Source of the DNA: Gemmataceae bacterium
Lineage (GTDB): Bacteria > Planctomycetota > Planctomycetia > Gemmatales > Gemmataceae
Assembly (NCBI GenBank): GCA_019694755.1
Contig: JAIBBI010000031.1
Coordinates: 1 to 42,884 of the forward strand
Direction of reading: 5' to 3'
Length of the DNA stretch: 42,884 nt
The position numbers were made by a program, and so were the translations under genes. How positions within the stretch are numbered: the first letter of the stretch is position 1; each line of letters opens with the position of its first letter. The notes beneath the pieces are model-generated. The model ran no database searches. It worked only from the letters and a program-made list of their open reading frames with translations, and had not been told where the DNA came from. Shown here one piece after another: positions 1-42,884 of the stretch.

Positions 1-1
1 C

Positions 2-457
2 GGCAAGTACGCCCTTAGTGGCGTGCCGGACGCGCAAGGCGGCCTGCCGAAGGGACACGTTCCGTTCCACGGGCCAGACGACGAATTCGTCAGCCCGTAC
101 ACGATCATCATCGGCGGGAAGAACTTCGGCTGCGGCTCGTCGCGGGAGCACGCGCCGATCGCCCTGGCGGCCGCGGGGATCAAAGCGGTGGTCGCGGAGT
201 TTTATGCCCGCATCTTTTTCCGCAACTCCGTCAACGGCGGCTACCTCGTGCCGTTCGAGACGCCCGTCCGCCTCTGCGACCAGATCTGCACCGGCGACGA
301 ACTCACCATCGACCCGGCGACCAGCAAGCTGATTAACCGGACGACGAAGGAAGAGTGGACGCTCGCCCCGCTCGGCGAGGTCGCGCCGATCATCGAAGCG
401 GGCGGGATCTTCCCGTACGCGCAAAAGGTGGGCATGCTGCCGAAGTCGGCCGTCTAA
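2..457 (+). CDS. leuD: 3-isopropylmalate dehydratase small subunit (5' partial)
   Basis: This is the C-terminal part of the small (swivel) subunit of isopropylmalate isomerase, which works with LeuC to convert 2-isopropylmalate to 3-isopropylmalate in leucine synthesis in the cytoplasm. The reading frame is open to the left edge, so the true start lies outside the window; the internal GTG at 23 is not the start. The diagnostic small-subunit loop GKNFGCGSSREHAP is followed by ARIFFRNSVNGGYLVPFE, both conserved in LeuD and aconitase swivel domains. About 151 residues are visible, against a usual length near 165-200. The stop overlaps by four bases, tail to tail, with the adenosyltransferase gene on the other strand. 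A homoaconitase or dimethylmalate dehydratase small subunit is a less likely alternative that the missing large subunit would settle. Confidence 0.93.
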   Translation, partial: GKYALSGVPDAQGGLPKGHVPFHGPDDEFVSPYTIIIGGKNFGCGSSREHAPIALAAAGIKAVVAEFYARIFFRNSVNGGYLVPFETPVRLCDQICTGDELTIDPATSKLINRTTKEEWTLAPLGEVAPIIEAGGIFPYAQKVGMLPKSAV

Positions 458-1023
458 CGGTTCGCCCCGGGCACCCAGAGCACGTCGCCCGCGCCGCCCT
501 GATTGGCGGAGCGGGCCAATACAAACAGCAGGTCCGAGAGACGGTTCAGGTACTTGAGCACTTCCGGGTTCACCGGGTCCGACTTCATCAGCGTCACGAC
601 ATCGCGCTCGGCCCGTCGACAGACTGTCCGTGCGACGTGACACCAGGCCGCGGCCGGGCTGCCCCCGGGCAATACGAAACTGGTCAGTGGGGAAAGCGGC
701 TCGTTGAGCCGGTCGATGGCGCGTTCCAGCGTCGAAACCTGCTCCTGAGTGACACGCAGAGCCGCGCCCGGCTTTTCGTCCGGCCCCGGCGGCACGCACA
801 GGTCAGCGCCGACGTCGAAGAGGTCGTTCTGAATCCGCGAGAGCAGCGCGGATTCGGTAAAACCCGGGGCGTGGATCGGCAGCAGGCCGAGGACGGCATT
901 CAACTCGTCCACCGTGCCGTAAGCCGTGACGCGGGCATGGTCTTTGGTGACGCGAGTGCCGTCGCCGAGGCCGGTCTCGCCGTCGTCGCCGGTGCGGGTG
1001 TAGATCTTCGAGAGGTAAACCAT
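454..1023 (-). CDS. Cob(I)alamin adenosyltransferase, PduO-type
   Basis: This enzyme transfers the adenosyl group of ATP to cob(I)alamin to make coenzyme B12. The 189-residue protein has the PduO/MMAB-family signatures in order: an ATP-binding N-terminus with TRTGDDGETGLGDG (residues 9-22), RVTAYGTVDELNA (31-43), and a C-terminal helix with a histidine and ARTVCRRAER for cobalamin and ATP contacts. The length is normal for the family and the ATG at 1023 starts directly on the conserved N-terminus. It is transcribed away from the large secreted protein at 1140, leaving a 116-bp divergent promoter region. Its leuD neighbour is convergent and metabolically unrelated. Its presence implies at least one B12-dependent enzyme elsewhere in the genome, such as methylmalonyl-CoA mutase (inference). 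Confidence 0.93.
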   Translation of the reverse strand: MVYLSKIYTRTGDDGETGLGDGTRVTKDHARVTAYGTVDELNAVLGLLPIHAPGFTESALLSRIQNDLFDVGADLCVPPGPDEKPGAALRVTQEQVSTLERAIDRLNEPLSPLTSFVLPGGSPAAAWCHVARTVCRRAERDVVTLMKSDPVNPEVLKYLNRLSDLLFVLARSANQGGAGDVLWVPGANR

Positions 1024-1139
1024 GCGACCCGGGAACCTTTCGGACTCAGAAACGTATCATACAGGGTTACTCCCTGCCTCCATGCTAGGCTGAGTTTATC
1101 CGTCGGTTCCATCACGGTCCCCTTTCGAGGCTCCCCGAA

Positions 1140-4100
1140 GTGAAGCGACTCACGACGTACCGCGGCCGGAAGGCCGCCCGCCTGACTTTCCTCTCCCTCG
1201 AAAAACGCGATCTGCCTTCGGGCGGCGTGCTCGGCCTTTCGGCCCCGGCCCCGGGGACGGACGAACTTGTTGCTCTCATCGACCCATTTGCCGCGGCCGG
1301 GCGCGGAAAGGAAATTCAACACGGGGGCGGTTGCTCCTGCGGGCTGTGTCAGACACTGGCCGCGGACGTGAAATTGATGGCCATGGGACCGTTCCAGGGG
1401 CCGAACTTCGGTCAGCCGCCGGTGATCGCCAACACCTCGCCGGGCGGCGGGCCGGCCGGGCCGATCAGCCCCATCCCCACGACCTACACGACCGCTGCCA
1501 ATGGCATGCCGCAGCTCAACAGTTCGCCGAGTTCCCCGGTCGCGATCTATCTCGACTTCGACGGAGAGACCGTCGGCAGCACTGTTTACTCGACCTACAA
1601 CGTCACCGGTAGCGATGCCGCCACCTTCGACGCGGCCGAGCAGGCGACGATTTACGAGACCTGGCGGCAGATCCACCTTTACTATTCGATGTTCGATGTG
1701 AACGTGACCACGGTCAAACCCGTGGGCGTGCCGACGGTCTGGCAGCTCATTTCCAATTCAATCAGTGGCGGCTATGCGTACGTGGGCGCGTTTCCCAACT
1801 CGCAACCGCAGGGATTCAATCAGAGCAGCGACGCCCGGACCCGCATCTCCGGCATTGCTCACGAGATCGGGCACAACTTCGCACTCAGTCACCAGTCCGA
1901 TTACGATCTGCTTGCCCAGAAGACGGCCGAGTACTCGAGCGGCTACAGTCTGCACGGCCCGATCATGGGCGTCGACTTCGCCCAAAACGTCCACAAGTTT
2001 GTCGTCAATCACCCGAGTTACTCGGCCAGCAGCCTGCAGGACGACCTGCAACTGATCGCCAACGAGATCAAGCCGTATCAGCCGGTCGGCGGCGACGGCT
2101 TCCGGCCCGACGAACACGGCAATAATGCCGCCACGGCAACCATCCTCGTGCCGGATACCGGCAGCTACGAAGGCTGGGGCGTGATCGAGCGCCCGACCGA
2201 TATCGACGCCTTCAGCTTCACCAGCGTCGGCGGGCTGTACGGTATTTACGGTAATCCCGCGACGCCTTCGAGCCTCGACATCCGGCTGGAGCTGTTCGAT
2301 TCTGCCGGCAACCGGATGGCCACGATCGACCCCGTGGCGATCAACGAGGCCAACGCGGTCGTCGATCTCCCGGCCGGGACGTACACGCTCACCGTCACGG
2401 GACACGGCGACTATGCCGACCTCGGGGCGTATCAGGTCAGCATGCGGCCGCTGCCGGCCGGTTGGAGCAGCACCGATATCGGCACGGTCATCACCGGCGG
2501 ATTTGCGGGGCTGGAGACGACCGGCGTCTGGCGCGTCAGCGGGTCGGGGTCCGACATTGCCGGCACGTCCGACTCATTCCGCTATGCCTACACCACGCTC
2601 ACCGGCAACGGCACGATCGTCGCGAAGGTGACGAACGTTGACGCTACCAACACCGCGGCGAAGGCCGGCGTGATGATCCGCGAGACGACGGCCGCCAACT
2701 CGCGCATGGCGTACATGACCCTGACGCCGACCGCCGCCCAGTTCATTACCCGCACATCGGCCGGGGGAACGGCCGCGATCACGAACGGCACCGGCCAGTT
2801 CCCTTACTGGGTCCGCCTGACCCGCACCGGCAACACCTTGACCGGCAGTGTTTCTCCGGACGGCGTGACTTGGACGACGGTCGGATCGACGACCGTTTCC
2901 ATGGCCTCGCAGGTTACGATCGGGCTCGCGGTCTCGGCGAAGAACTCGTCGCACTACAACCAGATGAACGACGCGACGTTCGAGAACGTCGCCGTCACCG
3001 GCGACACGAGCGTCACGCCGCCCACCCTGAACGCCCTACCGGCCCCCACAGGACTGGCCCTGACTCTAGCGACGGGCACCGGCATCACCGCCAACTGGTC
3101 GGCCGTCGTCGGCGCGACCAGCTATGCCGTCGACCGCTCGACCGACGGCGTCGTCTGGTCGCAGGTCACCACGACTGCGTCTACCAGTTACACGGTCGCC
3201 AGCATCACCGGCGGCCAGCGCTATTTCTACCGCGTGGCCAGCATCGACGGGACCGGCTTGCGGTCCGTCAACTCCGACACGGCGTCGATCATCAATCGAC
3301 CCGACGGCGTCACCAACTTCGAGGTTGTGTCGTACACCACCACCGCCCTGGTCCTCGACTGGCGCGAGACCAACGGCGAGACCGGCTACCGCGTCGAGCG
3401 GTCTGTCGACGGCGGGACGAATTGGACCACGCTCGGAACCGTCGCGAAGAACTTCACCAGTTACACCAACAGCGGCCTGACCCCGGCGACGTCCTACTCG
3501 TACCGCGTGACGCCGCTCTCGGACGACGGCGACGGGCCGACCTCGACCGTGATCACGGCTAGCACCCGCCTGGCCGCGATCTCGGGGCTCACGATCACTT
3601 CGCTCGCGTCCACGCAGGTCAGCCTGTCGTGGGTTGGCGGCGTGGCCGGCGCGACCGGGTATCGCGTCCAGCACTCGACCGACGGCACGACCTTCACCAC
3701 GCTCGCCACGATCACCGGCACGACGTACACGGCCACGGGGCTCACCGCGCTGACGGAGAATTACTTCCGCGTCGCGGCCGTGAACGCACTTTCCGAAAGT
3801 ATCACTCAGCCGCTGGTGTTCACGGCCACTCCGCCCGCGACCGCCCTGCCGTCGCCGTGGATCTCCGCGGACGTCGGGTCGGTCACCGGCAAGGGCGCGA
3901 CCGGGCTGACGGGCAGCACGTTCAAGACGATCGGCTCGGGCTCGACCATCGGCAGCACGGCCGACAGCTTCCAGTTCGCTTATCAGCCGCTCACGGCCGA
4001 CGGCACGCTGATCGCCCGGGTCGCCACGCACGAGGACACGACCGGCACCAGCACCGGCGAAGGCGCGGGCATCATGATCCGCGAATCGCTTAATGCCAAC

Positions 4101-6215
4101 TCGCGTATGGCCTTCGTAGGCGTGACGCCGTCGTCGGGCGCGCGGTTCGCGACTCGTACGTCGACCGGCGGCACCGCAGCGGCGACGACGGTGGCCAGCG
4201 TCACCGCCCCCGAATGGGTCCGCCTGGTGCGGGCCGGGAACACGCTGACCGCGTCATACTCGGCCGACGGAGTGACTTGGACGCAGATCGGCTCGACCAC
4301 CACGATCTCAATGGCGGCCACTGTGTATGCGGGGATGGCGGTGTATGCCGGCTCGACGACGCTGTTGAACACCAGCACGTTCGACAATGTCTCGCTGGAC
4401 CAGGCGGACACGCCGCCGCGAGTGCTCCAGGCGACACCGACGGGGGCTACGGCGTCGCCGGTAACGTCCGTAACCCTGGATTTCTCCCGCGCGATGAACA
4501 CGTCCAGCTTCAGCATCGCGGCCGACGTCCTGTCGTTCACCGGGCCGGCCGGGAACCTTTTGAGCAATGTCACCGGCTTCGGCTGGGCCAGCCCGACATC
4601 GCTCCGCATCGACCTCGCTCCCCAGGTCGTTCCCGGAAGTTACAGCCTCGCGGTCGGCCCGCAGATTCTGGGCACCAACGGAAAGGCCCTGGATCAGGAC
4701 GGCGACAACATCCCCGGGGAATCCACCGACGGTTTTACGGCCAACTTCACGATCGGCCGATCGACCGACGGCTTCGGCTACGCGTGGAACCCGATTGCCT
4801 ACGACGCCTCGCTGAATATTCAGCCCACCGACCCGGGCGTCAGCTCATTCACCGCGCTGAACAACATCGACGATTCCAACGCGGCCTTCAACCTCGGGGC
4901 GAACACGTTCCGGTTCTACAACTCGGTTTACACAGGCGCGTCGTCGCTGTTCCTCGCATCCAACGGCATTGTTACCTTCGGGTCCGGTTCCAGCGACTAC
5001 ACGAACCTCGACCTGACGGCGACTCCGCCGCAGGCGACGATCGCCGCCCTGTGGGACGACCTCGTCACCAATCGCAACACGACGACTGACGACGTAATTC
5101 TCACCAAGTTCGTGGATCTGAATAACGACGGCACGGCCGACCGCCTGATCATCAACTGGCGGAACGTCCATTACTATGTCCAGCAGCCGACTTCCGGCGA
5201 CGACGGCATCACCTTCCAGATGAGCCTGGAGTTGAACACCGGCAGCCGGCCCGGCGACATCATCCTCAACTACGTCGATCTCAACGAAGCCGGCACCGGC
5301 ACGCTCGACGGCGGTTTCAGTTCCACCACCGGCATCAAAGACGTGGGAACGCAGGGCGGCAGTCGGCTGCTGATCTCGCAGGACGGCAGCAATTCGTCGT
5401 TCATCGCCAGCAGCAAGGCCGTCCGAATCTTCGTGAACACCGCGCCGACGGCGAACGCCGGCGGGCCGTACACCCTGACCGGCGCGACCACGAAACTCTC
5501 GGCCGGCGCATCGTCCGACCTCGACCAGTCGACCGCGTCGCTGAACTACCTCTGGGATCTCGACGGCGACGGCATCTTCGGCGAGACCGGGCCGAACGCC
5601 GCCCGGGGCGCCGAAAACGTCATGGAGCCGACCTTCTCGGGGCTGGGCCTGACCGGTCCGCAGGACTTCCCGGTGCAACTCAAGGTCATCGACGAGTTCG
5701 GCGTGCAGTCCTCCTCCGCAGCGACAATTGCCATCCCCGCCCCGCCGACGGTCGCCAATGTTCAGGTGAACGATGGGTCGGTCCAACGATCGCGGGTCAG
5801 TCAGCTGGTGGTCACATTCGACCGGACTGTTTCACTCCCGCCGAACCCATCCTCGGCCTTCATCGTCTCCGGGCCTGGCGGGATCGTTACGACGACACCG
5901 AGCGTAAACAACTCCGGCCCGGCCACCATCGTTACGCTGACTTTCCCGGAGCTCATTGACGGCAAATACAGTCTGACCGTCGTCGGGTCAAACGTCACTG
6001 ACCTGATCGGCCAGGCGATTGTCGGCACGCCTACAACACAGTTCCATCGTCTATTCGGCGACAGCGACGGCGACGGCACCGTGTCCAACGTGGACTTCCT
6101 CGCATTCCGCGCCGCGTTCCTGTCCAGCAACTACACGTTCGATGGCGATGGCGACGGCACTGTGACCACGTCGGACTTCCTGGCGTTCCGACTGCGGTTC
6201 CTAACGAGTGTGTAG
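1140..6215 (+). CDS. Giant secreted metalloprotease-like protein with FN3, lectin-like, PKD and dockerin modules
   Basis: A 1691-residue extracellular protein starting at a GTG. The N-terminus carries FLSLEKRDLPSGG, a planctomycete LExRxLPS-type motif found at the start of many large exported proteins. A peptidase-like domain follows with HEIGHNFALSH at residues 241-251, a metzincin-like HExxHxxxxxH zinc site, and a possible Met-turn at M276. The usual glycine of the metzincin motif is alanine here. Then come a PPC-like beta-sandwich (about 320-440), two related DUF1349/concanavalin-like modules (about 442-620 and 907-1087), three fibronectin type III domains between them (about 633-895), an Ig-like domain (about 1091-1195), a nidogen-like region, a PKD domain (from about 1437), another Ig-like domain, and two dockerin/EF-type calcium loops at 1641 and 1668. 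The C-terminal loops suggest attachment to a cohesin-like partner or simple calcium stabilisation (inference). Substrate unknown. Confidence 0.85.
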   Translation: MKRLTTYRGRKAARLTFLSLEKRDLPSGGVLGLSAPAPGTDELVALIDPFAAAGRGKEIQHGGGCSCGLCQTLAADVKLMAMGPFQGPNFGQPPVIANTSPGGGPAGPISPIPTTYTTAANGMPQLNSSPSSPVAIYLDFDGETVGSTVYSTYNVTGSDAATFDAAEQATIYETWRQIHLYYSMFDVNVTTVKPVGVPTVWQLISNSISGGYAYVGAFPNSQPQGFNQSSDARTRISGIAHEIGHNFALSHQSDYDLLAQKTAEYSSGYSLHGPIMGVDFAQNVHKFVVNHPSYSASSLQDDLQLIANEIKPYQPVGGDGFRPDEHGNNAATATILVPDTGSYEGWGVIERPTDIDAFSFTSVGGLYGIYGNPATPSSLDIRLELFDSAGNRMATIDPVAINEANAVVDLPAGTYTLTVTGHGDYADLGAYQVSMRPLPAGWSSTDIGTVITGGFAGLETTGVWRVSGSGSDIAGTSDSFRYAYTTLTGNGTIVAKVTNVDATNTAAKAGVMIRETTAANSRMAYMTLTPTAAQFITRTSAGGTAAITNGTGQFPYWVRLTRTGNTLTGSVSPDGVTWTTVGSTTVSMASQVTIGLAVSAKNSSHYNQMNDATFENVAVTGDTSVTPPTLNALPAPTGLALTLATGTGITANWSAVVGATSYAVDRSTDGVVWSQVTTTASTSYTVASITGGQRYFYRVASIDGTGLRSVNSDTASIINRPDGVTNFEVVSYTTTALVLDWRETNGETGYRVERSVDGGTNWTTLGTVAKNFTSYTNSGLTPATSYSYRVTPLSDDGDGPTSTVITASTRLAAISGLTITSLASTQVSLSWVGGVAGATGYRVQHSTDGTTFTTLATITGTTYTATGLTALTENYFRVAAVNALSESITQPLVFTATPPATALPSPWISADVGSVTGKGATGLTGSTFKTIGSGSTIGSTADSFQFAYQPLTADGTLIARVATHEDTTGTSTGEGAGIMIRESLNANSRMAFVGVTPSSGARFATRTSTGGTAAATTVASVTAPEWVRLVRAGNTLTASYSADGVTWTQIGSTTTISMAATVYAGMAVYAGSTTLLNTSTFDNVSLDQADTPPRVLQATPTGATASPVTSVTLDFSRAMNTSSFSIAADVLSFTGPAGNLLSNVTGFGWASPTSLRIDLAPQVVPGSYSLAVGPQILGTNGKALDQDGDNIPGESTDGFTANFTIGRSTDGFGYAWNPIAYDASLNIQPTDPGVSSFTALNNIDDSNAAFNLGANTFRFYNSVYTGASSLFLASNGIVTFGSGSSDYTNLDLTATPPQATIAALWDDLVTNRNTTTDDVILTKFVDLNNDGTADRLIINWRNVHYYVQQPTSGDDGITFQMSLELNTGSRPGDIILNYVDLNEAGTGTLDGGFSSTTGIKDVGTQGGSRLLISQDGSNSSFIASSKAVRIFVNTAPTANAGGPYTLTGATTKLSAGASSDLDQSTASLNYLWDLDGDGIFGETGPNAARGAENVMEPTFSGLGLTGPQDFPVQLKVIDEFGVQSSSAATIAIPAPPTVANVQVNDGSVQRSRVSQLVVTFDRTVSLPPNPSSAFIVSGPGGIVTTTPSVNNSGPATIVTLTFPELIDGKYSLTVVGSNVTDLIGQAIVGTPTTQFHRLFGDSDGDGTVSNVDFLAFRAAFLSSNYTFDGDGDGTVTTSDFLAFRLRFLTSV

Positions 6216-6221
6216 GGGCCG

Positions 6222-7277
6222 CTAAGGGTCGATCCGCACGATGCGGTTGTTGTGGCTGTCGGCAATGTACAGGGTGCCGTCGCGGCTCAGGGTCACGCCG
6301 TGGGGCCGGTCGAGCTGGGCCCGGTCGGGTGGGCCGCCGAGGCCGGCCTTGCCCGCGGTGCCGGTGCCAGCGATGCGCGTCACCTGCCCCGTCTTCGGGC
6401 GGTACTTCACGATCGCGTGATTCTCCGTGTCGGCAATGAAGACGTCGCCCGTGCTGTCGACGCAGAGGTGTTTCGGCCCGTTCAGCTTCGCGGCCAGCGC
6501 GTCGGTCGCGTTGGTCACCGCGCCCGGTTTGCCGTTCTTATTGATCACCGTGCGGATGGTACCGTCGGGCGCGACTGCCCGCAGCGCGTGGCCGCCGCGC
6601 TCCAGTATGTAGACCGTGCCCGCCTTGTCGGCGGCGACGGCCCGCGGGTCGACGAGCGGTTGCTCCGTCGCCTTTTCGCCGTCGCGCGGGATTCCTTTGG
6701 TCCCGTTGCCGGCCACGGTCGTGACTTTGTTCGTCTTCAGGTCGATGGCGCGGACGCGGTGGTTCTTCAGGTCGGCGACGAGCAACCGGTTGCGCGGCGG
6801 ATCGAGGGTGACGCAGTAGACCTCGGCGAACTCGGCCTTACCGGCCGGGCCGCCGTCGCCAGCCGCGCCCTGCTTGCCGGTGCCTGCCAGCGTGCGGATG
6901 TTGCGGTCGATGCCGACGACGCGGACCTTGTTGTTCATGGTGTCGGCGATGTAGATGATCCCCTCGGGGGTGACGGCCGTGTTGTGCGGACTGCGTAGCA
7001 TGGCCTTTCCGGCCGGGCCGCCGTCGCCGAGTTCGCCCGGCGAGCCGATCCCCGCGACCACCGTCAGCTTGCCGTCGTTGCCGATGGTGACGATGCGGTG
7101 CTTCTCGAACTCGGTGATGTACATGGTGCCGAACGCGTCGAACTCGACGCCGAACGGCAGCGCGAGTTTGACCGCGTCCTTGCCGTCGCCGCCGGCGACG
7201 AGCGACAGTTTGGCCGCCGGTGCGGGCAGTGCGACACCGAGGGCGACGATCAGGGCGAGTCGGGTGATCCGGTCCAT
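6222..7277 (-). CDS. Secreted NHL-repeat beta-propeller protein
   Basis: A 351-residue exported protein with an N-terminal signal segment (DRITRLALIVALGVALPAPAA) followed by about six NHL-type blades. Each blade has a loop with a GDGGPAGKA-like motif and a strand such as IYIADTMNNKVRVV or LYIADSHNNRIVRID, typical of planctomycete NHL propellers that bind peptides, sugars or nucleic acids or act as scaffolds. The start is taken as the ATG at 7277; a GTG at 7283 is in frame two codons earlier. The start lies inside the 3' end of truB, so the two are probably co-transcribed, although no functional link is evident. The 3' end is six bases from the stop of the convergent giant protein, with no obvious terminator between them. 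The molecular role cannot be assigned from sequence. Confidence 0.85.
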   Translation of the reverse strand: MDRITRLALIVALGVALPAPAAKLSLVAGGDGKDAVKLALPFGVEFDAFGTMYITEFEKHRIVTIGNDGKLTVVAGIGSPGELGDGGPAGKAMLRSPHNTAVTPEGIIYIADTMNNKVRVVGIDRNIRTLAGTGKQGAAGDGGPAGKAEFAEVYCVTLDPPRNRLLVADLKNHRVRAIDLKTNKVTTVAGNGTKGIPRDGEKATEQPLVDPRAVAADKAGTVYILERGGHALRAVAPDGTIRTVINKNGKPGAVTNATDALAAKLNGPKHLCVDSTGDVFIADTENHAIVKYRPKTGQVTRIAGTGTAGKAGLGGPPDRAQLDRPHGVTLSRDGTLYIADSHNNRIVRIDP

Positions 7278-8140
7278 TTCCACAGCACCTTGTCGGGTTG
7301 AAGCCGGCCGTTCTCCAGCGGCCGGGCGATGGCCACGAGTCGACCCGCAGCATCGAAGCAGGCGACGCGGTCGCCGGGCGGTTGATCCGGCCCGGCGATC
7401 GTCTGGCCCAGGCGGAACCGCCTCACGTCGGGGTCGATGATCGTGATCCGGGGCAGCGCAGTGATGCCGCGCTCGAGCGGGATCAGGCGGGCCTGCTCCG
7501 CGTCGGCCGGCGTGGCGTCCGCGGGCGTGAATCCGCCGACTGCCGTGCGCCGCAGCACGCTCACGTACCCGCCGACGCCGAGCGCGGAGCCGAGGTCACG
7601 GGCCAGCGAGCGGATGTACGTGCCTTTGCCGCAGGCGACTTCGACATCGAGAGTCGGGTAGTCGAATCGCAACAGGTCGATACGATCGATGCGGACGGGC
7701 TTGGGTGCAGGCGCGACCGGGGTGCCGGCCCGCGCGCTCTTGTACGCCCGCCGGCCCTCGACGCGCACGGCCGAGAACGCCGGCGGAGCCTGCTGCGTCA
7801 CTCCGACGAACTTCGCGAGCGCGGCCTCGACCGCAGCCCGGCCCGGGTCGATCGCCCCGGCCGACTCCACGATCGGCCCTTCGCCGTCGTCGGTCGCGCT
7901 GGTCGCGCCGAGCACGAACGTCGCGGTGTAGACCTTGCCGAGTTCCTGCACGTACTCGGCAAGCCGCGTCGCCCGGCCGATGGCCAGCACGAGGACGCCG
8001 GTCGCCCGCGGGTCGAGCGTGCCCGTATGCCCGATCGGCGTCTTCCGTGGAAACCACCCTGCCGCATCGTCGACGGCCGCGCGCGAGGTGATCCCGAACG
8101 GCTTATCGATGACCAGCCAGCCGCCTGCGATGTCGTCCAT
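7250..8140 (-). CDS. truB: tRNA pseudouridine(55) synthase
   Basis: TruB isomerises uridine 55 in the T-psi-C loop of tRNAs to pseudouridine. The 296-residue protein begins with GGWLVIDKPFGITSR and carries the catalytic motif GHTGTLDPRATGVL, with the nucleophilic aspartate at D43. Later come the substrate-binding FSAVRVEGRRAY and the conserved GKGTYIRSLARDLG. Length and motif order match bacterial TruB. The gene runs divergently from the serine hydrolase at 8208, and its 3' end overlaps the start of the NHL protein by 28-34 bp. It is not in the common rbfA-truB-rpsO context within this window. Confidence 0.96.
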   Translation of the reverse strand: MDDIAGGWLVIDKPFGITSRAAVDDAAGWFPRKTPIGHTGTLDPRATGVLVLAIGRATRLAEYVQELGKVYTATFVLGATSATDDGEGPIVESAGAIDPGRAAVEAALAKFVGVTQQAPPAFSAVRVEGRRAYKSARAGTPVAPAPKPVRIDRIDLLRFDYPTLDVEVACGKGTYIRSLARDLGSALGVGGYVSVLRRTAVGGFTPADATPADAEQARLIPLERGITALPRITIIDPDVRRFRLGQTIAGPDQPPGDRVACFDAAGRLVAIARPLENGRLQPDKVLWKWTGSPDSP

Positions 8141-8174
8141 ACACCTCGGGAAGTCGCGAAAACTGGGCGATTGC

Positions 8175-8180
8175 TATAGT
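8175..8180 (+). promoter_or_regulatory. Possible -10 element for the serine hydrolase gene
   Basis: TATAGT lies 27 bp before the hydrolase start codon in the short divergent gap with truB. No good -35 hexamer is visible at the expected distance, so this is a weak call from position and match to the consensus only. Confidence 0.3.
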
Positions 8181-8207
8181 ATGGACGCACCAGTCGAGAG
8201 ATGCACC

Positions 8208-9272
8208 ATGATCCGCGAAGCCCTGATTGCCCTGATGTTGGTCACCCCCGCAGTCGCCGACGACAACCCGGTGACCCAGGCCGACGAACTGCTCCGGAAG
8301 ACCTTCCCGGCCGACAAGCCGGGGGCCGCCGTCGCCATCGTCCACAAGGGCACAAACGTCCTGCTGCAGGGCTACGGCCTCGCCGACCTCGACACGAAGA
8401 CGCCGATCACCGGCGACACCGCATTCGATCTCGCCTCGGTGTCCAAGCAGTTCACGTCGACGGCCGTGCTGCTGCTCGTGGAGCGTGGCCGGCTGAACCT
8501 CGACGACCCGGTCGTCCGCTGGGTGCCCGACTTCCCCGCGGGTGATGCGATCACGCTCCGGCACCTGCTCACGCACACCTCGGGCCTGCCCGACTACATC
8601 GGCATCTTCAAAGGCTCGGACGAGGAGTTTGCCAGGCTCACCTGCCACGACATCGCGGGCATGCTCCGCGGGAAGAAGGCGCTGTTCCCGCCCGGCACGA
8701 AGTTTCAATACTCGAACACCAATTACGCCCTGCTGCCCGTCGTCGTCGAGCGGGCGTCGGGCAAGACCTTCGCGCAGTTCCTGCGGGATTACGTGTTCGT
8801 GCCGCTGGGCATGGACTCGACCCGGGTCATGGACCGCGTGCCCTACGACGTGGCCAACCGGGCCAGCGGGTACGGCCGGCAGTTCCTCGTGGGCAAGCAC
8901 GTCCCCAGCCGGCGAGACGGGCCCGTGTGCGGCGACGGCAACGTCTTCAGCACGGCCCGTGACATGATTGCGTGGAATGCCGCCCTCGAAGAGCGTCGCC
9001 TGCTCCGCCCGGAGACGTGGGAGCAGGCATGGACCAAGACGCCGATCGCGGAGGGCAAGCAGAGCGATTACGGGTTCGGCTGGGTAGTCAGCGAGAAGGA
9101 AGGCCGCAAGGCGGTCTGGCACAACGGCGGCTGGGCCGGCACAAGAACGCTGATCTTCCGCCGGCTCTCGGACAAACTGACGGTCATCGTGCTCAGCAAC
9201 GACGAAGGAGCCAACGTCGACAAAGTCGGCACCGACGTAATGAAGCTGTTCTACCCGCCGGAGAAGAAGTAG
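8208..9272 (+). CDS. Secreted serine hydrolase, beta-lactamase/penicillin-binding-protein-like
   Basis: A 354-residue exported member of the class C beta-lactamase/DD-peptidase (S12-type) superfamily. A short signal peptide (MIREALIALMLVTPAVA) is followed by the catalytic SxxK tetrad S77-V-S-K80 inside DLASVSKQF, the YxN motif Y168-S-N170, and HNGG in the place of the KTG box near the C-terminus. It could be an esterase, a D-amino-acid peptidase or a peptidoglycan-active enzyme; a true beta-lactamase role cannot be inferred. The ATG at 8208 is chosen because the signal peptide starts there; an in-frame extension upstream would run through truB's divergent promoter. About 60 bp after the stop begins a three-hairpin element. 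Confidence 0.9.
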   Translation: MIREALIALMLVTPAVADDNPVTQADELLRKTFPADKPGAAVAIVHKGTNVLLQGYGLADLDTKTPITGDTAFDLASVSKQFTSTAVLLLVERGRLNLDDPVVRWVPDFPAGDAITLRHLLTHTSGLPDYIGIFKGSDEEFARLTCHDIAGMLRGKKALFPPGTKFQYSNTNYALLPVVVERASGKTFAQFLRDYVFVPLGMDSTRVMDRVPYDVANRASGYGRQFLVGKHVPSRRDGPVCGDGNVFSTARDMIAWNAALEERRLLRPETWEQAWTKTPIAEGKQSDYGFGWVVSEKEGRKAVWHNGGWAGTRTLIFRRLSDKLTVIVLSNDEGANVDKVGTDVMKLFYPPEKK

Positions 9273-9328
9273 AGACTGACGCGAAATGCGTAAACGTTGT
9301 TGCCGATTCGTTGTGCGACTGGCCAATT

Positions 9329-9414
9329 GAGCGCGGCCCTTCAGGCCGCTATGCAGGGCGGAACGTCTACCCGGCCCGTTGGGCCGGGCTAAGGAAGGTG
9401 GGTCCTTCGGACCC
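9329..9414 (+). repeat. Three-hairpin palindromic element, copy 1
   Basis: Three hairpins lie in tandem: GCGGCC/GGCCGC (9333-9338 and 9344-9349, loop CTTCA), CCCGGCCC/GGGCCGGG (9370-9377 and 9381-9388, loop GTT), the single-stranded linker CTAAGGAAGG (9389-9398), and GGGTCC/GGACCC (9400-9405 and 9409-9414, loop TTC). The element begins about 60 bp after the hydrolase stop codon. A second copy in inverted orientation sits downstream of ruvX. Confidence 0.8.
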
Positions 9415-9568
9415 GCAGTTGTTCACAGTACGCTCGGACCAAGTGGCCAAAAATCTTCTTCCCATCGTTACAGGCTAGTTTAGCTGGATAAACATCGATC
9501 TTTGCTGAACAGACCAAGTTCCCCGAGCCCCACGTAGCGGGCCGGGTCCGAAACAATGAACGGAATTC

Positions 9569-9655
9569 TTGGCCCAACGGGCCAACCTTCCTTAGCCCAG
9601 CCCGCCGGGCTGGGAAAATGGACAGCGCGCAAGTGCGGCCTGAAGGGCCGCGCTC
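9569..9655 (-). repeat. Three-hairpin palindromic element, copy 2 (inverted)
   Basis: Read on the minus strand, this repeats copy 1 in the same order: GCGGCC/GGCCGC with identical flanks (9635-9651), CCCAGCCC/GGGCTGGG (9596-9614), the same linker CTAAGGAAGG (9586-9595), and a third stem TTGGCCC/GGGCCAA (9569-9585). The second and third stems differ from copy 1 in sequence but keep perfect pairing. It starts about 43 bp after the ruvX stop, so each convergent gene is followed by one copy in the same relative orientation. Confidence 0.8.
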
Positions 9656-9697
9656 GGAAACGAAGCCGACGATCCCAAACAAATCGCCTTTCGCGAT

Positions 9698-10120
9698 TCA
9701 CTCCGGGCAGCCGGCTTCCATGTACGATTGCAGGATCATCTGGGCGGCCACGCGGTCGCGGCGCTCGGCCCGCTTCCGGTGCGTGAGCCCTGCCGACCAG
9801 AGCGCGGCTTCGGCCTGCACCGTCGAGAACCGCTCGTCCCAATAATGAACCGGCAGCGACGTGACCTGATTCAGCATCTGCCCGAAGGCCCGGGCCAGTT
9901 CGGCCGACTTGCCCTCCCGGCCGTCGTTGTGCATCGGCAACCCGACGACGATCGCGACGATCTGCTCGCGGGCGATCAGCGACTTGTAGTGGGCCGCGTC
10001 CGACTCGGCATCCTGCCGTTCGTACGTCTCCAGTGGCGACGCGATGATCCGGTCCGGGTCGGTGACCGCGAACCCGACCCGCTTCATGCCGAAATCGACG
10101 CCGAGCAGCCGACCCTTCAC
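9698..10120 (-). CDS. ruvX: Putative Holliday junction resolvase / pre-16S rRNA nuclease
   Basis: A 140-residue YqgF/RuvX-family protein with an RNase H-like fold. Members process 16S rRNA 5' ends and have been proposed to resolve Holliday junctions. Visible motifs are the N-terminal LLGVDFGMKRVGFAVTD with a catalytic aspartate at D9, IVVGLPMHNDGREG in the middle, and YWDERFSTVQAE with the second acidic residue near the C-terminus. The start is the GTG at 10120, which overlaps the stop of manC as GTGA. A longer in-frame reading upstream lies inside manC and is rejected. The overlap implies translational coupling with manC, although their functions are unrelated. Confidence 0.92.
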   Translation of the reverse strand: MKGRLLGVDFGMKRVGFAVTDPDRIIASPLETYERQDAESDAAHYKSLIAREQIVAIVVGLPMHNDGREGKSAELARAFGQMLNQVTSLPVHYWDERFSTVQAEAALWSAGLTHRKRAERRDRVAAQMILQSYMEAGCPE

Positions 10121-11196
10121 AGGTACCGCTCCCAGCCCGTCTGGCCGAGTTGTTCGACGAGTTTCTTCACGGCCGTCTCGTCGCGCCGGTCGGCCACCAG
10201 CAGCGCGTCGTCGTCCTGGATGATCAAGAGGTCGTGCAGCCCGGCCGTGGCGATCAGCGATTCCGGCGGCCCGACGATGATGCAGCCGACGGTGTCGCGG
10301 CCCGCATGGTTGGCGAGGATCGTGTTGCCGCTGGCGTCCTGCGGGTGCAGCCGCTCGAGCGCGGGCCAACTGCCGACGTCGTCCCAGCGGAACGGCGCTT
10401 CGAGCATCACGACTTGCGAGGCATGCTCCATCACCGCGTAGTCGATGCTCGTCTTGTCGAGTGTCGGATACACCTCGGCGAGCACGCGGTCGGACTCGGG
10501 CGTGTCCCAAGCGTCGGCGATGGTCGCGATGCCCGCAGCGAGGGCGGGCCGGTTCTTCTTCAACTCGGCAAGCACTGCCCGAGCCTTCCACACGAAGATC
10601 CCGGCATTCCAGAAGTAGCCGCCCTCGGCGAGATACTGGGCCGCCAGTTCCGGGTCGGGCTTCTCGCGAAACGCCTCCACCCGGCTTACCACCTGTCCGC
10701 CAAACTCGCCGACGCGAGCCCCCCGGCGGATGTAGCCGTACCCGGTGGCCGGGTAGGTCGGCGTGATGCCCAGCGTCGCGAGCGCATCGGGATGAGTGTC
10801 GACGGCCAGCACGGCGGCGGCGACGGCCCGGCGGAACGACTCGGCCGGCTCAATCACGTGGTCGGCGGGCGACACCAGCATCGTCGCGTCGGCATCGGTG
10901 CGGGCGATCAGGGCGGCCGCCAGGCCGATGCACGCGGCCGTGTCGCGCCCGGCCGGCTCGCCGACGATCTGATGGGCGGGCACGTGCGGCAGTTGCCGGA
11001 GCACCTCGTTGCGGTGCCGGTCGGCCGTGAACACCCACGTCCGCTCCGCAGCGATCGGCGCCTCGATGCGGTCGGCCGCCTGCTGGATCAGCGACCGGTC
11101 GCCGGTCATCGTGAGAAACTGTTTGGGCCGGGCCGCCCGGCTCCGCGGCCAGAACCGCGTCCCGCCGCCGCCCGCCATGATGAGTGCATGTAGCAT
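10117..11196 (-). CDS. manC: Mannose-1-phosphate guanylyltransferase
   Basis: This enzyme makes GDP-mannose from mannose-1-phosphate and GTP, the precursor for mannosylated polysaccharides and GDP-fucose. The 359-residue protein opens with the nucleotidyltransferase signature MAGGGGTRFWPRSR (residues 7-20) and keeps YGYIRRG, the product-binding FREKPD, and a downstream FRWDDVGSW typical of ManC. It lacks the C-terminal phosphomannose isomerase domain of bifunctional enzymes; the length matches the single-domain type. The stop overlaps the ruvX start by four bases. It is divergent from the glycine-rich secreted protein at 11431 across a gap with a plausible promoter for that gene. Confidence 0.94.
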   Translation of the reverse strand: MLHALIMAGGGGTRFWPRSRAARPKQFLTMTGDRSLIQQAADRIEAPIAAERTWVFTADRHRNEVLRQLPHVPAHQIVGEPAGRDTAACIGLAAALIARTDADATMLVSPADHVIEPAESFRRAVAAAVLAVDTHPDALATLGITPTYPATGYGYIRRGARVGEFGGQVVSRVEAFREKPDPELAAQYLAEGGYFWNAGIFVWKARAVLAELKKNRPALAAGIATIADAWDTPESDRVLAEVYPTLDKTSIDYAVMEHASQVVMLEAPFRWDDVGSWPALERLHPQDASGNTILANHAGRDTVGCIIVGPPESLIATAGLHDLLIIQDDDALLVADRRDETAVKKLVEQLGQTGWERYL

Positions 11197-11233
11197 CCGT
11201 TCATATTACGGCCCAATCTCGCGATTCGTCCCC

Positions 11234-11263
11234 TTGACTTGTCGCGGGACATCGCGCTATGGT
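11234..11263 (+). promoter_or_regulatory. Candidate sigma-70-type promoter
   Basis: TTGACT (11234-11239) and TATGGT (11258-11263) are separated by 18 bp in the gap between manC and the glycine-rich secreted protein. It would give a leader of roughly 160 nt for the gene starting at 11431. The rest of the 11197-11430 gap shows nothing else recognisable. The call is from consensus similarity only. Confidence 0.45.
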
Positions 11264-11430
11264 GGAAGTGAGGGGCGCGGCCAGCATCCATCCTGTCTTT
11301 TCCCGGCCCGCCGCCCGACGTTCGTCCCCATCCGTCGCCTGTCGCCGACTTCGACCCACCGAGTTTCGTCGCGTCAACGGTCCGTACCGGTCGCCGCGTG
11401 TGGTCGCATCAACAACCGGGGGAGTGCAAC

Positions 11431-11928
11431 ATGGCTATCGTTCGATGGGTGCAGGTCACAGGCTTCGCGTTCGCCGCCGTCGCGGCCACGCTGCTCGCAG
11501 CCGAGTCGGTCTCGGCGCAGGGCAAAGGTGGTGGGGGTGGTGGGGGCAAAGGTGGCGGGGGGCCATCCTCGAAATCGGGCGGTGGTGGAGGTGGTGGCGG
11601 TTGCCAGGGCAAGGACAAACAGAAATCCTCGGGTAGCAGCACCTCCGGCACGACATCGTCCGCCCGGCCCGGCATGTCAGCGACAGGATCAACAACCGCG
11701 ACCACGAATACGACCGCATCGACATCGTCGCTGCTCCAGAAGCGGGCCACGCTTCAAGCAGCGCTGGACCGCACCAACGCCTACCTCGCCGCCCAGCAGC
11801 AGTATCCGAACCTGTACGCGCTGCAAATCCAGCAGGGCAACCCCGTGGTCCTCGCCGAGTTGCAGAAGCAGCAGGGGCTGTCCGCCGCTATTGCACAGAT
11901 CGACGCACAACTGGCATCGTCGCGGTGA
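11431..11928 (+). CDS. Secreted glycine-rich small protein
   Basis: A 165-residue protein with no family I recognise. It has a clear signal peptide (MAIVRWVQVTGFAFAAVAATLLAAESVSA), then a low-complexity stretch of glycine runs broken by lysines and one cysteine (about residues 31-60), a Ser/Thr-rich linker, and a C-terminal Gln/Ala/Leu-rich segment likely to be helical or coiled-coil (about residues 100-165). The start is the ATG at 11431, preceded by a strong purine-rich site (GGGGGAG) about 7 bp upstream; an in-frame GTG upstream would place extra residues before the signal peptide. A surface or envelope-filling role is possible, but no function should be assigned. Confidence 0.75.
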   Translation: MAIVRWVQVTGFAFAAVAATLLAAESVSAQGKGGGGGGGKGGGGPSSKSGGGGGGGGCQGKDKQKSSGSSTSGTTSSARPGMSATGSTTATTNTTASTSSLLQKRATLQAALDRTNAYLAAQQQYPNLYALQIQQGNPVVLAELQKQQGLSAAIAQIDAQLASSR

Positions 11929-11935
11929 GTGAAGT

Positions 11936-12029
11936 CCAACCACGAAGGCACGAAGACTCAAAGGATAACACGAAGTAGAGACTTCGAATGACTCTCTACT
12001 TCGTCCGGCATTCGTATCTTCGTGGTTGG
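11936..12029. repeat. MITE-like nested inverted repeat
   Basis: A 94-bp intergenic hairpin. The outer arms CCAACCACGAAG (11936-11947) and CTTCGTGGTTGG (12018-12029) are perfect 12-bp inverted repeats. The inner arms ACGAAGTAGAGA (11970-11981) and TCTCTACTTCGT (11993-12004) are another perfect 12-bp pair with an 11-nt loop. The segments between the arms are imperfectly complementary and contain reiterated CACGAAG-like words. No ORF lies within it. It sits between the glycine-rich protein and the PVC haem protein and is clearly less GC-rich than its surroundings. Confidence 0.7.
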
Positions 12030-12139
12030 TGTTTGTTGCGAGTCACCGGCGACTTTCAACTCCGACATTCCAATGTTCGACAACCGTCGGATCCCAGACA
12101 CATCCGCAACGACCGCGCCGATTCCGCTACCATTTCAGG

Positions 12140-15100
12140 ATGAAGCGCACACTCCTCGCGGCTTGGGCGTTGCTGGTCGCTGCTTCGCCCGCCGCCGCCC
12201 AGAAGCAGTTCGGCTTTGACAACGCCAAGCCGAGCGGGCAGCCGTATCTGACGCCGGAGGAGACGGTCCGGCGGATGAAGGTGCCCGAAGGGTTCCGCGT
12301 CGAGTTGTTTGCCGGCGAGCCGATGGTGATCAACCCGATCGCGTTCACCGTCGACGAGCGCGGCCGATTGTGGGTCGTCGAATGTTACGAATACCCGAGC
12401 CGGACTCCGCCCGGGAAAATGCCCCGCGACCGCATCGTCATCCTCGAAGACACCGACGGCGACGGCCGGGCCGACAAGCGCACCGTTTTCTGCGAAGGCA
12501 AGGACTTCCCCGATCGCTTCGACCTCGCCAGCGGCATTGAAGTCGGCCACGGCGGCGTGTTCCTCGGAGCCGCTCCGTTTCTCTGGTTCATCGAGAACAA
12601 GAACGACAAGCCGGGCCGGTTCGAGAAACTGCTCTCCGGATTTGGCAGCCAGGACACCCACGAGACGCTCAACACGTTTCAGTGGGGCCCCGACGGCTGG
12701 CTCTACGGCCTGCACGGCATCTTCACCCACTCGAACGTGAAGTCGGCCGCGGACGGCCCCGGCGTGAAGATGGACGCGGCCGTCTGGCGCTATCATCCCA
12801 CCTGTCGCAAGTTCGAGATCGTCGCCGAGGGGACTTCCAACCCCTGGGGCTGGGACTTTCGCAATTCCGACGGCGAGATGATCCTCGCGTGCTGCGTCAT
12901 CCCGCACCTCTTCCACATCACTCCGGGCGGCATCTACAAGAGGCAGGCGGGAAGCAGCAAGAACCCCTACGCCTACGGCTACCTCAACGAAATCTGCGAC
13001 CACACCTTTCATAAGGAGAGTGGCTGGGCCCATGCGGGGCTGCTCAGCCTCGATACGGCGGTCATGCCGAAGGAGTATCGTGACAGCGTCATCTTCGGCT
13101 CCATCCACGGCAGTTCGATCAAGCGGAACACGCTGAAGCGGCACGGCTCGACTTTCATCGCTAGCAAGGCCCCGGACTTTCTGGTGAGCGAGGATAAGAA
13201 TGTCCGCCCGATCAACCTCCGCTGGGGCCCGAACGGCGAAATCTACCTGATCGACTGGCACGACCAGAACCCGTGCCATCAAGCCGAGGCCGGGAGCTGG
13301 GACTACGAGCGCGGCCGGGTGTACCGGATCGTGCCGCCGGGCGTGAAGGCGGCGAAGGCCCCGGACCTGGCCAAGCTGACGAACGATGACCTGAAGGCGA
13401 CATTCTGGGACGAGGGACATCTCGCACGAATTCGCAAGTCCGTGCCAATTTCAGATGAGCAGCTGTATGCGCCCTGGATGTACCGAACATGCCAAAGGCT
13501 ACGTGACGAGCGTGGACCTGCGCTCGGCAAGTCAGAACCACCTATGGCGGCCTTAGACGGGCTGCCCGTCACTTGGCGTTACGACGCCAAGAAGGTGTAC
13601 TCTCACGTTCACCGCGTGACAGAGACAACTCGAAGAGCGTGTGGCGTATCGACGCCGGAAGCCGCCCAACAAATGGCTGAAATTCGAATCAAAGTCTATC
13701 GCGAGGTATTCGACTCAGTCGAACATGATGCGGCGTTGGTGGGTTTGGTCGCCGAGTGGGCGGTCTATTCGATGCTTGACAATGAACGGCGAGTCCTCGC
13801 ATCGATGGCAGTGCGACTGGCTGACAAGGCCGATATCGAGGAAGTTGTTCACCCGCTGATGCGATTGTCTGAACCCACTGACCCGGTGTTGCCGCTTCTG
13901 CTTTGGTGGGCTTATGAGCCTACACTCGTGAGGCGAACCGACGCGGAGTTGTCGTGGCTCCGGACCAACGCCGCCGAACGGCCGTTCGTCGCCGACCACA
14001 TTCTCCCCCGCGCGGTCCGTCGAATTGCCGCGATGGACATATCGCGTGCCGTCGACTTCGTCACCTCGCTTAATGGCGCGCCGCAGTTGAAAGCTCTTGA
14101 AGGTCTGGCAACGGCAATGGAGGGGCGGTTGGTCGATCCTCCCGCTAGTTGGGTCGCACTCAAGACAAAGCTGGAGTCAGATCGCGCTGCCGCGCCGTCG
14201 CTCAAAAAGCTGGCCGTCTGCTTTCGCGACCGTGCGGCGGCCGAGGCTGCATTTGCCGTCCTGCGTGACGCGACCCGATCGCCGGCCGAGCGACTGGACG
14301 CACTGCCACTCGCTCAGGGATTGCGCTCTGCCGAAGTCGCTCAGGTGTGTTGCGAGCTGGCGAGCCAGACCGGCGATGTTGCACTTCGTCGCGCCGCCCT
14401 CCGCTCGCTCGCCGAGTTCGACGGGGCGATGATCCCCGAGAAACTGCTCGCCGCCTGGCCGACGTTGCCGCCTACACTGCGCGGCGAAGCGGTCGGCATC
14501 CTCGCCGGGCGCAAGGAGTGGGCGAAGCAATTGATTGGCGCGGTCGAGTCCAAGCGGGTGGCCGTGGGTGAGTTGAACACCTCCGTCGCACTTCGCCTGC
14601 ATGCTTACAAGGACAAGGAACTTTCCGCGACCGTCGACCGCGTGTGGGGCCCCGTCCGCGTGGCGTCGGCCGACATGGGTCGCCTTATTGACGAGAAACG
14701 GCTGGTACTCCAAGCCGGGTCCGCGTCATTCAGCCGCGGCAAAAAGCTGTTCACGGAGCATTGCGGCAAATGCCATCAGTTCGAGGGCGCGGGCCATCAC
14801 GTCGGCCCCGCGCTCGACGGGGCGGGCCGGGATATCGAGTACCTGCTCGTCAACGTTCTCGACCCGAACCGGGTGGTCGGCGCTCCCTATCAACTCCGCC
14901 GGGCGATTCTGAACAACGGCCGGATTGAAGAAGGCATGCTGCAAGCCGAAGATGCGAACACCGTGACCCTGATTCAGGAAAACGACCAGCTCAAGGTTCT
15001 GCCGCGGAAGGACATCGACGAGTTGCAAGTCAGCGAGAAGTCAGTAATGCCCGAGGGGCTGACCAAACCGCTCAGCGATCAGGATTTCCGTGACCTGATC

Positions 15101-15439
15101 CGCTACGCGATGGCTCACCCCTACGTGATAGCCTGGCAGGTCGAGGGGCGAAGCGTGGCCGCGCCGATAACCGGAGCCTGGACGCTCCCGGCCAATACCC
15201 GGGCGACCGCCGGGTTCTCGGCCGGGCAGTCGATGACGACGAAACTTCAGATCGTCGCGTCCGGCCCGGTGCGCGTGATGCTCGATGGCAACGTCGTTTA
15301 CGATGGACCAAAAACAGACGCGAGCATCGAAGTCAAGCTGGCAGCGGGGGCGCATCGGCTCACGGTCGAATCAGTCCCGGGGGCGACACTGTCCGTCCGG
15401 CTTCTGGACCCCGACCGCCGGCTGACGTATCCCGAGTAG
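12140..15439 (+). CDS. PVC-type haem-binding CxxCH protein with dehydrogenase-like beta-propeller
   Basis: A 1099-residue exported protein of the Pirellula/Verrucomicrobium membrane-bound dehydrogenase type. The signal peptide MKRTLLAAWALLVAASPAAAQ is followed by an N-terminal propeller domain (about 30-430) with family hallmarks such as VPEGFRVELFAGEP, WVVECYEYP and NPWGWDFRNSDGEM. A long helical, HEAT-like middle (about 440-850) leads to a monohaem cytochrome c domain with C875-G-K-C878-H879 and downstream family motif residues, then a short beta-rich tail. It is presumably periplasmic and passes electrons from an unidentified, perhaps sugar-type, substrate (inference). The ATG at 12140 is chosen because it directly precedes the signal peptide. 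Codons at about 13430-13970 are visibly less GC-rich than the rest of the gene. Confidence 0.9.
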   Translation: MKRTLLAAWALLVAASPAAAQKQFGFDNAKPSGQPYLTPEETVRRMKVPEGFRVELFAGEPMVINPIAFTVDERGRLWVVECYEYPSRTPPGKMPRDRIVILEDTDGDGRADKRTVFCEGKDFPDRFDLASGIEVGHGGVFLGAAPFLWFIENKNDKPGRFEKLLSGFGSQDTHETLNTFQWGPDGWLYGLHGIFTHSNVKSAADGPGVKMDAAVWRYHPTCRKFEIVAEGTSNPWGWDFRNSDGEMILACCVIPHLFHITPGGIYKRQAGSSKNPYAYGYLNEICDHTFHKESGWAHAGLLSLDTAVMPKEYRDSVIFGSIHGSSIKRNTLKRHGSTFIASKAPDFLVSEDKNVRPINLRWGPNGEIYLIDWHDQNPCHQAEAGSWDYERGRVYRIVPPGVKAAKAPDLAKLTNDDLKATFWDEGHLARIRKSVPISDEQLYAPWMYRTCQRLRDERGPALGKSEPPMAALDGLPVTWRYDAKKVYSHVHRVTETTRRACGVSTPEAAQQMAEIRIKVYREVFDSVEHDAALVGLVAEWAVYSMLDNERRVLASMAVRLADKADIEEVVHPLMRLSEPTDPVLPLLLWWAYEPTLVRRTDAELSWLRTNAAERPFVADHILPRAVRRIAAMDISRAVDFVTSLNGAPQLKALEGLATAMEGRLVDPPASWVALKTKLESDRAAAPSLKKLAVCFRDRAAAEAAFAVLRDATRSPAERLDALPLAQGLRSAEVAQVCCELASQTGDVALRRAALRSLAEFDGAMIPEKLLAAWPTLPPTLRGEAVGILAGRKEWAKQLIGAVESKRVAVGELNTSVALRLHAYKDKELSATVDRVWGPVRVASADMGRLIDEKRLVLQAGSASFSRGKKLFTEHCGKCHQFEGAGHHVGPALDGAGRDIEYLLVNVLDPNRVVGAPYQLRRAILNNGRIEEGMLQAEDANTVTLIQENDQLKVLPRKDIDELQVSEKSVMPEGLTKPLSDQDFRDLIRYAMAHPYVIAWQVEGRSVAAPITGAWTLPANTRATAGFSAGQSMTTKLQIVASGPVRVMLDGNVVYDGPKTDASIEVKLAAGAHRLTVESVPGATLSVRLLDPDRRLTYPE

Positions 15440-15459
15440 GAGATAACGGAGACATCGTC

Positions 15460-16026
15460 ATGGCCGACCTCATCGACGCCGACGAACTGAAGCAACAGGC
15501 GCAGGACCGGTTTACAAAAAAGGTCGCGCTCTCGGTCGCGGTCTATGCCGTAGTTCTGGCCATCACCGCGCTGGGCGGCAGCAACGCCATGAAAGACGCG
15601 ATGCTTCACCAGATGAAAGCGTCGAACCTCTGGGCCTACTACCAGGCGAAGTCGGGCCGGGAGTATTCGACGAAGCTCACGCTCGACCGCTTCGACTTCG
15701 ACCGCAGCTACCTTCCGAAAGAGGTCGGCGACCGTGCCGACGAGACCGTCAACCGGCTGAAGCAGGATGCGGAGCGGTACGGCCGGGAGAAAGACGAGAT
15801 CAAGGTCCAGGCCGAGGCGCGGGAAGCCGACCGCGACCTGGCGATGAAGCGTGACCCGTATTTCGATTACGCCGAAGTCCTGCTGCAGATCGCCATCGTC
15901 CTGGCATCGGTCGCCATTCTGAGTCGATCCCGGCCCACGTGGTGGATCAGCCTGGTGCTGGCGGCCATCGGCACCCTACTTTGTGTGAACGGGCACACAC
16001 TACTGTTGAAAGTCCCCGGATTCTGA
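15460..16026 (+). CDS. DUF4337 family membrane protein
   Basis: A 188-residue protein of the DUF4337 family, common in bacteria but of unknown function. One hydrophobic segment lies near the N-terminus (about 22-40), followed by a long charged, probably coiled-coil region (about 60-130) and two closely spaced C-terminal transmembrane segments (about 133-153 and 159-181). The conserved core includes NAMKDAML and the NLWAYYQAKS stretch typical of the family. It begins 20 bp after the PVC haem protein on the same strand, so co-transcription is likely, but no functional connection is known. Confidence 0.85.
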   Translation: MADLIDADELKQQAQDRFTKKVALSVAVYAVVLAITALGGSNAMKDAMLHQMKASNLWAYYQAKSGREYSTKLTLDRFDFDRSYLPKEVGDRADETVNRLKQDAERYGREKDEIKVQAEAREADRDLAMKRDPYFDYAEVLLQIAIVLASVAILSRSRPTWWISLVLAAIGTLLCVNGHTLLLKVPGF

Positions 16027-16074
16027 GCCGGAACACCGGCATCGTTCCCGTCACAACCGCACCAGTTTCGCGGT

Positions 16075-16132
16075 CCGGTTTTACCGGCACGTTTTGCCGG
16101 GAATACCCGCGCTCCGCCATTGTGGAGCGCGG
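16075..16132. repeat. Hairpin cluster after the DUF4337 gene
   Basis: Closely packed inverted repeats: CCGGT/ACCGG (16075-16087), the overlapping CCGGCA/TGCCGG (16084-16100, loop CGTTT), and CCGCGCTCC/GGAGCGCGG (16107-16115 and 16124-16132, loop of 8). They start about 50 bp after the DUF4337 stop. The last stem is not followed by a T-run, so a classical intrinsic terminator is not clear, although a 3'-end role is plausible. Confidence 0.55.
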
Positions 16133-16140
16133 ACCGCGCG

Positions 16141-16162
16141 GTTAACTTCAGGTATAGTTAAC
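16141..16162. promoter_or_regulatory. Paired GTTAAC sites around a -10-like TATAGT
   Basis: Two copies of the palindromic hexamer GTTAAC (16141-16146 and 16157-16162) lie 16 bp apart, about one and a half helical turns. The second overlaps TATAGT (16153-16158), which could be the -10 of the ketosynthase gene. The arrangement looks like an operator over a promoter, but no -35 is evident and the short sites could be chance. Confidence 0.35.
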
Positions 16163-16284
16163 AAATAGAGAGACTGGGCGGTTTAGGGATCGAACACAGC
16201 CTGCGTAACCCGCAGGCTCGGCCTGGTATGTCCGCCGCGATCGGGAGGAGCTACCCCGCCGCGGCACGTCTGGGGCATACGGTC

Positions 16285-17577
16285 ATGCGTCGCGTTGTCG
16301 TCAGCGGGCTGGGTGTCGTCGCGCCAAACGGTGTCGGGAAAGACGCGTTCTGGGACGCCTGCCGGGAGGGGCGGTCCGGCGTCGGTGAGATCAAGTCGTT
16401 CGATTCGACCAACTACCCCGTGCGCGTGGCGGGCGAAGTCAAGGACTTCGACGTCACACCCTTCGTCCCCGCCGAGCATCGCAAGTCGATCAAGGTCATG
16501 AGCCGGCCGACGCGGTTCGCCGTCGGGGCGGCCGCGCTGGCCGCGAAAGACGCCGGGCTCGACCTGGCCACGCACGACCCCGAGCGGATCGGCGTCGTAA
16601 TGGGCACCGGCGTCGTTCCCGTCGACATGGGTGAGCTGACTCCCGCACTGGTCGAGTCGGCCGACGAGAACGGCAAGCTGCAGATCGACCGCCTCGGCAA
16701 GCACGCGCCGGACGTGCTGTACCCGATGTGGATGCTGAAATACCTGCCGAACATGGTCGCGGCCCACGTCTCGCTCGCACTCGGGGCTCAGGGTCCGAAC
16801 AGCACCATCACCACGGCGTGCGTGGCCGGTACCCAGGCGATTGGCGAGGCGTTTCGCCTGATCGCCCGTGGCGACGCCGACGTGATGTTCGCCGGCGGTG
16901 CGGACAGCCGGATCGACCCGCTCCTTCTCCTGGCCTACACCCGGCTCGGCACGCTGGGCAAGACCGAGGGTCGTCGACCCGAAGAGGTATCCCGGCCGTT
17001 CGACCGCACCCGCGACGGGTTCGTGATGGGTGAAGGTGCGGGCGTCCTCGTGCTGGAAGATTACGAACGGGCCAAAGCCCGCGGGGCACAGATCTACGCG
17101 GAAGTCTGCGGGTTCGGCTCGAGCTTCGATGCCTACTCACTGCTCAAGCCGGACCCCGAGGCCCGCGGGGCGGCCCGGGCGATCGAATCCGCGCTGCGGG
17201 AAGCCGGGATCAACCGCGACGAGGTGAACTACGTCAACGCGCACGGCACCAGCACCCGGCTCAACGACCAGATGGAGACGGTGGCGGTGAAGCGGGTGTT
17301 CGGCGAACACGCCCGCCGGCTGCCGATGTCGTCCATCAAGTCGATGATCGGCCACCTGATCGGGGCGGCCGGGGCGGTCGAGGCGGTCGCACTCTCCATG
17401 TCGCTGTCGCAGGGGACGGTGCCGCCGACGATCAACCTGTTCGAGCGCGACCCCGATTGCGACCTGGATTACGTACCGAACACGGCCCGCGACGTGCCGG
17501 TGCGTACGGCCGTGAGCACCAGTTTCGGGTTCGGCGGCCAGAACGGCGCTCTGGTGATGCGTCGCCTGGTGGCCTGA
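16285..17577 (+). CDS. fabF: Beta-ketoacyl-ACP synthase II-type ketosynthase
   Basis: This condensing enzyme elongates acyl-ACP with malonyl-ACP in type II fatty acid synthesis. The 430-residue protein begins with RRVVVSGLGVVAPNG and has the full thiolase-fold catalytic set: nucleophile C179 in TTACVAGTQ, H320 in NAHGTSTRLND, K352 and H357 in SIKSMIGHLIGAAGA, and a C-terminal STSFGFGGQN. The ATG at 16285 is chosen because homology begins there; an upstream in-frame ATG at 16228 would add 19 residues unlike the family. It stands without acpP, fabD or fabG neighbours, so it may be one of several FabF-like paralogues, perhaps specialised. It is not a chain-length factor because the active-site cysteine is present. 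Confidence 0.92.
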   Translation: MRRVVVSGLGVVAPNGVGKDAFWDACREGRSGVGEIKSFDSTNYPVRVAGEVKDFDVTPFVPAEHRKSIKVMSRPTRFAVGAAALAAKDAGLDLATHDPERIGVVMGTGVVPVDMGELTPALVESADENGKLQIDRLGKHAPDVLYPMWMLKYLPNMVAAHVSLALGAQGPNSTITTACVAGTQAIGEAFRLIARGDADVMFAGGADSRIDPLLLLAYTRLGTLGKTEGRRPEEVSRPFDRTRDGFVMGEGAGVLVLEDYERAKARGAQIYAEVCGFGSSFDAYSLLKPDPEARGAARAIESALREAGINRDEVNYVNAHGTSTRLNDQMETVAVKRVFGEHARRLPMSSIKSMIGHLIGAAGAVEAVALSMSLSQGTVPPTINLFERDPDCDLDYVPNTARDVPVRTAVSTSFGFGGQNGALVMRRLVA

Positions 17578-17696
17578 ACCGCCCTCCGCGGCCCGGCCGG
17601 GTGGACTCGCACGTCCCGGTCGGGTACAACGCCCTCCGGCGGAATAAATTCCGGAGTGGCTTGGCCGCAGGCGGGCCGCTTCCTGTCCTGATATCC

Positions 17697-17702
17697 GAGG
17701 AG
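17697..17702 (+). promoter_or_regulatory. Shine-Dalgarno site fixing the dehydrogenase start
   Basis: GAGGAG lies 6 bp before the ATG at 17709. It supports this start over the longer in-frame reading that runs back into the end of the ketosynthase gene. Confidence 0.7.
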
Positions 17703-17708
17703 TGGTCG

Positions 17709-19073
<1,365 letters not shown>

Positions 19074-19081
19074 TCTGAATC

Positions 19082-20020
19082 ATGGACATCCGCACTGAAA
19101 CCCGCCGACTGGGAGACGCGTCGCACGAAGTGGTCGTGCTCTCGGCGGGCGGTGCGGAAGCCGAGCTCTGGCCGGGCCTCGGGGGCAATTGCGTCCGCTG
19201 GTCGGCACCCGGGCTCGGCGATCTGCTCTTTTCCCCGCCACTCGATGAACTGGCAGGCCGCCCGACCCGCGGCGGAATCCCCGTCCTGTTCCCGTTTCCC
19301 AACCGGATCCGGGCGGGGAAGTACGCCTTTGCCGGCATGTCGTATCAGCTCCCGCTCAACGACAGCACCAATCAGCACGCCATCCACGGTTTCACGCCGC
19401 GCAGCCCCTGGCGACACGACGGCGCGACGATGCGATTCGCTATCGCCGCCGACGCGCCCGACCGACTGCCCGTTTGGCCTGGCAACCTGGAGTTAGACGT
19501 CACCTGGAGCCTGTCGGCCAGCGCCCTCGCGGCCGACATTGTCGTTCGCAACCCCGGCGATTCGCCGGTCCCGTTCGGGCTTGGACTGCACCCGTACCTG
19601 AAACTCGCGGGCGCGGAAGATCGGCTCACCGTCCCGGCCGACCGGCTCTGGGAACTCGTCGACTGCCTGCCGACGGGGACGACACTCGAACTCGATTCAA
19701 CCCACGACATCCGTAAGCCCCGCCCCGTCGGCGGGCTGAAGCTGGACGACGTTTACACCGGATTGATCGGGAGCACCCGCGACGGCCTGCGACTGACGGG
19801 CCGGCTCGATCGGATCGATAACGTGTGGATCGAGACACGCGCGACCGAGGGGTTCCGTGAGGCGGTCGTGTTTACGCCACCCCACGGCCAGGCAGTGTGC
19901 GTCGAACCGTATACGTGCGCGACGGATGCCGCGAATCTACAACCTGAAGCAGGCTGGAGAATTCTGAAAGCCGGCGAGAAATGGGTAGGCCGGGTGAAAT
20001 GGGAAGCCGGCCGTGGGTGA
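19082..20020 (+). CDS. Aldose 1-epimerase
   Basis: A 312-residue galactose-mutarotase-fold enzyme that interconverts alpha and beta anomers of aldohexoses, or of hexose-6-phosphates in the YeaD branch. Catalytic and substrate residues of the fold are visible: HGF with H102, HPYLKL with H170, and the general-base region VEPYTCATDA with E275; the early PVLFPFPNRIRAGKY is also family-typical. It follows the dehydrogenase by 8 bp on the same strand. The exact sugar cannot be told from sequence, so no gene symbol is given. Confidence 0.9.
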   Translation: MDIRTETRRLGDASHEVVVLSAGGAEAELWPGLGGNCVRWSAPGLGDLLFSPPLDELAGRPTRGGIPVLFPFPNRIRAGKYAFAGMSYQLPLNDSTNQHAIHGFTPRSPWRHDGATMRFAIAADAPDRLPVWPGNLELDVTWSLSASALAADIVVRNPGDSPVPFGLGLHPYLKLAGAEDRLTVPADRLWELVDCLPTGTTLELDSTHDIRKPRPVGGLKLDDVYTGLIGSTRDGLRLTGRLDRIDNVWIETRATEGFREAVVFTPPHGQAVCVEPYTCATDAANLQPEAGWRILKAGEKWVGRVKWEAGRG

Positions 20021-20073
20021 CGCGACGATCCTTCGCCGACATCAGGCCCACGGCCGATTTCGCTGGGCTGCAA

Positions 20074-20235
20074 TTACTTCTTGTCGCCGGGGAGGATGAT
20101 CTTGATTTCCGGCTCAATGATGACCGGGTCCTGAGGGGCAATCATCGTGATCGTGCCGGTCGGCGGCTCCGGAACCACACTCGACGGTTGTTCACGGCTT
20201 TCGAGGTCTTCGACTTTCAGCTTGGCCTTCAACAT
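20074..20235 (-). CDS. Short LExR-motif protein, function unknown
   Basis: A 53-residue protein, MLKAKLKVEDLESREQPS followed by a proline- and isoleucine-rich tail ending in PEIKIILPGDKK. The N-terminal KVEDLESREQPS resembles the LExRxLPS motif at the start of the giant secreted protein at 1140, but almost nothing follows it. The start is the ATG at 20235, with GAGG 6 bp upstream; an ATG at 20241 directly abuts that site, and a longer reading to 20295 is possible. The upstream stretch (about 20296-20400) is unusually AT-rich and probably holds its promoter. It could be a small exported peptide or a remnant of a larger exported protein. Confidence 0.55.
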   Translation of the reverse strand: MLKAKLKVEDLESREQPSSVVPEPPTGTITMIAPQDPVIIEPEIKIILPGDKK

Positions 20236-20512
20236 GTTCATCCTCGCAATCAGGTAGATGTCCGGTCTTGCGGATTCTTCCGAGTGGAACAGCAATACCG
20301 GGAGTGTTCGTTCCAGCGATTAAAATCATTTCTCGGAATAAATGAAGACAGGTCTCGATACTTACACAACGAAATCTCTCGATTTTTGCGAAGATGTAGG
20401 GCGCGAACGCCACATCGCCTTCAAGCCGGAGAATCTAGGCAATACTGGATGTTTGCGAGCGCGTAATTGATGAGAGCAGAGGCGCCCCGTCGCTGTGAGG
20501 AACCAGAAGTCG

Positions 20513-20974
20513 ATGTCCGCAGCGGAAGCCGCCATTCGTGTCACGATCTGGGTCGCGCTCGGGCTCTATGTCCTTGCCGAACGGCGCGGTTCGAAACGGC
20601 TTCATACGGCCGCGCTCGTTTTCTATCTTGCCCATGTTGTCGCTGTGTTTCAGTTCGCGCACGGCTGGAGTCACACCGTGGCTTACGACTACACCGCCCG
20701 GCGCACGCAAGACGTGACCGGCATGTCCGTCGGCGCAGGGCTCTACGTCAACTACGCGTTCACGGTATTCTGGGCCGGATGGGTGCTATGGCTGATATCG
20801 GGCCGGCCCATGTCCGTGCTCGGGCGGATCGGAGTGCGGGCGGTATTCCTGTTCATGTTGTTCAACTCGACAGTCGTGTTCGGCGAAGGGGCCGTGCGTT
20901 GGTACGGGGCTATCCTGTCGCTCGTGCTTGCCGCCATGCTGCTCACCGACCTCCGGTCGCGGAAATCGTTGTAA
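20513..20974 (+). CDS. Small integral membrane protein, function unknown
   Basis: A 153-residue protein I do not recognise, with about five hydrophobic segments: near residues 9-22, 33-50, 78-97, 105-125 and 131-147. Polar residues include several histidines in AHVV and AHGWSHTVAYDYTARRTQD between the second and third segments. The ATG at 20513 is chosen, with GAGGAA about 10 bp upstream; a GTG at 20495 is in frame. It stands 72 bp before the sigma factor GTG at 21047 on the same strand, so it may belong to that transcription unit, but nothing in the sequence ties it to sigma-factor control. Confidence 0.7.
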   Translation: MSAAEAAIRVTIWVALGLYVLAERRGSKRLHTAALVFYLAHVVAVFQFAHGWSHTVAYDYTARRTQDVTGMSVGAGLYVNYAFTVFWAGWVLWLISGRPMSVLGRIGVRAVFLFMLFNSTVVFGEGAVRWYGAILSLVLAAMLLTDLRSRKSL

Positions 20975-21046
20975 CGCCGGGCCGGCTGAATCGTTAGATT
21001 GGTGGGAGACGGCGCGCCGCGGGGGCGTGCCATCCCGGGGCGGGCC

Positions 21047-21547
21047 GTGGATTCGACCGAAGACGCTTGGATCCTCGCCACACTGCCCCGGGCCATTGCG
21101 TACGCGCGGTCACTGGTCGGGCCCGGCGATGCCGACGACCTCGTCCACGACTGCTATTGCCGGCTGCTCGCCAAGCGGTCGACGTACAACCTCCCCGCCG
21201 ACGGCACCCGCCTGCTGTTCCGCTCGCTCACGCGGGCGGCGATCGATCGGCACCGGCGGGCCCGGCCTGCGGTCAGTATTGAGGGCGACGTCGTTGTCGG
21301 CATCGCAGATGTCCGCGAGGCCCGGCCGGACGATGCGGCCATCGGCCGGGAGATGGCCGACCGCATCGGCCAAGCGCTCGGCCTGCTGCCGCTCGCCCAG
21401 CGGGCCGCCCTGGAACTGGCCGCGCTCGGCTACTCGCGCGACGAGTTGGCCGACGCACTGGAAGTGACTCCCGGGCATGCCGGTGTGCTGCTGCACCGGG
21501 CACGGGCCGCACTTCAGAATCACCTGACGAACCACCGCCGTGAGTGA
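21047..21547 (+). CDS. ECF-type RNA polymerase sigma factor
   Basis: A sigma-70-family extracytoplasmic-function-type factor that would direct RNA polymerase to specific promoters. The 166-residue reading shows region 2 as ARSLVGPGDADDLVHDCYCRLL and region 4 as a helix-turn-helix around LPLAQRAALELAALGYS, DELADALEVTPGHAGV and LLHRARAALQNHL. The GTG at 21047 is taken as start because similarity begins there; the frame stays open to a TTG at 20999. Its stop overlaps the following regulator gene by 8 bp, the usual arrangement of a sigma factor with its membrane-bound partner. Region 4 is close to the DNA-binding consensus, while the linker is rich in Asp, Ala and Val. Confidence 0.82.
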   Translation: MDSTEDAWILATLPRAIAYARSLVGPGDADDLVHDCYCRLLAKRSTYNLPADGTRLLFRSLTRAAIDRHRRARPAVSIEGDVVVGIADVREARPDDAAIGREMADRIGQALGLLPLAQRAALELAALGYSRDELADALEVTPGHAGVLLHRARAALQNHLTNHRRE

Positions 21548-22430
21548 CGAACTGCTCTCACTGATCCGCTCGCATCTCGACCGCGAGTCCGAGTCGATCG
21601 ACCCTCGCGCCGCCTTCGCCCGCCTTCGGGGTCCGGAACTGGCTCCCCCGGCCCGGCGAGCCGACCGGCGAATGGCGGGCCTCGCACTCCTGGCGGCCGC
21701 CCTGATGGTCGCCGCGTTCTTCTGGCCCTCGACTCCTGCCCGGGCCGACCCGGCGGCCATCGTTGCCGACGCACGCGGCGTCCATCACCAGCCGCTCGAC
21801 CGCGTCTACATCATCGAGACCACCCGCGAGCCGGCCGAGGACGGGCCGCCGCCGCGCATCGCGCGGGTGTTTACTCGCGGCGACCGGTTCTGGGTCGAGG
21901 GAGCTTTGCCCGGTCCGGCCTGGGCCGCGGGGCAGGACGAGTCGGGCTCTGTGTGGATGGCGATCGGCCCCCGCCGGGGCGTGCGCATCGCCGCCGACGA
22001 GATGCCTCGCTGGCTCGCGGGCTGGTGCGACCTCCATTCGCTCCGGGTCGAGCCGTTCCTCGACGACCTGCTCCGCAACTACTCGCTCACCCGTGAGGAT
22101 CAGGGGCCGACCTCCGGCGTCGACGTGATTACCGCCAAACGCCGGCCGGCGCCATTCGTCCGGCCCCTCGTCCGGGCGAAACTCGAAATCGACCGCGAAA
22201 GTAAAGTCCTCCGCCGGGCCGTGCTGGAGCGCGAGTTGCCCGGCGGCGTGAACACGACCACGACCTACACTCTGATCGACACCCGGAACGAAAGCGACAA
22301 TCGGTATGAACTCGAAGGGCACCTCACCGCGCCGTTCGAGGTCTACACCAAGTCGAATGAACCGGGCCGGCGGCGCGAGATCCTCGAGCGCCTTTTCGGG
22401 CCCCGTGCCAAACTCTGGCTGAAAAACTGA
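21540..22430 (+). CDS. Membrane-anchored putative anti-sigma factor
   Basis: A 296-residue protein starting at a GTG within the end of the sigma factor gene. It has a short cytoplasmic N-terminus (about 1-43) with an acidic helix, one transmembrane segment (MAGLALLAAALMVAAFF, about 45-61), and a long extracytoplasmic domain of beta-strand character with RVYIIETTREP, DRFWVEGALPG and LEIDRESKVLRRAVLE that resembles LolA/RseB-like sensor folds. No zinc-binding HxxxCxxC anti-sigma motif is visible. The anti-sigma role is inferred from the translational overlap with the sigma factor and from topology. An outer-membrane lipoprotein-carrier-like sensor is the main alternative. Confidence 0.6.
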   Translation: MSDELLSLIRSHLDRESESIDPRAAFARLRGPELAPPARRADRRMAGLALLAAALMVAAFFWPSTPARADPAAIVADARGVHHQPLDRVYIIETTREPAEDGPPPRIARVFTRGDRFWVEGALPGPAWAAGQDESGSVWMAIGPRRGVRIAADEMPRWLAGWCDLHSLRVEPFLDDLLRNYSLTREDQGPTSGVDVITAKRRPAPFVRPLVRAKLEIDRESKVLRRAVLERELPGGVNTTTTYTLIDTRNESDNRYELEGHLTAPFEVYTKSNEPGRRREILERLFGPRAKLWLKN

Positions 22431-22448
22431 CGCGAGGAGCGCCAGCAC

Positions 22449-24467
22449 ATGCGTACGCGAATTCTGAGTCTCATCGCCCTCGCCTGCTCGCTCGGGGCGA
22501 CCCACGCCGGCGACACCCGCGTCGGTCCCGCGCTCCTGAAGCCGGCCGAGGCGGGAGTCGGTCGACAGGTCGCCGACCTGGCGTTCACCGACATCGAGGG
22601 CAAGCCCGGCCGGCTTAGCGACTTCCGCGGCTCCAAGTTTCTCGTCATTGCCCAGACCAGTACCACCTGTCCGCTGTGCCTGAAATACGCGCCGACACTC
22701 GCGGGTCTCGAGAAAGAGTTCGCCTCCCGGGGAGTTGCATTCCTTTTTGTGAACTGCGTTCCGCCGGACCGCGTCGAGGACATGAAGAAGGCCGTCGCCA
22801 CACACCAATGGAAGGGCCGATACGTCCACGACAAGGATGAGAAACTAGCCGCCGGCTTGCGTGCCACATCGACCACCGAAGTTTACGTCCTCGACCCGAC
22901 CCGCACGGTGTTGTACCGCGGCGCGGTCGACGACCAGTACGGTCTGGGCTACTCCAAAGAGGCGCCCACCCGACGGTATCTGGCCGATGCCCTCGGGGCA
23001 TTGCTGGCCGACCGGGATGTCGCGGTCGCGGCGACGGCCGCGCCGGGCTGTGCTTTGGAGCCGGAGCGGGAAACGACTTCGCCATCGAGTATCACCTATC
23101 ACGGCCGGATCGCCCGCATCGTCCAGAACCATTGCCAGACCTGCCACCGCGACGGCGGAGTCGCGCCATTCGCGCTCGGCACGTATGCGGAAGTATCCGG
23201 CCACGCAGCCATGATCCGCAAGGTGGTCGAAAGGGGATCCATGCCGCCGTGGTTTGCCAAGTCGCCCGAGGGGCCGCACGCCACCTGGGCCAACGAGCCG
23301 ACCCTGAGCGCGGAAGAGAAGGCCGACCTGCTGGCATGGATCGGCGGGGGCAAACCCGAAGGCGACCCGGCCGACGCCCCGCGCCCGCGGACATATCCGA
23401 AAGACTGGGTGATCGGGACGCCTGACGTCGTCCTGCAGATTCCCAAACCGATCGCGGTGAAAGCCACCGGGACGATGCCGTACCAGATGGAGACGGTGAC
23501 CACGTCGTTCGACGAGGACAAGTGGGTGCAGGCGCTCGAAGTCCAGCCGACGGCCCGCGAGGTCGTGCATCATGTGCTGGTGTTCGTGGGACCGCCGGGC
23601 GCACGGCGGTTTGCCGGTGAGAACGACGAGCGGGCCGGATTCTTCGCCTGTTACGTCCCGGGGACCAGTTCGCTGATCTATCCCGAGGGCTTCGCGAAAA
23701 AGCTGCCGAAGGGTGCGAGCCTGCGCTTCCAGATCCATTACACGCCGAACGGCACCGCGACGCAGGACCAGACCCGGCTCGCGCTGAAGTTCGCGAAGTC
23801 GCCGCCGAAGCATCAGGTCCACGTCACCGGGATTCCTAACGTCCGCATCCGCATTCCCGCCGGGGCCGCGGCTCACGCGGAGTCGGCATCGATTCGCCTG
23901 CCATCGGACGTGCGCGTGATGGCATTCATGCCGCACATGCACCTGCGCGGGGCGGCCTGCAAGTATGAGGCGACGACTCCCGACGGAAAAACGCAGACGC
24001 TGCTCGACATCCCGAAATACGACTTCAACTGGCAGATCACCTGCCGATATGCCGAGCCGGTGCCGCTGCCGAAGGGTACTACGATCAAGTTCACCGGCGT
24101 CTTCGACAACAGCGCGGCCAACCCCGCGAACCCGGATCCGAACAAGACCGTCCGATGGGGCCCGCAGACGTACGACGAGATGCTGCTCGGATACGTCGAG
24201 TATTACCACGAGCGTGAAGAGGCGGAGAAGACCGCGGGCGACGACGACCCGGCCGTCCGGCTCTTCAAGCGAGTCGATACCAACGGCGACGGCCGAATCT
24301 CCCGGGAGGAGTACGACGCCGAGATCGCCGGCAGCCCGCGATTGAAGGACAACCCGGCCGCCGCCAAGGCCCTGTTCGACCGGCTGGATGCCGACAAAGA
24401 CGGCACGATCAGCCTCGCGGAACTTCGCGAGCGCGGGCAGTTCTTATTTTCGCGTGAGAAACCGTAA
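22449..24467 (+). CDS. Redoxin / cytochrome-like / copper monooxygenase-like / EF-hand fusion protein
   Basis: A 672-residue exported protein with four modules. After a signal peptide (MRTRILSLIALACSLGATHA) comes a thioredoxin-fold redoxin with C74-P-L-C77. Next is a short cytochrome-like domain with C229-Q-T-C232-H233 and the nearby RGSMPPWFA stretch. A copper type II ascorbate-dependent monooxygenase-like region follows, with a histidine pair H374-H375 and H496-M-H498, matching the two copper sites of that family. At the C-terminus are two EF-hands starting at D610 (DTNGDGRISREE) and D647 (DADKDGTISLAE). The likely role is periplasmic redox chemistry with haem, copper and calcium (inference); no substrate is known. 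It starts 18 bp after the regulator gene. Confidence 0.85.
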   Translation: MRTRILSLIALACSLGATHAGDTRVGPALLKPAEAGVGRQVADLAFTDIEGKPGRLSDFRGSKFLVIAQTSTTCPLCLKYAPTLAGLEKEFASRGVAFLFVNCVPPDRVEDMKKAVATHQWKGRYVHDKDEKLAAGLRATSTTEVYVLDPTRTVLYRGAVDDQYGLGYSKEAPTRRYLADALGALLADRDVAVAATAAPGCALEPERETTSPSSITYHGRIARIVQNHCQTCHRDGGVAPFALGTYAEVSGHAAMIRKVVERGSMPPWFAKSPEGPHATWANEPTLSAEEKADLLAWIGGGKPEGDPADAPRPRTYPKDWVIGTPDVVLQIPKPIAVKATGTMPYQMETVTTSFDEDKWVQALEVQPTAREVVHHVLVFVGPPGARRFAGENDERAGFFACYVPGTSSLIYPEGFAKKLPKGASLRFQIHYTPNGTATQDQTRLALKFAKSPPKHQVHVTGIPNVRIRIPAGAAAHAESASIRLPSDVRVMAFMPHMHLRGAACKYEATTPDGKTQTLLDIPKYDFNWQITCRYAEPVPLPKGTTIKFTGVFDNSAANPANPDPNKTVRWGPQTYDEMLLGYVEYYHEREEAEKTAGDDDPAVRLFKRVDTNGDGRISREEYDAEIAGSPRLKDNPAAAKALFDRLDADKDGTISLAELRERGQFLFSREKP

Positions 24468-24546
24468 CCTTCCGCGCGTCCCGGCGTTGATCGAGTATCA
24501 CCTGTCCGCGGATCGCCCGGCCCGCCGACCGAATCGAGTGCCGATC

Positions 24547-27309
24547 ATGACACCATTCCTCCACCTATCCACCCGCCTCGGCCTGGCCGGCGGGGTACTC
24601 GCCCTCGCATTCACTTTGCCCGTCGACGCCCAGCCGCCGCGCGAAGACAAGGCGAAGGAAAAGGCCGGCGCGGAGTTCGTGTTCCGCCGGGCCGATGCCA
24701 ACGGCGACGGCAAGCTGAGCCGGGACGAGTTCGAGAAGTTCATCGAGCGCGGCGCGGCCGCCAAGGGGAAAGGCAAAGGTAAGGGCGAAGCGATCATCAA
24801 GCAGTTGTTCGACCGCTTCGACGAGAATAAGGACGGCTTCCTGAGTCTCGACGAGTTCAAGAAGTTTGCCGCGCAGCGCGGCGGCGGGATGGAGAAGGGC
24901 GAAAAGGGCCGGCCGAAAGAAGAACCCGCGACCAACAACGCCGCCTTCAACGATGCACCAACCGCCGAGCAACTGGCGTTCTTCGAGAAGAAGATCCGCC
25001 CGATCCTCGTCGACCAGTGCTACTCGTGCCACTCCGAGACGGCCAAGTCGATCAAGGCCGGGCTCAAGCTGGATACTCGATCGGCCACGCGGGCCGGGGG
25101 GGAGTCCGGGCCGGCCATCGTCCCCGGCGAGCCGGACAGATCGCTTCTCATCAAGGCGTTGCGGTCGAACGACGACAACACCCGCATGCCGCCGAAGAAC
25201 CGCCTCTCGGACGACGTCATCGCCGACTTCGCATACTGGGTGAAGATGGGCGCGCCCGACCCGCGGACCGGCGACGGCAAGTCGGCGGCGAAGGCCGAGA
25301 TCGACATCGAGAAGGGCCGGCAGCACTGGTCGTTTCAGCCGGTGAAAGACCGCACGCCCCCCGCGGTGAAGGACGCGAACTGGGCCTCGAACGACATCGA
25401 CAGGTACGTCCGCGCCGCGCAGGAATCGAAGGGCGTGAAGCCCGCGCCGGATGCCGACGAGCGCACGCTGCTCCGTCGGGTGTTCCTCGACATCACGGGT
25501 CTGCCGCCGACGCCGGAGGATTTGACCGCTTACTCGTCCGACACCGATCCGCAAAAATACGCCAAGCTGGTCGATCGCCTGTTGGCGAGCCCGCAGTTCG
25601 GGGAGCGCTGGGGCCGGCACTGGCTCGACGTGGCCCGGTACGGCGAGTCGACTGGCAAGAGCGTAAACTTCACCTACCCCCACGCCTGGCGATTTCGCGA
25701 CTACGTCATCCAGGCGTTCAATGCCGACAAGCCGTTTGACCAGTTCATCCGCGAACAACTGGCGGGCGACCTGCTCCCGGCCAAGAACGAACTCGAGAAG
25801 GCGGAGCACGCGATTGCTGCGGGCTTCCTCGCGCTCGGGACCAAGTCGCTGAACGAGCGGAACCGGCTGCAATTCGAACTCGACCTGGCCGACGAGCAGA
25901 TCGACGTGTTCTCACAGGCGTTCCTCGGCATCACGGCCGCGTGTGCCCGCTGCCACGACCATAAGTTCGACCCGATCCCGACCCGCGACTATTACGCCCT
26001 CGTCGGGATCTTCCGCAGCACCGAGACCTGCTACGGGACGATCAATTCGATCCAGGCCCGCTACGCGTCGCCGCTGGTGCCGCTTCCCAACACCGTGCCG
26101 ACCGGGACCGCTCCGCTTTCGCAGAACGAGCGCGAGTCGCTCGAACGTCAGCTCAAGCGGCTCAAGAGCGAACTCGAAGACCAGGTGAAGAAGATCGGGG
26201 AGAAGGAATCATTCCTGGCCGCGAATGGCGTCCGCAACCGCATCCAGATCCAGCTCACGGAGTCGAAGCTGGCCCAGTACGAAGCCGACGGCACGCCGAA
26301 GCGCATGGCGATGAGCGTCCGCGAGAAGGGTCGGATTCGCGACAGCGCAATTTACGTGCGCGGCGAACCCGAGAAGCCGGGCGACATCGTTCCGCGCGGC
26401 TCGCTGCAGGTCATCACCCCGGCGATGGAGCCGATCCGTCAGGGCAGCGGCCGGAAGGAACTGGCCGACTGGGTCGCCTCGCCGAAAAACCCACTCACGG
26501 CACGGGTGTACGCCAACCGCGTCTGGCAGCACCTGCTCGGCCGGGGGATCGTCGGCACGCCAGACAACTTCGGCGTCAGCGGACAGACCCCGAGTCACCC
26601 GGAATTGCTCGACCACCTGGCGACCTGGCTCGTGGGTCACGACTGGAGCACCAAGCAGCTCATCAAATATGTTGTGACATCTCGAACTTACCGCCAGTCG
26701 GCGAAGTTCGACGCGGGCAACCATGAGATCGACCCGGACAACATCCTGCTCTGGCGGACCGTACCCACCCGGCTCGATGCCGAAGTGATCCGCGACTCGA
26801 TGCTGGCCGTCAGCGGCAAGCTGGACCCGAGCCCGGCCCAGGGGTCGCCGGTGGCCGGGCAGTCGGAGGGTTACGCCCAGCAACTGCTCCGCGAGGCGGG
26901 CCGGCGGAACAGCCTGTACGAAAGCAACCACCGCTCCGTGTACCTGCCCGCCATCCGCGACAACATGCCCGAAGCCATGGCGCTGTTCGACGCGGCCGAC
27001 CCGAGCCTCGTGGCCGGCGAGCGGGGCAACACCACAGTGCCCGCCCAGAGCCTGTTTCTGATGAATAGTCCGTTCGTCATCCAGCAGGCCGAGGCGACGG
27101 CCGAGCGGCTCCGCAGCATGGGCGGCAGCGATGCCGACCGCGTGCGGGAAGCCTACCGGCTCTACTACGGCCGGCTGCCCAAAGATCAGGAACTCAAAGC
27201 CGCCACGGAGTTCATCGCCAGCTATTCGAAGAACGCGAAGCCGCGCGACGCCTGGACCGCGTTCTGCCAGGCGCTGTTCGGCAGTGTGGAATTCCTGTTC
27301 CGCCAGTAA
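24547..27309 (+). CDS. EF-hand, cytochrome-like, DUF1549 and DUF1553 protein
   Basis: A 920-residue exported planctomycete protein. The signal peptide MTPFLHLSTRLGLAGGVLALAFTLPVDA is followed by two EF-hands (D50-E61 and D92-E103) joined by a lysine/glycine-rich linker, a planctomycete cytochrome C-like domain with C158-Y-S-C161-H162, then DUF1549 with ERWGRHWLDVARYGES and a second CxxCH, C466-A-R-C469-H470, in CARCHDHKFDPIP. DUF1553 occupies the rest, with NPLTARVYANRVWQHLLG and a typical late DAADPSLVAGERGNTTVP. These proteins are usually paired with DUF1501 proteins, as here. Their activity is not established. The start at 24547 is chosen over a longer frame reaching into the previous gene because the signal peptide begins there. 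Confidence 0.9.
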   Translation: MTPFLHLSTRLGLAGGVLALAFTLPVDAQPPREDKAKEKAGAEFVFRRADANGDGKLSRDEFEKFIERGAAAKGKGKGKGEAIIKQLFDRFDENKDGFLSLDEFKKFAAQRGGGMEKGEKGRPKEEPATNNAAFNDAPTAEQLAFFEKKIRPILVDQCYSCHSETAKSIKAGLKLDTRSATRAGGESGPAIVPGEPDRSLLIKALRSNDDNTRMPPKNRLSDDVIADFAYWVKMGAPDPRTGDGKSAAKAEIDIEKGRQHWSFQPVKDRTPPAVKDANWASNDIDRYVRAAQESKGVKPAPDADERTLLRRVFLDITGLPPTPEDLTAYSSDTDPQKYAKLVDRLLASPQFGERWGRHWLDVARYGESTGKSVNFTYPHAWRFRDYVIQAFNADKPFDQFIREQLAGDLLPAKNELEKAEHAIAAGFLALGTKSLNERNRLQFELDLADEQIDVFSQAFLGITAACARCHDHKFDPIPTRDYYALVGIFRSTETCYGTINSIQARYASPLVPLPNTVPTGTAPLSQNERESLERQLKRLKSELEDQVKKIGEKESFLAANGVRNRIQIQLTESKLAQYEADGTPKRMAMSVREKGRIRDSAIYVRGEPEKPGDIVPRGSLQVITPAMEPIRQGSGRKELADWVASPKNPLTARVYANRVWQHLLGRGIVGTPDNFGVSGQTPSHPELLDHLATWLVGHDWSTKQLIKYVVTSRTYRQSAKFDAGNHEIDPDNILLWRTVPTRLDAEVIRDSMLAVSGKLDPSPAQGSPVAGQSEGYAQQLLREAGRRNSLYESNHRSVYLPAIRDNMPEAMALFDAADPSLVAGERGNTTVPAQSLFLMNSPFVIQQAEATAERLRSMGGSDADRVREAYRLYYGRLPKDQELKAATEFIASYSKNAKPRDAWTAFCQALFGSVEFLFRQ

Positions 27310-27329
27310 CCGCTTACGGAGTCTCTGCG

Positions 27330-28754
27330 ATGCTCACACGACGCGATCTGCTCCGGGGCACCGCCTCGGGATTCGGATACCTCGCCTTTGCCGCGCTGGC
27401 CAACGAGGCCGCCGCCCGCGACGCCCGCGGCTCGACCAACCCGCTCGGCCCGAAGCCGACGCATTTCCCCGCGAAAGCGAAACACGTCATCTTCCTGTCG
27501 ATGGCCGGCGGACCTTCGCACGTCGACACCTTCGACTACAAGCCGAAGCTCCAAGCCGACGACGGCAAGCCGTTCTCCAAGAGCCGGTTCGGCGGAGGCA
27601 AGTTGATGGCCTCGCCGTGGAAGTTCAACAAGTGCGGCGACTCCGGACTCTACATCTCCGAACTGTTCCCGGAACTCGGCAAGCAAGCCGACGATATCTG
27701 CCTGATGCACGGCATGCACACCGACATCCCGAACCACCCGCAGGCCTACCTCCAGATGCACTGCGGGCTGTTTCAGTTTCCCCGGCCCAGCCTGGGCTCG
27801 TGGGTGCTATACGGTCTGGGTACCGAGAATGCGAACCTGCCGGGCTTCGTCACGCTCTCGCCGCCGGTCCAGAATGGCGGGCCGGCCAACTACGCCAGCT
27901 CGTTCCTCCCGGCGGTTTATCAGGGCACGCGGGTCGGCAGCGCGGGCTTCGGCCGGGCCGGGGGTTTCGACGGCAAAGTCAGCAACCTGACCAACAACCG
28001 GCAATCGACCGCCCAGCAACGGGCCCAGCTCGATTACCTCCAGTCGCTTAACCGCGCCGCGGCCGACGAGGCGGCATCGCCCGGCGTCGAGGGGCTCATC
28101 GAGTCGTACGAACTGGCCTTCCGCATGCAGGCCGACATGCCCCGGGTGCTGGACCTCTCGAAAGAATCGAAAGCGACCCGCGAACGCTACGGCATCACCG
28201 GCGACGACCGACCGGGACCAGGTGGTGGCGGCGGCCGACGTGGCGGCGGCACCGACACCTTTGGTCGGCAATGCCTCGTGGCCCGGCGGCTGGTCGAGGC
28301 CGGCGTTCGCTTCGTGGAGCTCACCCGCGACGGCTGGGACCATCACCGCAACCTGCGCGAAGACCTGGCCGAGATGTGCCAGTCGGTCGACAAGCCCGTG
28401 GCCGCCCTGCTCGCGGACCTGAAGGAGCGGGGCCTGTTGAAAGACACTCTGGTGATCTTCGGCGGCGAGTTCGGGCGCACGCCGTACTCGCAGGGCACCG
28501 ACGGCCGGGACCACAACAACAAGGGCTACACGATGTGGATGGCCGGCGGCGGCGTGAAGCCCGGCCTCGACTACGGCGCGACCGACGAGTACGGCTACGA
28601 GGCTGTGGCCGGGAAGATGCACGTGCACGACTGGCACGCCACCGTGCTGCACCTGCTCGGCCTCGACCACGAAAAGCTCACCTACCGTCATGCCGGGCGC
28701 GACATGCGCCTGACCGACGTGAAGGGCCATGTGGTCAAGGACGTGATGGCGTAG
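27330..28754 (+). CDS. DUF1501 family protein
   Basis: A 474-residue DUF1501 protein, an alkaline-phosphatase-fold family of unknown activity abundant in planctomycetes. It begins with MLTRRDLLRGTASGFGY, a twin-arginine-type export signal (R4-R5) with a hydrophobic core, then HVIFLSMAGGPSHVDTFDYKP, the metal-site-like N-terminal motif of the family. Later features are the conserved FGGEFGRTPYSQG, GRDHNN and HDWHATVLHLLGLDHEKLTYRH. The gene lies 20 bp after the DUF1549/DUF1553 gene, its usual partner, and its 3' end is 3 bp from the convergent permease stop. Secretion by Tat suggests it folds with a cofactor before export (inference). Confidence 0.93.
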   Translation: MLTRRDLLRGTASGFGYLAFAALANEAAARDARGSTNPLGPKPTHFPAKAKHVIFLSMAGGPSHVDTFDYKPKLQADDGKPFSKSRFGGGKLMASPWKFNKCGDSGLYISELFPELGKQADDICLMHGMHTDIPNHPQAYLQMHCGLFQFPRPSLGSWVLYGLGTENANLPGFVTLSPPVQNGGPANYASSFLPAVYQGTRVGSAGFGRAGGFDGKVSNLTNNRQSTAQQRAQLDYLQSLNRAAADEAASPGVEGLIESYELAFRMQADMPRVLDLSKESKATRERYGITGDDRPGPGGGGGRRGGGTDTFGRQCLVARRLVEAGVRFVELTRDGWDHHRNLREDLAEMCQSVDKPVAALLADLKERGLLKDTLVIFGGEFGRTPYSQGTDGRDHNNKGYTMWMAGGGVKPGLDYGATDEYGYEAVAGKMHVHDWHATVLHLLGLDHEKLTYRHAGRDMRLTDVKGHVVKDVMA

Positions 28755-28757
28755 CGG

Positions 28758-31418
28758 TCAGTCCTTCGCCACCTCGTCGGGGATCTCCGGCGGCACGGCC
28801 ATGAACACCGTGCAGGGCGCGTCCTTGAACAGCGATTCCGTCGCGACGGCCCGCGGCGCGATGATCACGTCAATGCCCGTCTCCGCGGCCAGCTCGATCA
28901 ACTCCTGCTCGGCCCGGCACACCTGCACGGACACCTCGCGGTCCAGGGCCCGGGCCCGCTCGACGTCCTTCTCCAGCAGCGCGGTCGACACGTCGCTGGA
29001 CGCGGGGATGTGGGCCACGGCCAGTGCGACCTGCGGGTCGAGCAGTGTCAACACGCCGTGAAACAGGTCGCTGCCGGCCCGCGAGCCGTCGTCGACGAGC
29101 AGGACGCGGTCGTAGCCCACGCCGGCCGCCCGGAGCTCCGCGACCGACTTCGCCTGCCGTTCGCTGATCTTCGGGATGCGGTTGCCGCCGTCGATGTCGA
29201 GGTAAAGGTCGCGGTCCTTGCTCAGCAGGCGGACCGTCAGCGGCGACGATTCGCCCGATTGCAGGTTCATCCAGTAAAGCTGAATCGTCTCCATCTGCAC
29301 GTCGGCCGGGTACTTGTTCGAAGCACCGAGGATCACTTCCTGCGCCTTGAGTTCGTGCGCCAGCCGCAGCACGGCGTGCATGGCGTTGTTGGTCGGCACG
29401 ATGAGCGGCTTGACCCGCTTGCCGGCCTTCTCGGCGCGGTCGACCACGGCCGTCATCAGCGCCTGGTCGTACTGGTCGAGGTCCGTGGACACCGACACGT
29501 CGCCCGTGGGCAGAACCTTCGCGGTCATCACGACGACGCTCGTCGTTTCGGGGTCGGTCTCGGCCAGCGCCTTTTCGAGCATGAACAGGTTGTATGGCGA
29601 GCGGATGGCCACGAGCTTCGTGTACGGCTTGCGCAGGCCCAGCGACTCGGCATTCACTTCCTCGCTCGACTGGACGTTGAACTGTTCCAGGTGCTGCGAC
29701 TTGCCCCCGGTGTGCGGCTTGCCTTGCAGCCGCTCCGTCAGCGTGAAAATGGCGAGGAAGCTGAACGTGAAGATCAGCCCGGCCACCGTGGCGACTTCCT
29801 TCGTGAACAGGTTGACGACCGCGGCCATGAACAGGACGAGGAACACGAAGATCAGCCCGAACGGAATCTCGACCGAGCCCAGCTTCAGATTCAGCGGCAC
29901 GCGGTACTCGCGGTTCAGGTTCGGCTGGCGGAAACGCAGAATCACCATCGCCAGCGACATGAACACGAAACTCCACACGACGCCGAACGCGTACGCCTCG
30001 CCCAGCACGAGTACGTCGCCCCGGCTGACGAGAATCGTGAACAACTTGAGCGCGAGGATGACGCGGAGAATGCGGTACGACGTGCCGTACTTCGGGTGCG
30101 GCTTCTGGAGCCAGACGGGCACGACCCCGTCCTCGGCCACGCGGTTGAGCACGCCGTTGGAGCCGATGATGGCCGTATTTACCGCCCCGGAGAGGATCAG
30201 GCTGCCGACAACCACGACGAAACCGTTGAGCAACAGCTTGGCGATATCGGGCCCGGCCACGTTCATGGCGAGGCCGCCGATCAGGTTGTCGGAATACTTG
30301 CCGACGCGGGCCGCGTCGGGGATCAGCATCACGGCAAAGAACGAGATCAGCGACGTGAGCGCAAGGCTGTACACGAACACGACGAGGGCGGCCTTGCGGA
30401 AGTTCGGCAGCTTGGGCGACTCGACCTCACGGTACACCTGCGCCAGCGTCTCCTCGCCGGACATGGCAAGGATCGAGTGCCCGAAGGCGACCAGGATGGC
30501 GAAAAGGCCGGCGAAGCCGAACCAACTCTGGTGCTGGCGGAGGTACGCCACGCTGTCGGGCGGGAGGATGTGCGGAAGGAAGCCGAGCGGGTCGAACTGC
30601 TGCCCGGTGACCGGATTCACCCGCGGCACGGGCTTCCCGGTTTGCGCGTCCATTTTGACCACAGGCTGCCCGCCGACGTCTTCAATGACCACTTTCGGAT
30701 TCAGATCAATTTCAAGCCCCGGGAGCCTCGCCTTCTCAGGATTCAGGGCGAAGGTGATGCCGCACCAGACGATCATCAGTACGGCCATGACCGATGTGGC
30801 GATCATGATCTTGAACGCCTTGTCGGCCGACTCGTGAATGCCGACGACGTTCTGGCGATAGAAGTAGAGCGTCACGAGGACGGCAAACGCCATCGACCCG
30901 TACGACTTGAAGTGTTCGATCATCGCCGGGTCGACGTGGACTTGGAGGCGCTCGAGGATTTCGAATCCGAGGCTGACGATGTACTGCCCGGCCGTCACGC
31001 TGGAGATGGGTCCGGTGAGGATGTAGTCGAAGAGCAGCGCGCTGACGGCGAGCTTGCCCATGAAGCCGCCCATAGCTTCGCGGACGACGCGGTACACGCC
31101 GCCACGCACGAACATCGAGCAGCTTTCGATGTAGACGCTGCGGACGGTGTAGCTGAACACCATGACGGAGAGGATGAACCACGGCGCGGCCTTGCCGATG
31201 GCCGACTCGGCGATGCCGCCGATGTAGTACGCCGTGCTCGCCAGGTCGCAGAGGACGACGGCGGCCGTCTTCCAGAACGAGATGAACGACAGCATGACGC
31301 TGCCGACGACGATCACCTGGGTCGTGCGGAGCAGTTGGCTGGTCGAGGTCGAGGGTGGTCGGGGTGTGGAGCCCGAAGCCCCGCCGGTCGGGCCGGACGG
31401 GGTCGAAGGGGTAGACAT
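28758..31418 (-). CDS. APC-family permease with C-terminal universal-stress-protein domains
   Basis: An 886-residue membrane protein of the amino acid-polyamine-organocation type. A Ser/Thr/Pro/Gly-rich N-terminus (residues 1-30) leads to about twelve transmembrane segments up to about residue 570, with a conserved core in SFWKTAAVVLCDLASTAYYIGG and GHSILAMSGEETLAQVYREVE. A soluble C-terminal portion follows that looks like two tandem UspA-type nucleotide-binding domains (about 595-740 and 750-886). The ATG at 31418 is preferred; a frame reaching 31523 adds 35 residues with no similarity. The substrate is unknown, and the Usp domains may regulate transport with ATP or cyclic-di-AMP (inference). 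It is divergent from pgi. Confidence 0.85.
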   Translation of the reverse strand: MSTPSTPSGPTGGASGSTPRPPSTSTSQLLRTTQVIVVGSVMLSFISFWKTAAVVLCDLASTAYYIGGIAESAIGKAAPWFILSVMVFSYTVRSVYIESCSMFVRGGVYRVVREAMGGFMGKLAVSALLFDYILTGPISSVTAGQYIVSLGFEILERLQVHVDPAMIEHFKSYGSMAFAVLVTLYFYRQNVVGIHESADKAFKIMIATSVMAVLMIVWCGITFALNPEKARLPGLEIDLNPKVVIEDVGGQPVVKMDAQTGKPVPRVNPVTGQQFDPLGFLPHILPPDSVAYLRQHQSWFGFAGLFAILVAFGHSILAMSGEETLAQVYREVESPKLPNFRKAALVVFVYSLALTSLISFFAVMLIPDAARVGKYSDNLIGGLAMNVAGPDIAKLLLNGFVVVVGSLILSGAVNTAIIGSNGVLNRVAEDGVVPVWLQKPHPKYGTSYRILRVILALKLFTILVSRGDVLVLGEAYAFGVVWSFVFMSLAMVILRFRQPNLNREYRVPLNLKLGSVEIPFGLIFVFLVLFMAAVVNLFTKEVATVAGLIFTFSFLAIFTLTERLQGKPHTGGKSQHLEQFNVQSSEEVNAESLGLRKPYTKLVAIRSPYNLFMLEKALAETDPETTSVVVMTAKVLPTGDVSVSTDLDQYDQALMTAVVDRAEKAGKRVKPLIVPTNNAMHAVLRLAHELKAQEVILGASNKYPADVQMETIQLYWMNLQSGESSPLTVRLLSKDRDLYLDIDGGNRIPKISERQAKSVAELRAAGVGYDRVLLVDDGSRAGSDLFHGVLTLLDPQVALAVAHIPASSDVSTALLEKDVERARALDREVSVQVCRAEQELIELAAETGIDVIIAPRAVATESLFKDAPCTVFMAVPPEIPDEVAKD

Positions 31419-31562
31419 GGATTTATGTACAGTAATCGCCGGCTTCCTGGGCCTGATGGCCACGTCGAGCAGGCATGGGGGCCGATTATACCGCGCCGGC
31501 GGGTGCCGCAAGGTTTCCGGCATCCTAATCCGCCGGATCGGTAGTGCGGGCCGGGGTTTCCG

Positions 31563-31583
31563 CTCAGGAAATTTCCGCCTGAG
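31563..31583. promoter_or_regulatory. Inverted repeat in the permease-pgi divergent gap
   Basis: CTCAGG (31563-31568) and CCTGAG (31578-31583) flank a loop, and GGAAATTTCC (31567-31576) is itself a perfect 10-bp palindrome overlapping the left arm. It lies in the 228-bp divergent region and could be an operator for pgi or the permease. No experimental or family knowledge supports a specific regulator. Confidence 0.3.
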
Positions 31584-31646
31584 GGCCCAGACTGCCCTAC
31601 ACTTCCACTACTCCAAGGCGCAGAGTCCCGACTGGGCGAGCTGGAC

Positions 31647-33122
31647 ATGGAATTACCCGACGAAGCCATCGACTATCACATTGGCGGGTTGATTGCCGCC
31701 CCGGCCACCGACGCGTTTACGCCGCTGGCGGAGTTGCAGGGCAAGAACTTCCTCACGCTCTCCCGACTGCGGGGCATGCTGCCGCTCGTGAATCAGGTGC
31801 GCGGGCAGATCGCCGCGGAGCGCGAGATGTCGAACCCGCCGGCCGAGCTGCGCCCGCTCGATGCCGGATTCATCGACATGCCTCAGAAGTTGCTCGATCA
31901 GTTCCGGCGGCAGAAGGAAAAGAGCGAAGTCGGGCGGGTGATCGACCTCGCCGGCCGGCTCCGCGCCCAGACCGACCGCGTCGTCGTGCTCGGCATCGGC
32001 GGCTCGTACCTCGGTGCCCGTGCGCTTTTCGACGCGCTGTGTCACACGTACCACAACGAACTCCCCCCGGCCGCCCGACTCGGTTCGCCGCGGATGTACT
32101 TCGAAGGCAACAACGTCGACAACGATGCCGTCTCGCACCTGCTCGAGTTGCTGGAGACTTCGTGCGTCGATCCGGAACTTCCGGAGGAACGCTGGGGCCT
32201 GATCGTGGTCTCGAAGTCCGGCGGTACGATCGAGACGGCCGTCGCCTATCGGCTCTTCCGCAACGAGATGCGCCGGCTCTACGGGCCAGGCGACCGCTTC
32301 AAACAACTATGCATCCCGGTCACGGGCAACCCCAGCAAGCTCCGCGACTTGTGCGTGGCCGAAGGGATCGACCCGAACGACATCCTGCCGATCCCGGACA
32401 ACGTCGGCGGGCGGTACAGCGTGTTTACCCCGGTGGGCCTGCTGCCCGCGGCCGTGATGGGACTTGACGTCCGCGCCTTGCTGCTCGGGGCGGCCGCGAT
32501 GACCAAGCGGTTCTTTGAAGAGCCGTTCGAGAAGAACCCGGTACTCCAGTACGCGGCAGTGAATCACCTGCTGGCCGAAGAGTACGGTAAGGACATCCGC
32601 GTGATGGCCGTGTGGTCGAAGAAGCTCGAATCGGTGGGCCTCTGGTACGACCAATTGCTCGCGGAAAGCCTGGGCAAGATCGGCCGGGGGCCGACGCCGG
32701 TGACGGCCGTGATGACCCGCGACCTGCACTCGCGCGGCCAGCAGTTCCAGGAAGGCCAGCGCGACAAGGTGATCAACAACCTGATCGTAAAGAACGTGAA
32801 GACCGCTCCTCAGCAGATCGGGATGGCCGACCACAACGAGGACGATCTGAACCAGTTCTCCCGGCGGACCATGCCGGATCTGCTGCGGGCCGCCGTGCAA
32901 GGCACCAATCAGGCTTACAGCGAAGCCGCGCGACCGACCGCGGACCTCGTACTGCCGCAACTCAGCGAGCACACGCTGGGCCAGTTGCTGCAAATGCTCA
33001 TGCTCGCCACCGTGGTCGAAGGCCGGCTGATGGGCGTGAACCCCTACGGGCAGCCCGGCGTCGAAGCCTACAAGAAGAACATGAAAAAGATCCTGCAATC
33101 AGCCGGCAACCAGCCGGCGTGA
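31647..33122 (+). CDS. pgi: Glucose-6-phosphate isomerase
   Basis: This cytoplasmic enzyme interconverts glucose-6-phosphate and fructose-6-phosphate in glycolysis and gluconeogenesis. The 491-residue protein has the sugar-isomerase motifs VVLGIGGSYLGARAL, VSKSGGTIETA and DLHSRGQQFQEG, and a C-terminal NPYGQPGVEAYKKNMKK with the usual lysine-rich end. Length fits the bacterial form. The ATG at 31647 is accepted; no strong Shine-Dalgarno is evident. It is divergent from the permease and ends in a hairpin terminator at 33142 shared with the convergent M28 peptidase. A dual PGI/PMI activity cannot be excluded. Confidence 0.94.
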   Translation: MELPDEAIDYHIGGLIAAPATDAFTPLAELQGKNFLTLSRLRGMLPLVNQVRGQIAAEREMSNPPAELRPLDAGFIDMPQKLLDQFRRQKEKSEVGRVIDLAGRLRAQTDRVVVLGIGGSYLGARALFDALCHTYHNELPPAARLGSPRMYFEGNNVDNDAVSHLLELLETSCVDPELPEERWGLIVVSKSGGTIETAVAYRLFRNEMRRLYGPGDRFKQLCIPVTGNPSKLRDLCVAEGIDPNDILPIPDNVGGRYSVFTPVGLLPAAVMGLDVRALLLGAAAMTKRFFEEPFEKNPVLQYAAVNHLLAEEYGKDIRVMAVWSKKLESVGLWYDQLLAESLGKIGRGPTPVTAVMTRDLHSRGQQFQEGQRDKVINNLIVKNVKTAPQQIGMADHNEDDLNQFSRRTMPDLLRAAVQGTNQAYSEAARPTADLVLPQLSEHTLGQLLQMLMLATVVEGRLMGVNPYGQPGVEAYKKNMKKILQSAGNQPA

Positions 33123-33141
33123 GGCGGGATCGGCGCAATTA

Positions 33142-33190
33142 AGAACCCCGGGCCCCGGCGCTAAACCGAGTCCCGGGGTTCTCGTGTTTT
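33142..33190. terminator. Terminator between pgi and the M28 peptidase gene
   Basis: AGAACCCCGGG (33142-33152) and CCCGGGGTTCT (33172-33182) form a perfect 11-bp stem with a 19-nt loop, followed by CGTGTTTT on the plus strand. It sits 19 bp after the pgi stop and about 20 bp from the stop of the convergent peptidase, so it may serve both. Confidence 0.7.
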
Positions 33191-33203
33191 CGATCCTTCA
33201 CCG

Positions 33204-35030
33204 TTACGGCTTGATCTTGAAGGTCATCTTTTCCTTATTGCGAAGGATGACGATCTCGAACTCCTTGCCCGGCTCGACCTTTTCCATCGCCGTCATGTAG
33301 CCGGCGACGTTCTTCACCGGCTGGCCGGCGATTTCGATGACGCGGTCGGCTTCCTTCATGCCGGCTTTCTGAGCGAGGCCGCCGTCGACGACGCCCTGCA
33401 GCAGCATGCCTTCCCCTTCGTCGTTGTAATCAGGCATCACGCCGAGCCGAACCTTAGCGCCGGGGGTCTGGCGCGTCGGCCGCATTGCCGGCCCGGCAGT
33501 CTTGGTGAACTCCGGCCGCGGGGCCTCAACCAACTCGGCGACGATCCCCTCGGCCATGTCGGCGATCTTGATCATGCCGTCGATGTTGATCTTGTCCCAG
33601 GTGTCGGTCGGCTTGTGGTAGTCCTGATGCAAGCCCGTGAACAGGAACAGCACCGGCAGATTCTTCAGGTAGAACGATTGGTGGTCGCTGGGGCCCATGC
33701 CGCTGGGCGACTTCTTGATCTTGAAATTCGGTTTGGCGTTGTGTTTGTCGACGAGCGCGTCGAACGTCTTGGCCGTGCCGGTACCACCGATCTCGATCTT
33801 TTCCTGCTTCGTTTCCGCATCGGGGACGAGCCGGCCGACCATGTCCAGATTCACCATGGCCGCGGTGTTTTCGAGCGGGAAGACCGGTTCCTTGCAGTAA
33901 TGAGCGGAACCCAGAAGGCCGAGCTCCTCGCCGCTGAACGCCATGAACACAAGTCGCCGGCCGGCCCGATCCTTCATCGCGGCAAACCGGCGTGCGAGCT
34001 CGATCATCGTCGTCGTGCCCGAAGCGTTGTCGTCGGCCCCGTAGTGGATGGACGACTTGGCATTGCGGTCGAGGCTGCCCCGGCCGCCGTAGCCGAGGTG
34101 ATCGTAATGCGCACCGACGATAATCGTCTCGTTCGCGAGCGGACCCGAGCCTTCGAGCACGCCGATGACGTTCTTCACGGCAATCTTGCGGTCGCGGTCG
34201 ATCGTGACGTCGACGTCGGCCGTGCAGTCTTTCAATACCGCGCTCTGCGGCTTCAGGTCGCGGTCGATCTCGGTTTCCAATTCCTCGAGCGTCTTGCCGA
34301 GCCCCCGGCTGACGATCGCGTCGCCGAGGTCCCGCCGGATGTGCATCGCGGGAATCTTCGCGGGTGTTCCAAAGCTGAACGTGCCAAATGCGGAGAGCAC
34401 GTCACCCGATTCCTTGATCTGAGAGCGGTCGTTGATCATCAGCACGGCCGCGGCCTTGCGCTTCTCGGCGTTGGCCAGCTTGGTGTTGAGGGCCGAGGCG
34501 TTGCGGGCCGTGTCGTCGTCGCCAAATTTCTTGTCGCCTGAGTAGCGCGGGCATCGGCGGAGCATGACCACGATCTTGCCTTCGATATCGATGCCGGCGA
34601 AGTCGTCGTACGGCACCTTTTCGGCGACCGCGGAATATCCGATGAACACCATCTCGCCCTTCACGTGCCCGTTGCCGGACAGGCCGAGTGCGACGGCGTC
34701 CTTCTCGCCGAAATGAATCTTGAGCCCGCCCGGCCCCTCAACATCAAGCGCGACTTTGGCGGGCGTAGCCGGGCCGCGGAGTGAAAACGGCTGGAAGTAC
34801 GAATCGTCCTTCATCGCCGGCTTGAGCCCCGCATCGCGGAACGCCTGGGCGATGTGGTCGGCCGCCTTGTCGATACCCTTTGTTCCGGGGCCGCGACCTT
34901 CGCAATCATCGGACGTGAGGAATTGAAGGTCCGACTGCATCCGCGCGTGCGACGTTTCGCGCTTGGTGTCAGCCGTCGCAATGCCGACGGCCAGAACTGC
35001 GGCCATTACGGCCAATCGACGTACCCACAT
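33204..35030 (-). CDS. Secreted M28-family zinc metallopeptidase with PA and PDZ domains
   Basis: A 608-residue exported aminopeptidase-like enzyme. A signal peptide (MWVRRLAVMAAVLAVGIATA) is followed by an M28 N-terminal segment, a protease-associated insert (about 120-245), and the catalytic M28 domain with zinc ligands and catalytic residues H308 in GAHYDHLG, D333 in GADDNASGT, E368/E369 in SGEELG, D396 in NLDMVGR and H472 in HKPTD. The C-terminus (about 513-608) is a PDZ-like domain with GVVDGGLAQKAGMKEADRV, which may bind substrate ends. All catalytic positions are intact, so it is probably an active co-catalytic di-zinc peptidase. It follows the PQQ-like gene on the same strand after 86 bp. 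Confidence 0.92.
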   Translation of the reverse strand: MWVRRLAVMAAVLAVGIATADTKRETSHARMQSDLQFLTSDDCEGRGPGTKGIDKAADHIAQAFRDAGLKPAMKDDSYFQPFSLRGPATPAKVALDVEGPGGLKIHFGEKDAVALGLSGNGHVKGEMVFIGYSAVAEKVPYDDFAGIDIEGKIVVMLRRCPRYSGDKKFGDDDTARNASALNTKLANAEKRKAAAVLMINDRSQIKESGDVLSAFGTFSFGTPAKIPAMHIRRDLGDAIVSRGLGKTLEELETEIDRDLKPQSAVLKDCTADVDVTIDRDRKIAVKNVIGVLEGSGPLANETIIVGAHYDHLGYGGRGSLDRNAKSSIHYGADDNASGTTTMIELARRFAAMKDRAGRRLVFMAFSGEELGLLGSAHYCKEPVFPLENTAAMVNLDMVGRLVPDAETKQEKIEIGGTGTAKTFDALVDKHNAKPNFKIKKSPSGMGPSDHQSFYLKNLPVLFLFTGLHQDYHKPTDTWDKINIDGMIKIADMAEGIVAELVEAPRPEFTKTAGPAMRPTRQTPGAKVRLGVMPDYNDEGEGMLLQGVVDGGLAQKAGMKEADRVIEIAGQPVKNVAGYMTAMEKVEPGKEFEIVILRNKEKMTFKIKP

Positions 35031-35046
35031 GACTGCGAGCCCCCAA

Positions 35047-35086
35047 CCCGGAAAGGGAATATTGCAACTCCCTTAGATTATCCGGG
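35047..35086. repeat. Nested hairpin between the PQQ-like and M28 genes
   Basis: CCCGG (35047-35051) pairs with CCGGG (35082-35086), enclosing AAGGGA (35053-35058) and TCCCTT (35069-35074). It lies 17 bp before the M28 start on the minus strand and after the PQQ-like stop. It could be an attenuator or leader hairpin; there is no T-run after it. Confidence 0.35.
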
Positions 35087-35116
35087 GGAGTCGATGAGGA
35101 ACATGTGAAAAGCTGA

Positions 35117-36853
35117 TTACCGGGCCGGCAACTCGAAACAGATCATCTCGCGATCGTTGCGAACGAGCAGCCGGTTTCCCGAGATGACCGGGATGTTCCA
35201 AGTCTTGCCCGGCAGCGCGGATATCCGCCCCACTTCCTTGAGCGCCGTCGTCGTCGGAGCGACCATCACGAGGTCGCCCGACTCGGCCTGCACGATCAGC
35301 CGGTCGCCGGCCCGGATCACCTGCCCGTGTTGATAACGGCCGTCCTTCCAGCGCAGCCGGCCCGTGGCCGTCTCCAGGCACGCGAGAATGCCGTCGTCGA
35401 GACCGTAGGCATGGCCCTCGAACAACACGGCCGACGTGAACTTCGTTTTGAGCACATGTCGGGTGCTGCGCCAGGCCTCCTCGGCGATCCAGCCATCAGG
35501 CCCGCCGCGCTTGACGCGGACCAGCGCGGCCCCGCCGCCGTAGCCGGTCGTGACCAGAGCGGTCCCGGTGCCGGCCGCGTCGAGGATCGGCTGCGAGCAG
35601 TTGATCGATTCAAAATTGGTCCACGGGAAGAACCACAGCACGCGTCCGTCGGCCGGATCGTGCCCCGAGAGCCCTTTCTCGTTGTGGATGACAATGTGGC
35701 GGGCACCGAGGATCTCCCACACCGTGGGCGATGCGTAGCTGGACCGGAACTCGCCGCCGGCCCAGAGTTTCGCGCCGGTCTCGCGGTGATATGCGACAAG
35801 GGTCGGACCCGCACTCGCCGGCGGGCAGACGATGACGCGGTCGCCTTCGATTAGCGGCGAGGCGCAAACGCCGTGCATCAGATTCGGGCCGCCGAACTCG
35901 GTGAGTACGTCAGCCGACCAGACCTGCTTTCCGGTCGCGGCATCGAGGCACGAGAGGCGACCGGTCGCGCCCATTGCATACACCCGGCCACCGGCGATGG
36001 CCGGGGTCGCCCGCGGGCCGTCGCCGCCCATCGCCGACTCGAACCTTGCCGCGTTGGTGGCGGTCCAGACCGGAGCGCCGTCGGCCAATCGATAGCAACA
36101 GACGCACTCGTCGCTGCCGCGCTGCTCCTGCGTGAAACAGTACCCGCCGACGACGGCAATGCCGGACCACGCAGGCCCGACCGGCTTGCGCCATAGCTCC
36201 ACCGGCGTTGCTTCGTTCCAGTCGATGAGCTTCAGGTTCGGCCAGACGCCGTCGCGGCCCGGCCCGAAGTATTGCGGCGAGTCGTCGGGGCCGACCGGGC
36301 CGATGCTCACCGGTGTCGGATCGGTGTTGGTCGGTTTGGCGATCGAATCGCTGAGCCGGGGCGAGGTCCGCCAGGCGAAGTCGATGAGCGTATCGCCCGC
36401 CAGGCCTTCAACGCGGACCAGCGACTGGAATGGCACGGTCATCACCATCAGGAAGCCGAGAAGCGTCCAGCGCCAGCGTGACGGAATCCCGGCGTAGCCC
36501 ATCCACCCGGCGAACGGGACCCAGAGCGTCGCGGGCACGAACAGGGCGGCGAAGGCCGGCGTTGACGGCGACGGCCGGGTCATGAAGACGATCAGCCCCG
36601 CGAGCCCGGCAACCCAGCCGACCCCGGCGGTGACGAGGGCGCAGCGGGGCCAGCGTCGGCCGGTGAGTGCCGATCCGAGATTCCACGTCAGAAGAAAAAC
36701 GGCCAGGAGCGCCACGAGGAGGGCGGCGATCCAGGTCTTCTCGAGCTCGCCGAGGATCATGGGGCCGACGTAGACGCGGGCCCATGTGTAGGGCATCGCG
36801 AGCAGCGTGACCAAGACGGCGAGCACGAATCGCGGTGCAGCGAAACGGTTCAT
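35117..36853 (-). CDS. Membrane-anchored PQQ-like beta-propeller protein
   Basis: A 578-residue protein with an unusual topology. Four to five hydrophobic segments fill the N-terminal 160 residues (for example MNRFAAPRFVLAVLVTLLAM and WIAALLVALLAVFLLTW), then a linker leads into a PQQ-type beta-propeller (about 185-578). Blades are marked by LSCLDAATGKQVW, LVAYHRETGAKLW, DPADGRVLW and LACLETATGRLRW. The blades lack the residues that would show a true PQQ enzyme, so a scaffolding role such as that of BamB-type propellers is more likely (inference). Similar proteins are common in planctomycetes without known function. It follows the YTV-type gene on the same strand, with a terminator between them. 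Confidence 0.85.
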   Translation of the reverse strand: MNRFAAPRFVLAVLVTLLAMPYTWARVYVGPMILGELEKTWIAALLVALLAVFLLTWNLGSALTGRRWPRCALVTAGVGWVAGLAGLIVFMTRPSPSTPAFAALFVPATLWVPFAGWMGYAGIPSRWRWTLLGFLMVMTVPFQSLVRVEGLAGDTLIDFAWRTSPRLSDSIAKPTNTDPTPVSIGPVGPDDSPQYFGPGRDGVWPNLKLIDWNEATPVELWRKPVGPAWSGIAVVGGYCFTQEQRGSDECVCCYRLADGAPVWTATNAARFESAMGGDGPRATPAIAGGRVYAMGATGRLSCLDAATGKQVWSADVLTEFGGPNLMHGVCASPLIEGDRVIVCPPASAGPTLVAYHRETGAKLWAGGEFRSSYASPTVWEILGARHIVIHNEKGLSGHDPADGRVLWFFPWTNFESINCSQPILDAAGTGTALVTTGYGGGAALVRVKRGGPDGWIAEEAWRSTRHVLKTKFTSAVLFEGHAYGLDDGILACLETATGRLRWKDGRYQHGQVIRAGDRLIVQAESGDLVMVAPTTTALKEVGRISALPGKTWNIPVISGNRLLVRNDREMICFELPAR

Positions 36854-36892
36854 CTCGCCATTATTGTAACGGAAGGGGGATTGGCGGCGGTG

Positions 36893-36931
36893 AGAAATGA
36901 AAAACGCCCGCGGGGGTCACCCGCGGGCGTT
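36893..36931 (-). terminator. Intrinsic terminator of the YTV-type gene
   Basis: AACGCCCGCGGG (36903-36914) and CCCGCGGGCGTT (36920-36931) form a perfect 12-bp stem with a 5-nt loop. Read on the minus strand, the stem comes about 30 bp after the YTV-type gene stop and runs straight into TTTTCATTTC. This is the clearest rho-independent terminator in the window. Confidence 0.85.
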
Positions 36932-36960
36932 CTCGTCGTTGCCGACGATGGGGTCACGGT

Positions 36961-39069
36961 TTACTTGGCGGGCATCGCGGCAGGAGCCGCCGCCGGGGCC
37001 GCGGCCGGAGCCGCCGCCGGGGCGCAACCACCGGTCGTGCCGCAGCCGCTGGTGCAGGTGTTGCAGCAGTCGCTGTTGCAGGCGAACCGGCGGCTCAGGA
37101 GACCGTGGAGACGGTCGCCGAAGCTCGGGCGGCACGAATCGTTGCAGGTGTTGCACGAGTCGTTGCAGCCGCGGTTGAACAGGCCACCAAAGCCGAGGTT
37201 GAAGCAGCGACGGCCGCAGTCGTCACCGCAGGTGTTGCAGTTGTTGTTGCAGGCCGGGGTGCAGGCCGGCTTGCAGCAAACCGGAGCCGGGTCGCAAGGC
37301 ACGCAGCGCGGCTTGCGGACGCAGACTTCGACTTCCTTGCAGACCGGGACCCGCTTGCAGACGGTGACCGGGACCTGCTCGGTGACGCAGAAGGGCACCT
37401 TCACGCAGTACGTGTAGGGGACCTGCTTGCAGACCGTGTAGGGGACCTGGCACTCGACCACCTGCTGCTGCATCGTGCGGACGGTGTGCGGCACCATCTT
37501 CACGTGATCTTCCTTCACCAGCCGGCAGGTCGTCACCGGGACGGTCTTCGTCACGGTGGTCGGCACCATCTTGACGACGGTGTAGGGGACCTGCTTGGTG
37601 ACCTGCTCGCTCACCATGCGGCGAGTCGTGACGGGCACCTGGCGGGAGACGGTTTCGTTCACGTAGCGGACGGTGGTCACCGGCACGTCGCGGACGACCG
37701 AGGCGCCTTCGACGAACACCCGGCCGGGGCCGTCTTCGCCGTAGTACACGCCGCCGTTGTTGGCCGCACCAGCGTTGCCGGCCGCGTTGCCACCGGCGTT
37801 GCCGCCGTGGGCCGCGTTGTGGCTGCCGTCAGCGTAGGCGCCGCGGGCGACCCGGGTCACCGTGTAGGGGACCTGAGTGCGGACCACTTCGCTGACCATC
37901 CGGCGGGTCGTCACCGGCACCTGCTCGGTGACGGTTTCGCGGTGCATGCGGGTCACCTGGACGGCGACCTGCTTCTTCGTCGTCACCGGGACGCGCTTCG
38001 TCACGGTCACGGGGACAACTTCCTGCACGGTCTTGCGGACATAGGTCGTCACCGGGACGTTCTCGGTCACGGTGCGGTTGCGGGTCACCTGACGGGTACG
38101 GGTCTCGTCGCAGCCCTGGACGCGGGTCAGGCGGGGCAGACCGGTCGGCCGGCTCACCGTCTGGCAGGTGCAGGGGTCGAAGCACGAGGTGTACTCGCGG
38201 CAGAGCTTCCACGACGACCGGCCGGGGACCGTGTAGGTCTCGCAGACGGTTTCGGGGATGCACCGGGTGACGCACTTCATCGTGGTGCAGGGTTCGCACA
38301 CCGTCTTGCAGACGGTCTTGTTGCAGGTTTCGGTCACGCACTGCCATTCGGTGCAGCACACGTCCTTCATGACGGTCTCGCAGACCGGCTTGCAGACGAC
38401 GCGGCAACGGGTTTGCATCGTGGTCTCGCAGACCGGCTTGCAGACGGTCTTGCAGCACTCACGGACGTGCTGTTCGCAGATCGTCTTGCAGACCTGGTGG
38501 CAGGCCTTCTTGCAGTGCGTTTCGTACACCGGCTTGCACACCGTGTGGCAGCAGGTCTTGTAAGTCGTCTCGCACACCGGCTTGCAGACGGTGTAGCAGA
38601 CGGTCTTCACGTGCTGCTCGCAGACCGGCTTGCAGACGGTGCTGGTCACTTCTTTGCAAGTCGTCTCGTACACCTTGCGGTAGGTGCTGTAGCGGCATTC
38701 CCGCATTTCGGTGTGGCAGACCGGCTTGCAGACGGTCTTCTGGACGGTCCGGTAGGCCGTCTCGCTTTGGTTGCGGTACCCGGTGCGTTGTTCGGTGCGG
38801 TATTCGGTGCGATTCACCGTCCGCATCTGCGTTTCCTGCACGGTCTGATAGGTCGTGTGGAACCGTTTTTCCAGTACGTTGTCCCAGACGACCCGGTAGC
38901 TCGTGCTGCTACCCGCGGACGAGGCCGCGAAGTTCGTCTGAGAGTCGGAGCCCGGCGTCGGGCTACAACCGTACTGGGTGGCGCCGAGATTGGTCGCCGA
39001 AGCGGTGCCGGTGGCCCAGACCAGGCCGACGGCCGCAGCGACCAAGAGCGCCCCCAAGCGCATCCTCAT
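36961..39069 (-). CDS. YTV-type cysteine-rich cell-wall/surface repeat protein
   Basis: A 702-residue exported protein of the planctomycete YTV type, a family linked to the protein cell wall (known for Rhodopirellula). The start is set at the ATG 39069, 8 bp after GGAGG; 39075 and 39063 are alternatives, and the longer TTG reading at 39087 overlaps the ribosome-binding site. After the signal peptide (MRMRLGALLVAAAVGLVWATGTASA) comes a Tyr/Arg/Thr-rich segment, six 16-residue repeats of consensus TVCKPVCETxxKxxCx (residues 144-239), and two Val/Thr-rich blocks (about 332-406 and 459-574) that share a near-identical VPVTTRRMVSE...VPYTV unit. A Gly/Asn/Ala linker separates the blocks. A Cys-rich tail has three CNTC motifs and ends in an AAAP repeat. 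Disulphide cross-linking is inferred. Confidence 0.85.
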   Translation of the reverse strand: MRMRLGALLVAAAVGLVWATGTASATNLGATQYGCSPTPGSDSQTNFAASSAGSSTSYRVVWDNVLEKRFHTTYQTVQETQMRTVNRTEYRTEQRTGYRNQSETAYRTVQKTVCKPVCHTEMRECRYSTYRKVYETTCKEVTSTVCKPVCEQHVKTVCYTVCKPVCETTYKTCCHTVCKPVYETHCKKACHQVCKTICEQHVRECCKTVCKPVCETTMQTRCRVVCKPVCETVMKDVCCTEWQCVTETCNKTVCKTVCEPCTTMKCVTRCIPETVCETYTVPGRSSWKLCREYTSCFDPCTCQTVSRPTGLPRLTRVQGCDETRTRQVTRNRTVTENVPVTTYVRKTVQEVVPVTVTKRVPVTTKKQVAVQVTRMHRETVTEQVPVTTRRMVSEVVRTQVPYTVTRVARGAYADGSHNAAHGGNAGGNAAGNAGAANNGGVYYGEDGPGRVFVEGASVVRDVPVTTVRYVNETVSRQVPVTTRRMVSEQVTKQVPYTVVKMVPTTVTKTVPVTTCRLVKEDHVKMVPHTVRTMQQQVVECQVPYTVCKQVPYTYCVKVPFCVTEQVPVTVCKRVPVCKEVEVCVRKPRCVPCDPAPVCCKPACTPACNNNCNTCGDDCGRRCFNLGFGGLFNRGCNDSCNTCNDSCRPSFGDRLHGLLSRRFACNSDCCNTCTSGCGTTGGCAPAAAPAAAPAAAPAAMPAK
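38353..38640 (-). repeat. Array of six 48-bp tandem repeats inside the YTV-type gene
   Basis: Six in-phase units of 48 bp encode 16-residue repeats such as TVCKPVCEQHVKTVCY and TVCKPVCETTYKTCCH. Units diverge at the third codon positions and in the second half, while the VCKPVC core is kept, so the array is maintained at protein level rather than being a recent slippage product. More degenerate copies flank it on both sides. Confidence 0.8.
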
Positions 39070-39551
39070 GAGCATTGCCTCCTTCAAGCGGACAAAAGGA
39101 ACTCGCCGTTAGCCCGTCACGGGCGGGGCGGGTCGATCGAGAGTCAACTCCCGGGTGTCGAGACGGGCACCCGCGCCGAACTATTCCGGCATGCTCCCCT
39201 CGGTCCGCAGACCGTTTCCCCAGGGGTCAGGGCATCACATAGCCGCCCGTCCGTCGCCTTAGATCGGCCGAAGCTTACCCGGCTTATCACCCGACTCGCC
39301 GCTCGTACCCCCCTGCCGGCCATTTTCCTGCCGGGTCGCGCCGAACTCGCCGAGGAGTCCGGTCTGTCCGGTTGTGCGGGCCCTGACTCACGCGTTCGAC
39401 CGCGCTGGTGGCGCAAGCATTCACGCCGACCCGGCCTTGAGTTTTTCTGGACGGATTCCGAGCCGCCGGTTTCGTACCACGGCGCACTCTTGGCAAACTG
39501 TGACGGTTCTGCCGGACGCGATTGGTATGATTTCCTCAGTTCCCCCGAAGG
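39070..39551. other. 482-bp region between the YTV-type gene and the next gene
   Basis: No gene is supported. It contains the ribosome-binding site (GGAGG) and leader of the YTV-type gene at the left end and the short hairpin GCCCGTCACGGGC (39112-39124). Open frames through it on both strands have no signal, family motif or sensible codon pattern. It is the long divergent promoter region for the YTV-type gene and the hypothetical gene at 39552. Confidence 0.7.
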
Positions 39552-40220
39552 ATGCCCGTCGCCATGAGCGGACAGCTCCTGAGTACGCCCCGCCGCCGCT
39601 TCAGCGCGACGACTTTCATGTCCACCTTCCAGTGGCAGAAGTCCTGCCCCGCCGAGGTTCAGCGACTCGGGATCGCCCTCGACTTCTATCAGCGCGAGTT
39701 GGGCTTCGCCTTCGTACGCAAGATCATCAGCGAGGCTGCCCCGACGATTCCGCGTATGACGCTCGGGATGAGGCCGCTCGGCTCCCCGGACGGCAGGAAT
39801 GCCGGGCCTTTCCTCGCCCGCAATGCCGCCGGCCAAGCCATTCGGCTCTGCACGCTCGTGCAGGCGATCCGATTTACCGATCCGGTTGAGGTTGTTCGTT
39901 TGTCTGAGGGGACGGAAATGAAGCAACTCCGCGACCTCTCGCGCGAGGAGCCCTCAATCCAGAAACTGGGTCAGTGGTTCGCCGAAGACGACGCGGACGG
40001 GGAACATCTCGCGCTGCCCGCGCTTCAGACACAGGTGTGGAAGGTGGTGGTCACGCGGGACACGCTCGCGCTGAAAAGCACCGCCGCCGACGCCTTCACG
40101 TGGAAGGACGGCACCGGCGACTCGACACGCGATCGCTACTTCCGAGGCGGGGAGACACAGTACTTCGTGGCCCGGCCACGCGACTGCTTCAGCCTGGCTG
40201 AACCCGAGCCGAGCCAATGA
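39552..40220 (+). CDS. Conserved-looking protein, function unknown
   Basis: A 222-residue protein with no motif I recognise and no signal peptide or transmembrane segment. Its codon use matches the window's genes, and the reading frame is stop-free with a sensible composition, which supports a real gene. The N-terminus is basic (STPRRRFSATTF), and the C-terminal third is rich in Thr/Asp and aromatic residues. The ATG at 39552 directly abuts GAAGG; ATG 39564 is an alternative. Its 3' end overlaps the pyrD 3' end by 32 bp tail to tail. It is divergent from the YTV-type gene. Confidence 0.6.
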   Translation: MPVAMSGQLLSTPRRRFSATTFMSTFQWQKSCPAEVQRLGIALDFYQRELGFAFVRKIISEAAPTIPRMTLGMRPLGSPDGRNAGPFLARNAAGQAIRLCTLVQAIRFTDPVEVVRLSEGTEMKQLRDLSREEPSIQKLGQWFAEDDADGEHLALPALQTQVWKVVVTRDTLALKSTAADAFTWKDGTGDSTRDRYFRGGETQYFVARPRDCFSLAEPEPSQ

Positions 40221-41106
40221 CGTCGGCAATCCGGCTGACTCCCAAATGCCCAGCCGCGGACTCCAACTCGCCGACAATCCGTGTCGCGGCGGTCGGATCG
40301 TAGAAATTGACGGTGCCGAGTTGCACGGCCGTTGCGCCGGCCACGATAAACTCCATCACGTCGTCCACCGTCGCGATGCCGCCCACCCCGACGACCGGCA
40401 CCGCGCCCAACCCCGCCACCTGCCAGACGGCCCGCAATGCGAGCGGCTTGATGGCCGGGCCGCTGAGGCCACCGGTAATGTTGCCCAGGATCGGCTTCCG
40501 TCGCTTCCAGTCGATCGCCATGCCGACGAAGGTATTCACGCAACTCACGGCGTCAGCCCCGCCGTCGGCCGCCGCCCGGGCGATGACCCGGATGTCCGTC
40601 ACGTTCGGCGTCAGCTTGGCGATGATCGGGTACGGGCAGGCGTCCCGGCAGCCGCGGACAATCCGGGTCGTGACGGCCGGGTCGGTCGCGTAGTCCGTGC
40701 CGTGGGCAACGTTGGGACACGAAAGATTCAACTCCACGGCGGCGAGGCCCGACTCACGTCCCACACGGGCCGCCATCGCCACGAATTCGTCGGCATCGGA
40801 CCCGGCAATGTTGGCAATGATCGGCGCGGGCAGCGTCCGCAGGTAGGGGAGGTGATGCGTGCAGAAGTGCTCCAGGCCGTCGTTGTCGAGGCCGATCGCG
40901 TTCAACATCCCGGCAGCCGTCTCGTGCGTCCGCGGGGGCGGGTTGCCGATCCGCGGCTTCTGCGTCACAGTCTTGGGGATGATGCCACCGAGCCGGGCGA
41001 AGTCGACGAGCCCGGCCATCTCCCGTGCGTAGCCGAACGTCCCCGACGCGACGAGGATCGGGTTCGGCAGCCGGAGCCGGCCCAGCGATACGGACAGATC
41101 GACCAT
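40189..41106 (-). CDS. pyrD: Dihydroorotate dehydrogenase (class 1B-like)
   Basis: This enzyme oxidises dihydroorotate to orotate in pyrimidine synthesis. The 305-residue flavoprotein has N-terminal SLGRLRLPNPILVASGTFGY, the catalytic cysteine C130 in ELNLSCPNV (the cysteine is typical of class 1 rather than class 2 enzymes), the FMN-binding PIIAKLTPNVTDI, and VVGVGGIATVDDV near the C-terminus. Class 1B enzymes work with a PyrK electron-transfer subunit, which is not in the window. It is divergent from the Dabb-domain gene (62 bp apart) and convergent with the hypothetical gene. Confidence 0.94.
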   Translation of the reverse strand: MVDLSVSLGRLRLPNPILVASGTFGYAREMAGLVDFARLGGIIPKTVTQKPRIGNPPPRTHETAAGMLNAIGLDNDGLEHFCTHHLPYLRTLPAPIIANIAGSDADEFVAMAARVGRESGLAAVELNLSCPNVAHGTDYATDPAVTTRIVRGCRDACPYPIIAKLTPNVTDIRVIARAAADGGADAVSCVNTFVGMAIDWKRRKPILGNITGGLSGPAIKPLALRAVWQVAGLGAVPVVGVGGIATVDDVMEFIVAGATAVQLGTVNFYDPTAATRIVGELESAAGHLGVSRIADVIGSARVQPG

Positions 41107-41168
41107 GCCGCTATTGTCATTGCCGGCCGGGCAAACGTCCGTATCGTTCCCCGCGAAAGGGGAAGCCG

Positions 41169-41471
41169 ATGATCGCGCACATGGTTTACTTCGAGCTGAC
41201 CGACAACAGCGAGGACAAGGTCCGCGAACTGGTCGCCGCGTGCCGGGAATACCTGACCGGGCATCCCGGCGTCGAGTTCTTCGCGGCCGGGCCGTGCGCC
41301 CGGGAGTTCGACCGCCCCGTGAACGACCGCGACTGGGACGTCGCGCTGCACCTCGTATTCCGCACCCGGGCCGACCACGACGCCTACCAGACCGCGCCGC
41401 GGCATCAGCAGTTCATCGCCGCCAGCAAGCCGAACTGGAAAAAGGTGCGTGTGTTCGACTCGCACGTGTGA
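41169..41471 (+). CDS. Dabb (stress-responsive A/B barrel) domain protein
   Basis: A 100-residue single-domain protein with a ferredoxin-like alpha/beta barrel fold. It begins IAHMVYFELTDNSEDKVREL and ends RQH-type strand ASKPNWKKVRVFDSHV, with the family's histidine in HMVYF and late HQQFIAASKPNWKKV. Its partner and reaction are unknown; many members dimerise. The ATG at 41169 is preceded by a purine-rich site (GGGGAAG) and preferred to a longer frame reaching into pyrD. Its stop is followed immediately by a palindrome shared with speA. Confidence 0.85.
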   Translation: MIAHMVYFELTDNSEDKVRELVAACREYLTGHPGVEFFAAGPCAREFDRPVNDRDWDVALHLVFRTRADHDAYQTAPRHQQFIAASKPNWKKVRVFDSHV

Positions 41472-41501
41472 AAAGCCCACCGGTTGCAACCGGTGGGCTT
41501 T
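41472..41501. terminator. Perfect 30-bp palindrome, bidirectional terminator
   Basis: AAAGCCCACCGGTTG and its exact reverse complement (41472-41501) form a hairpin with a 15-bp arm and A- and T-rich ends on both strands. It fills almost the whole gap between the stop codons of the Dabb gene (41469-41471) and the convergent speA gene (41501-41503), so it probably terminates both transcripts. Confidence 0.8.
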
Positions 41502-42884
41502 CACTCCTCGAGGTACGTGTACCCTTCGAGGCCGTTCTCGTAGAAGCGGAGGAGTTGGCGGGATTCGGTGACGCTCAGCCGGCCGGCCCGCACGGCCCGC
41601 TCCACGTCCTTGCGGAACGTGGTGGCCAGCTTGTCCGCGCTGTACTGCACGTAATGCAGGACTTCCCGAACCGTGTCGCCCTTGATCACGTCGTCGAGGC
41701 TGACGATGCCGTCTTCGTCGACGCTCACGTGGACTGCGTTGGTGTCGCCGAACAGGTTGTGCAGGTCGCCCAGGATCTCCTGATACGCCCCGAGCAGGAA
41801 CGCGCCGAGATAATACGGCTCACCAGTGTACTCGTGCAGCGCGAGGGTCGACTTCACGTCGCGGAGGTCGCAGAACTGATCGACCTTGCCGTCGGAGTCG
41901 CACGTGATGTCGCCGAGCACCGCCCGTCGCGCGGGCGACTCGTTGAGCCGGTGGATCGGCAGGATCGGGAACAACTGCTTGATCGCCCACGAGTCGGGCA
42001 TCGATTGGAAGACCGAGAAATTGCAGAAGTAGGTGTCCGATAGAATCGTGTCGAGGTTCTGCAGCTCTTCGGGCACGTAATCGAGGTCGGCGACCAGCCG
42101 CTGGACCTTGCCGCAGATCGACCAGAACAGCCGCTCGGCCATCGCCCGCTGCTCCACCGGGAGATACCCGAGCGTAAACAGGTTCAACGATTCTTCCACG
42201 TGCTGCACGGCGTCGTGGTAGCCCTCGAGGAAGTTCTTCTTGTTGATCTCGCGGTGGATGCCGTGCAGGTCGATCAGCGGCTGGGCGGCCTCGTCCGGAA
42301 GTTCGTCGATGCTGCCGTTGCCTTTTTCGATGCTCGACGTGCCGACGACGTCGAAGACCAGCACGCTGTGGTAGGCGACCACGGCCCGGCCCGACTCGCT
42401 GATGATGGTCGGGTGCGGCACGCCCGCCTCATCGCACACGCTTTTCACGCGGAAGACCACGTCGTTGGCGTATTCCTGGAGGGTGTAGTTGATCGACGAC
42501 TCGAAATCGGTCTGGCTGCCGTCGTAATCGACGCCGAGGCCGCCGCCCACGTCGAGGAACTGCACTCCCGCGCCGAGCCGGTGCAGCTCCGTGTAGATGC
42601 GGGCGGCTTCCGTCAGCGCGTCCTTGAACTTGCGGATGTTCGTGATCTGGCTGCCGATGTGGAAGTGCACGAGTTGCAGGCAGTCCTGCATGTCGCGAGC
42701 CTTCAGGTACTCGAACACCTCGAGCACTTCGGTGAGCGTGAGGCCGAACTTGGCGCGGAAGCCCGCACTCGACCGCCAGCGGCCCGCACCACGCGCGGCC
42801 AGCTTGACCCGCACGCCGATCGCCGGGCGGACATCGAGTTCCTGGGCGTGCTTGACGATCGCTTCGAGTTCGGTGAACTTCTCG
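41501..42884 (-). CDS. speA: Biosynthetic arginine decarboxylase (5' partial)
   Basis: The C-terminal 461 residues of SpeA, a PLP enzyme converting arginine to agmatine for polyamine synthesis. The frame is open to the right window edge, so the N-terminal part, including the PLP lysine, is outside; the ATG/GTG-like starts within the window are not the real start. Diagnostic parts visible are LQLVHFHIGSQITNIRKF, FLDVGGGLGVDYDGS (phosphate loop), IISESGRAVVAYH, and the C-terminal catalytic CDSDGKVDQF and ending EGYTYLEE. Full-length SpeA is about 640 residues, so about 180 are missing. The homologous diaminopimelate decarboxylase is shorter and lacks this C-terminal pattern. Confidence 0.95.
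   Translation of the reverse strand, partial: EKFTELEAIVKHAQELDVRPAIGVRVKLAARGAGRWRSSAGFRAKFGLTLTEVLEVFEYLKARDMQDCLQLVHFHIGSQITNIRKFKDALTEAARIYTELHRLGAGVQFLDVGGGLGVDYDGSQTDFESSINYTLQEYANDVVFRVKSVCDEAGVPHPTIISESGRAVVAYHSVLVFDVVGTSSIEKGNGSIDELPDEAAQPLIDLHGIHREINKKNFLEGYHDAVQHVEESLNLFTLGYLPVEQRAMAERLFWSICGKVQRLVADLDYVPEELQNLDTILSDTYFCNFSVFQSMPDSWAIKQLFPILPIHRLNESPARRAVLGDITCDSDGKVDQFCDLRDVKSTLALHEYTGEPYYLGAFLLGAYQEILGDLHNLFGDTNAVHVSVDEDGIVSLDDVIKGDTVREVLHYVQYSADKLATTFRKDVERAVRAGRLSVTESRQLLRFYENGLEGYTYLEE

Follow-up and report, generated by a model that had tools for sequence, protein, structure and literature searches.

TnpA(Y1) proteins of subclass 1.2 carry the signature Y---Q--HH (Quentin et al. 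2018, PMC6006769). According to that survey they occur mostly in Cyanobacteria and Bacteroidetes, in low copy number, generally without terminal structures of the IS200 type and without REP sequences, and they are not counted as insertion sequences (IS). Single-strand transposons of the IS200/IS605 type, as a passage of the same paper states, target the lagging-strand template. A different kind of description exists for the Rfam family RF01687 (Acido-Lenti-1), which a passage of Weinberg et al. 2010 (PMC2864571) presents as a probable RNA of Acidobacteria and Lentisphaerae that is not cis-regulatory. In a passage of a 2026 paper on Tannerella (PMC13298647), Acido-Lenti-1 copies are located downstream of two protease genes, and regulation is suggested. 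These literature passages offer no function for Acido-Lenti-1, and nothing was found in the literature on the palindromes described here or on REPs in Gemmata.

The window of the current work is a whole stretch of 42,884 nucleotides, contig C42 of a 5.64-Mb draft genome of a Gemmataceae bacterium. Two inverted copies (A and B) of a three-hairpin element are located in the gap between two convergent genes of this window. Very probably they are the left end (A) and the right end (B) of a small family of IS200-like transposons with a Y1/HUH transposase of the TnpA(Y1) subclass-1.2 type. Such ends flank tnpA symmetrically, form gene-less inverted pairs, track tnpA across genomes and keep their pairing; the transposon appears to recognise folded single-stranded DNA.

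The pair of half-elements in the window

The left neighbour of the pair is a serine beta-lactamase-like gene with its stop at 9272, and the right neighbour is a convergent ruvX-like gene with its stop at 9698 (both named by eye from their translations). Stem 1 begins 60 bp after the stop codon in copy A and 46 bp after it in copy B, so the copies do start soon after stop codons, as a sequence-only reading of this DNA had reported. That reading had also described the shared order of stem 1, stem 2, the linker CTAAGGAAGG and stem 3 in both copies, which is plainly seen in the sequence. In the whole window the linker and stem 1 have two exact matches each, namely those of copies A and B.

Copy A (9330-9416, + strand) is a left-type (L) half-element, in which stem 1 is followed by a spacer of about 20 nt, stem 2, the linker and stem 3. 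Stem 1, GCGGCC(cttca)GGCCGC, is found as an exact match at 9333-9349 (+), and stem 2, CCCGGCCC(gtt)GGGCCGGG, occupies 9370-9388 (+) and is followed by CT. The exactly matching linker at 9389-9398 (+) leads from stem 2 to stem 3, which is GGGTCC(ttc)GGACCC at 9400-9414 (+) and belongs to the L type, the one located 5' of tnpA in two full elements of the same genome (contigs C178 and C251). Copy B (9567-9655, - strand) is an inverted right-type (R) half-element, with stem 1 at 9635-9651 (-, exact match), stem 2, CCCAGCCC(ggc)GGGCTGGG, at 9614-9596 (-), the exactly matching linker at 9595-9586 (-) and stem 3, TTGGCCC(gtt)GGGCCAA, at 9585-9569 (-).

The limits of both copies rest on the sequence, on comparison of the intergenic DNA with the whole genome, in which the repeated parts extend over about 9326-9418 and about 9563-9656, and on R1, a covariance model of the half-element in whose building neither window copy was used. 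R1 matches copy A at 9335-9414 (E 1.9e-9) and copy B at 9570-9649 (E 3.6e-9). Folded as single-stranded DNA, both strands of both copies score better than shuffles (z -2.4 to -3.6). The 150 bp separating the halves (9417-9566, no strand assigned) contain neither a repeat nor a recognised gene and, like the DNA outside the copies, occur nowhere else in the genome. An intrinsic terminator, in the form of a G+C-rich stem followed by a T-run, is absent at copies A and B; an unrelated match is located at 9668-9688. No promoter matches beyond chance were found at the two copies.

In the window pair, the L and R halves stand in swapped order with stem 1 outside. This pair is probably an immobile remnant, made up of one L and one R half, and it could be left over from two elements that were neighbours. 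The swapped order is not what a simple insertion would produce, and pairs of the same arrangement are present in a related genome (G013, below). Elsewhere in the window, a very large secreted-type protein is encoded at 1140-6215 (+); by eye, it has a HEIGHN motif like that of metalloproteases, repeats resembling fibronectin and, at the C-terminus, a dockerin-like repeat (DGDGTVSNVDFLAFR / DGDGTVTTSDFLAFR).

Dispersed ends and the transposase that accompanies them

Further copies, which the sequence-only reading had proposed to look for, exist both in this genome and in related ones. The pattern GGGCTAAGGAAGG occurs 12 times in the window's genome and stem 1 is matched 13 times, against 1 and 2 for their reversed-pattern controls, and R1 gives at least 25 matches at E<=0.01. 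Three-hairpin halves were found at about ten sites. They fall into two types, with stem 3 built on GGTCC/GGACC in L halves such as copy A and on GGCCC/GGGCC in R halves such as copy B. At C178 and C251 the elements are full, with an L half 5' of the transposase gene and an R half 3' of it. Seven other sites hold gene-less L/R pairs, close together and head to head with stem 1 inside, four of them recognised by reading the sites (C72, C115, C208, C232) and three with the R1 model (C77, C1, C99); these short gene-less pairs resemble MITEs or REPINs.

Among the halves read in this genome, stem 1 is identical in 13 of 14, and stem 2 has the foot TTAG-CCC. From stem 1 to stem 2 the spacer is always 18-22 nt long but nearly unshared in sequence (mean pairwise score of 13 spacers 0.35, shuffled 0.31). 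The hairpins are the conserved part. The nine sites read are all intergenic; five are located between convergent genes, four between tandem genes and none between divergent genes. REP-like DNA commonly shows such a placement.

At C208:7417-7711, a 60-bp stretch of the R half without stem 1 is repeated head to tail in about five decaying copies. Every unit stops right behind stem 3, an observation in favour of stem 3 as the element's border.

The two full elements encode proteins of 155 and 174 aa as called. Both match Pfam Y1_Tnp (PF01797; E 4e-25 and 5e-21), both score against the NCBIfam model NF033573 for IS200/IS605 transposases (68.8 and 53.0 bits, cut-off 55), and the first also matches the putative transposase structure 2fyx (E 4e-8). 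In an end-to-end alignment with 13 planctomycete relatives, HuH and Q--HH are invariant and the Y at position 115 is present in nearly all; the full Y---Q--HH motif was found in both proteins of this genome and in 90 of 95 loci. The alignment likewise shows the features by which subclass 1.2 is described, DH[IV]H (DHVH here), WQ, a length of about 148 aa and a specific C-terminal extension (DERYVWD here), the WQ being independent evidence in the first 15 loci only, since the other 80 were retrieved with a pattern that contains it. By motif, the enzyme is thus putatively assigned to the TnpA(Y1) subclass 1.2 type. No tnpB was seen in the two full elements of this genome, and no relatives of the transposase were found among viral contigs.

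The ends and the transposase occur together in related genomes. Among 41 genomes searched with R1, half-elements were present in all 15 that have the transposase and in 6 of 26 that lack it (Fisher p 1e-6), with counts per genome of up to at least 97. A profile search for the transposase gave the same picture, plus one weak match in a genome lacking copies. One genome of the set, G013, contains at least 61 half-elements (R1), and no transposase of this family was detected in it by the profile search. Many pairs of G013 have stem 3 inward, in swapped order, with a conserved interior of 100 bp and conserved outer flanks, and several are located at contig ends. An empty insertion site was sought in one same-genus pair of genomes (G025/G026), in which no shared flank was found.

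A scan of bacterial genomes with a peptide pattern that included WQ extended the comparison. The best 80 of 586 candidate tnpA loci belong to Planctomycetes, Verrucomicrobia, Acidobacteria, Bacteroidetes, Armatimonadetes, Lentisphaerae and other phyla. The upstream and downstream flanks of tnpA are mutually inverted in 56 of 88 loci, compared with 0 of 69 windows taken 800 bp away (threshold at the 99% level of cross-locus pairs). A strict detector, which demands the order stem 1, spacer, stem 2, CT, spacer and stem 3, found triple hairpins pointing outward in 55 of 183 flanks and inward in 5 of 183, whereas of 1928 distal windows it fired on 2 and of 1830 shuffles on none. For copies A and B, a palindromic repeat family of planctomycetes was suggested earlier; the repeat family holds, but as the end of a transposon and with a range well beyond planctomycetes.

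These halves share one architecture: about 22 nt of unconstrained sequence separate stem 1 from stem 2, which measures 8 bp and has an invariant CT behind it, and about 12 nt lead on to stem 3. Of 57 halves, 53 have a stem 2 of exactly 8 bp; the GGCT at its 3' foot is the same in all 33 halves that were aligned, and the consensus after stem 2 is GGCT[A/G]. In this alignment 98.1% of cells are paired, a value inflated by the detector's demand for perfect stems, which does not inflate the variety of sequences that fit. Changes on both sides were observed in 13 of 18 pairs, and covariation reaches 0.444, compared with 0.142 in shuffled and at most 0.140 in slid alignments. Selection on structure, as proposed in the earlier reading, is supported by these values. 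Its example of compensatory change in stem 3 has to be amended: copies A and B do not show a single stem that drifted by compensation, but the left-end and right-end types of one element, as seen at other sites.

The orientation of the ends was followed in G034, whose single 7.6-Mb contig is a complete chromosome whose GC skew is mostly positive up to about 3.75 Mb and turns negative after that. The L-type end was found at 29 positions on the + strand and 18 on the - strand (reversed control, none). Grouped by site, with two mixed sites left out and gene orientation disregarded, the left replichore holds 9 sites on - and 2 on +, and the right one 2 on - and 14 on + (p 9e-4); thus 23 of 27 sites fit the replichore orientation in this one genome, a bias that was noticed first and tested afterwards. 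Such a bias is expected, because single-strand transposons target the lagging-strand template. In the segment at about 200-580 kb of G034:C1 the skew is reversed for its replichore, as after an inversion, and one of the two wrongly oriented sites on that side is located there. Divided by local skew, a split chosen after seeing the data, the counts become 9/1 and 2/15 (p 1e-4), but with this split the transposase gene at 213 kb no longer fits. In G034, units resembling stem 3 also form long head-to-tail arrays that extend outward from element ends, which suggests repeated one-ended extension at stem 3.

The identity of RF01687 and competing explanations

At gathering level, the whole window has no match to Rfam. 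A permissive scan of the small region gave one full-length match, to RF01687, in copy B, where stem 2, linker and stem 3 (9570-9614, -) score 26.8 bits (E 4.6e-4), below the gathering threshold of 37. Two other copies in this genome, at C72 and C251, exceed it with 39.8 and 37.3 bits. The 46 positions of the family correspond to the part of the element end that runs from stem 2 through the linker to stem 3. In tnpA loci totalling about 430 kb (77 of the 80 loci plus three from relatives) there are 33 matches at gathering level, of which, by our own count, 32 are within 400 bp of tnpA and 26 of those point outward; the only other Rfam matches in these loci are two tRNAs. Of the 15 genomes with the transposase, 12 contain RF01687, as do 5 of the 26 that lack it (p 2e-4; 41 genomes in all), and it was not found in 14 control genomes. 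RF01687 is therefore likely to be not an RNA gene family but the terminal hairpin pair of cross-phylum single-strand transposons driven by subclass-1.2 TnpA. The three-hairpin ends, and gene-less copies mobilised in trans, would place this lineage between IS200 and REPIN systems. Acido-Lenti-1 probably needs to be reclassified.

An explanation closer to the existing annotation is a structured RNA, with hairpins that act in transcripts as terminators, as stabilisers of mRNA 3' ends or as protein-binding RNA. The hairpins are strong, compensatory changes occur in their stems, copies A and B follow closely on stop codons, five of the nine sites are between convergent genes, and RF01687 is labelled an sRNA by Rfam and was judged probably RNA in the 2010 passage (PMC2864571). 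The stems, however, have no T-tract, promoter matches do not exceed chance, and four of the nine sites are between tandem genes. Nearly all RF01687 matches in the tnpA loci adjoin tnpA, mostly in inverted symmetry, and a replichore bias would be unexpected unless explained by gene orientation. Stem 2 shows no G-U excess, with 5 G-U against 10 A-C, a weak test on 15 informative cells. A structured RNA is thus an unlikely account. The 3'-end RNA element, one of two possibilities named in the sequence-only reading, finds no support as the primary role, because the halves flank and travel with a transposase gene in inverted pairs, without terminator T-tracts or a G-U excess. Structural selection is as compatible with recognition of the hairpins in single-stranded DNA as with their recognition in RNA, and transcribed copies may still have a secondary RNA role.

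The inverted pairs, extragenic sites, conserved hairpins with variable spacers, tandem arrays and nuclease gene flanked by the same repeats also recall ordinary REPs or REPINs of a RAYT (TnpA-REP, class 2), that is, a domesticated transposase with GTAG-tagged palindromes. The transposase, however, has the class 1 motif Y---Q and not Y...NP, each end has three hairpins and not one, and the foot of stem 2 is [TC]AG-C, with GTAG only occasional and the tetranucleotides GT[AG]G/CGTC not conserved as a tag. A RAYT system of this kind is very improbable. Chance, in the form of two unrelated palindromes in G+C-rich intergenic DNA, has almost nothing left to recommend it: short stems are common at high G+C, but these recur throughout the genome, with next to no counterparts in reversed-pattern controls, their fold z-scores are -2.4 to -3.6, and the model built without copies A and B matches them at E 1.9e-9 and 3.6e-9. 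The further copies in the genome refute it.

Transposition model and comparison with known systems

For the transposon family preferred here, we infer mobility, strand and cleavage sites along the following lines. The ends would fold once the lagging-strand template DNA is single-stranded, and TnpA would bind the folded ends. Its tyrosine would cut next to the hairpins and the ends would then be joined, while gene-less pairs could spread in trans in the manner of REPINs or MITEs. The cleavage or guide site may lie in the invariant GGCT where stem 2 has its foot, or else at the outer foot of stem 3.

If this identification of RF01687 is true, an RNA family annotated by pipelines gains a concrete and testable alternative identity. 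For the Acido-Lenti-1 copies at the Tannerella protease genes, the end of a mobile element would be an alternative to regulation. Subclass 1.2, described as lacking transposon ends, would gain a substrate and a system, and the full elements, gene-less pairs and solo ends would provide a setting in which to study the step from an IS to a domesticated REP system.

The element shares with the surveyed TnpA(Y1) subclass 1.2 (PMC6006769) the DHVH, WQ and Y---Q--HH motifs, the length of about 150 aa and the conserved C-terminal tail. It differs from that survey in its symmetric triple-hairpin ends, in its dispersed copies and in its hosts, which include Planctomycetes, Verrucomicrobia, Acidobacteria and others. 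RF01687, as delimited in the passage of PMC2864571, covers neither stem 1 nor the second inverted copy nor the transposase. With IS200/IS605 elements such as IS608 and ISDra2, the family has in common a Y1/HUH transposase, subterminal hairpins at both ends and a replichore strand bias; in contrast to them, its ends are nearly symmetric and carry three hairpins each in place of one, its full copies are few and its gene-less copies many, and no tnpB was seen in the two full elements of this genome. REPINs of RAYTs (Bertels and Rainey 2011, PMC3116915) are likewise non-autonomous, intergenic inverted hairpin pairs tied to a Y1 protein, with conserved hairpins, free spacers and singlets as remnants, but here the transposase is of another class, the GTAG tag is absent, and the three-hairpin halves are of L and R types. 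What is new here is a probable single-strand transposon of subclass 1.2 whose ends consist of three hairpins and whose non-autonomous copies are dispersed.
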